Notes under the pieces: generated by a model | The model's input: only the letters and a program-made list of their open reading frames with translations | Database searches by the model: none | What the model was told of the DNA's origin: nothing | Translations under genes and position numbers: made by a program | Assembly: GCA_905221215.1 (NCBI GenBank) | Contig: CAJNCI010000014.1 | Coordinates: 1-35,665 of the forward strand | DNA length: 35,665 nucleotides | Direction of reading: 5' to 3' | From: a bacterium | GTDB lineage: Bacteria > Bacillota > Bacilli > Lactobacillales > Streptococcaceae | Part shown: positions 1 through 35,665 of the stretch, piece by piece | How the letters are laid out: each line of letters starts with the position of its first letter | Numbering within the stretch: position 1 is the stretch's first letter

Positions 1-29
1 GACCAGAGTTGGTATTTTCAACTCTTACT

Positions 30-57
30 ATTATACCGACTTTTTCTTTTTTGTCAA
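30..57 (-). promoter_or_regulatory. Strong sigma-A promoter pointing out of the window
   Basis: On the minus strand there is a perfect -35 TTGACA (complement of 52-57) and a perfect -10 TATAAT (complement of 30-35) separated by 16 bases. Transcription would leave the left edge of the window, downstream of comX. In pneumococcus comX copies sit next to tRNA-Glu/rRNA operons, so this is probably an rRNA operon promoter. That target is an inference because the transcribed gene is outside the window. Confidence 0.75.
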
Positions 58-97
58 CATCTTTTTCTAATTTTTTTCATTTTTTTTGCATGACTTC

Positions 98-577
98 CTA
101 GTGTGTACGGAGTTCAAATTCTTTAAACACAATACGTAAGTCTCTTAATACTTTTTGACGTCCTCTGAAGCGTTCATTTCTTAAGACGCGTTCTAACTCT
201 TCTTGTTGCTCTTTAGTTTGTTTGTTTCTATAATCTCTTAGTGTTTCATGAAAGAGATAATAGTCATCTAGCCAGAGTCCTCCCTCACTTATACGATGAC
301 TTATCTCACCCACTTCTTCATAAACCTCTTTATCATATCTACGCTTCTGGCTTTCTTGTTTACGGAGATAATCTAGAATCCGATTCCGAAACTTGGTTTT
401 GAAATATTTCCTTAAACGAGGGATATCTTCTACCAAACCTTCTTCTCTGCTGATCAATTCATGTAGGCATATCATTCCCTCTTGATCCCAGTCCGATAAC
501 TCCCACAAATGAAGGTAATATTCATTTCTACACTTATATACAATTCCTTGGACTTCTTCATACAATTCTTTAAGCAT
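98..577 (-). CDS. comX: Competence-specific sigma factor ComX (SigX)
   Basis: This 159-residue protein matches streptococcal ComX/SigX, the alternative sigma factor that directs RNA polymerase to cin-box promoters of late competence genes for DNA uptake and recombination. Landmarks are the start MLKELYEEVQG, the basic segment KFRNRILDYLRKQESQKRR near residues 62-80 (region 2-like) and the C-terminal FRGRQKVLRDLRIVFKEF (region 4-like). The length is the family length. The ATG follows a good ribosome site (AAGGGGAAG). The gene lies directly downstream of nusG but is separated by a terminator and has its own promoter with a candidate ComE site, as expected for a gene switched on only in competence. 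Pneumococcus carries two copies; a second copy cannot be assessed here. No terminator is seen after it. Confidence 0.95.
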   Translation of the reverse strand: MLKELYEEVQGIVYKCRNEYYLHLWELSDWDQEGMICLHELISREEGLVEDIPRLRKYFKTKFRNRILDYLRKQESQKRRYDKEVYEEVGEISHRISEGGLWLDDYYLFHETLRDYRNKQTKEQQEELERVLRNERFRGRQKVLRDLRIVFKEFELRTH

Positions 578-598
578 AATCTTCCCCTTTCTGTTTAC

Positions 599-666
599 AG
601 TCTAACAGATTCAGAAACACTTTTGGCACATTTCATCCATTCTGCACCCTTTACCGCCTCAACTGT
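599..666 (-). promoter_or_regulatory. comX promoter with candidate ComE-binding direct repeat
   Basis: Reading the minus strand, a half-site ACAGTTGAG (658-666) is followed after 12 bases by GCAGAATGG (637-645). This resembles the ComE direct-repeat consensus (two copies of about aCAnTTcaG/aCAgTTgaG, 12 bases apart); the first half is an exact match and the second is weaker. An extended -10 (TGTTAGACT, with TAGACT at 599-604) lies 32 bases downstream. Phosphorylated ComE activates comX at such sites in pneumococcus, so this should couple comX to the ComCDE peptide signal. Confidence 0.7.
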
Positions 667-667
667 A

Positions 668-695
668 CAAAAAAGAGAGGCCTGGCCTCTCTTTG
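668..695 (-). terminator. Terminator after nusG
   Basis: A hairpin with arms AAGAGAGGCC and GGCCTCTCTT is followed on the minus strand by a run of U (A tract at 668-674). It separates the rpmG-secE-nusG operon from the comX promoter. Confidence 0.85.
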
Positions 696-697
696 GG

Positions 698-1234
698 TTA
701 CAATTCTGCAATTTGGTTTAGGTTTACTTCTGCAACTGTGTCATTACCAAACATAGAGATAATCATTTTCACTTTGTTATTATCAATTTCTGTAATCTTA
801 CCAGTGTAGTCTGCAAAAGCACCATCAATAATACGTACGGTTTGGCCAACCTCAACATCGAAATCAAATTCTTGAACAGTTTGTCCCATAGATACCAAAA
901 TGTCACGAATTTCTTGTTCCAATAATGGAGTTGGTTTTGATCTGTTCCCGTGTGATCCGACAAATCCTGTAACATTTGGTGTATTTCGAACAACAAACCA
1001 AGCTTCATCTGTCATGACCATTTCTACAAGAACATAACCTGGAAAGCGATTTTCTTCTACTTCTTTTCTCTTTCCATTTTTTTCAACTTGCACAGTTTGT
1101 GTTGGAATTTCAACGCGTAGAATATTATCCAACATATTGTAGGTTTGTGCACGTTGTAATAGATTTTCTTTTACCTTATTTTCATAACCAGAATAAGTTT
1201 GTAAAACAAACCACCCTTTATCAAAACTATCCAT
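698..1234 (-). CDS. nusG: Transcription termination/antitermination factor NusG
   Basis: NusG binds RNA polymerase and promotes processive elongation and Rho- or ribosome-linked events. The protein shows the N-terminal NGN domain (starting DSFDKGWFVLQTYSGYENKV, with ENRFPGYVLVEM and VTGFVGS) and a C-terminal KOW domain (VGQTVRIIDGAFADYTGKI). I chose the ATG at 1234, giving 178 residues, because AAAGGAAAT lies just upstream and the sequence then begins MDSFDKGW like other streptococcal NusG. An in-frame ATG five codons upstream (1249) lies in front of that ribosome site. It is the last gene of rpmG-secE-nusG. The C-terminal third (QEFDFDVEVGQTVRII) differs noticeably from the pneumococcal NusG I remember. 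Confidence 0.96.
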   Translation of the reverse strand: MDSFDKGWFVLQTYSGYENKVKENLLQRAQTYNMLDNILRVEIPTQTVQVEKNGKRKEVEENRFPGYVLVEMVMTDEAWFVVRNTPNVTGFVGSHGNRSKPTPLLEQEIRDILVSMGQTVQEFDFDVEVGQTVRIIDGAFADYTGKITEIDNNKVKMIISMFGNDTVAEVNLNQIAEL

Positions 1235-1284
1235 GATATTTCCTTTCATAAATAGAAGATTTTTAGTGTACTTTCACTACTCTT

Positions 1285-1461
1285 CTAAAAAATGTTAATA
1301 AATCGAATCAAACCTGAAACAATCAACTGGTCAAAAATATAAATAATCACAACAAAGAAAGCAGTGTATTCCATGATAGAACGAAAATCTCTCCAGCTTT
1401 CCTTGCGAGTTGGCCATGTTGTGTCTTTAAGAAGTCTAAAAATATCTCCAATAAAACGCAT
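1285..1461 (-). CDS. secE: Preprotein translocase subunit SecE
   Basis: A 58-codon gene between rpmG and nusG encodes MRFIGDIFRLLKDTTWPTRK followed by a single hydrophobic segment (about residues 32-52, TAFFVVIIYIFDQLIVSGLI). The TTWPTRKE motif before one membrane span is the signature of short Gram-positive SecE, which clamps SecY in the Sec channel. The secE-nusG pairing is nearly universal in bacteria. GAGAGAG precedes the ATG. It starts 9 bases after rpmG ends. Confidence 0.96.
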   Translation of the reverse strand: MRFIGDIFRLLKDTTWPTRKESWRDFRSIMEYTAFFVVIIYIFDQLIVSGLIRFINIF

Positions 1462-1470
1462 CGCTCTCTC

Positions 1471-1623
1471 CTATCTCGTTTCTCTGTGTGTAGTGTACTT
1501 ACCACAATGCTTACAAAATTTATTTACTTCTAGTCGTGTAGGCTTGGGGTTTCCACTGATCTTGATTGAATAGTTTCTCGAACCACAAACCGCACAAGCT
1601 AGGCTTGCTTTTTTTAGTGCCAT
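1471..1623 (-). CDS. rpmG: 50S ribosomal protein bL33
   Basis: This 50-codon ORF begins [20 protein letters not shown] and ends [16 protein letters not shown]. It has two CxxC pairs (C10-C13 and a second pair near residues 36-39), so it is the zinc-binding form of bL33. It lies first in the rpmG-secE-nusG operon, with GGAGG seven bases upstream of the ATG. Streptococci usually have more than one bL33 paralogue, used according to zinc supply. Confidence 0.95.
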
Positions 1624-1641
1624 AACGCCTCCATCTTATCT

Positions 1642-1670
1642 ATTATAACAAGAAAGCTAGGCTTTGACAA
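1642..1670 (-). promoter_or_regulatory. Promoter of rpmG-secE-nusG
   Basis: -35 TTGTCA (complement of 1665-1670), 17-base spacer, -10 TATAAT with a TG extension (complement of 1642-1647). It lies in the 52 bases between the pbp2a stop and rpmG, so the translation/secretion operon has its own start. Confidence 0.8.
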
Positions 1671-1675
1671 GCATC

Positions 1676-3871
1676 TTAGCGAAATAGATTGACTACCGAA
1701 TCCCATATTGTTTGAGCTTTTTCCTTAATCTTAGCATCCGAGATAGCCCGACTAGCCTCATCTACTAGACTTTGCGCACGTCCTCGAATATCAGACAAAT
1801 TATCATCTGTCTGGCTATTATCATTGGTTTGTACTTGTCTTTTTGTGTTAGCTGGTGCAATCCCATTTTGCTTATAAGCATTTTCAACTGTAAAGGTGCT
1901 TCCTGGTGTATAAGGTAGAATGGTATTTGCAATATTTCTAAAGACATGAGCCGCACCATTTGAGGTGGAACCTGCTAGATAGTGATTTTCATCAGTGGTC
2001 GGAAAACCAAGCCAGTGGCTAATCACTACATCTGGAGTATAACCAATTACCCACTGATCACTTGTGTATTCAGGATTAAAAACAGCTTCAGTTGTCCCAG
2101 TTTTCCCTGCCATGACATAGTCTGCAGGCGATGAACTAATACCCGTTCCATTGGTGAATGTCCCCAACATCATACTGGTCATCTTATCAGCTACAGACTT
2201 ATCAATCACCCGTTTTTGTGAATTTTTATGGTTTGCAATAACCTGTCCGCTAGCGTTTTCAATTCGACTAATAAAATGCGCTTCAGGCATTAAACCTTCA
2301 TTTGCAAAGGCAGCATATGCTTGAGCCATTTGCAGAGGATTGGTTTCAACACCGCTTCCCAAGGCGACACCAAGAACACGGTCGACTTTTTCCATGTTGA
2401 GTCCAAACTTTTCGCCTGCTTCAAAAGCCTTATCAATACCCAAATCATTAACAGTAGCAACAGCCGGTAGATTAAGCGATTCTGCCAAGGCTTGATACAT
2501 GGGAACTTCTCGACTCTTTTTGATTCCTGCATAGTTATCTACCTTATAGCTGTCATACTGCATGGTATGGTTATCCAACTGCTTGTTCAAAGCCCAACCT
2601 GCCTCAACTGCTGGCGTATAAACAACTAAAGGCTTAATTGTAGAGCCAGGGCTACGTTTTGATTGGGTTGCATAGTTAAAATTACGGAATCCAGTTTTAT
2701 CATTGTCAGCAACTTGACCGACAACCCCACGAACTCCCCCTGTTTTCGGTTCGAGAGCTACACTTCCTGATTGAGCAAATGTTCCATCTTCTGCCCTCGG
2801 AAATAGTGAGGTGTTTTCATAGACAACCTGCATATTTGCTTGGTAGTTTTGGTCCAGCTCTGTGTAAATGCGGTAGCCATTATTTACGATTTCTTCCTCT
2901 GTTAGATTATACTTAGAAACGGCTTCATTAACCACCGCGTCAAAATAAGAGGGGTAACGGTAATCTGAAATTTTTCCTTCATACTTATCTTGCAATTGCG
3001 AAGTCATATCAACTTCAGCAGCTTCGGTTTCTTGGTTTTTATCAATATAACCCGCTGCAACCATATTTTGCAAAACAGTATCGCGACGATTAGTAGAATC
3101 TTCTACAGAATTCAAAGGATTATACAATTCCGGTCCCTTCAGCATCCCTGCCAGAGTCGCAGCTTGATCCAAACTCACTTCTGATGCAGAAACTCCAAAG
3201 TATTTCTTACTCGCATCTTCTACACCCCACACACCATTTCCAAAATAGGCGTTGTTAAGGTACATAGTTAGAATCTGATCCTTGCTATATTTTTTAGTCA
3301 ATTCTAAAGCCAAGAAAAATTCTTTCGCTTTTCTCTCAACGGTTTGATCCTGTGACAAATAGGCATTTTTAGCCAGCTGTTGGGTAATAGTAGAACCACC
3401 GCCTGAACGTCCAGCAGTGACAATAGCCAAGAAGAAACGGCCATAGTTAATCCCGTCATTTTTATAGAAAGAACGGTCTTCTGTCGCAATAACAGCATTC
3501 TGTAAATTTTTACTGATGTCAGTCAGTTCAACGTAGGTTCCCTTTTGGCCAGACAAGGCACCTGCCTCTTTTTCTTCACGGTCAAAAATAAGAGTTCGAG
3601 TTTTCAAGGCATTTTGCAAATCGTTGACATTGGTTGACTTGGCTACAGCAAACAAATAGGTTCCGACTAGCAAACCTGCACTCAATCCTAGTATGACGAC
3701 GATTTTTGTTAGATGATATCGACGCCAGAATTTTCGAATTGGACCCACTTGGGCTAATTTTTTTCTATCACCACGAGAGCGACGTAAACTAGTCGAATCA
3801 GAATCCTCTAGTTTACTTGGTTCTTTTTTAAAAAGAGAAAGAAATTTCTCAAATAATTTATCTAATTTCAT
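1676..3871 (-). CDS. pbp2a: Penicillin-binding protein 2a (bifunctional, class A)
   Basis: A 731-residue class A PBP that polymerises lipid II and cross-links stem peptides outside the membrane. Order of parts: basic cytoplasmic tail (1-53), one membrane anchor (about 55-77), GT51 transglycosylase domain with catalytic Glu in ATEDRSFY (E131) and GGSTITQQLAKN (158-169), then transpeptidase domain with active-site STIK (S410-K413), SLN (465-467) and KTGT (590-593). All key residues are present. The tail after about 650 is low-complexity (QTNDNSQTDDN). The ATG at 3871 lacks a Shine-Dalgarno sequence and sits six bases after a -10 box, so the mRNA may be leaderless. The next gene, rpmG, has its own promoter. 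Penicillin susceptibility cannot be judged from this. Confidence 0.95.
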   Translation of the reverse strand: MKLDKLFEKFLSLFKKEPSKLEDSDSTSLRRSRGDRKKLAQVGPIRKFWRRYHLTKIVVILGLSAGLLVGTYLFAVAKSTNVNDLQNALKTRTLIFDREEKEAGALSGQKGTYVELTDISKNLQNAVIATEDRSFYKNDGINYGRFFLAIVTAGRSGGGSTITQQLAKNAYLSQDQTVERKAKEFFLALELTKKYSKDQILTMYLNNAYFGNGVWGVEDASKKYFGVSASEVSLDQAATLAGMLKGPELYNPLNSVEDSTNRRDTVLQNMVAAGYIDKNQETEAAEVDMTSQLQDKYEGKISDYRYPSYFDAVVNEAVSKYNLTEEEIVNNGYRIYTELDQNYQANMQVVYENTSLFPRAEDGTFAQSGSVALEPKTGGVRGVVGQVADNDKTGFRNFNYATQSKRSPGSTIKPLVVYTPAVEAGWALNKQLDNHTMQYDSYKVDNYAGIKKSREVPMYQALAESLNLPAVATVNDLGIDKAFEAGEKFGLNMEKVDRVLGVALGSGVETNPLQMAQAYAAFANEGLMPEAHFISRIENASGQVIANHKNSQKRVIDKSVADKMTSMMLGTFTNGTGISSSPADYVMAGKTGTTEAVFNPEYTSDQWVIGYTPDVVISHWLGFPTTDENHYLAGSTSNGAAHVFRNIANTILPYTPGSTFTVENAYKQNGIAPANTKRQVQTNDNSQTDDNLSDIRGRAQSLVDEASRAISDAKIKEKAQTIWDSVVNLFR

Positions 3872-3877
3872 GCGTTT

Positions 3878-3906
3878 ATTTTATCATCTTCATCATAGGA
3901 ACTCAA
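3878..3906 (-). promoter_or_regulatory. pbp2a promoter, probably giving a leaderless mRNA
   Basis: -35 TTGAGT (complement of 3901-3906), 17-base spacer, extended -10 TGATAAAAT with TAAAAT as complement of 3878-3883. Only six bases separate the -10 from the ATG, which places +1 on the A of the start codon. No Shine-Dalgarno is visible between them. Confidence 0.65.
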
Positions 3907-3942
3907 GAATTTAGCTATTTCCTATCCAAATGGGGCTTTTTT

Positions 3943-3951
3943 TGTTACAAT
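3943..3951 (+). promoter_or_regulatory. Extended -10 of the pseudouridine synthase gene
   Basis: TGTTACAAT, an extended -10, ends six bases before the ATG at 3958, so transcription would begin at the start codon. I see no good -35 and no ribosome site. It lies opposite the pbp2a promoter. Confidence 0.6.
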
Positions 3952-3957
3952 ATCTGT

Positions 3958-4833
3958 ATGAAATTCACATTTACATTACCCGCCTCTTTACCTCAAATGA
4001 CGGTGAAACAATTACTAGAGGAACAACTCCTCATCCCTAGAAAAATCCGGCATTTTTTGAGAATCAAGAAACATATTTTGATAAACCAAGAAGAAGTTCA
4101 CTGGAACGAGATGGTGAATCCTGGAGATGTTTGCCAGTTGACTTTTGACGAGGAAGATTATCCCACAAAGGAAATCCTTTGGGGAAATCCAGACCTAGTT
4201 CAGGAAGTTTATCAAGACCAACACTTGATTATTGTAAACAAACCTGAGGGGATGAAAACACACGGTAATCAACCAAACGAAATCGCTCTTCTTAACCATG
4301 TCAGTGTCTACGTTGGCCAGACCTGTTATGTCGTTCATCGTTTGGACATGGAAACCAGCGGCTTAGTCCTCTTTGCTAAAAATCCTTTTATCCTACCCAT
4401 TCTCAACCGCTTATTAGAGAAAAAAGAGATTTCTCGAGAATATTGGGCACTTGTTGACGGAAATATCAGCAGCAAAGAGTTTGTTTTCAGGGATAAAATC
4501 GGACGTGATCGTCATGATTGTAGAAAAAGAATAGTTGATGCAAAAAATGGGCAATATGCGGAAACGCATGTAAGCAGATTAAAGCAATTTCCAAATCAGA
4601 CTACCCTTGTCCGTTGCAAACTAAAGACAGGGCGAACCCATCAAATCCGTGTGCATCTTTCTCATCATAACTTCCCAATCCTGGGCGACCCTCTCTATAA
4701 TACTCAATCAAAAACGAGAAGACTCATGCTTCATGCCTTTCGACTTTCCTTTACTCATCCACTCACCTTAGAAAAATTGAGTTTTACTGCCCTCTCGAAC
4801 ACTTTTGAAACAGAATTAAAAAAGAATGGATGA
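3958..4833 (+). CDS. RluA-family pseudouridine synthase
   Basis: A 291-residue enzyme of the RluA/RluD family, which isomerises specific uridines in RNA to pseudouridine. An S4-like N-terminal part (about 15-60, RKIRHFLRIKKHILINQEEV) precedes the catalytic domain. The catalytic aspartate is D130 in VVHRLDMETSGL; further family motifs are IIVNKPEGMKTH (91-102) and LKTGRTHQIRVHLSH. The rRNA or tRNA target cannot be assigned. It is the only clear plus-strand gene in the first 18 kb. The start MKFTFTLPAS is preceded by an extended -10 rather than a ribosome site, pointing to leaderless translation. Confidence 0.93.
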   Translation: MKFTFTLPASLPQMTVKQLLEEQLLIPRKIRHFLRIKKHILINQEEVHWNEMVNPGDVCQLTFDEEDYPTKEILWGNPDLVQEVYQDQHLIIVNKPEGMKTHGNQPNEIALLNHVSVYVGQTCYVVHRLDMETSGLVLFAKNPFILPILNRLLEKKEISREYWALVDGNISSKEFVFRDKIGRDRHDCRKRIVDAKNGQYAETHVSRLKQFPNQTTLVRCKLKTGRTHQIRVHLSHHNFPILGDPLYNTQSKTRRLMLHAFRLSFTHPLTLEKLSFTALSNTFETELKKNG

Positions 4834-4848
4834 TTGTGTCATTCATTC
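4824..4848 (+). terminator. Hairpin overlapping the end of the pseudouridine synthase gene
   Basis: GAATGGATGA and TCATTCATTC form a near-perfect stem (one G-T pair) around a five-base loop, spanning the stop codon and followed by a U-poor tail (TTAAATATTT). A weak intrinsic terminator, backed up by the next hairpin. Confidence 0.5.
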
Positions 4849-4860
4849 TTAAATATTTAA

Positions 4861-4885
4861 AAAGCAAGGCCAGAGGCCTTGCTTT
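4861..4885. terminator. Bidirectional terminator between the pseudouridine synthase gene and gapA
   Basis: A perfect 11-bp inverted repeat (AAAGCAAGGCC / GGCCTTGCTTT) has a three-base loop. On the minus strand it is followed by a U run, so it serves gapA best; it can also stop the convergent plus-strand gene. Confidence 0.88.
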
Positions 4886-4900
4886 CTATCGACTCAAGAA

Positions 4901-5911
4901 TTATTTAGCAATTTTTGCGAAGTATTCAAGAGTACGAACAAGTTGTGCAGTGTATGACATTTCGTTGTCGTACCATGATACAACTTTAACCAATTGTTTA
5001 CCGTCAACGTCAAGAACTTTAGTTTGAGTTGCGTCAAACAATGAACCGTAAGACATACCTACGATATCTGAAGATACGATTGGATCTTCTGTGTAACCGT
5101 ATGATTCATTTGAAGCTGCTTTCATAGCTGCGTTCACTTCATCAACAGTAACGTTCTTTTCAAGAACTGCTACCAATTCAGTTACAGAACCTGTTGGAAC
5201 AGGAACACGTTGAGCAGCTCCGTCCAATTTACCGTTCAATTCAGGGATAACCAAACCGATTGCTTTAGCAGCACCAGTTGAGTTAGGAACGATGTTAGCT
5301 GCAGCAGCACGAGCACGGCGAAGGTCACCTTTACGGTGTGGTCCATCAAGAACCATTTGGTCACCAGTGTAACCGTGGATAGTAGTCATCAAACCTTCAA
5401 CGATACCGAAGTTGTCATGAAGAGCTTTAGCCATTGGAGCCAAACAGTTTGTAGTACATGAAGCACCTGAGATAACTGTTTCAGTACCGTCAAGAACGTC
5501 ATGGTTAGTGTTAAATACAACTGTTTTAACATCTGATCCACCAGGAGCAGTGATAACAACTTTCTTAGCACCACCAGCGTGCAAGTGTTTTTCAGCAGCT
5601 GCTTTAGTAGCAAAGAAACCAGTTGCTTCAAGAACGATGTCTACACCGTCGTTAGCCCAGTCGATTTGTTCTGGATCACGTTCAGCAGAAACTTTAACGA
5701 ATTTACCGTTAACTTCGAATCCACCTTCTTTAACTTCAACAGTACCGTCGAAACGACCTTGAGTTGTGTCGTATTTCAACAAGTGTGCAAGCATAACTGG
5801 ATCTGTAAGGTCGTTGATGCGAGTAACTTCAACACCTTCTACGTTTTGGATACGACGGAAAGCAAGACGACCGATACGTCCGAAACCGTTAATACCAACT
5901 TTAACTACCAT
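4901..5911 (-). CDS. gapA: Glyceraldehyde-3-phosphate dehydrogenase (glycolytic, NAD-dependent)
   Basis: Oxidises glyceraldehyde 3-phosphate to 1,3-bisphosphoglycerate in glycolysis. The protein (336 residues) starts [20 protein letters not shown] with the NAD-binding GxGxxG, carries the active-site cysteine C152 in GASCTTNC, and ends with [19 protein letters not shown] use the ATG at 5911 because AAGGAGG lies nine bases upstream and the sequence then matches the family; an upstream in-frame ATG (5983) would add 24 unrelated residues. Compared with the pneumococcal protein as I remember it, one extra residue appears in [11 protein letters not shown]. Single-gene unit with its own promoter and terminator. 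Confidence 0.97.
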
Positions 5912-5997
5912 TAGTGATTTCCTCCTTATGAAAATCATGAAATTTTTATTGTGAAAAGAGTAACTTGAATCACTACAAATCACCTTTCAACAAACCT

Positions 5998-6026
5998 ATT
6001 ATATAACTATTTAAGTTTAATTGCAA
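5998..6026 (-). promoter_or_regulatory. gapA promoter
   Basis: -35 TTGCAA (complement of 6021-6026), 17-base spacer, perfect -10 TATAAT (complement of 5998-6003), about 87 bases upstream of the ATG. Confidence 0.85.
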
Positions 6027-6087
6027 GTACGGGCATTGTTTTTCTATGTTAGTTTCTTTTTCAGGTTATAAATCAAGAGCTTCCTTA

Positions 6088-7347
6088 CTATTCATATCGT
6101 AGCGATTCTACAGGATCCATTTTACTAATTTTACGTGCTGGGAAGTAGGCTGAGACATAACCAAGTAATAGAGCAAAAGCTAGAGTTCCTAAAATAGATA
6201 GAAGATTTAATTCAAAAACCTTCGTGATGGATGGGTAAAAGTGATTTACAACCGCATTCGCCAAACTTCCCACCCCTTGTGCAATCAAAAATGCCAGCAG
6301 CAAGGCGATTCCTACAATCCAAATAGCCTCGTAAATAAAAATTCCTTTGACATCGCGATTTTGATAACCAACTGCCTTCATGACACCTATTTCCTTAGAA
6401 CGTTGCATGATATTGATGTAAATAATGATACCAATCATGACCGCTGCTACCACAATAGCTTGTGATGAAAGCACAATCAACAATCCCTGAATGACACGAA
6501 TAAAAGTAATCACAATATCAAGAACCTTCTGTTGAGAAAGAACAGTATACTTCTTATTTTTCTGTAATTCTTCTGTTACCGCTTTTGTCTGTGATGGATC
6601 TTTGAGTTCCAAGATAAAATAAGATACAGCTTTTGTAAATCCAGCTTCTTTCAAAATCGTTTCCATTTGATGAGACGGCATGAAACTGTTACTATCCTCC
6701 ATGTCATCTTCATCATTGATTACACGTACAATCTTTGTTTGAAATTGAGCAGTCTTGCTAGCTTCGGCAGCATTTTCTACAATGCTTGCTGAGACTGATT
6801 TGCCAATAATATCACTAGCCGTCAGATTTTTTCCTGTCTGTTCATTCCAACTTTTTAGTAAACTGCTTGGAATCGTCAAGCCCTGTTCATTTGCATTAGT
6901 ATAGAGGGAACCAGCTAATACTTTGTCCGCCTCATTACTACTAACAGAAATACTTGTATCCTCATAGAGACTCACTACTTGAGCATAAGAAGGCATCGTT
7001 TGACTCAGATCCATTTCTTGCCCATCTATAGTAATATTTGACATGGTCATCCCAAAAGGACTCTCCAAATATTTAATAGCTTCTTTTCCAACTGTATCCG
7101 TGATATAGTTCTTATCATCTTGGTTCAAAAAGCCTCGTCCAACATTTTTTGTGTTTAATGCAATCTGAACTTGAGAAGGAATTTGACCTCCATTCGTATT
7201 TTCATCAATCATCGAAATCAATGCATTTCCCAAGCCGAAAGAAATTAAGACTCCTACAAAACCGATTGAGGTTGCTAGCGCAATCAATAGGTTACGCCAC
7301 TTTCTTTCCATAAAGTTATTTAAAGAAAGTTTGAATTTGTTTTTCAA
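6088..7347 (-). CDS. ABC transporter permease, MacB/FtsX type
   Basis: Membrane subunit of an ABC transporter of the MacB/LolC/FtsX superfamily, which acts in export or mechanotransmission of peptides, antimicrobials or lipids. Layout: one N-terminal membrane helix (IALATSIGFVGVLISFGLG), a large extracellular domain of about 230 residues, then three helices (around IVVAAVMIGIIIYINIM, IWIVGIALLLAFLIAQ and LGTLAFALLLGYVSAY) with the family signatures KEIGVMKAVGYQNRDV and PARKISKMDPVESLRYE. I prefer a TTG start at 7347 because AAAGGA lies six bases before it, directly over the ATPase stop codon. An ATG at 7389 would add 14 residues but has its only purine-rich site touching the start codon. Substrate unknown. 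Its ATPase is the adjacent gene. Confidence 0.85.
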   Translation of the reverse strand: MKNKFKLSLNNFMERKWRNLLIALATSIGFVGVLISFGLGNALISMIDENTNGGQIPSQVQIALNTKNVGRGFLNQDDKNYITDTVGKEAIKYLESPFGMTMSNITIDGQEMDLSQTMPSYAQVVSLYEDTSISVSSNEADKVLAGSLYTNANEQGLTIPSSLLKSWNEQTGKNLTASDIIGKSVSASIVENAAEASKTAQFQTKIVRVINDEDDMEDSNSFMPSHQMETILKEAGFTKAVSYFILELKDPSQTKAVTEELQKNKKYTVLSQQKVLDIVITFIRVIQGLLIVLSSQAIVVAAVMIGIIIYINIMQRSKEIGVMKAVGYQNRDVKGIFIYEAIWIVGIALLLAFLIAQGVGSLANAVVNHFYPSITKVFELNLLSILGTLAFALLLGYVSAYFPARKISKMDPVESLRYE

Positions 7348-7357
7348 TGATAATCCT

Positions 7358-8041
7358 TTATTTTTTGACTTCTTCAACGACTTCACCATCCTTCATTTTG
7401 ATAATCACATCTGCATATTCAGCAACCTCTGGATTATGGGTTACGATCAATACTGTTTTCCCTGTTTGGGCTAAATTTTTAAATACTTCCAATACCATTC
7501 CTTGGGATTGAGAATCCAGCGAACCCGTTGGCTCATCTGCTACAATCATATCAGGCTGATTTACCAGTGCACGCGCTATTGCTACGCGTTGCTTTTGCCC
7601 GCCAGAAAGTTGTTTAACATTTTTAGCCATAAAAGGTTCCATTCCTAAGCTACTTAATTGCTCCTTTGCAATCATTGTCATCTCCCTGTCAGATAAATCC
7701 TTGACATAGAGAGGCAGCTTGACATTGTCCAAGACAGACTGATGAGGAATGAGATTAAAGTTTTGAAACACAAATCCAATCTTATCTTTACGAAATTGAG
7801 TTAGTTCAATCTCTGATAAGTCACGGAGGGAGTCCCCTTTAAATTCTAAAACTCCTTCATATTGTCTATCTAGACCACTGATGATGTTTAGCAAACTAGT
7901 TTTGCCACAGCCTGACGGCCCGTAAATCGCTGTAATTTTACCTTTTGCAATCTGCAGGTTTATATTCTTTAAAGCCTGTTCTTGATGTTTACCGTCCAAA
8001 GTGTAAAACTTTGAAATATTTCTAATGGACAAAATGGACAT
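7358..8041 (-). CDS. ABC transporter ATP-binding protein, MacB/LolD type
   Basis: ATPase partner of the downstream permease (227 residues). Walker A GPSGCGKTS at 41-49, Q-loop Q93 in FVFQNFNLIPH, signature LSGGQ at 145-149, Walker B MIVADEP at 165-171, and H-loop in IVTHNPEVAEYAD. The ATG at 8041 is preceded by AAGGGGGAAAG; an in-frame ATG at 8101 would add 20 unrelated residues. Stop and the permease ribosome site overlap, so the two are translationally linked. The gene follows two tandem regulators but a terminator separates them. Confidence 0.92.
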   Translation of the reverse strand: MSILSIRNISKFYTLDGKHQEQALKNINLQIAKGKITAIYGPSGCGKTSLLNIISGLDRQYEGVLEFKGDSLRDLSEIELTQFRKDKIGFVFQNFNLIPHQSVLDNVKLPLYVKDLSDREMTMIAKEQLSSLGMEPFMAKNVKQLSGGQKQRVAIARALVNQPDMIVADEPTGSLDSQSQGMVLEVFKNLAQTGKTVLIVTHNPEVAEYADVIIKMKDGEVVEEVKK

Positions 8042-8202
8042 TCTTTCCCCCTTATTTAAAACTGTTATCGTCATACACCGTACTGATAGAAAATTCTTCA
8101 AGTTGCATCAGCACCGATTGACCCTATGGGCCTACTAGCTTAGAATTTTCTCTATATTGAATAGTTTGCTTCTGGATGTATATCAAGTAAAATTCATTGT
8201 AA

Positions 8203-8240
8203 CAAAAAAGCGACATTTCTCCAATGACAGAAATGTCACT
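8203..8240 (-). terminator. Terminator of the downstream regulator copy
   Basis: An 11-bp stem (one G-U pair) with an eight-base loop is followed by six U on the minus strand. The same element is repeated at 9249-9287 as part of the tandem duplication. Confidence 0.88.
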
Positions 8241-8252
8241 CCTATAAACTCT

Positions 8253-9164
8253 TTAACGATATCTTTCTAGATCCTCGGCCCATTCATTATCTAAACTAAC
8301 GAGTAACTTCTCATTGCCAAACATCCTTGCCATCATTTTTGCTTCTTCATACTTTTGTTTCGCTGTATCATAATCGGTATGAATAAAATATTTCCACTCC
8401 ACCATCAAGACAATCGGTTGCTTTTGAAAATCTCGTGTTTTTTCAGAAATCCAATTCAGTTTTTCCACAGCTAACTTAAATAACTCTAAATCATTCAATA
8501 ATTCACAACTTCCTAGCCCTGCAAATAACACATCACGAACAAGAAATAAATCGTCCGTACCGCTATTTTCTACGTTATTACACACTTTTTGAAACATTAA
8601 TTGAAGTTTCTGCTGTTCGCTAATAGATAACTGTCCTTTTTTTATATTTTCTAAATAACTACACAAAAAATACAATCTAATTTTTAAAAGATCTGAAAAG
8701 GAAAATTCTCTTTGATTCCATAGTTCCTCAAAAGATTCATCTAAAAGCGCTATTCCATACTGTTCATTATCCGTCGCTCTCACTGCATCTATAGCTTGAA
8801 GACAATCCACTAGCACTTTCTCATCACGTGGCAAATCATCATAAAAATTCTCAAAAATCTCATCGAAATATTCTTCCTTTTGTTCCTGCAACTCCTTATC
8901 TCCATAGTCAGGATGATGTAAAAGAAAGTATTTTAATTCTTGGTAGCGTTTAGGCAATTCCTTATAATCTGGCACCAAGACGTAGGACGGAATTTCTAAT
9001 CTATCTGCAATATACTCTAGTGTTTTTATCGTCGGGCGAAATTCTCCTTTTTCTATCCGCACCAACTGACGGACTGATAATTCAGACTCATCCCCACAAA
9101 AAACTGGACGACTAAGTCCTTTTTCCTCTCTAAGGATTCGTACCTTCTCTCCTAATTCATTCAC
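8253..9164 (-). CDS. XRE/TPR transcriptional regulator, RRNPP-like (copy 1)
   Basis: A 303-residue protein with an N-terminal XRE helix-turn-helix (about 1-60; VRILREEKGLSRPVFCG and LVRIEKGEFRPTIKTLEYIA) followed by an all-helical, TPR-like C-terminal region that ends with the repeat-like NEKLLVSLDNEWAEDLERYR. This layout is that of RRNPP peptide-responsive regulators (PlcR/TprA/Rgg-like). I infer peptide sensing from fold only. The start is GTG at 9164 with AGAGG nine bases upstream. It is paralogous to the next gene: residues about 1-135 and 245-303 are nearly identical, about 136-244 are not. No clear signal-peptide gene is adjacent. The ABC transporter downstream is a possible target. Confidence 0.85.
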   Translation of the reverse strand: MNELGEKVRILREEKGLSRPVFCGDESELSVRQLVRIEKGEFRPTIKTLEYIADRLEIPSYVLVPDYKELPKRYQELKYFLLHHPDYGDKELQEQKEEYFDEIFENFYDDLPRDEKVLVDCLQAIDAVRATDNEQYGIALLDESFEELWNQREFSFSDLLKIRLYFLCSYLENIKKGQLSISEQQKLQLMFQKVCNNVENSGTDDLFLVRDVLFAGLGSCELLNDLELFKLAVEKLNWISEKTRDFQKQPIVLMVEWKYFIHTDYDTAKQKYEEAKMMARMFGNEKLLVSLDNEWAEDLERYR

Positions 9165-9223
9165 TTCTCTTTACCTCTAGGATCATTCCAAAAACTTTGA
9201 TAACCAAACAAACATATGCATTT

Positions 9224-9252
9224 ATTATAACATTTTATCAAAAAATGTACAA
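9224..9252 (-). promoter_or_regulatory. Promoter of regulator copy 1
   Basis: -35 TTGTAC (complement of 9247-9252), 17-base spacer, TATAAT (complement of 9224-9229). The -35 abuts the U tract of the preceding copy's terminator. Confidence 0.7.
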
Positions 9253-9287
9253 AAAGCGACATTTCTCCAATGACAGAAATGTCACTC
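9249..9287 (-). terminator. Terminator of the upstream regulator copy
   Basis: Same stem and loop as at 8203-8240, followed by five U on the minus strand. Confidence 0.88.
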
Positions 9288-9298
9288 CTATAAACTCT

Positions 9299-10210
9299 TT
9301 AACGATATCTTTCTAAGTCTTCGCTCCATTCATTATCTAAACTAACAATTAACTTCTCATTACCAAACATCCTCGCCATCATTTTTGCTTCTTCATACTT
9401 TTGTTTGGCTGTTTCATAATCCGTCTGAATATAATATTTCCACTCCACCATCAAGACAATCGGTTGTTTTTGAAAATCTCGTGTTTTTTGCCCTATTTTA
9501 TTTAAGGTCTCGACTGCCCTCTTAAAATAATGAAGCAACCCCATAATCTCTATACAAGTTAAAGAAGCTAACAAGGAGTCTCTAAGTAAGTCCAAACAAT
9601 CGAACTCTATCTTATCAACCTGAGAACTTAATTTGTCATGAAAATAAAGAATAGTTTCATGCTCAGACTTTTTTATCTCACCCTCGTTTAAACCATCCAT
9701 TAACTGACAAAGAAAATACAGTCTCAATTTCAACAAGTCCTCAGCTTTATATACATCTCTGGATAGTAAGTCTTGAAGACCGTCCTCAATCACACTGCTT
9801 CCATATAAGGAATTACTAGTCATTCTCACTGCATCTATAGCTTGAAGACAATCCACTAGCACTTTCTCATCACGTGGCAAATCATCATAAAAGCTCTCAA
9901 AAATCTCATCGAAATATTCTTCCTTTTGTTCCTGCAACTCTTTGTCTCCGTAGTCAGGATGACGAAGAAGAAAGTATTTTAATTCTTGGTAGCGTTTAGG
10001 CAATTCCTTATAATCTGGCATCAAGACGTAGGACGGAATTTCTAATCGTTCTGCAATATACTCTAGTGTTTTTATAGTCGGACGAAATTCTCCTTTTTCT
10101 ATCCGCACCAACTGACGGACTGATAATTCAGACTCATCCCCGCAAAAAACTGGACGACTAAGTCCTTTTTCTTCTCTTAAGCCTCTTACTTTTTCACCAA
10201 AACTGTTCAT
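9299..10210 (-). CDS. XRE/TPR transcriptional regulator, RRNPP-like (copy 2)
   Basis: Paralogue of the gene just downstream, the same 303 residues long. The XRE helix-turn-helix and the last 60 residues (KTRDFQKQPIVLMVEWKYYI onward) are almost unchanged. The middle (from RMTSNSLYGSSVIEDGLQDL to LLHYFKRAVETLNKI) differs at most positions without any length change. In RRNPP proteins that middle is the part that contacts the signal peptide, so the two copies may bind the same DNA but respond to different ligands; this is inference. ATG start at 10210 with AGGAG upstream; own promoter between the adhE terminator and the gene. Confidence 0.85.
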   Translation of the reverse strand: MNSFGEKVRGLREEKGLSRPVFCGDESELSVRQLVRIEKGEFRPTIKTLEYIAERLEIPSYVLMPDYKELPKRYQELKYFLLRHPDYGDKELQEQKEEYFDEIFESFYDDLPRDEKVLVDCLQAIDAVRMTSNSLYGSSVIEDGLQDLLSRDVYKAEDLLKLRLYFLCQLMDGLNEGEIKKSEHETILYFHDKLSSQVDKIEFDCLDLLRDSLLASLTCIEIMGLLHYFKRAVETLNKIGQKTRDFQKQPIVLMVEWKYYIQTDYETAKQKYEEAKMMARMFGNEKLIVSLDNEWSEDLERYR

Positions 10211-10252
10211 TCCTTCGGTTTTCTCCTATATTTTAAAAATATAATTTTTTAT

Positions 10253-10281
10253 ATTCTATCATAGTTTGGTGAAAACGACAA
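10253..10281 (-). promoter_or_regulatory. Promoter of regulator copy 2
   Basis: -35 TTGTCG (complement of 10276-10281), 17-base spacer, extended -10 TGATAGAAT (TAGAAT is the complement of 10253-10258). It starts inside the U tract of the adhE terminator. Confidence 0.6.
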
Positions 10282-10308
10282 AAAAAGAGACAGGAAATTC
10301 CTGCCTCT
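10281..10308 (-). terminator. adhE terminator
   Basis: GAGGCAGGA and TCCTGTCTC form a nine-pair stem (one G-U) with a short AAU-type loop, followed by six U on the minus strand. Confidence 0.87.
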
Positions 10309-10322
10309 AGGCTGATAAACAA

Positions 10323-12974
10323 TTATTTGCGGCGTCCTGGTCTTTCTTTGTAACCATAGTAAGAATCTTCGATGATTTCTTGCATATGGTCAACCATTGG
10401 AAGACGTGGGTTAGCTGGTGAACATTGATCTTCATAAGCAAGGAAGGCCAACTCACGAGAATGTTCTTTCCATTCTTTTTCATCGATTCCTTGTGCTTTG
10501 AAGTTCATTTGGATACCTACGCGCTCACCAAGTTCGTAGACAGCTTTTGCGTAAGATTCCACACCTTCTTCTGGAGTAGAAGCTGGAAGTCCAAGCATGC
10601 GTGCGATATCTTGGTATTTTTCATCTGCACGGTAGTAGTTGTACTTAGGCCATGTTGCTGTCTTAGCTGGACGTGTTCCGTTGTAGCGGATAACGTATGG
10701 AAGCAAGATAGCATTTGTACGACCGTGGATTGTGTGGAATTGCGCACCAATCTTATGGGCCATTGAGTGAGAAATACCTAGGAAGGCATTGGCAAAGGCC
10801 ATACCAGCGATTGTTGAAGCATTGTGCATTTTCTCACGTGAATGGAAGTCTGCATTCTTAACTGAGCTTTCAAGGTTTTCGAATACAAGTTTGATAGCTT
10901 GAAGCGCAAGACCGTCAGTGTAGTCGCTAGCCATTTGTGATACGTAAGCTTCAGTTGCGTGAGTCAATACGTCCATACCAGTATCAGCAGCAACAAATCC
11001 AGGAACTGTTAATACCAAAGCAGGGTCTACGATTGCCACAGTTGGTGTCAATGAGTAGTCAGCGATTGGGTATTTACGGTTGTTTGCTTTATCAGAGATA
11101 ACGGCAAATGGTGTTACTTCAGATCCTGTACCAGATGTAGTTGGGATCGCGATGAATTTAGTCTTCTTACCAAGCAATGGGAATTTGAAGGCACGTTTAC
11201 GGATATCCATGAATTTTTGAACAAGGTCACGGAAGTCCACTTCTGGTTGTTCATAGAAGAGCCACATTACTTTAGCGGCATCCATTGGAGATCCACCACC
11301 AAGAGCGATGATTGTATCTGGTTTGAAGGCGCGCATGATTTCAGTACCACGATTTACAGTTGTGATATCTGGATCTGGTTCTACATCAGCAAAGATTTGG
11401 TAAACAACCTTATTGCGACGAAGGTCAAGTTGTTCGATGATACGATCAAGGAAACCAAGCTCTACCATGGCATGGTCAGTAACGATCATGACACGTTCAA
11501 CGTCACGACATTTTTGAAGGTATTGAATTGAATCACGTTCAAAGTATGTTTTTGAAGGAAGTTTCATCCATTGCATGTTATTTCTCCGTCTTCCGACTTT
11601 TTTGATATTCAAGAGGTTAATGGCACTAACGTTATCCCCAACTGAGTTACGTCCGTAAGAACCACATCCGAGTGTCAATGATGGCAAGAAGGCATTGTAA
11701 ACGTCCCCGATACCACCGAAAGTAGAAGGTGAGTTACAGATAACACGAATAGCTTTAACAGCTTTACCAAATTCTTTAGTCAATTCTTCATCAGCTGTGT
11801 GGATGGCTGCTGAGTGTCCAAGACCGTTAAATTCAACCATTTGACGAGCCTTAGTAATACCATCTTCACGGCTTTCAGATTTCAAAACTGCAATAACTGG
11901 TGACAATTTTTCACGAGTCAATGGCTCATTTTCACCAACTTCTTTACATTCTGCTGCAAGAATGTTTGTTCCTTCTGGTACTGTAAATCCTGCTTGTTCT
12001 GCAATCCAAGTTGCTGGTTTACCAACGATGTCAGCGTTCAATTTCGCACCAGCACAGTTTTTACTGTTTGCTTTCACGCCAAAGCAGAATTCTTCAAGAA
12101 GTGCTTTTTCTTTTTTGTTTACAAAGTAAGTGTGATAAGATTTGAACTCTGCTACAAATTCATCGTAAATTTCTTTATCAATGATAACCGCTTGTTCAGA
12201 TGCACAGACCATACCGTTATCAAATGATTTAGACATAACGATATCGTGTGCTGCTTGACGGATGTTTGCTGATTTTTCAACATAAGCTGGAACGTTTCCG
12301 GCACCTACCCCAAGAGCTGGTTTACCACATGAGTAAGCCGCTTTAACCATGGCATTACCACCTGTTGCAAGGATTGTCGCAACACCTTCATGGTTCATAA
12401 GGGCACTAGTTGCTTCCATAGATGGTTCAGTAATCCATTGCACACAGTTTTCAGGAGCACCAGCTGCGATAGCTGCATCACGAACGATACGAGCTGCATG
12501 AGCAGATGATTCTTGTGCTGATGGATGGAAGGCAAAGACGATTGGGTTACGTGTCTTCAATGAAATCAATGATTTGAAGATTGCTGTTGATGTTGGGTTT
12601 GTTGTAGGAGTAATACCACAGACAACACCAACCGGTTCAGCGATGAGAGTCAAACCTGTTACATCGTCTTCTTCGATAACACCAACTGTCTTAGTGTGGC
12701 GCATGTTGTTTACCACGTGTTCACAAGCAAACAAGTTCTTAGTTGCTTTATCTTCAAATACACCACGTCCTGTTTCTTCAAAGGCGTGTAAAGCCAATTC
12801 TCCGTGGGCATCCAAAGCTGCCACTGATGCTTTAGCTACGATGTAGTCAACTTGCTCTTGATCCAATTTACGCATTTCTTCAAGGGCAACGAGAGCTTTT
12901 TGCACCAACCCATCGACATGCTTTTCAGCAGCGAGTTTCTTTTCCTCTGGTGTCATAGTTTTTTTATCAGCCAT
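10323..12974 (-). CDS. adhE: Bifunctional acetaldehyde-CoA / alcohol dehydrogenase AdhE
   Basis: Reduces acetyl-CoA to acetaldehyde and then to ethanol, regenerating two NAD+ in mixed-acid fermentation; forms cytosolic spirosomes. The 883-residue protein has an N-terminal aldehyde dehydrogenase domain (about 1-440; GVGAGNVPAYV and catalytic C257 in NGMVCASEQ) and a C-terminal iron-dependent alcohol dehydrogenase domain (about 450-870; LGGGSPMDAAKVMW, and iron-site histidines in GISHSMAHKIGAQFHTIHGR). Start is ATG 12974, five bases after GGAGG; an in-frame upstream ATG at 12995 would add seven residues. The upstream region carries Rex-type operators, which fits NADH-dependent control. Confidence 0.97.
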   Translation of the reverse strand: MADKKTMTPEEKKLAAEKHVDGLVQKALVALEEMRKLDQEQVDYIVAKASVAALDAHGELALHAFEETGRGVFEDKATKNLFACEHVVNNMRHTKTVGVIEEDDVTGLTLIAEPVGVVCGITPTTNPTSTAIFKSLISLKTRNPIVFAFHPSAQESSAHAARIVRDAAIAAGAPENCVQWITEPSMEATSALMNHEGVATILATGGNAMVKAAYSCGKPALGVGAGNVPAYVEKSANIRQAAHDIVMSKSFDNGMVCASEQAVIIDKEIYDEFVAEFKSYHTYFVNKKEKALLEEFCFGVKANSKNCAGAKLNADIVGKPATWIAEQAGFTVPEGTNILAAECKEVGENEPLTREKLSPVIAVLKSESREDGITKARQMVEFNGLGHSAAIHTADEELTKEFGKAVKAIRVICNSPSTFGGIGDVYNAFLPSLTLGCGSYGRNSVGDNVSAINLLNIKKVGRRRNNMQWMKLPSKTYFERDSIQYLQKCRDVERVMIVTDHAMVELGFLDRIIEQLDLRRNKVVYQIFADVEPDPDITTVNRGTEIMRAFKPDTIIALGGGSPMDAAKVMWLFYEQPEVDFRDLVQKFMDIRKRAFKFPLLGKKTKFIAIPTTSGTGSEVTPFAVISDKANNRKYPIADYSLTPTVAIVDPALVLTVPGFVAADTGMDVLTHATEAYVSQMASDYTDGLALQAIKLVFENLESSVKNADFHSREKMHNASTIAGMAFANAFLGISHSMAHKIGAQFHTIHGRTNAILLPYVIRYNGTRPAKTATWPKYNYYRADEKYQDIARMLGLPASTPEEGVESYAKAVYELGERVGIQMNFKAQGIDEKEWKEHSRELAFLAYEDQCSPANPRLPMVDHMQEIIEDSYYGYKERPGRRK

Positions 12975-13008
12975 ATTTTCCTCCATAGCTTTCAAGGATT
13001 AATATCCT

Positions 13009-13059
13009 TTGTTAATTTTTTCACAAGTTTATTATAACGTATTATTTCAAGTTTGTAAA
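13009..13059 (-). promoter_or_regulatory. adhE promoter with overlapping Rex operator
   Basis: -35 TTTACA (complement of 13054-13059), 17-base spacer, TATAAT (complement of 13031-13036). Immediately downstream, 13009-13026 reads TTGTTAATTTTTTCACAA, one mismatch from the Rex consensus TTGTGAA-N4-TTCACAA, and it covers the expected +1. Rex represses fermentative dehydrogenase genes and is released by NADH. Confidence 0.8.
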
Positions 13060-13063
13060 CAGT

Positions 13064-13184
13064 TTCATAAACATTTCACAAAGAATTTTTAGTCCCTTGT
13101 GAAAATTTTCTCATTTTCTTTTCTTATCAGGTTTTTTCTTCAAAGTTTGTGAAACTTATTTCAAATATTTTTTATTTCACAAAC
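13064..13184. promoter_or_regulatory. Additional Rex-like half-sites upstream of adhE
   Basis: 13064-13081 (TTCATAAACATTTCACAA) and 13097-13114 (TTGTGAAAATTTTCTCAT) each have one perfect Rex half-site and one partial. Further upstream, GTTTGTGAAA (13145-13154) and TTTCACAAAC (13175-13184) are perfect inverted repeats 20 bases apart. Together with the operator at the promoter this is an unusually dense array. The 300-base gap between adhE and the MORN gene holds this array, a cre-like palindrome and a terminator. Confidence 0.55.
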
Positions 13185-13222
13185 TTATTTGGAAGAGGGA
13201 CTTGGAAAGAAAGGGGATTTAC

Positions 13223-13238
13223 AGGTAAGCGCTTACTT
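13223..13238. promoter_or_regulatory. cre-like palindrome upstream of adhE
   Basis: A perfect 12-bp palindrome GTAAGCGCTTAC (13225-13236) carries the AAGCGCTT core of CcpA (cre) sites but lacks the outer TG/CA pair. It lies about 170 bases upstream of the adhE -35. Confidence 0.45.
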
Positions 13239-13254
13239 TTAGGTTCTAACAATA

Positions 13255-13285
13255 CCTCCTTTGATAAGGAGGCTTTATTTTTGTT
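13255..13285 (+). terminator. Terminator-like hairpin between the MORN gene and adhE
   Basis: CCTCCT (13255-13260) and AGGAGG (13267-13272) with a six-base loop. The U-rich tail is best on the plus strand (CTTTATTTTTG); on the minus strand, where the MORN gene ends, the tail is weaker. No plus-strand gene is evident upstream. Confidence 0.5.
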
Positions 13286-13691
13286 GAAAAACGCCTTGTT
13301 TAAAAGTCCCTTCATAAACGACTTCTTGTTCTGTTGTTAGTTTTCCTTTTCCTTCAGCTTGACCATTTACAAAATCACCTTCGTAGGTCCAGCCTTCTTT
13401 GGATTGAAAGGTACCTTTTCCGTTGAAGGCTCCATTGCTGAAACCACCTGTATATTGGTCTCCATTTTGGAAGGTAATGGTTCCTTGACCATTCATTTTA
13501 CCTCGGACAAGACTGCCGTCGTAAACAATCGTTCCATTATCCAGTTTTAAGACACCTTTTCCGGGAATATTTAGAAAAAAGACGAGTACAGCACAGAAAA
13601 CAATGGTAACTACTGCCAAAATCTCTAAACGTGGACGAGTCAGATAGACACGATACTTTTCGTAAAAATTCTTAAAATTTTCCACCTTCAC
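13275..13691 (-). CDS. Membrane-anchored MORN-repeat protein
   Basis: A 138-residue protein with a short cytoplasmic N-terminus, one membrane helix (about 24-41, ILAVVTIVFCAVLVFFLNI) and four to five MORN-type repeats (G..Y.G.F..G...G.GT pattern; for example YTGGFSNGAFNGKGTF and YEGDFVNGQAEGKGKL). MORN repeats form beta-hairpin ladders and often mediate protein or lipid binding; the specific role is unknown. The predicted topology puts the repeats outside. The start overlaps the end of the phosphatase gene by 20 bases, so they are co-expressed. Confidence 0.85.
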   Translation of the reverse strand: MKVENFKNFYEKYRVYLTRPRLEILAVVTIVFCAVLVFFLNIPGKGVLKLDNGTIVYDGSLVRGKMNGQGTITFQNGDQYTGGFSNGAFNGKGTFQSKEGWTYEGDFVNGQAEGKGKLTTEQEVVYEGTFKQGVFQQK

Positions 13692-14115
13692 TCTCCTTTT
13701 CTAAACGTTCTAACCAAGCTTGACAACCCTCTTGAACACGCCGATAAGTTTCCTCAAAATCTCCTGTATACCAAGGATCTGGTACACTTTCAGATGCAAA
13801 TGAGTAAATCTTATCTTGACAATCTACTGGACACATTTGACGTAAGTCAGAAACATTTGAAGCGTCCATTCCGACAATATAATCAAAGTCTTCAAAATCT
13901 TCTTTAGTAATCTGAAGAGATGTCTTGCTCTTGTCATAAGGAATCTCATACTGTTGAAAAATTCCCTGAGTGCCCTTATGAATCGGATTGCCATGTTCCC
14001 AAGAGGAAGTCGCTCGACTTTGGATTTCGTAACTATCTGTCATTGATTTCATAACAAACTCGGCCATAGGACTACGGCAAATATTTCCCAAACAGACAAA
14101 GACTAGTTTTTTCAT
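13672..14115 (-). CDS. Low-molecular-weight protein tyrosine phosphatase
   Basis: A 147-residue LMW-PTP. The catalytic P-loop C(X)5RS is at C8-S15 (CLGNICRS) and the general-acid aspartate is D113 in VPDPWY. Such enzymes dephosphorylate tyrosines on bacterial proteins; the substrate here is unknown. It is not the capsule phosphatase CpsB, which is a PHP-type enzyme. AAAGGAAATGGG precedes the ATG. Downstream overlap with the membrane MORN gene suggests a functional pair. Confidence 0.92.
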   Translation of the reverse strand: MKKLVFVCLGNICRSPMAEFVMKSMTDSYEIQSRATSSWEHGNPIHKGTQGIFQQYEIPYDKSKTSLQITKEDFEDFDYIVGMDASNVSDLRQMCPVDCQDKIYSFASESVPDPWYTGDFEETYRRVQEGCQAWLERLEKESEGGKF

Positions 14116-14134
14116 CCCATTTCCTTTCTTTTAT

Positions 14135-14160
14135 AGAAAAACGGGAGTTCGTGATCCCGT
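14135..14160 (-). terminator. yajC terminator
   Basis: ACGGGA (14141-14146) and TCCCGT (14155-14160) form the stem, followed on the minus strand by a U-rich run. Confidence 0.8.
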
Positions 14161-14161
14161 C

Positions 14162-14470
14162 TTATTTTTCAATTGCACCTTCTAGTGAAGCTGTTTCTTT
14201 AAGTGGTAATACGGTCTTGATAGCAGCTAGTTCAAAAGTCAAGTAAACTCCATCTACATCCAGAACAATCGTTCTCTTCTCAGTATCTACTTCATCAACT
14301 GTTCCGTAAAGTCCACCTATTGTAATCACTTCATAGCCTTTTTGTAGTTTATTTAAGCTTTCCATACGTTTTTGTGCTTGTTTCTTTTGAGAGCGTTGCA
14401 TAAAGAACATCAAGCCCAACATCGCTACAAGCATAATCACAAATGTTAAATTTGGACTAATATTTTCCAT
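14162..14470 (-). CDS. yajC: Preprotein translocase accessory subunit YajC
   Basis: A 102-residue protein with one N-terminal membrane helix (about 8-24, TFVIMLVAMLGLMFFM) followed by the YajC signature QRSQKKQAQKRMESLNKLQKG and YEVITIGGLYGTVDEVD. YajC associates with the Sec translocon (SecDF and YidC elsewhere); streptococci lack SecDF, so its role here is unclear. GGAGA precedes the ATG. Confidence 0.93.
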   Translation of the reverse strand: MENISPNLTFVIMLVAMLGLMFFMQRSQKKQAQKRMESLNKLQKGYEVITIGGLYGTVDEVDTEKRTIVLDVDGVYLTFELAAIKTVLPLKETASLEGAIEK

Positions 14471-14554
14471 AGTATTTTCTCCTTTGTATTTTACATAGGA
14501 CTACTATATCAAATTTCAGCTACTTTTACAAGATTGTACCTTGCTTTTCTAGTA

Positions 14555-14585
14555 AGAAAAAACCAGAGCTTGCGCTCTGATTTTT
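14555..14585. terminator. tkt terminator (bidirectional shape)
   Basis: Inverted repeat CAGAGC / GCTCTG with A and T runs on both flanks. On the minus strand it follows the tkt stop at 14590 with a U run. Confidence 0.87.
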
Positions 14586-14589
14586 AGAA

Positions 14590-16566
14590 TTATTTCAAGT
14601 CTTGAACGACTTTTACAAGATTTTCTACAGTAAAGCCATATTCTGCCAATACTTTTGGTGCTGGGGCAGAGGCTCCGAAGGTATCAATACCTAGAACGGC
14701 ACCATCAAGACCAACATATTTGTACCAGTTTTGAGTTGCACCCATTTCGACTGCAACACGACGGCGGACTGCATTTGGAAGAATTTCTTCCTTGTATGCT
14801 GCATCTTGTTTATCAAAGACATCTGTAGATGGCATGCTGACTACGCGGATTTTTTCACCTTGACTAGCCAATTCTTTGGCAGCTGAGACAGCAAGATTAA
14901 CCTCTGAACCTGTCGCAATCAAGATCGTATCAAAGTCTGCTGCATTTTCATAGACTACATAGGCACCTTTTGCAACCTTGTTAAAATCTGTTCCCTCTTC
15001 AACAGTCAAGTTTTGACGTGTCAAGACAAGGGCAGTTGGTGTTTTCTCACTTGTCACTGCAAGGTACCAAGCTGCTTGAGTTTCACGCGCATCTGCTGGG
15101 CGGAAAACATTTAGATTTGGCATAGCACGAAGACCTGCTAGGTGTTCAACTGGTTCGTGAGTTGGACCATCTTCCCCAACTGCGATTGAATCGTGAGTGA
15201 AAACATAAGTCACAGGAAGTCCTTGCAAGGCTGACAAACGAACAGCAGCCTTCACATAGTCAGAGAAGACAAAGAAAGTTCCACCGTATACACGAAGTCC
15301 ACCGTGAAGAGCCATCCCGTTCAAGATAGTCCCCATTGCAAATTCACGAACACCAAACTGAATGTTACGGTTCAAGCGATTGGCATCGTCTTGAAGTCCG
15401 TCAGTCTTGATATAAGTCATGTTTGAGTGAGCTAGGTCAGCTGATCCACCCAAGAAAGTTGGTAACTTAGCTGCCACAACATTCAAGGCATCTTGGCTTG
15501 AATTACGAGTTGCTTGAGAGAAGCCATTTTCTAAGGCTGGGAAGTCTGCTGGGGTCACTTCAACTGGATCACGTCCATCAATAATGGCTTCTACTTCTGC
15601 AGCCAATTCTGGATGAGCTTCTTTATAGTCAGCAACTAATTTTGTCCAAGCTTGATAAGCTGATGCGCCACGGTCTGCAACATTTTCTTTGAAATCAGCA
15701 TAAACTTGTTCTGGGATTTCAAACGGTTCATAACCCCAACCGAGAGCTTGACGAGTAGCTGCAGTTTCATCTGCTCCAAGAGGGGCACCGTGTACAGCAT
15801 TGGTTCCTTGTTTGTTTGGAGAACCGTATCCAATAACAGTCTTCACTTCAATCAAAGATGGTTTACCTGAAGCTTTAGCTGTTTCGATAGCAGCATGGAT
15901 AGCTTCTAAGTCTGTTCCATCTTCAACCAAGGCTGTGTGCCAACCGTAAGCATTGTAACGGTCACGAACACTTTCTGTAAAGGAATCCTTTGTCTCACCA
16001 TCCAAGTTGATGTCATTTGAATCATAAAGAACAACCAATTTGTCCAGTTTTTGCAAACCTGCGTATGAAGCCGCCTCGCTTGAGACACCTTCCATCAAAT
16101 CTCCGTCTCCACAGATAACATAAGTATAGTGGTCAAAGATATTGTAGCCTTCGCGGTTATATTTGGCTGCCAAGAAACGTTCTGCTTGAGCAAAACCAGT
16201 GGCAGTTGAGATTCCTTGTCCTAGAGGACCTGTCGTAGCATCAATCCCTGCTGTATGACCAAATTCTGGGTGACCAGGTGTTTTTGAACCCCATTGACGG
16301 AAGCTCTTAATTTCATCCATGCTGACATCTTCAAAGCCAGAGAGGTGAAGAAGGGCATACAGGAGCATTGAACCATGTCCTGCTGAAAGAATAAAGCGGT
16401 CGCGATTAATCCAGTTTGGTTGGGCTGGATTGATACGAAGTTGTTTTGTAAAGAGGCTGTAAGCCATCGGAGCTGCTCCCATAACCACACCTGGGTGACC
16501 TGAGTTGGCTTTGTTGATGGCGTCAATACCTAGGAAACGAATTGCATTAACAGATAGATTTGACAT
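14590..16566 (-). CDS. tkt: Transketolase
   Basis: Thiamine-diphosphate enzyme moving two-carbon units between xylulose 5-phosphate and aldose phosphates in the pentose phosphate pathway. The 658-residue protein shows the catalytic His24 in [10 protein letters not shown], the ThDP/Mg motif GDGDLMEG (153-160), and a pyrimidine-binding domain with [20 protein letters not shown]. It was called recP in pneumococcus. AGAAAGGAAA precedes the ATG. Upstream is the ulaG stub; in pneumococcus the ascorbate operon is upstream. The product of the neighbouring island (D-xylulose 5-phosphate) is a substrate of this enzyme. Confidence 0.96.
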
Positions 16567-16618
16567 AGAATTTCCTTTCTATTTGAGGTGATTATTGGAT
16601 CACACATTCTATTTTACT

Positions 16619-16658
16619 ATTATATGAAAATTATCCGTATCATGCAACATACGGATAA
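16619..16658 (-). promoter_or_regulatory. tkt promoter embedded in a perfect inverted repeat
   Basis: -35 TTGCAT (complement of 16642-16647), 17-base spacer, TATAAT (complement of 16619-16624). A perfect 10-bp inverted repeat TTATCCGTAT / ATACGGATAA (16631-16640 and 16649-16658; eight-base loop) is centred on the -35. It could be an operator, or the old terminator of ulaG, which ends at 16680. Confidence 0.75.
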
Positions 16659-16679
16659 CATCCAAAGAATATTTTTATA

Positions 16680-16919
16680 TTAGAGCAAGTATTTAAATTG
16701 AATATTAGAGTCTTGTTCAAAACAATCATCAAAGCCACGTGGGTGGTGGTACTTAATTCTGTCCTTATCTTGCGGATAAGTGTACTTGCCACCAACTTCC
16801 CAGATAAATGGGTGGAATTGATATTGTAAGCATTCCTTACGCATTTTCCAAAGGGCAAGGATTTCGTCGGTTGAAGCCATAAAGTTAGACCAAATATCGT
16901 AGTGAACTGGTAAAATCAA
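16680..16919 (-). pseudogene. ulaG: 3' stub of L-ascorbate-6-phosphate lactonase (ulaG)
   Basis: The remaining 79 codons match the C-terminus of UlaG, the metallo-beta-lactamase-fold lactonase of ascorbate catabolism (PVHYDIWSNFMASTDEILAL, then HPRGFDDCF near the end). The full protein is about 355-363 residues, so more than three quarters is missing, including the metal-binding HxHxDH region. The frame opens only a few codons before, just after an upstream TGA, and the only start candidate is a TTG with no convincing ribosome site. The stub abuts the stop of the PRD regulator, marking a deletion or replacement breakpoint near 16919. Confidence 0.9.
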
Positions 16920-16920
16920 G

Positions 16921-18582
16921 CTAATTTCCAGTCAAAATCTGCTTTTCGATCAGATTTTCGATTTGGTACTGGAGTTCCTTGGCTTCTTCGCTATTGGTAA
17001 GATAATGCCCCAAGAGCCGCTCTAGCTCACTTCTGAAATCGCTGTGCTGACTGGCTATCAGGCGATACTTGATAAAGCTGTTGAGCTTGACCACGTCTTC
17101 ATAGTCAAAAATAGGATTGACCTGCACCAGCGGAAATCTACTGCTAAGCCCGTCGCCGGTCACAATCAGCAAATCCACTTCCAGCAGGTCTTCTACGCTC
17201 TTAAATTGCTCACTTGTAAAGACCGCGCGGATATAGTCATGCGGAAAATAATACTGGCACTGCTTGAGCAAGAGGCGCTGGACTGCCACCCCCTCATCGC
17301 AGACAATATAAATCTGCTTGACCTCCTTGGGCTCCGTCGCCTGCGGCTTCAAAGCACCACCTAGGTGCATAGCCAAGTACGCAATCTCGCCTCGCGTCAG
17401 CGAAATGAGCCAGGCCTCCTCTAAAATCCCCACGCTCTGCTCGGTATAGTGATAAAGCTCAGGATACTTTTGCAAAATGTGCCGCGTCAGCGGATTTTTG
17501 GACAAAATGCCATAAGTCTTGCGGAACAAAAGCGCCTTACAGTGGGTCATGAGATTGCGAATCAGATCGTCACGATTTTCCAGCTCATAGGGAGAATGTG
17601 CTTCAAAATCCCAGATGAAATTGTCAATGGCCAGTTGCAAATCCGCGAAATCTTCACTAGTTGCATGTAAATCCTGGTCTTTTCGATGAGAAAGCAATAA
17701 AACCGCAATCCAAGACAGCTCAATCTCATCCAAACGCAAGCCCAATTTTTCGTCCAGCAAAGTCTGAAGTTTCTTAGCCGTGCTGTATTCCACGCGCTTA
17801 CGAATAAGAGAAAACTCGCGGTACAAATCGTCCTTCTCCTGCTCGCTCAAGGTCATATTACGGTAGGACAGCAGCAGATAAGGCAGAACCTTGAGCATAA
17901 ACTCGATTTCATAGCGATTGATTTTCTTACCCAAGTCCTGCTCGATAAAATGCACCTGCTGGTTGAGAAAAATTTGTAATTCCTCGGACAGCAGCACATC
18001 TTCCTGCACAAACTGCTTGATTTTACTTCCCAAAATCCGCATAAAACCGCTATTGCCCTCAGAAAAAATCGTGGTCAACAGAGCATGAACGTACTGGACT
18101 TTATTGAGCGGGTGGCATTTGAGAACATAGCCCTGCGACTTGGTTGTAATGAGACTAATCTGGTACTGCTCGACCGTCAGCTGGCTACGAATGGTGTTAA
18201 GGTCGTTGAGCACTGTATTACGCGACACCTTGGTCAAATCCATGAGCTTTTCAATCGTCACGCGCTCTTTCAAGACGCAGATAAAGAGAATCATCAGCTG
18301 CATGCGCTCTTCCATACTCATGACATAGCTGTGAGCATCCACGCTTTCAAGCAAGGCTTCACAAGCCTCTCGTTGTTCCGCTGTCAAAACCAGTCCGACC
18401 CGCGGCTGGCTGACAATCTTGTCAACTCCTTGAGGCAAAGCGTCGTTTATTTTTTCTAAATGATAATAAATTTTGCGGCGCGATTGCCCTGTGGCACGAG
18501 AAATCGCCATAATTGTTTCAGGTTCTGTCAACTGCAAAAGATAGTTGAGCAAGACAGAGCTGCTTTTATTTAAATAAATCAT
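16921..18582 (-). CDS. PRD-containing transcriptional activator (BglG/MtlR type, UlaR-like)
   Basis: A 553-residue PTS-controlled regulator. Two N-terminal helix-turn-helix modules (about 10-60, MAISRATGQSRRKIYYHLEK; about 90-150, LMDLTKVSRNTVLNDLNTI), PRD1 (about 190-290), PRD2 (about 300-400) and an EIIB-like domain (about 405-490) starting IYIVCDEGVAVQRLL with a cysteine in the phosphorylation-loop position. I see no C-terminal EIIA domain. Such proteins are switched by HPr and EII phosphorylation. By position next to ulaG this is the ula regulator slot, but it may now serve the sugar island. Codon usage is visibly richer in G+C than tkt. AAGGAAAG precedes the ATG. Confidence 0.88.
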   Translation of the reverse strand: MIYLNKSSSVLLNYLLQLTEPETIMAISRATGQSRRKIYYHLEKINDALPQGVDKIVSQPRVGLVLTAEQREACEALLESVDAHSYVMSMEERMQLMILFICVLKERVTIEKLMDLTKVSRNTVLNDLNTIRSQLTVEQYQISLITTKSQGYVLKCHPLNKVQYVHALLTTIFSEGNSGFMRILGSKIKQFVQEDVLLSEELQIFLNQQVHFIEQDLGKKINRYEIEFMLKVLPYLLLSYRNMTLSEQEKDDLYREFSLIRKRVEYSTAKKLQTLLDEKLGLRLDEIELSWIAVLLLSHRKDQDLHATSEDFADLQLAIDNFIWDFEAHSPYELENRDDLIRNLMTHCKALLFRKTYGILSKNPLTRHILQKYPELYHYTEQSVGILEEAWLISLTRGEIAYLAMHLGGALKPQATEPKEVKQIYIVCDEGVAVQRLLLKQCQYYFPHDYIRAVFTSEQFKSVEDLLEVDLLIVTGDGLSSRFPLVQVNPIFDYEDVVKLNSFIKYRLIASQHSDFRSELERLLGHYLTNSEEAKELQYQIENLIEKQILTGN

Positions 18583-18693
18583 TTGCTTTTCTTTCCTTTA
18601 AACTTCCTTTCTAGGATATCGCAACCGCTTATAAAATTGAAAGATGAAGGATTTTTCAGCTACTTGGAAAGTCTTATTTCCCACTCCCTTGCA

Positions 18694-18702
18694 TGTTATA
18701 AT
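18694..18702 (+). promoter_or_regulatory. Extended -10 before the acetyltransferase remnant
   Basis: TGTTATAAT on the plus strand, 22 bases before the ATG at 18724; no strong -35. The remnant therefore still has a plausible promoter, in the 141-base region shared with the divergent PRD regulator. Confidence 0.55.
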
Positions 18703-18723
18703 AAAAGAAAAAATCTGCTCCCC

Positions 18724-18951
18724 ATGAATCTTAAAGAACAACAGCAGCATATTCTTTCGGGTGCCATGTACAATGACTTGACTCCCGAGTTGGTCAAAGC
18801 ACGCGAAAAAACGGTCTTTCTGACCAACTGCTACAATGCCAGTTTTGGACAGCCTGCTAAGGACATCCCAGCTAATGTTGTGGCGACTGGCGTTCCTTGC
18901 CACGTCATTCGACTAATCACTGACCAAGACAAAATCAATTATCAGCCATAA
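18724..18951 (+). pseudogene. Internally deleted maltose/galactoside O-acetyltransferase
   Basis: 75 codons: the first 45 (MNLKEQQQHILSGAMYNDLT to NASFGQPA) match the N-terminal cap of the Maa/LacA family, and the last 30 (KDIPANVVATGVPCHVIR onward) match its C-terminal end. The left-handed beta-helix of hexapeptide repeats between them, about 110 residues with the active site, is missing. The two parts are joined in frame near 18858, so no stop or frameshift is present. It cannot be an active acetyltransferase. The family acetylates sugars with acetyl-CoA. An upstream ATG at 18583 would add 47 unrelated residues. Confidence 0.85.
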
Positions 18952-18985
18952 AACTGAAGTAGGTTCACCTACCTCAGTTTTCTTT
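18951..18985. terminator. Bidirectional terminator between the remnant and the isomerase gene
   Basis: Arms 18951-18964 (AAACTGAAGTAGGT) and 18967-18980 pair with one mismatch. The plus-strand tail is TCTTTTT. The minus-strand isomerase stop codon (18974-18976) lies inside the stem. Confidence 0.8.
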
Positions 18986-19723
18986 TTCCAGCAGCCGCGC
19001 GATGTCTGCTTCTAAGTTTTCCAAGGAAGTCGGATATTCTAGGGCAAGATAGCGTACATGGCTAAAGCGCTTCATGAGGCTAGGAGCATCTAACTCACCT
19101 TCAAATAAACTAGCAATCTCCACTTGACCATTTACATGACGGTAATTTTTGCAATGGAGGTAATCGGTAACTTCTGCCAAGCTAGCAAAAGCCTGCTCTA
19201 TATCTTCTCCAATCCAAGCCCAGTTGCCAAGGTCAAAAACGAAAGCAATAGGCAGGTCTGCTGCGCTGACCTTGTTCATCATCAAACGGCAATTCTTGAT
19301 ACTGGCATAAAGAGGGTCTTGGTTATTTTCCAGCTTAAGTCCGACAGATGATTGAAAACTAGGCGCCAACTCTGCCAAAGAAGCTACTGAAATCTGACTG
19401 GCATCACCCGTGTTTAATTTGATAAAGGGAGCGCCCAAGAGCTCTGCTTCCTGTCGCAAAGTCTTAAGTTTCGGATTGACCCTATCTCCTATGACAAAAT
19501 CCTCATTGACACTGTAAAAGAGCGACAGCCCTAGCAGGTCAGCTTTTTTTCTGATGTTTTTTAACTCTATATCAATATCCCTTAAAAACTCTCGCCGAAT
19601 TTCAACCCTTGAAATCCCCAGATTTTTGACGCTTTCTAGCAAATCTTCTTGCTTGACTCCCCTGTCTAATTCTTCCTTAAAAGCAATCGTGTTGATAATC
19701 AATTCTTCTCGCTTTATTTTCAT
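18974..19723 (-). CDS. Sugar phosphate isomerase/epimerase (AP-endonuclease-2 TIM-barrel family)
   Basis: A 249-residue single-domain TIM barrel of the xylose-isomerase-like superfamily (IolE, IolH, UlaE type). Family-like segments are GISRVEIRREFLRDI, APFIKLNTGD, VGLKLENNQD (a metal-ligand glutamate in this superfamily), FVFDLGNWAWIG, HCKNYR and the C-terminal LALEYPTS. It is only distantly similar to UlaE and is shorter. It may interconvert ketoses or their phosphates for the adjacent kinase; the exact reaction is unknown. It starts nine bases after the kinase stop (GAGG upstream) and is the last gene of the operon. Confidence 0.75.
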   Translation of the reverse strand: MKIKREELIINTIAFKEELDRGVKQEDLLESVKNLGISRVEIRREFLRDIDIELKNIRKKADLLGLSLFYSVNEDFVIGDRVNPKLKTLRQEAELLGAPFIKLNTGDASQISVASLAELAPSFQSSVGLKLENNQDPLYASIKNCRLMMNKVSAADLPIAFVFDLGNWAWIGEDIEQAFASLAEVTDYLHCKNYRHVNGQVEIASLFEGELDAPSLMKRFSHVRYLALEYPTSLENLEADIARLLEKEN

Positions 19724-19732
19724 CCCAATCCT

Positions 19733-21256
19733 CTATTCTAATGTCGTCCGTAGCTGACAAAGCTCTGCCCAAGCAGGCTCCATGGCTGCAAGCAAACTTT
19801 GGTAAACGCGATATTTCCTTTGATAAATCTCATGTTCCTTAGCCTGAGGCTCAAAGCGCTCCTTGACCCGAACCATTTTTTCGACAGCTTCTTCTAGGCT
19901 CAAATCTTCCACCGCTTGCAAGCAAGCAATGGCACCACCCAGACCACCCAATTCTGACGCTTCAACCGTCTCTACTGGGATATTTAAAATATCAGCGAAC
20001 ATCTGCATCCAAGATGGCGAATTTGTCGCACCGCCTGACAAGCGCAAAGCGCGCGGTCTTTGCTCAATCGTCGCTAGCAAATCATCGATATGCTGCTTGT
20101 GCGCATAGACAATCCCCTCATAAACCGCCCGAATCATCTCTGACTTGCTGGACTGGGTTGTCAGACCAAAGAAGCAAGCCTCAGCAGCTCTGCTGATATT
20201 GCTGCCATAAAGAAAAGGGAAAAAGAGAATCTTGCTGTAAGAAGCGTCCGTCTCCTGCAAAAACACTTCCAGTACATCGTAAATAGAGGAATTCGAAGCC
20301 TTGAGATTTTGGATTTCCTCCATCATCAGCATTTTTATCATAGCATCCAAATTTCCCGCCGAAGTTGGACTGCCTGCCTCTATCAAAAAATCGCGATTGG
20401 GAAAATAAGAGTGCATCAAGCCGCTATCTTGGCTGACTGCCGTCTTGCTGGGATAAGTATTGATATTCCAAGTGCCTGAAATCACGCTAAAAGTGCTGGC
20501 GTCTAGGACCCCAGAGCCGATTGCGCAAGCATCAATATCAAAGAGCCCACCAATCACAGGCGTTCCTGCAAGAAGTCCCGTTGCTGCGGCAGCTTCTTGG
20601 GTCAAGCCACCAACAAGCTCTGCATAGTCCACTTGGGGCGCCAAAAGCTCGTATATTTCTTCAATACCAAAGAAAGTCGTAATTCTTTTGTCGTAAGTGC
20701 CCGTCTGGAAGTTAATCCAGTGATTTCCTGAAGCATCTCCCATCTCTTGCTGAATACACCCAGTCAGCTTGAAGCGGACATAGTCCTTGGCCGACAGAAT
20801 TGCCCCAATATTCTGGTAAATCTCTGGTTCATATTCTTTGAGCCAGCGAAGCAAAACGGGATTTTGCACGGCAACAACATGCTGGTGCGTCAAGTCCCAG
20901 ATTTCGTCTAGCCGCTCCTCAAATTCTTGAGCCAGCTCGACCGCTCGCTCATCTGTAGACAAGATACCGCGCGTAAATTCCTGACCGTTTTTATCCAGCA
21001 GATAGAGGCCTTTCCCATGACCAATACAGGCAAGAGCGCTGATGTCTTCTGCCTTAAGCTGGGCATTTTTGACAGCTTGCCTCATAGCCTGACAAATCCC
21101 CTGCCAGGTCTCTTTCAAATCCACTTCGCGATAGCCTGCTTTTTCCTCAATCTTCTTGGTACTAAAAGCAGACTGCCCTAATTGTCGCCCTTCTTCATCA
21201 AATACGATTGCCTTGGTATTAGTGCCCCCATAATCGATACTTAAAAAATATTTCAT
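19733..21256 (-). CDS. FGGY-family carbohydrate kinase (L-xylulose kinase-like)
   Basis: A 507-residue sugar kinase of the FGGY/ASKHA fold: phosphate-1 loop SIDYGGTNTKAIVFDEEG at 6-23, catalytic-base region GLFDIDACAIGSGVL, phosphate-2 ISGTWNIN and adenosine motif LRLSGGATNSPSW. Family members phosphorylate ketoses and polyols. Because UlaE and UlaF, which need L-xylulose or L-ribulose 5-phosphate, are encoded nearby and UlaD is absent, L-xylulose is the most likely substrate (compare E. coli LyxK/YiaP). That assignment is inference from context and general similarity. GGAGGAG precedes the ATG. Confidence 0.82.
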   Translation of the reverse strand: MKYFLSIDYGGTNTKAIVFDEEGRQLGQSAFSTKKIEEKAGYREVDLKETWQGICQAMRQAVKNAQLKAEDISALACIGHGKGLYLLDKNGQEFTRGILSTDERAVELAQEFEERLDEIWDLTHQHVVAVQNPVLLRWLKEYEPEIYQNIGAILSAKDYVRFKLTGCIQQEMGDASGNHWINFQTGTYDKRITTFFGIEEIYELLAPQVDYAELVGGLTQEAAAATGLLAGTPVIGGLFDIDACAIGSGVLDASTFSVISGTWNINTYPSKTAVSQDSGLMHSYFPNRDFLIEAGSPTSAGNLDAMIKMLMMEEIQNLKASNSSIYDVLEVFLQETDASYSKILFFPFLYGSNISRAAEACFFGLTTQSSKSEMIRAVYEGIVYAHKQHIDDLLATIEQRPRALRLSGGATNSPSWMQMFADILNIPVETVEASELGGLGGAIACLQAVEDLSLEEAVEKMVRVKERFEPQAKEHEIYQRKYRVYQSLLAAMEPAWAELCQLRTTLE

Positions 21257-21280
21257 TTTTCTCCTCCGATTTCAAGTACA

Positions 21281-21311
21281 AAAGAAGCTGAGATTGCCTC
21301 ACAGCTTCTTT
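21281..21311 (-). terminator. Intra-operon hairpin between amidohydrolase and kinase
   Basis: AAGAAGCTG-type arms (21281-21292 and 21298-21311) form a long stem with one bulge, followed on the minus strand by UUUUGU. It may attenuate transcription of the last two genes or protect the upstream mRNA; it is not a strong terminator by tail. Confidence 0.55.
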
Positions 21312-21331
21312 ATGAACAAGCACATGCGGAT

Positions 21332-22321
21332 TTAATACAAGCCTAATTCCTTAGTCGCTGCATCAACCGCTTCACGGTTTGCTTGAACAGCCGACGGCTT
21401 AAAGTAAACGCGCTCTGCATTATTGTAGAGGACATCTTCTAGCTCTTCTGGCGTGAAAATATCCACGTGCTCCAGCCAAGTTGCCAACTCTTCATAAGTG
21501 TTAAAAGTAGCTGACCAAGGCGAATCTGTGCCCCAGATGATGCGCTTCGCTCCCAGCACTTCCTTAGCAATCCGAACATTCTTTTCAGATTTAGGGAATG
21601 GGAAAGTATCTGGACGGTCAATATCTTGGATAGCAGAAATATCTGTGTAAACATTTGGTAAATCTTTCCACATGCTGAGTTCCGCCCGCAGACGATTTGG
21701 TGTATCCGCATGTGGGAATGACAAATGGCAGACAACAAAGTCAAGGCTTGGATGCAAACGAGCAAGATTGGCAATAGCATCCGGCTGGTGGCTGATTTGG
21801 TCAAAGTTGCCATAGTCCACAGTGATAACGAAGCCTGGATAATCCAGCAAGTAGCTCAAAATCAAGCTGACATGCGGGTCACTGTCCAAGCGGAAAGGCG
21901 TTTTTTGTCCACGATAGCCGTGGATACCACCACCTTGGCTGATTTCAAATTTGAGTGCTCTAAAGCCCAGCTCTTCTACATGACGGCGAACAATCTGCAT
22001 GGCATTTTCAGCAAATGGATCCACCGAAAATGCGCCTGTAAAGCGGTCTGGGTAGCGCTTAATCGCCAGATGAGTATAGTAGTTTTGATAGCCATTCAAG
22101 TGGCCTTGCAAAATCACCGCTTTCTCAATATCATTGGCATCCATGTACTTCAAGAAAGCCTCTGCTGTAAAGTCCTTGTCGCCATAGCCGTCTGGAATAA
22201 GCTTAATCAATTCACCGTCGTCCCAAATGGCATAGCCATTGCCCAGAGCATTCAGTCTGCCCTTGCCATTAAAACCAGCAATAGTATTTAAAATATGTGC
22301 ATGTCCGTCAATTTTCTTCAT
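21332..22321 (-). CDS. Amidohydrolase family 2 enzyme (lactonase/decarboxylase-type TIM barrel)
   Basis: A 329-residue amidohydrolase-2 protein. Metal-site motifs are DGHAHIL (HxH near residues 5-7), the central CHLSFPHAD and the C-terminal GTDSPWSATF aspartate. This family includes sugar lactonases such as fuconolactonase-like enzymes, and decarboxylases. Placed with a 2-hydroxyacid dehydrogenase and a sugar kinase, hydrolysis of an aldonolactone is my favoured reading; the substrate is not shown by the sequence. ATG at 22321 follows GGAGG by eight bases; an in-frame ATG at 22342 would add seven residues. It lies 33 bases after the EIIC gene. Confidence 0.8.
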   Translation of the reverse strand: MKKIDGHAHILNTIAGFNGKGRLNALGNGYAIWDDGELIKLIPDGYGDKDFTAEAFLKYMDANDIEKAVILQGHLNGYQNYYTHLAIKRYPDRFTGAFSVDPFAENAMQIVRRHVEELGFRALKFEISQGGGIHGYRGQKTPFRLDSDPHVSLILSYLLDYPGFVITVDYGNFDQISHQPDAIANLARLHPSLDFVVCHLSFPHADTPNRLRAELSMWKDLPNVYTDISAIQDIDRPDTFPFPKSEKNVRIAKEVLGAKRIIWGTDSPWSATFNTYEELATWLEHVDIFTPEELEDVLYNNAERVYFKPSAVQANREAVDAATKELGLY

Positions 22322-22354
22322 GATACAGTCCTCCAAATTCAAATCTGTTATTCA

Positions 22355-23806
22355 TTAGCCTTCGCTAATCATAATCTTTTCTTTACTTCCTTCAAAACCA
22401 CTATTTTTATCTGCCATTTTCCGCAAATAAGCGTAGATAGACTCGCGTTTTGTCCGTAGGAAGAAAAGAGATACTAGGTAAACAGCAATCGTCACGCCAA
22501 TCCAAAGCGGATTGCCCGAAATCCAAGCAAAGAAGACGAGAGCCGTCAAAGGGTGAGCCAAAAGATTGAAACTCATAATCAAGACCACTCCAGCTGGCAA
22601 GACCGATCCATATTGTTGCACAGCTTCCGTATAAATTGGACCGAGGGCGCTGGCCGCATAAAGTCCCAGTGAAAACCAAACTATTCCGTTTAGAATCGCC
22701 TTGAGGATATTTCCTTTTGATACGGCAATCATAGCTTCAATCATAAAGGGAATAGCAATCAAGTCAACGACTGGAAGCGCGCGGTTGCCAGGCAAAATCA
22801 AGGAAACCAAGACCATGATTGGTACCAGAATGAGCCCCGCAATGATAGTGGCAGGTTCACCAAAACCAACTCCGTCATCCACTGCGATAAACCAGCGTTT
22901 CTTGTCTGCCAGTCCGTCTTCTTCTTCGCTTTCTTTTTTCTTGTTCTTTTCGACCGCTTCAGCCAGAGGTCCGAAAGCGCTTGCAAATACGCCTGTAATC
23001 AAGGGGAAAATGGTCATAACGGCTGCAAGTGACATGGCAAAACCTAGAATGCCACCCCAGGCTTCCAAACTCGCCAGATTTTTCAAGCTACCGAGAATCC
23101 CGATAATCATCCCCAGCAAGAAACCGAGAGTCATGGGTTCTCCGAAAATTCCCAGCTTGGTTTTCAGCGATTCTGGATTGAGTTTGACCTTGTTGATACC
23201 GATAAGGTTCCACAGCGGATCCAATACTAAGGCTGGAATCAAGGTTTCGATATTGTGAATAGAGTTGATTGTTGCATTTTTGACTCTGTAGTATTCTGAC
23301 CAGCGCTCTGCTACCACTTCTGACATAATCAGTGAGTAAAGAAGGACAAAGACCATGAAAGCAAAGGAGAGGATAAAGTTTCCTGTTGCCGCATAAGCCA
23401 TGGTTCCCCAAATCATGTAACCGAAGTTATTCCAGAGATTGGACGGTACAAAGACCCGCGTGATCCCAAAAAGGAAAAGAAGCAACTCAATCAGTAGACC
23501 AAAAACGAAGAAGGACAGACCGATTGAAGAAGAGAAGGCAGTTAGAGAACCCGTTTGCCAACCGATGTCAACGATAGGCAAATTGAGCCCCGCCGTGTCA
23601 ACCATTTGCTGGATGTACTTGGTTACCAGCGGTGTAAAAGCAGAGATGACCCAGCCAAATCCTGTCAAACCAACCCCCGCGCGCAGGGCACTGAAAAAAG
23701 CGCGCTTGGGACTGACTTTCAAGAACAGACTAACAATAAAAATCATTACTGGCACAACGATTGCTGCACCAAAAACATCGAAAAATTTTTGTAAGGCTTC
23801 TAGCAT
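22355..23806 (-). CDS. PTS EIIC membrane subunit, galactitol family, without EIIA/EIIB
   Basis: A 483-residue, highly hydrophobic protein with about ten to twelve membrane segments, related to the galactitol (Gat/Sgc) class of PTS EIIC: MLEALQKFFDVFGAAIVVPV at the start, VAERWSEYYR, NSIHNIETLIPALV, and FAWISGNPLWIGV near the end. A charged cytoplasmic loop (NKKKESEEEDGLADKK) lies mid-protein. EIIC forms the transport path and normally needs its own EIIB to phosphorylate the sugar. No EIIA or EIIB gene lies in this window, and there is no fused domain. AAAGGG precedes the ATG. Confidence 0.85.
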   Translation of the reverse strand: MLEALQKFFDVFGAAIVVPVMIFIVSLFLKVSPKRAFFSALRAGVGLTGFGWVISAFTPLVTKYIQQMVDTAGLNLPIVDIGWQTGSLTAFSSSIGLSFFVFGLLIELLLFLFGITRVFVPSNLWNNFGYMIWGTMAYAATGNFILSFAFMVFVLLYSLIMSEVVAERWSEYYRVKNATINSIHNIETLIPALVLDPLWNLIGINKVKLNPESLKTKLGIFGEPMTLGFLLGMIIGILGSLKNLASLEAWGGILGFAMSLAAVMTIFPLITGVFASAFGPLAEAVEKNKKKESEEEDGLADKKRWFIAVDDGVGFGEPATIIAGLILVPIMVLVSLILPGNRALPVVDLIAIPFMIEAMIAVSKGNILKAILNGIVWFSLGLYAASALGPIYTEAVQQYGSVLPAGVVLIMSFNLLAHPLTALVFFAWISGNPLWIGVTIAVYLVSLFFLRTKRESIYAYLRKMADKNSGFEGSKEKIMISEG

Positions 23807-23829
23807 AGTTTTACCCTTTTTCCTTTATT

Positions 23830-24786
23830 TTATTTGTTTACGACATTGACAGGGTTCCCTTCGAAGAAGGAAAGAATATTCGTGGCAGCTTCTGCTGCCA
23901 AGGTACGGCGACCTTCAATCGTTCCCGTTCCTGCATGCGGCGCCATGATAACATTGTCCAAAGCGCGAAGCTCTTCAGAAACTTCTGGCTCAAACTCAAA
24001 GACATCCAAACCAGCTCCTGCTATCTCTCCAGTTTTAAGCGCTTCAATCAAGTCTTCTTCAGACACAATCGGACCACGCGCTGCATTGATTAGATAGCTT
24101 CTGTTCTTCATTTTCTTGAACACTTCTTTGTTAAATTTGTGATGAGTGGACGGTAGAGACGGAGCATGAATGGTAATGACATCAGCCTTCTCAACCAAAT
24201 CATCAAATTCCACATAGCTAACGCCCAATTCTTTTTCCCTCTCCTCTGGCAATCGATAGAGGTCGTGATAGAGCACTTTCATCCCAAAAGCCTTGGCGAA
24301 GCCAGCTACAGTTGAACCAATACGCCCCATACCATAGATACCAAGCGTTGCGCCCTCAAGTGTCAGCCCTTGATAGCGTCTTTCGCTCGGGTCAATCCAG
24401 TTTCCTGTACGGACAATCTTGTCATAAAAGGCTAAACGTTTGGTAGCGGCTAAGAGAAGGGCAAAAGTCATTTCAGCTGTCGGTACCCGCACAGCTTGCG
24501 GCGAATTGGAGACTACAATCCCTTTTTGTTTGGCGTATTCGATGTCCACATGGTCAAAACCAACCGCATTAAGAGAGATGATTTGCAAGTTTTTCCCCGC
24601 ATCGATCATTTCCTTGTCCCCTTTTTGCCCCATTAAAAGCCAAGCGTCGTACTCAGGCAAGTGTTCCAGCACATAGTCGCGTGAAAACGGCTCCCCGTCT
24701 GAGTAGGTCACATCGTACTTTTCCATTAGCTTGACCAAGCCTTCCTTAGGAACAATTCCCGTCACAAGAACTTTCTTCTTAGGCAT
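23830..24786 (-). CDS. D-isomer-specific 2-hydroxyacid dehydrogenase
   Basis: A 318-residue NAD(P)-dependent dehydrogenase interconverting 2-keto acids and D-2-hydroxy acids (glyoxylate/hydroxypyruvate/2-ketogluconate reductase type). The nucleotide-binding motif is GIYGMGRIGSTVAGFAKAFG, followed by the signature INAARGPIVSEEDLIEAL and the catalytic His in APHAGTGT. The ATG at 24786 is preceded by GGAGG; a longer in-frame start (24909) would run through the preceding gene. The start overlaps the end of the beta-propeller gene by eight bases, so the two are translationally coupled. In the island it probably reduces a keto sugar acid; substrate unknown. Confidence 0.88.
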   Translation of the reverse strand: MPKKKVLVTGIVPKEGLVKLMEKYDVTYSDGEPFSRDYVLEHLPEYDAWLLMGQKGDKEMIDAGKNLQIISLNAVGFDHVDIEYAKQKGIVVSNSPQAVRVPTAEMTFALLLAATKRLAFYDKIVRTGNWIDPSERRYQGLTLEGATLGIYGMGRIGSTVAGFAKAFGMKVLYHDLYRLPEEREKELGVSYVEFDDLVEKADVITIHAPSLPSTHHKFNKEVFKKMKNRSYLINAARGPIVSEEDLIEALKTGEIAGAGLDVFEFEPEVSEELRALDNVIMAPHAGTGTIEGRRTLAAEAATNILSFFEGNPVNVVNK

Positions 24787-25810
24787 TCTTTTCCTCCTTT
24801 TGTAGTTCGTAAAGAGCAACTGTATTTTTTCCATTATTCGCCGAAAAGATATAGGATTTCCCAGCTTTTTCAAAAGCCAAACAGTTGCTAGAAGCAACTT
24901 CTGGAGCAATCATGTGTTCCAGAAAACGTCCATTTTCATAGGTAAAAGCAAGTAAGTGCTTCTTCCCTGAGCGCCAGCCAAAGATAAAGGTTGGCTGACC
25001 AAGTAAAGTCCCCGACCAGATGGCGTGCCCAAAAGGCGTCGCTTCTGGATAGGCAAATAATTCCTCCTTAAAATCTTCTGATAAAATTCGCAAGCTATCG
25101 CCATGGAAAGCCTGGATAATCATATTTTCCAGACGACCATCACCGTTCATGTCCAACTGTACAATATCGCTCGTTTCTTCATCAAAGAGCTGGGTCAAAG
25201 TCCAGTCAGACGTACCCTGCGGATAGCCCAAACGATAAATCCCTTCCACCGCTGTGATAAGCGAGTAATGCTCTGCGTGAACAGGATAGTAACCGTGATT
25301 TTTCTTGAGTCGAAGTGGCAATTCTTCTACATTTGTCAGCTGCCTTACCTGTTTATCAAAATGACCGACAAAAATTTTCCCGTCATCCGACCAGTCCTCG
25401 ACAAACTGTTTGGAATTGGCAATCGTACAACCGATAAAAAGAATAGCTCCACGCTCATTGTCAACTAAATCAAAGCGATGCAGATAAGGAAAAGCCCCCA
25501 CTTCCGTGATTGTCCACTTGCCCTCGCCCTCGAACTGTCCGTGAACAATCCGGCAATCCTTGGCATCAAAACCGGGATAAAAGCGCTGGGTTGCCAAGAA
25601 ATCCAGCGTCCCTGGCACTTGGATAATGGACATGGTGCCACCAACCTCGCTCCAAAGCACCGTCCTTGCGAAATCGCGATTGACATCATAGGCCAAGCAG
25701 GCATTTTCGGTCTCCGAAGCCACCAAAAGATAGTCGTTAGCGCTATCGGTCAACCTTGCAACGGCATAGCAGGCATCCAAGTGGTCGCTTAATATTGTTT
25801 TACTATTCAC
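24779..25810 (-). CDS. Cytosolic beta-propeller-like protein of unknown function
   Basis: 343 residues with no signal peptide or membrane segment. The sequence is beta-rich with loosely repeated blades, such as YLLVASETENACLAYDVNRD, GAILFIGCTIANSKQF, QPTFIFGWRSGKKHLLAF and SYIFSANNGKNTVALYEL. One blade carries an FG-GAP/VCBS-like calcium motif DMNGDGRLENM. I do not recognise a named family. As first gene of the six-gene operon, coupled to the dehydrogenase, it may be a lactonase, mutarotase-like or structural partner acting on the same sugar. GTG start at 25810, five bases after AGGAG. Confidence 0.7.
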   Translation of the reverse strand: MNSKTILSDHLDACYAVARLTDSANDYLLVASETENACLAYDVNRDFARTVLWSEVGGTMSIIQVPGTLDFLATQRFYPGFDAKDCRIVHGQFEGEGKWTITEVGAFPYLHRFDLVDNERGAILFIGCTIANSKQFVEDWSDDGKIFVGHFDKQVRQLTNVEELPLRLKKNHGYYPVHAEHYSLITAVEGIYRLGYPQGTSDWTLTQLFDEETSDIVQLDMNGDGRLENMIIQAFHGDSLRILSEDFKEELFAYPEATPFGHAIWSGTLLGQPTFIFGWRSGKKHLLAFTYENGRFLEHMIAPEVASSNCLAFEKAGKSYIFSANNGKNTVALYELQKEEKNA

Positions 25811-25870
25811 TAGGTCTCCTTTCTAGACGAGCAATCAACCTTTCACTGCAAAATTATTTTCAAACCCCAA

Positions 25871-25884
25871 GTGAAGCGGTTAAC
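25871..25884. promoter_or_regulatory. LacI-type operator (distal)
   Basis: GTGAAGCGGTTAAC, the same sequence pattern (GTGAARCGRTTAAC) as the inverted copy at 25945-25958. It lies in the 5' untranslated region of the six-gene operon. Probable binding site of the divergently placed island LacI protein; inference. Confidence 0.65.
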
Positions 25885-25944
25885 TTATTTTCAAAAAATA
25901 AAAGTGAACTACGTTTCTCTTATAAAATAATGCTTCAATTCATG

Positions 25945-25958
25945 GTTAATCGTTTCAC
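25945..25958. promoter_or_regulatory. LacI-type operator (proximal, at the transcription start)
   Basis: GTTAATCGTTTCAC, which on the minus strand reads GTGAAACGATTAAC. It lies just after the expected +1 (about 25966). Its centre is 74 bases from that of the distal copy, about seven helical turns, which suits repression by looping. Confidence 0.7.
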
Positions 25959-25972
25959 CTTTCTACTATTAC

Positions 25973-26010
25973 AGTATACACTATCTTCTTCAAAATTGCA
26001 AGCGATTTCA
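25973..26010 (-). promoter_or_regulatory. Promoter of the six-gene sugar operon with overlapping cre site
   Basis: -35 TTGCAA (complement of 25996-26001), 17-base spacer, -10 TATACT (complement of 25973-25978). At 25997-26010 TGCAAGCGATTTCA is a perfect match to the cre pattern TGNAANCGNWWNCA and overlaps the -35, so CcpA should repress in glucose. Confidence 0.8.
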
Positions 26011-26022
26011 AAAAAATATTTT

Positions 26023-26051
26023 AAAAAAAGTATCCACTCGCGCGAATACTT
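26023..26051 (-). terminator. lacI terminator
   Basis: AAGTAT (26028-26033) and ATACTT (26046-26051) with CG-rich pairing inside, followed on the minus strand by seven U. Confidence 0.8.
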
Positions 26052-26056
26052 CATTT

Positions 26057-27040
26057 CTAAAAAGAGCTTCTAAGAACTGTAAAGCTAGGAACGACAAGGA
26101 GTTGAGCAGGTTCCGCCGCTAGCTCTCCTCTTAATTTTTTGATTAGATGTTCTGCTGCCACTTGACCAATTTTATAAGAATCTTGACGAATACAGGACAC
26201 ATTCGGATTTAAAACCTCCATCCATTCCAAATCCTCGTAGGAACCCAGACCAAAATCACGAGGATAGCTGTAGTCGGTCTTGTTCAAGATTTTCATAAAA
26301 TCAAGCAGGGCTGGGCCGTTCATGGTGAAAAAAGCGATTTTTTCTTGCCTTTGCTCAATCAACTGAAGAATTTTTTGAGCTGTCCCGTCTTGTCCCAAAA
26401 CCAAAAGTTTCTCTGGGGCAGCCGAAACCTCTTCTTTAAAGCCCTGATAACGCATTTCCCGCGTCGAAATCCCCTCAATCGGAAAGGTGACAAAGTAAAT
26501 GTCTTCATAGCCTGCCTTCTTCATTTCTGCCAGAAAAGCCTTGGTCGAGTCACGATTATTAGATACAACCGTGTCCAGCGTCACTTCTCTCGATTGCCTG
26601 TCCACTAGAACTGTCCGCTTCTTACTCAGCTTGTGAATCAGGGGCGAATTGGCATCCACTGTATCGAGAATAATCCCTGATACATTCTGCTGCTGAAGCC
26701 GCTCGATATTTTCCTGCTCAATCAGCTGGTCATTGTCTGAATTGGTAAAGTTAACCGTGTAGTCGTATTTCTTGCAAGTGTCATGAATTCCTTTGATAAC
26801 TGAGGAAATGAAGGGATTGGTGATATCCGCAATCACAACGCCAATCGTCTTGGTGTCTCTGGTCACCAAACTTTGCGCCATTTTGTTAGGTTGATAACCA
26901 GTTTCTTCAATGGCCAGCCGGATTTTCTCCCTCGTCTCCAAAGACATTTTCCGCATATTTCCATTTAAGTAATAAGAAATCGTCGCCTTGGACACCCCAA
27001 CAAAGCTAGCAATATCATTGATTGTTACTTTTTTTGTCAT
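26057..27040 (-). CDS. LacI-family transcriptional repressor of the sugar island
   Basis: A 327-residue regulator. N-terminal LacI helix-turn-helix VTINDIASFVGVSKATISYY with hinge helix QPNKMAQSL (about 1-62), then a periplasmic-binding-protein-like effector domain (TIGVVIADITNPFISSVIKG onward). Effector is probably the island substrate or an intermediate; inference. It sits between the ulaE-ulaF unit and the six-gene operon, has its own promoter and terminator, and two matching LacI-type operators lie just downstream at the operon it most likely controls. Confidence 0.9.
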   Translation of the reverse strand: MTKKVTINDIASFVGVSKATISYYLNGNMRKMSLETREKIRLAIEETGYQPNKMAQSLVTRDTKTIGVVIADITNPFISSVIKGIHDTCKKYDYTVNFTNSDNDQLIEQENIERLQQQNVSGIILDTVDANSPLIHKLSKKRTVLVDRQSREVTLDTVVSNNRDSTKAFLAEMKKAGYEDIYFVTFPIEGISTREMRYQGFKEEVSAAPEKLLVLGQDGTAQKILQLIEQRQEKIAFFTMNGPALLDFMKILNKTDYSYPRDFGLGSYEDLEWMEVLNPNVSCIRQDSYKIGQVAAEHLIKKLRGELAAEPAQLLVVPSFTVLRSSF

Positions 27041-27071
27041 TTTGTTCTTTCTAACTCATCAAATTGCATTT

Positions 27072-27077
27072 ATTATA
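27072..27077 (-). promoter_or_regulatory. -10 element of lacI
   Basis: Perfect TATAAT on the minus strand, 31 bases before the ATG. The -35 at 17 bases is poor (TGGCAT). Confidence 0.5.
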
Positions 27078-27113
27078 TCACTTTAAAAATCAAGATGCCA
27101 CTTAAAACCAACA

Positions 27114-27138
27114 CAAAAAAGCAATCTCTGGGACTGCT
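27114..27138 (-). terminator. Terminator of the ulaE-ulaF unit
   Basis: AGCAGTC and GATTGCT pair over seven positions (one G-U) with a five-base loop; six U follow on the minus strand. Confidence 0.75.
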
Positions 27139-27147
27139 CTTTGTTTT

Positions 27148-27858
27148 TTAATGGCTAGCGCCTTTTTGCCCATAGTAAGCGTTCGGTCCGTGTTTGCGGA
27201 GGTAGTGCTTATCCATGAGGTATTTTGGTGCTTCTTTGACATCGGGGTTGATTTGCTCGGTGAAGCGCGCCATTTTGGCCACTTCTTCCAAGACAACGCT
27301 GTGGTAAACCGCAGCTTCTGGCGTCTTGCCCCAAGTGAAGGGACCGTGGTTGCGCACAGTGACACCTGGCACTGCCATTGGGTCAATCTGACGTTCGCGG
27401 AAGGTTTCAATAATCACGGTGCCTGTTTCTTTTTCGTAGGCCGTGTTGATTTCGCTTTCTGTCAATGAACGTGCCGCTGGAATGGGACCGAAGAAATAAT
27501 CTGCATGCGTCGTTCCGTAAAATGGAATATCGCGCCCAGCCTGTGCCCAGCCAACCGCTTCCGTTGAGTGCGTGTGAACAACGCCACCGACTTTTGGGAA
27601 AGCCTTGTAGAGCTCCACGTGGGTAGGCAAGTCAGATGACGGATTGAGGTCGCCTTCAACGATATTGCCGTCCAAGTCGGTCACAACCATATTTTCCGGA
27701 CTAAGCTTATCGTAGTCCACACCGCTCGGTTTGATGACAATCAAGCCCGCTTCGCGGTCCACCGCAGAGACATTTCCCCAAGTAAACTTAACCAAGCCAT
27801 GTTTTGGCAAGTCACAATTAGCCTTGTAAACGCGCTCTCTTAATTCTGGTAACAGCAT
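27148..27858 (-). CDS. ulaF: L-ribulose-5-phosphate 4-epimerase (UlaF/AraD family)
   Basis: Converts L-ribulose 5-phosphate to D-xylulose 5-phosphate. The 236-residue class II aldolase/epimerase has the family motifs GNVSAVD (29-35), KPSGVDYD, SSDLPTHVELYKAFP, the zinc-binding HTHSTEAVGWAQAGRDIP and GTTHADYFFG, and RNHGPFTWG. Its start overlaps the ulaE stop by one base (ATG/TAA type coupling). Its product feeds the adjacent transketolase. UlaF and AraD cannot be told apart by sequence alone; pairing with ulaE favours UlaF. Confidence 0.92.
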   Translation of the reverse strand: MLLPELRERVYKANCDLPKHGLVKFTWGNVSAVDREAGLIVIKPSGVDYDKLSPENMVVTDLDGNIVEGDLNPSSDLPTHVELYKAFPKVGGVVHTHSTEAVGWAQAGRDIPFYGTTHADYFFGPIPAARSLTESEINTAYEKETGTVIIETFRERQIDPMAVPGVTVRNHGPFTWGKTPEAAVYHSVVLEEVAKMARFTEQINPDVKEAPKYLMDKHYLRKHGPNAYYGQKGASH

Positions 27859-28721
27859 TAGTTTAACCCCGCTTTCTCAATGAGTGGATAAAGGAAATCT
27901 TGAGCTTCTTTGATAGCCGCCTTGGTTTCCTCTACTGTTGGACAATTTTCAGACCACATTTCAATCAAAAACGGCCCTTGATAATTGGTTTCTTTTAAAA
28001 TTCTGAAAGTATCTTCCCAGTTGACACAACCTTGACCAAAAGGCACATCGCGGAATTGCCCCTTGGACTGCTCAGTCACAGGATAGGTATCCTTGAGATG
28101 CAGAGCTGCCAGGGCCTGGTGCCCGATAACAAACTCACTATAGAGGTCATTGTGCCAAGCTGAGAGATTACCTGTGTCTGGATAGACAAAGAGATAAGGC
28201 GAGTTGATAGCCTTTTCAACAGCCAAGTATTTTTCGATACTATTGATAAATGGGTCATCCATAATCTCAATCGCAAGAATAACCTGCGCTTGCTCCGCCC
28301 AATTACAAGCCTTGCGTAGATTTTTGAGGAAGCGAGCTCGTGTTTCTGGCGATTTTTCCTCATAGTAGACATCATAGCCCGCCAGCTGAATGACCCGCAC
28401 ACCCAAATCCTGCGCCAACTCGATACATTGCTTCATGATTTCCAGCGACTTGGCTTCTAGGGCTGGATCGTTTGACCCTAGCGGATAGCGGCGGTGCCCA
28501 GAAAAGCAGATAGTCGGAATGCGGACACCCGTTTCATAAACAGCCTTGACCACTTCAAAGCGTTCTTCCTTACTCCATTCCAAGCGCGCTAAGCGAGCAT
28601 CGCTTTCATCAACCGACATTTCAACAAAGTCAAAGCCCAGCTCCTTGGCAAACTCCAAGCGTTCTTTCCAAGTGAAGTGCTTGGGCGTCGCCTTTTCGTA
28701 AATTCCAATCGGACGTGTCAT
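27858..28721 (-). CDS. ulaE: L-ribulose-5-phosphate 3-epimerase (UlaE/SgbU family)
   Basis: Converts L-xylulose 5-phosphate to L-ribulose 5-phosphate. The 287-residue TIM-barrel enzyme begins MTRPIGIYEKATPKHFTWKE and has the family segments DFVEMSVDESD, ICFSGHRRYPLGS, the metal-ligand region AIEIMDDPFINSIEKY, VYPDTGNLSAWHND, LHLKDTYP and FLIEMWSEN. It is first in the ulaE-ulaF unit. UlaD, which would supply L-xylulose 5-phosphate from 3-keto-gulonate 6-phosphate, is absent, so the FGGY kinase in the island is the likely source. Confidence 0.93.
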   Translation of the reverse strand: MTRPIGIYEKATPKHFTWKERLEFAKELGFDFVEMSVDESDARLARLEWSKEERFEVVKAVYETGVRIPTICFSGHRRYPLGSNDPALEAKSLEIMKQCIELAQDLGVRVIQLAGYDVYYEEKSPETRARFLKNLRKACNWAEQAQVILAIEIMDDPFINSIEKYLAVEKAINSPYLFVYPDTGNLSAWHNDLYSEFVIGHQALAALHLKDTYPVTEQSKGQFRDVPFGQGCVNWEDTFRILKETNYQGPFLIEMWSENCPTVEETKAAIKEAQDFLYPLIEKAGLN

Positions 28722-28768
28722 AGCCTACCCCCAAATTCGACGGATTTCGTCTTTAATTGTTCTCCTAT

Positions 28769-28793
28769 ATTATATAATGTGAAAGCGGAAACA
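28769..28793 (-). promoter_or_regulatory. ulaE-ulaF promoter with perfect cre site
   Basis: Perfect -10 TATAAT (complement of 28769-28774) with a poor -35. TGAAAGCGGAAACA (28780-28793) fits the cre pattern TGNAANCGNWWNCA completely and lies between -10 and -35, so CcpA should repress. Confidence 0.7.
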
Positions 28794-28832
28794 AAAAGAC
28801 CAAGAATTACACAGCGGACTGTTCACTCTTGG
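28793..28832 (-). terminator. Terminator of the HI_0552-like gene
   Basis: CCAAGA (28800-28805) and TCTTGG (28827-28832) with an inner ACAG/CTGT stem, followed on the minus strand by UCUUUUUG. It marks the end of the core genes and the start of the island. Confidence 0.8.
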
Positions 28833-28852
28833 ACTGTATGATTTATGATATT

Positions 28853-29488
28853 TTACGGATTATCTAATTTTCTTGTAGCTAAATAATAGGGAAGAATTTT
28901 AGCATAAGATTTCAATAGACCTTCTACGATTTCTTCTTCAGATAAATTTGCAGTCACAGAAACATCTGCCTTAACTAAAACTTTTCGGATTTCTTGATTG
29001 AATAGTTTATTTCTTAAAATTTGACGGTTCTCCTCAGTAGCCTCCCACCGTTGACTTTGACCATCAGAGTAGGCTAGATAATAAATCCCTTCTACCACCG
29101 GAACTTCTAATACCTTGGCTTGTTGCTCTAAGGTTTGCTCATCTTTCTTGCGCTCTATGAAACTGACTTCCAAAGAAATTCCAAAGTCAGCAGGTGTTCC
29201 ATACAAACGAAGAGCCAACATAGGTTCTGTCACTTTCCCCTCACGTTGTAGATAAACCCAAAAATGTGGTCGCAAACGCTGGGCCTGATTCATCCACTGG
29301 CTAGTCTGTTGGAGTTGCCATTCTGGATGACTGGTTTGAAATGCTTTAGCCAATTCTGTAAAAGTCTTTCGTGCCTCTTGGCCTTTATGGCGCAATTCCA
29401 GCATTTTCTCTCGCTCTTCTCCCACTTTATCAGGATTACGGTACTGCAAACCTACAAAGTCTAGATAGTCTCTTATCTCATTCAACAT
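28853..29488 (-). CDS. HI_0552-like conserved protein of unknown function
   Basis: A 211-residue soluble protein with no signal peptide or membrane segment, beginning MLNEIRDYLDFVGLQYRNPD and mixing long charged helices with a central beta-rich part (HFWVYLQREGKVTEPMLALR, FGISLEVSFIERK). I recall this family as HI_0552-like, conserved in streptococci; no activity is visible to me. It stands between jag and the sugar island, downstream of the jag terminator, with GGAGG before the ATG. Confidence 0.7.
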   Translation of the reverse strand: MLNEIRDYLDFVGLQYRNPDKVGEEREKMLELRHKGQEARKTFTELAKAFQTSHPEWQLQQTSQWMNQAQRLRPHFWVYLQREGKVTEPMLALRLYGTPADFGISLEVSFIERKKDEQTLEQQAKVLEVPVVEGIYYLAYSDGQSQRWEATEENRQILRNKLFNQEIRKVLVKADVSVTANLSEEEIVEGLLKSYAKILPYYLATRKLDNP

Positions 29489-29511
29489 CCATTTAACCTC
29501 CTCTAGCTAGC

Positions 29512-29537
29512 AAAAAATCAGGAGAACCCTGATTTTA
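29512..29537 (-). terminator. Terminator of rnpA-yidC-jag
   Basis: AATCAGG and CCTGATT form a perfect stem with a short loop, followed by six U on the minus strand. Confidence 0.88.
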
Positions 29538-29538
29538 C

Positions 29539-30528
29539 TTATTCTGTATCTACAACGACATAGCGATTTGGCTCGTCACCTTCAGAGTAACTGGTCACGC
29601 CATCCATACGCGAAATAATACGGTGGATAATCTTGCGTTCACTATTCGACATTGGATCTGTTTGATGACTACGCCCTTCTTCTAACACGCGAGTCGCCAA
29701 TTTTTGAGCATAGGTCTGCAAGACTTCTGCACGGTGTTCAACATAATCATTGACATTAATAGTGATGTAGAAAGTTCTTGAATAGCGGTTGTAAAGATAA
29801 TTTTGAGCCAACAGTTGCAAGGCCTTCAAAACTTTACCATGGTAACCGATAATACGCCCTGGTTCGTTGGTGTCAATTTGTAGATTGATGCTACGACGGT
29901 TATAGTCATTTGAAAGTGTGGCTTCAACATCCATGTCATCAATAATTGTTTGAACATAAGTCGTTACTTCCGTAGCTACTTGTTCAATATCAAAGCTCGG
30001 TTCAACTTTCAAGCCCAAGTCTTCTAGTTCTTGACTTTCAGTTTGCTCAGCTTGGCTTTCAATACTAGGAGTTTCTACTTTTTCTTCGAGGTCAGATTCT
30101 TCAAGTTGTAATTCATTTAAAATCCCAATGTGACCAGTTTCTTCTAAGATAGTGCTGGCATGTCTTTCATGTTTTAAGATTTCAGCCTTGACTTCATCAG
30201 AAATACCTTGGCCTTCCTCTTCAATCTTTTTAATTGCTTCTACAACATGCCCCAAATCAACAGTTGCTTCACTAACTGTTTTAACAGGCTCATTCAAATC
30301 ATTGATTTGTTTTGGAACTCCCTTTACAGCTTGTTGGTTTGCTTTTACAACTGTCGTTTCACTAATAGCATCGATATCCACTTGGGCTGGTTTTTTACCA
30401 AATAAGCCAAGAAATCCTTTTTTCTCACGAGAAATGACTTTGATATGAGCCTTCATTCTTGGAATATCTAATTCTTTCAATCCTTTCTGGATTGCTTCTT
30501 CAACAGTTGAACCTGTAAATACTACCAT
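29539..30528 (-). CDS. khpB: RNA-binding protein KhpB (Jag/EloR)
   Basis: A 329-residue RNA-binding regulator of cell elongation that works with KhpA. Jag-N domain (1-50, with KKGFLGLFGKKPAQV), an acidic linker (about 60-185), a KH domain with GYHG loop (228-231 in IIGYHGKVLKALQLL), and a C-terminal R3H domain (about 265-329, ERKIIHRIISRMDGV). Threonine 89 (SEATVDLG) corresponds to the site that kinase StkP phosphorylates in pneumococcus. It lies 17 bases after yidC with AAGGAGG upstream; the rnpA-yidC-jag order is conserved in Firmicutes. Confidence 0.95.
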   Translation of the reverse strand: MVVFTGSTVEEAIQKGLKELDIPRMKAHIKVISREKKGFLGLFGKKPAQVDIDAISETTVVKANQQAVKGVPKQINDLNEPVKTVSEATVDLGHVVEAIKKIEEEGQGISDEVKAEILKHERHASTILEETGHIGILNELQLEESDLEEKVETPSIESQAEQTESQELEDLGLKVEPSFDIEQVATEVTTYVQTIIDDMDVEATLSNDYNRRSINLQIDTNEPGRIIGYHGKVLKALQLLAQNYLYNRYSRTFYITINVNDYVEHRAEVLQTYAQKLATRVLEEGRSHQTDPMSNSERKIIHRIISRMDGVTSYSEGDEPNRYVVVDTE

Positions 30529-30545
30529 TACCAGATTCCTCCTTA

Positions 30546-31370
30546 TTATTTCGTTTTCTGAGCCTTTTTCTTGGCTTTTCTTTTTCTATTTTCCAAATCT
30601 TTTTGTGCCTGTACTAGAGCCTCGCGCTCTGCGATAATCTTGAATGGATTGTTCAAGAAATAGGTTTGCAAAACTTGATAAGCATTGGACACTGCCCAGT
30701 AGAGAGCGACTCCGCTCGGAGCATAAACCCCAAAGATAAAGATCAAAACTGGAATCCCGTACATCATCGCAGTCGTAGCTCCGTTACGCTCAGACAAGGC
30801 TTTATTGGACAACCAAGTACTTAAAAAGGTAAATACTGCTGCTAAAATCGGAAGAACAAGTGTTGTATCCACACCACCAAGGTTAATCCATAAGAAATGA
30901 CCTGTCTTCAAAAAGTCAACCCTTGATAGAGCTTGGAACAAGGCCAAGATAAGCGGCATCTGAATTAAAATCGGCCAAAGAGAATCTGACTGTCTGACAC
31001 CCATTTCTTTAAAGACTTTACGCATTTCCTGCTCTAGCTTGGTTCTGCTTTCCATATCTCGACCAGGATATTGTTCTCGAAGCGCCTTAATGCGTGGTTG
31101 AGCTTCCTGCATTTTTCTAGAAGCCACCATTTGCACTTGAAAGACTGGCAAGAGCACCGTACGAATCAAGATTGTAAAGAGAATAATCCCCACTCCGATA
31201 CTAATATCAAACGATAAAAAGCGAATGATTTCCGCAAAGAAGTAAACTAATTTACTCCAAAAATCAGTCGAATCTGCCGTAATATCACTAGTTGTCCCAT
31301 TTGTCGCACAAGCTGTCATGATAAATAGGGACAGTCCTAGCAAACTAGTCAACTGTAGTTTCTTTTTCAC
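30546..31370 (-). CDS. yidC: Membrane protein insertase YidC (YidC1/OxaA)
   Basis: Inserts and folds membrane proteins. Lipoprotein signal with lipobox MTAC (cysteine near residue 21), then five membrane segments and the YidC core [20 protein letters not shown], with a basic C-terminal tail ([14 protein letters not shown]) that can contact ribosomes. I prefer the GTG at 31370 because AAGGA is spaced seven bases from it and it gives the usual MKKKL start and 274 residues; an ATG two codons upstream (31376) has the ribosome site too close. It overlaps the end of rnpA by 26 bases. Confidence 0.95.
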
Positions 31371-31716
31371 TCCCATTTCCTTCCTGGTAAATCTTTGATA
31401 ATTTTAATACGTGGAGTAGATTTTTCTCCATCTCTGCGTATTCCAAGGTTTCGACCCCTTTTCGAGCAATGACAACAAAATCGACATCTTCTAACAGACT
31501 CCCTTTTGCATTCTGGATAATATGTCGGATTCGTCGCTTGATTTGATTTCTAGTGACGGCATTCCCCAGTTTTTTGCTAACTGATAGACCTACTCGAAAA
31601 TGGTTTTTCTGATTTTCTAATTGGTAGACAACAAATTTGCGATTGGCAAAGCTTGTCCCCTTCTTGAAAATCGCCTTAAAATCTTTCTCTCTTTTTACAC
31701 GAAAGTTTTTCTTCAA
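31345..31716 (-). CDS. rnpA: Ribonuclease P protein component
   Basis: Protein subunit of RNase P, which with the catalytic RNA removes 5' leaders from tRNA precursors. The 123-residue basic protein has the family signature [18 protein letters not shown] (RNR motif) and the N-terminal [16 protein letters not shown]. The start is TTG at 31716, preceded by GGAG at seven bases, giving the conserved [10 protein letters not shown]. First gene of the rnpA-yidC-jag operon. Confidence 0.96.
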
Positions 31717-31745
31717 AACTCAACTCCATCTATTAAATTACTACT

Positions 31746-31773
31746 ATTATACCATATTTTTCAAAAAAGCCAA
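31746..31773 (-). promoter_or_regulatory. rnpA-yidC-jag promoter
   Basis: -35 TTGGCT (complement of 31768-31773), 16-base spacer, extended -10 TGGTATAAT (TATAAT is the complement of 31746-31751). Confidence 0.75.
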
Positions 31774-31801
31774 TCATAGCAAGGTTTTGGACAATTTCAT
31801 C

Positions 31802-31834
31802 AGAAAAAGAAGCTGGAAAAATCACTTTTCCAAC
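31802..31834 (-). terminator. ackA terminator
   Basis: GTTGGAAAA and TTTTCCAGC arms around a short loop (31812-31834), followed on the minus strand by UUCUUUUUCUG. Confidence 0.82.
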
Positions 31835-31861
31835 TCCTTGTACGGAATATTTTTTCTAGTT

Positions 31862-33055
31862 TTACTTATTTTTCAAGCGTTCAACATCACGAGCAATGAC
31901 TAATTCTTCATCTGTTGGAATAACCAAAACACGAATTTTCGCTGCCTCTGTTGAGATGTCTCCTGTCACACCGAAGACGTTCTTTTCATCATCAACATCA
32001 CAACCAAACCAAGAAATTCCTGAGATAACATCCTTACGTACAGCAGCTGCATTTTCTCCTATACCTGCTGTGAAGATAATAGCATCTGCTCCATTTAAGA
32101 CTGCAAGGTATTGACCGATATGTTTTTGGATACGATCAACATACATTTCATAGGCTAAAGTGGCATCATGATCCCCTTCTTCCATAGCAGCAATCACATC
32201 ACGCATATCACTAGATTTACCTGAAACCCCCATCAGTCCTGATTCACGATTAAGGACGCGACTAATGTCTTCAGGCGTGTTAAAGTCCTCTGTATATTGC
32301 ATTAAGTAAGGAATGATAGCTGGGTCAATATCCCCTGTACGAGTTCCCATCATAACACCACCAAGTGGAGTGAATCCCATTGAAGTATCGACAGATTGAC
32401 CACCCTTAACAGCTGTAATAGAAGCACCATTACCGATGTGGCAAGTAATCAATTTCAAGTCTTCTAATGGACGGCCCAATAGTTTTGCTGCTTCTCCTGC
32501 TACAAACTGATGGCTTGTACCGTGAGCGCCATATTTACGAACCTTGTTTTCTGTATAATATTTTGTTGGTAGAGGATAGCGATAAGCTTTCTCTGGCATA
32601 GTTGTGTGGAATGAAGTATCAAAAACAACTACACTGGTAATGTCTGGCAACAATTCCTTGAAGGCACGAACACCTGCTGCATTGGCTGGATTGTGGAGAG
32701 GAGCCAACAAGCTCAACTCTTCAACTTTTTCTAAAACATCCCCCTCAACAACTGTTGATTCTTTGAAATATTCTCCACCTGCAACAACACGGTGACCAAC
32801 ACCTGTAATTTCATCATAAGCCTTGATAATATCGAAACGAATCAAGTCATCCAACAAAATTTTAACAGCTTGTGTGTGATTTTCGATATCTAAAATTTGT
32901 TGTTCAGAACGACCATCAAATTTTACAGTTGAAATTGAATCTTTCAAACCGATACGTTCAATCAAACCTTTCGCCAATACTTTTTCTTCTGGCATTAAGT
33001 ATAATTGCCATTTCAAACTTGAACTTCCCGCATTGATTGCAATTGTTTTTGTCAT
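31862..33055 (-). CDS. ackA: Acetate kinase
   Basis: Interconverts acetyl phosphate + ADP and acetate + ATP, the ATP-yielding end of acetate fermentation and of pyruvate-oxidase metabolism. Motifs: [15 protein letters not shown] (N-terminal phosphate loop), [35 protein letters not shown] and [16 protein letters not shown] at 33055 gives 397 residues and the conserved [13 protein letters not shown]; an in-frame ATG at 33085 would add ten residues. GGGG lies nine bases upstream. A cre-like site overlaps the promoter. Confidence 0.96.
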
Positions 33056-33070
33056 AACATGATACCCCTT

Positions 33071-33093
33071 TTTAAGCGTTTTCATCTATTATA
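33071..33093 (-). promoter_or_regulatory. ackA promoter and cre-like site
   Basis: Extended -10 TGTTATAAT (TATAAT is the complement of 33088-33093); no clear -35. Just downstream, 33071-33084 reads on the minus strand TGAAAACGCTTAAA, one mismatch from the cre pattern. Confidence 0.5.
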
Positions 33094-33105
33094 ACAAAAT
33101 CTATT

Positions 33106-34059
33106 TTATATTTCAGTACCTTGAGTCCATTTTTGAAAATTTTCTTTAAATTTCATTAAAACACTTGCATCTTGCAAGCTAGCAAGTGGATAAACAAAAG
33201 GTTCCACTGGTACTTCACTTTTCTTTTGTAAGATAAAAATCGTCTTGGATTGTTTAGTACTAGCAAAGAGATTTTCAGGCAGACTGATCATAGCAACCAG
33301 ACTTGCCTCCTCCTTCAACCAGCCTTTTAACAAATCACTTTGAGGACTGGTCAATAAATCACTTGGAGCTAGAAAAATAGCATATCCATCTGATTTGAGG
33401 TACTTAAACCCTTGTTCCATGAGCAAGTGATGGGCGTAGGTATGTTCTTGACTTGAGGCTACTTGATGGCGCGCTGCAACGGCATCATCAGGATAATAGC
33501 CAACAGGCAAGTCGCTGATGACCACGTCGCTTTCTTTGAGCATTTGTGGACGAACGGCATCTCCTTGGACAAAGCCAGCCTGCAAACCAATCACATCTGC
33601 CATGCTAGCTGCCAAATCAATCAGCAAATCATCTACTTCCATTCCCAAGTAATCCACTTTTTTAGCAAGCGAGGTCAAGAAAGTAGCACCCAGAATCCCC
33701 ATTCCAGAACCCATTTCGAGGATAGTTATGTCCTCCTCTTTAAACAACTCTTCCACAATAAACACCAAAAGTAAAGCAATGGCATCTGGCGTAAACTGGT
33801 GATTAGCCTGCAAGGGTTCTGTTTGTCCTGCCTTCATCAAGAGAAACTGGTAGGTTTTGATCCATTCTTCCTTGCGAAGTGCTAAACGCTTAAGGGCCTG
33901 ATTGTTCTCCTTGACCTGTTCTACATCGGTCTCGCCATCCAAATAGATGCTGTTTTGCTCCACCAAGGCGTCATAAAAATTGGTCGCCAAATCACTTTGG
34001 ATGACTTGGACATTCTCTAATAAATACGTATAAGCTTGTTCAATTTTTTCAAAATCCAT
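33106..34059 (-). CDS. Class I SAM-dependent methyltransferase (YtxK-like, comG-associated)
   Basis: A 317-residue protein with an N-terminal helical part and a C-terminal Rossmann methyltransferase domain: AdoMet-binding ILEMGSGMGILGATFL near 112-127 and the catalytic-like SDLPVGYYP near 182-190, as in N6-adenine-type methylases. In streptococci and Bacillus this gene lies after the comG pilus operon and before ackA. No comG gene is seen in the 454 bases upstream before the adhesin gene. The substrate is unknown. The ATG has only a weak AGGA at two to three bases. Confidence 0.85.
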   Translation of the reverse strand: MDFEKIEQAYTYLLENVQVIQSDLATNFYDALVEQNSIYLDGETDVEQVKENNQALKRLALRKEEWIKTYQFLLMKAGQTEPLQANHQFTPDAIALLLVFIVEELFKEEDITILEMGSGMGILGATFLTSLAKKVDYLGMEVDDLLIDLAASMADVIGLQAGFVQGDAVRPQMLKESDVVISDLPVGYYPDDAVAARHQVASSQEHTYAHHLLMEQGFKYLKSDGYAIFLAPSDLLTSPQSDLLKGWLKEEASLVAMISLPENLFASTKQSKTIFILQKKSEVPVEPFVYPLASLQDASVLMKFKENFQKWTQGTEI

Positions 34060-34513
34060 ATTCCTATCTTATCAAATTTCCCTTCTTTTTTCCATCCTTA
34101 TAGAAAAATCACACTACATCTACATTGGTTTCCCGTCAATTTGTTATTGACGACATCAATCTTATCTACACAAAATCAGATAAACGTTTCTAACTATCCA
34201 CAACTGTACTCTTATCCCGCTGTCTGATTCTTTCTTAGTATAAGATGTTACATAATAATCAACAACTCTTCTACTAATCCTCTCTAATACATAATATATG
34301 AAATCCCGAATGGTACGCTATGGATTCTAAGTTCAATCCACTATACAAGACTAGGAAAATTCACCAGCCCCAAAAAGGAAATATTCCTACAATAAAACGC
34401 ATACTATCAAGTTTTTGAGGCTTGATAATATGCGTTTTTAGATTTTATAGCCTTTTTGTCCAAACTCGATGAACATCATCTATTGCCAGTCAAATATGAG
34501 ATAAACAGATTGT
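34060..34513. other. Gene-free interval between the methyltransferase and the adhesin
   Basis: AT-rich, 454 bases. Apart from the inverted repeat at 34394-34438 I see no gene, promoter match or mobile element. A minus-strand open frame of about 51 codons crosses 34170-34320 but has no start or ribosome site I would defend. In pneumococcus the comG (cgl) operon lies on this side of the methyltransferase gene, so the content here differs or has been displaced. Confidence 0.6.
34394..34438. terminator. Long inverted repeat / bidirectional terminator after the adhesin gene
   Basis: 18-bp arms (34394-34411 and 34421-34438, one G-U) around a nine-base loop, with T runs on both outer sides. It follows the adhesin stop by about 75 bases on the minus strand. 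Confidence 0.8.
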
Positions 34514-35665
34514 TTACATTTCTTCTTCATCATCACGTTTACGACGTTTTGCAAACAAACCTAGCCCAGTCACAGCGGCCAAAGCTCCTAAAAGCGCAGA
34601 GGTTCTGGAAGCTTCTGTACCTGTATTTGGCAATTGCCGTCTTGACTTACCTGCTGATTCTGATGGTGTTTCAGAAGATACTGTGTCTATTGATGCAGAT
34701 GCACTTGTTGACTCAGACTCAGAGGCTGGTGTGCTTGCACTTGTTGAAGCTGAGGTAGACGCTACCGCGCTTGTGCTTGCCGATGTTGATGCTACAGCAC
34801 TTGTTGAGGCTGACGTAGACGCTACAGCGCTTGTGCTTGCTGAGGTAGATGCTACGGCGCTTGTTGACGCTGAAGTAGACGCTACCGCGCTTGTTGATGC
34901 CGATTCTGAAGCTGATGTAGATACAGAAGTTCTAATCGAATCAGAAACAATCACACTAGCAATATCAAGAGCACTCTTAGAATGGATTTCAGGCAATCCT
35001 TTACTTGTAACTACTGACGCTACCGCGCTTGTGCTTGCTGACGTAGACGCTACCGCGCTTGTTGACGCTGAGGTAGACGCTACAGCACTTGTGCTTGCTG
35101 ATGTTGATGCTACCGCACTTGTGCTTGCTGACGTAGACGCTACAGCGCTTGTGCTGGCCGATGTTGATGCTACCGCACTTGTTGAGGCTGAAGTAGACGC
35201 TACGGCACTTGTTGACGCTGAGGTAGACGCTACAGCACTTGTGCTTGCTGATGTTGATGCTACGGCGCTAGTACTTGCTGAGGTAGACGCTACAGCGCTT
35301 GTTGATGCTGAGGTAGACGCTACAGCACTTGTGCTTGCTGAGGTAGACGCTACTGCGCTTGTTGAGGCTGAGGTAGAGGCTACAGCGCTTGTGCTTGCCG
35401 ATGTTGATGCTACAGCACTTGTGCTTGCTGATGTTGATGCTACAGCACTTGTTGACGCTGACGTAGACGCTACAGCACTTGTGCTTGCTGATGTTGATGC
35501 TACAGCACTTGTTGACGCTGACGTAGACGCTACAGCACTTGTGCTTGCTGATGTTGATGCTACAGCACTTGTTGACGCTGACGTAGACGCTACAGCACTT
35601 GTGCTTGCTGATGTTGATGCTACAGCGCTAGTACTTGCTGACGTTGATGCTACAGCACTTGTTGA
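34514..35665 (-). CDS. Serine-rich repeat, LPXTG-anchored surface adhesin (3' end; partial)
   Basis: The C-terminal 383 residues of a very large surface glycoprotein of the SRRP family (PsrP, GspB, Fap1, Srr type). From the window edge inward: a Ser/Ala/Thr-rich repeat of ten residues ([10 protein letters not shown] type) running without interruption, a non-repetitive insert ([20 protein letters not shown]) near 34925-35010, more serine-rich sequence, then the sorting signal [12 protein letters not shown], a hydrophobic segment ([18 protein letters not shown]) and the basic tail [11 protein letters not shown]. Sortase A would cleave at LPNTG and attach the protein to peptidoglycan. Such proteins are O-glycosylated and exported by SecA2/SecY2. 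The frame is open to the last base, so the start lies outside. Confidence 0.92.
35019..35665. repeat. 30-bp tandem repeats of the adhesin, with 60-bp higher-order units
   Basis: Imperfect 30-base units, each coding for ten residues, run from 35019 to the window edge in constant register. Units alternate between two versions, making 60-base units; 35461-35520 and 35521-35580 are identical. The same repeat continues more weakly at 34725-34900. Confidence 0.93.

What the first reader, a model, noticed from the sequence alone, without database searches (positions are those of the whole stretch)
16680..28790. A composite sugar-acid catabolic island has replaced the ascorbate (ula) operon
UlaE and UlaF-type epimerases, which need L-xylulose 5-phosphate, are present but UlaA, UlaB, UlaC and UlaD are not. 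An FGGY kinase, an amidohydrolase, a 2-hydroxyacid dehydrogenase, a TIM-barrel isomerase and an orphan galactitol-type EIIC are present instead, with a LacI and a PRD regulator. The combination implies entry at L-xylulose via the kinase and a lactone or keto-acid precursor upstream, ending in transketolase, which is the next gene. I do not know a described pathway with exactly this gene set.
Basis: partly seen in the sequence, partly recalled or inferred. Interest (0 to 1): 0.78.

Follow-up and report, generated by a model that had tools for sequence, protein, structure and literature searches.

The report
Ascorbate-locus module with new predicted decarboxylase
In a Streptococcus genome the vitamin C (ascorbate) gene cluster has lost its front half but kept an added block of sugar-acid genes, and one overlooked gene in that block is predicted to be an unrelated stand-in for the decarboxylase that the known pathway uses, which would be a new enzyme family if tests confirm it.

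Summary
The gene content is real, but "replacement of ula" is wrong. In S. sanguinis SK49, S. agalactiae and others the module LacI-propeller-dehydrogenase-EIIC-amidohydrolase-kinase-TIM lies inside a complete ula locus. Here ulaABC and nearly all of ulaD are gone: DNA from upstream of ulaA is followed directly by the last nine ulaD codons and ulaE, and a 79-residue ulaG tail remains. Its model is a beta-propeller closest to aldos-2-ulose dehydratase. Its relatives sit in ascorbate operons of Trichococcus and three other Bacillota genera, beside ulaE/ulaF, where no UlaD was found in operon or genome. Of 127 Lactobacillales genomes with UlaG, all nine without UlaD carry this family, against 7 of 118 with UlaD. 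[quoted passage not shown] The module then reads as a yia-like route from 2,3-diketo-L-gulonate or dehydroascorbate to L-xylulose 5-phosphate: the kinase groups with E. coli LyxK, and YiaL plus an MFS transporter share its predicted LacI operator in lactobacilli. Substrate, kinase order and catalysis are inferred. The pathway is a variant of a known kind; the decarboxylase family would be new.

The parts
27858..28721 (-). UlaE-type L-xylulose/L-ribulose-5-phosphate 3-epimerase, now first gene behind the old ulaA upstream region
   Evidence: NCBIfam PRK13210 495 bits; 52-53% to E. coli SgbU/UlaE
27148..27858 (-). UlaF-type L-ribulose-5-phosphate 4-epimerase
   Evidence: NCBIfam PRK13145 479 bits; 55-57% to SgbE/UlaF
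28725..28754 (-). Remnant: last 9 codons and stop of ulaD
   Evidence: translation ends KDEIRRIWG*, SK49 ulaD ends KDEIKRIWG; blastn to L014 3588-3743
28768..28837 (-). Remnant of the region upstream of ulaA (likely its promoter)
   Evidence: 88.6% over 70 bp to SK49 L014 376-445, upstream of ulaA
26057..27040 (-). LacI-family regulator
   Evidence: Pfam LacI and Peripla_BP
25945..25958 (.). Predicted LacI operator 1
   Evidence: GTKAANCGNTTMAC, 2 in window, 0 in 100 shuffles; the motif was read off these loci
25871..25884 (.). Predicted LacI operator 2
   Evidence: same motif 55 times in 23 of 24 module loci
25997..26010 (-). cre-like site TGAAATCGCTTGCA (cre consensus recalled, not tested)
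   Evidence: sequence printed
24779..25810 (-). [quoted passage not shown]
23830..24786 (-). D-2-hydroxyacid dehydrogenase, predicted 2-keto reductase
   Evidence: Pfam 2-Hacid_dh_C; start chosen by 318-aa orthologues and ATG; 32% to GhrB
22355..23806 (-). EIIC-GAT permease without EIIA/EIIB partners in the window
   Evidence: Pfam PF03611 216.7 bits; TIGR00827 below cut-off
21332..22321 (-). Amidohydro_2 protein, predicted lactonase
19733..21256 (-). FGGY kinase, LyxK-like
   Evidence: 33% full length to E. coli LyxK; tree sister of LyxK 98/93
18974..19723 (-). TIM-barrel protein of the PA2260 family (KguE by recall), predicted keto-acid isomerase or epimerase
   Evidence: 1yx1 E 1.8e-29 with the family profile
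16921..18582 (-). PRD (BglG-type) regulator of the old ula locus
   Evidence: Pfam PRD
16680..16919 (-). Remnant: last 79 residues of ulaG and stop
   Evidence: aligns to SK49 UlaG 285-363 of 363
14590..16566 (-). Transketolase next to the locus
   Evidence: tkt relatives in 10 of the loci L013-L059, 7 of them Streptococcus module loci

Best explanation
A Streptococcus ascorbate (ula) locus carries an added sugar-acid module, keeps only remnants of ulaD and ulaG beside an intact ulaE and ulaF, and likely makes L-xylulose 5-phosphate with a predicted keto-acid reductase, a LyxK-like kinase and an overlooked beta-propeller protein that is predicted to be the decarboxylase in place of UlaD. Proposed order, all inferred: a dehydroascorbate-like lactone or 2,3-diketo-L-gulonate enters unphosphorylated through the partnerless EIIC; the amidohydrolase opens the lactone; the TIM-barrel protein handles a cyclic or isomeric form; the 2-hydroxyacid dehydrogenase reduces 2,3-diketo-L-gulonate to 3-keto-L-gulonate; the FGGY kinase phosphorylates it (or L-xylulose after decarboxylation); the propeller protein removes CO2, giving L-xylulose 5-phosphate; UlaE and UlaF convert it to D-xylulose 5-phosphate, which transketolase uses. 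Shown here: gene content, remnants, synteny, operator motif, phyletic exclusivity, predicted folds. Not shown: any substrate or activity.
For: (1) History: SK49, agalactiae, pseudoporcinus, catagoni and others carry the module inside complete ula loci; the window keeps DNA from upstream of ulaA, the ulaD end and the ulaG end. (2) UlaE in 16 of 16 and UlaF in 16 of 16 module genomes, true UlaD in 10 of 16. (3) Propeller family in ascorbate operons without ulaD: Trichococcus ulaG-C-A-B-F-E-tkt-propeller (L098); G526 and G834 G-C-A-B-E-propeller-F, G617 and G811 other orders; no UlaD in G425, G617 and G811, only matches weaker than 1e-5 in G526 and G834; none at 1e-30 in the other Trichococcus genomes. 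(4) Of 127 Lactobacillales genomes with UlaG, 9 lack UlaD and all 9 have the family; 7 of 118 with UlaD have it. (5) Co-decay: three genomes of the Trichococcus genus without UlaG and UlaE keep only a 60-position fragment of it. (6) yia correspondence: L106 has LacI, dehydrogenase, propeller, LyxK-like kinase, UlaE, UlaF and YiaL-MFS-YiaL; L122 has propeller, UlaE, UlaF, FGGY, MFS and a YiaL 52% identical to E. coli's; neither genome has the amidohydrolase. (7) LacI operator motif: 55 sites in 23 of 24 loci, 53 near the start of a propeller, TIM, YiaL, dehydrogenase or UlaE gene. (8) Window genes have dN/dS 0.02-0.31 against SK49 (11 genes) and LQJ-218 (13 genes).
Against: Seven streptococcal loci (L014, L016, L017, L019, L021, L022, L023) keep both UlaD and the propeller gene, so they may not be redundant: the module's propeller might act on the unphosphorylated acid or do something else. 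A third branch (L102-L104) has a propeller relative (25-27%) with dehydrogenase, EIIABC, a TIM barrel, galactonate dehydratase and KDPG aldolase, where this decarboxylation does not obviously fit (families checked for L102). The fold relative AUDH is a dehydratase. The eight UlaG-positive, UlaD-negative genomes other than G001 are one genus, so the Fisher p of 5e-9 is not for independent events; in one of them (G492) the propeller gene lies in two frames. G664 has the gene near ulaG but no UlaE at 1e-30, and G111 has it outside any recognised context. S. sciuri (L020) holds only 77 of 249 residues of the TIM protein. The ascorbate-derived substrate is inferred from context only. Long branches weaken the kinase tree.
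Confidence: 0.6

Rival explanations
1. Kinase after decarboxylation: the propeller (or the amidohydrolase) makes free L-xylulose from unphosphorylated 3-keto-L-gulonate and the FGGY enzyme is a true L-xylulose kinase.
For: FGGY groups with E. coli LyxK; the propeller gene is directly followed by the kinase gene in 10 of 23 loci; UlaD is kept beside the propeller in seven loci, as if substrates differ.
Against: In PTS ascorbate operons the family would meet the 6-phosphate; for E. coli a paper says the kinase phosphorylates 3-keto-L-gulonate (PMC6958661 passage).
Confidence: 0.35
2. The module degrades another acid, for example an aldonolactone or 2-keto-L-gulonate: lactonase, C2 dehydrogenase, TIM isomerase turning a 2-keto into a 3-keto acid, then decarboxylation and kinase.
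For: TIM protein is of the PA2260/KguE family, and kguE is needed for 2-ketogluconate use (PMC11678583 passages); a probable 2-ketogluconate reductase is fifth among the dehydrogenase's PDB relatives, behind glyoxylate reductases and a phosphoglycerate dehydrogenase; amidohydrolase resembles lactonases.
Against: The genomes of L106 and L122 have no amidohydrolase and the L106 stretch has no TIM protein, so the core works without them; amidohydrolase with dehydrogenase lies beside ascorbate operons in L033 and L041.
Confidence: 0.3
3. The propeller protein is a dehydratase, anomerase or other helper and CO2 is lost spontaneously or by an unknown enzyme.
For: Fold closest to a dehydratase; the galactonate-type operons L102-L104.
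Against: In the UlaD-less ascorbate operons of four genera it is the one enzyme-like gene without an assigned step and it decays together with UlaG/UlaE.
Confidence: 0.25
4. A foreign island replaced the ula operon in one step.
For: No UlaA-D in the window; module DNA is much more alike between window and SK49 (dS 0.05-0.08) than UlaE (0.57) or tkt (1.83), so it has moved between species.
Against: DNA from upstream of ulaA, the ulaD end and the ulaG end are in their old places, and the module lies inside complete ula loci elsewhere.
Confidence: 0.04

Closest known systems
E. coli yiaKLMNO-lyxK-sgbHUE operon (2,3-diketo-L-gulonate)
   Same: LyxK-like kinase, SgbU/SgbE homologues; YiaL and an MFS transporter accompany the core in some lactobacilli
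   Different: No YiaK or SgbH homologue among the 14 window proteins compared; a 2-hydroxyacid dehydrogenase and a beta-propeller protein stand there; EIIC instead of TRAP; extra amidohydrolase and TIM protein; LacI instead of the IclR-family YiaJ/PlaR
ulaABCDEFG L-ascorbate PTS operon
   Same: UlaE, UlaF, PRD regulator, locus next to transketolase
   Different: ulaABC gone, ulaD and ulaG remnants only, module added
Pseudomonas kgu operon (2-ketogluconate)
   Same: LacI regulator, TIM protein of the PA2260 family (KguE by recall), a keto-acid reductase
   Different: FGGY kinase; exit through UlaE/UlaF; KguK and KguD sequences were not compared
Aldos-2-ulose dehydratase (4a7k)
   Different: About 11% identity; the entry is 879 residues, this protein only 343; bacterial operon gene
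UlaD/SgbH (OMP-decarboxylase-like, fold recalled)
   Same: Place in the pathway and operon
   Different: Beta-propeller model and no sequence match

Membership tests
ula L-ascorbate PTS operon | UlaABC transporter | tested here: not met
   absent from window; upstream region and ulaD end remain
ula L-ascorbate PTS operon | UlaG lactonase intact | tested here: not met
   79-residue tail only
ula L-ascorbate PTS operon | UlaD decarboxylase | tested here: not met
   nine codons left in window; none in nearest genome G001
ula L-ascorbate PTS operon | UlaE and UlaF | tested here: met
yia-sgb operon | LyxK kinase | tested here: met
   33% full length, sister in tree 98/93, long branches flagged
yia-sgb operon | YiaK reductase | tested here: not met
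   no blastp match at 1e-3; unrelated dehydrogenase instead
yia-sgb operon | SgbH decarboxylase | tested here: not met
   no match at 1e-3
yia-sgb operon | YiaL | tested here: not met
   not among the window proteins; present in L027, L029, L031, L051, L106, L122
yia-sgb operon | growth on 2,3-diketo-L-gulonate | not testable with these tools
   needs culture
AUDH beta-propeller family | propeller fold | tested here: met
AUDH beta-propeller family | sequence model PF22301 | tested here: inconclusive
   1 of 31 members at E 0.0053
AUDH beta-propeller family | dehydratase activity | not testable with these tools
   needs assay
UlaD family | homology of the propeller protein to UlaD | tested here: not met
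   no blastp match to E. coli UlaD at E 1 or SgbH at 1e-3; beta-propeller model
kgu operon | KguE-family TIM protein | tested here: met
   1yx1 (PA2260) E 1.8e-29; name KguE recalled
kgu operon | KguK kinase and KguD reductase | not tested
   no KguK or KguD sequence was compared
COG3618/Amidohydro_2 lactonases | fold and active-site pattern | tested here: inconclusive

The most novel reading that the evidence does not exclude
The 343-residue protein founds a family of beta-propeller decarboxylases that replaced UlaD/SgbH in ascorbate and diketogulonate pathways across Bacillota: a second, unrelated protein fold for 3-keto-L-gulonate(-6-phosphate) decarboxylation and a new reaction for beta-propellers.
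Probability: 0.6. Interest if true: 0.8.

Novelty: new variant of a known kind. Interest (0 to 1): 0.7.

Why it matters
It assigns a testable role to a protein family that Pfam and NCBIfam do not name, would explain how Trichococcus and other Bacillota with an ascorbate PTS can do without UlaD, and gives a natural experiment: a lineage that lost ulaABCD and ulaG but kept ulaE, ulaF and the module. If right, ascorbate degradation has two unrelated decarboxylases, and annotation that requires UlaD misses users of ascorbate or its oxidation products.

Tried and rejected
Tried without result: a phmmer search of PDB with the amidohydrolase and profile searches with propeller and amidohydrolase gave no clear sequence relative (best 0.062 and 0.0018). 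E. coli Hyi and OtnI as relatives of the TIM protein: no match. Foldseek alone ranked human LGI1 (an EPTP propeller) first for the propeller model; VIA-align, which only re-ranks Foldseek's hits, put aldos-2-ulose dehydratase first. Papers: searches returned none and two unrelated ones; some gave background only. Listings were seen for all; passages of PMC11678583, PMC3219644 (section 9 in full), PMC8141875 and PMC6958661. No supplement was read.

Considered and dropped: an L-lyxose or D-apiose route (the dehydrogenase and the UlaD-less ascorbate operons do not fit); 1,5-anhydrofructose chemistry as in AUDH (operon context is ascorbate); the amidohydrolase as sole decarboxylase (absent from the genomes of L106 and L122, and it stands beside an intact ulaD in L033, L041, L048 and L050). 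UlaD search: 121 of 395 genomes passed 1e-30; I dropped G172 (1.4e-34, far below the next) before the count. The UlaG count of 127 includes G001, whose copy has stops. The 24 genomes with the propeller family include three with a 60-position fragment only.


Full report
Observation. The ten-gene block 16921-28721 lies on the minus strand between transketolase and a 211-aa gene next to jag. Pfam and NCBIfam confirm PRD, FGGY, Amidohydro_2, EIIC-GAT, 2-hydroxyacid dehydrogenase, LacI, UlaF and UlaE. A tenth protein, 24779-25810, has no hit in either library and was not in the finding. The dehydrogenase most likely starts at the ATG ending at 24786, giving 318 residues as in many orthologues.

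Related loci. One scan of GTDB genomes with the amidohydrolase gave 46 loci in Streptococcus and Lactobacillaceae. In S. sanguinis SK49, S. catagoni, S. pseudoporcinus, S. agalactiae, S. saliviloxodontae and S. loxodontisalivarius the module lies downstream of ulaABCDEF and upstream of ulaG (ula names checked against E. coli). The window's nearest held relative, Streptococcus sp. LQJ-218 (L015, G001), also lacks ulaABCD at this place, has no UlaD in its genome and has a broken ulaG. In the window, DNA from upstream of ulaA, then the last nine ulaD codons, then ulaE follow one another, and the last 79 residues of ulaG lie between PRD and tkt. So ula genes were lost from a composite locus; they were not swapped.

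What the module needs. In 16 module genomes searched whole, UlaE is in 16 and UlaF in 16 (in one, L054, as fragments), but a true UlaD (E below 1e-60) only in 10; the other six have none or only 23-25% relatives. Completeness of these 16 assemblies is not told by the tool, and some lactobacillar UlaF matches may be arabinose-pathway relatives. UlaE follows the kinase gene directly in 8 of the 9 Lactobacillaceae loci where that side is held. The product is therefore most likely L-xylulose 5-phosphate. The kinase is 33% identical to E. coli LyxK over its length and its clade is LyxK's sister among eight E. coli FGGY kinases (98/93; the tool warns of long branches).

Results against. Seven streptococcal loci keep ulaD and the propeller gene together. 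The propeller branch in L102-L104 sits in another sugar-acid PTS operon, in L102 with galactonate dehydratase and KDPG aldolase. G111 has the gene outside any recognised context, G664 lacks UlaE at the cut-off, and G492 has it in two frames. S. sciuri keeps only part of the TIM gene. The phosphorylation state of the propeller's substrate in this module is open.

Literature. [quoted passage not shown] I could not test whether that is this family. Searches (open-access library) found no description of this module or of a second decarboxylase.

Noticed in passing
window 16921-27858: UlaF through PRD differ from SK49 by dS 0.05-0.08 while UlaE (0.57) and tkt (1.83) differ far more: the module has recently recombined between Streptococcus species.
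   Followed up: partly
window 18583-18951: A plus-strand 122-aa ORF is a shortened maltose-acetyltransferase-like gene (Pfam Mac); SK49 has a 243-aa version at the same place.
   Followed up: partly
L102 3895-10944, also L103, L104: Another sugar-acid PTS operon with dehydrogenase, propeller relative, TIM barrel, EIIABC and, in L102, galactonate dehydratase and KDPG aldolase.
   Followed up: partly
L028, L034, L036, L038, L049; L042, L045, L046; L055, L056: The amidohydrolase also occurs without the rest of the module in Fructobacillus and Limosilactobacillus/Lactobacillus loci, and beside tkt in L055 and L056; its role there is unknown.
   Followed up: no
L033, L041, L044: Amidohydrolase-dehydrogenase pair; in L033 and L041 it is next to ula genes, which hints at handling of an oxidised ascorbate form.
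   Followed up: no
L013 (Levilactobacillus brevis plasmid pBRV276): LacI, TIM, EIIC and amidohydrolase lie on a plasmid, so part of the module is mobile.
   Followed up: partly
L014 15813-16610: SK49 carries a CAAX-protease-like (Rce1-like) gene downstream of PRD, LQJ-218 a shorter relative; the window has no room for it.
   Followed up: no
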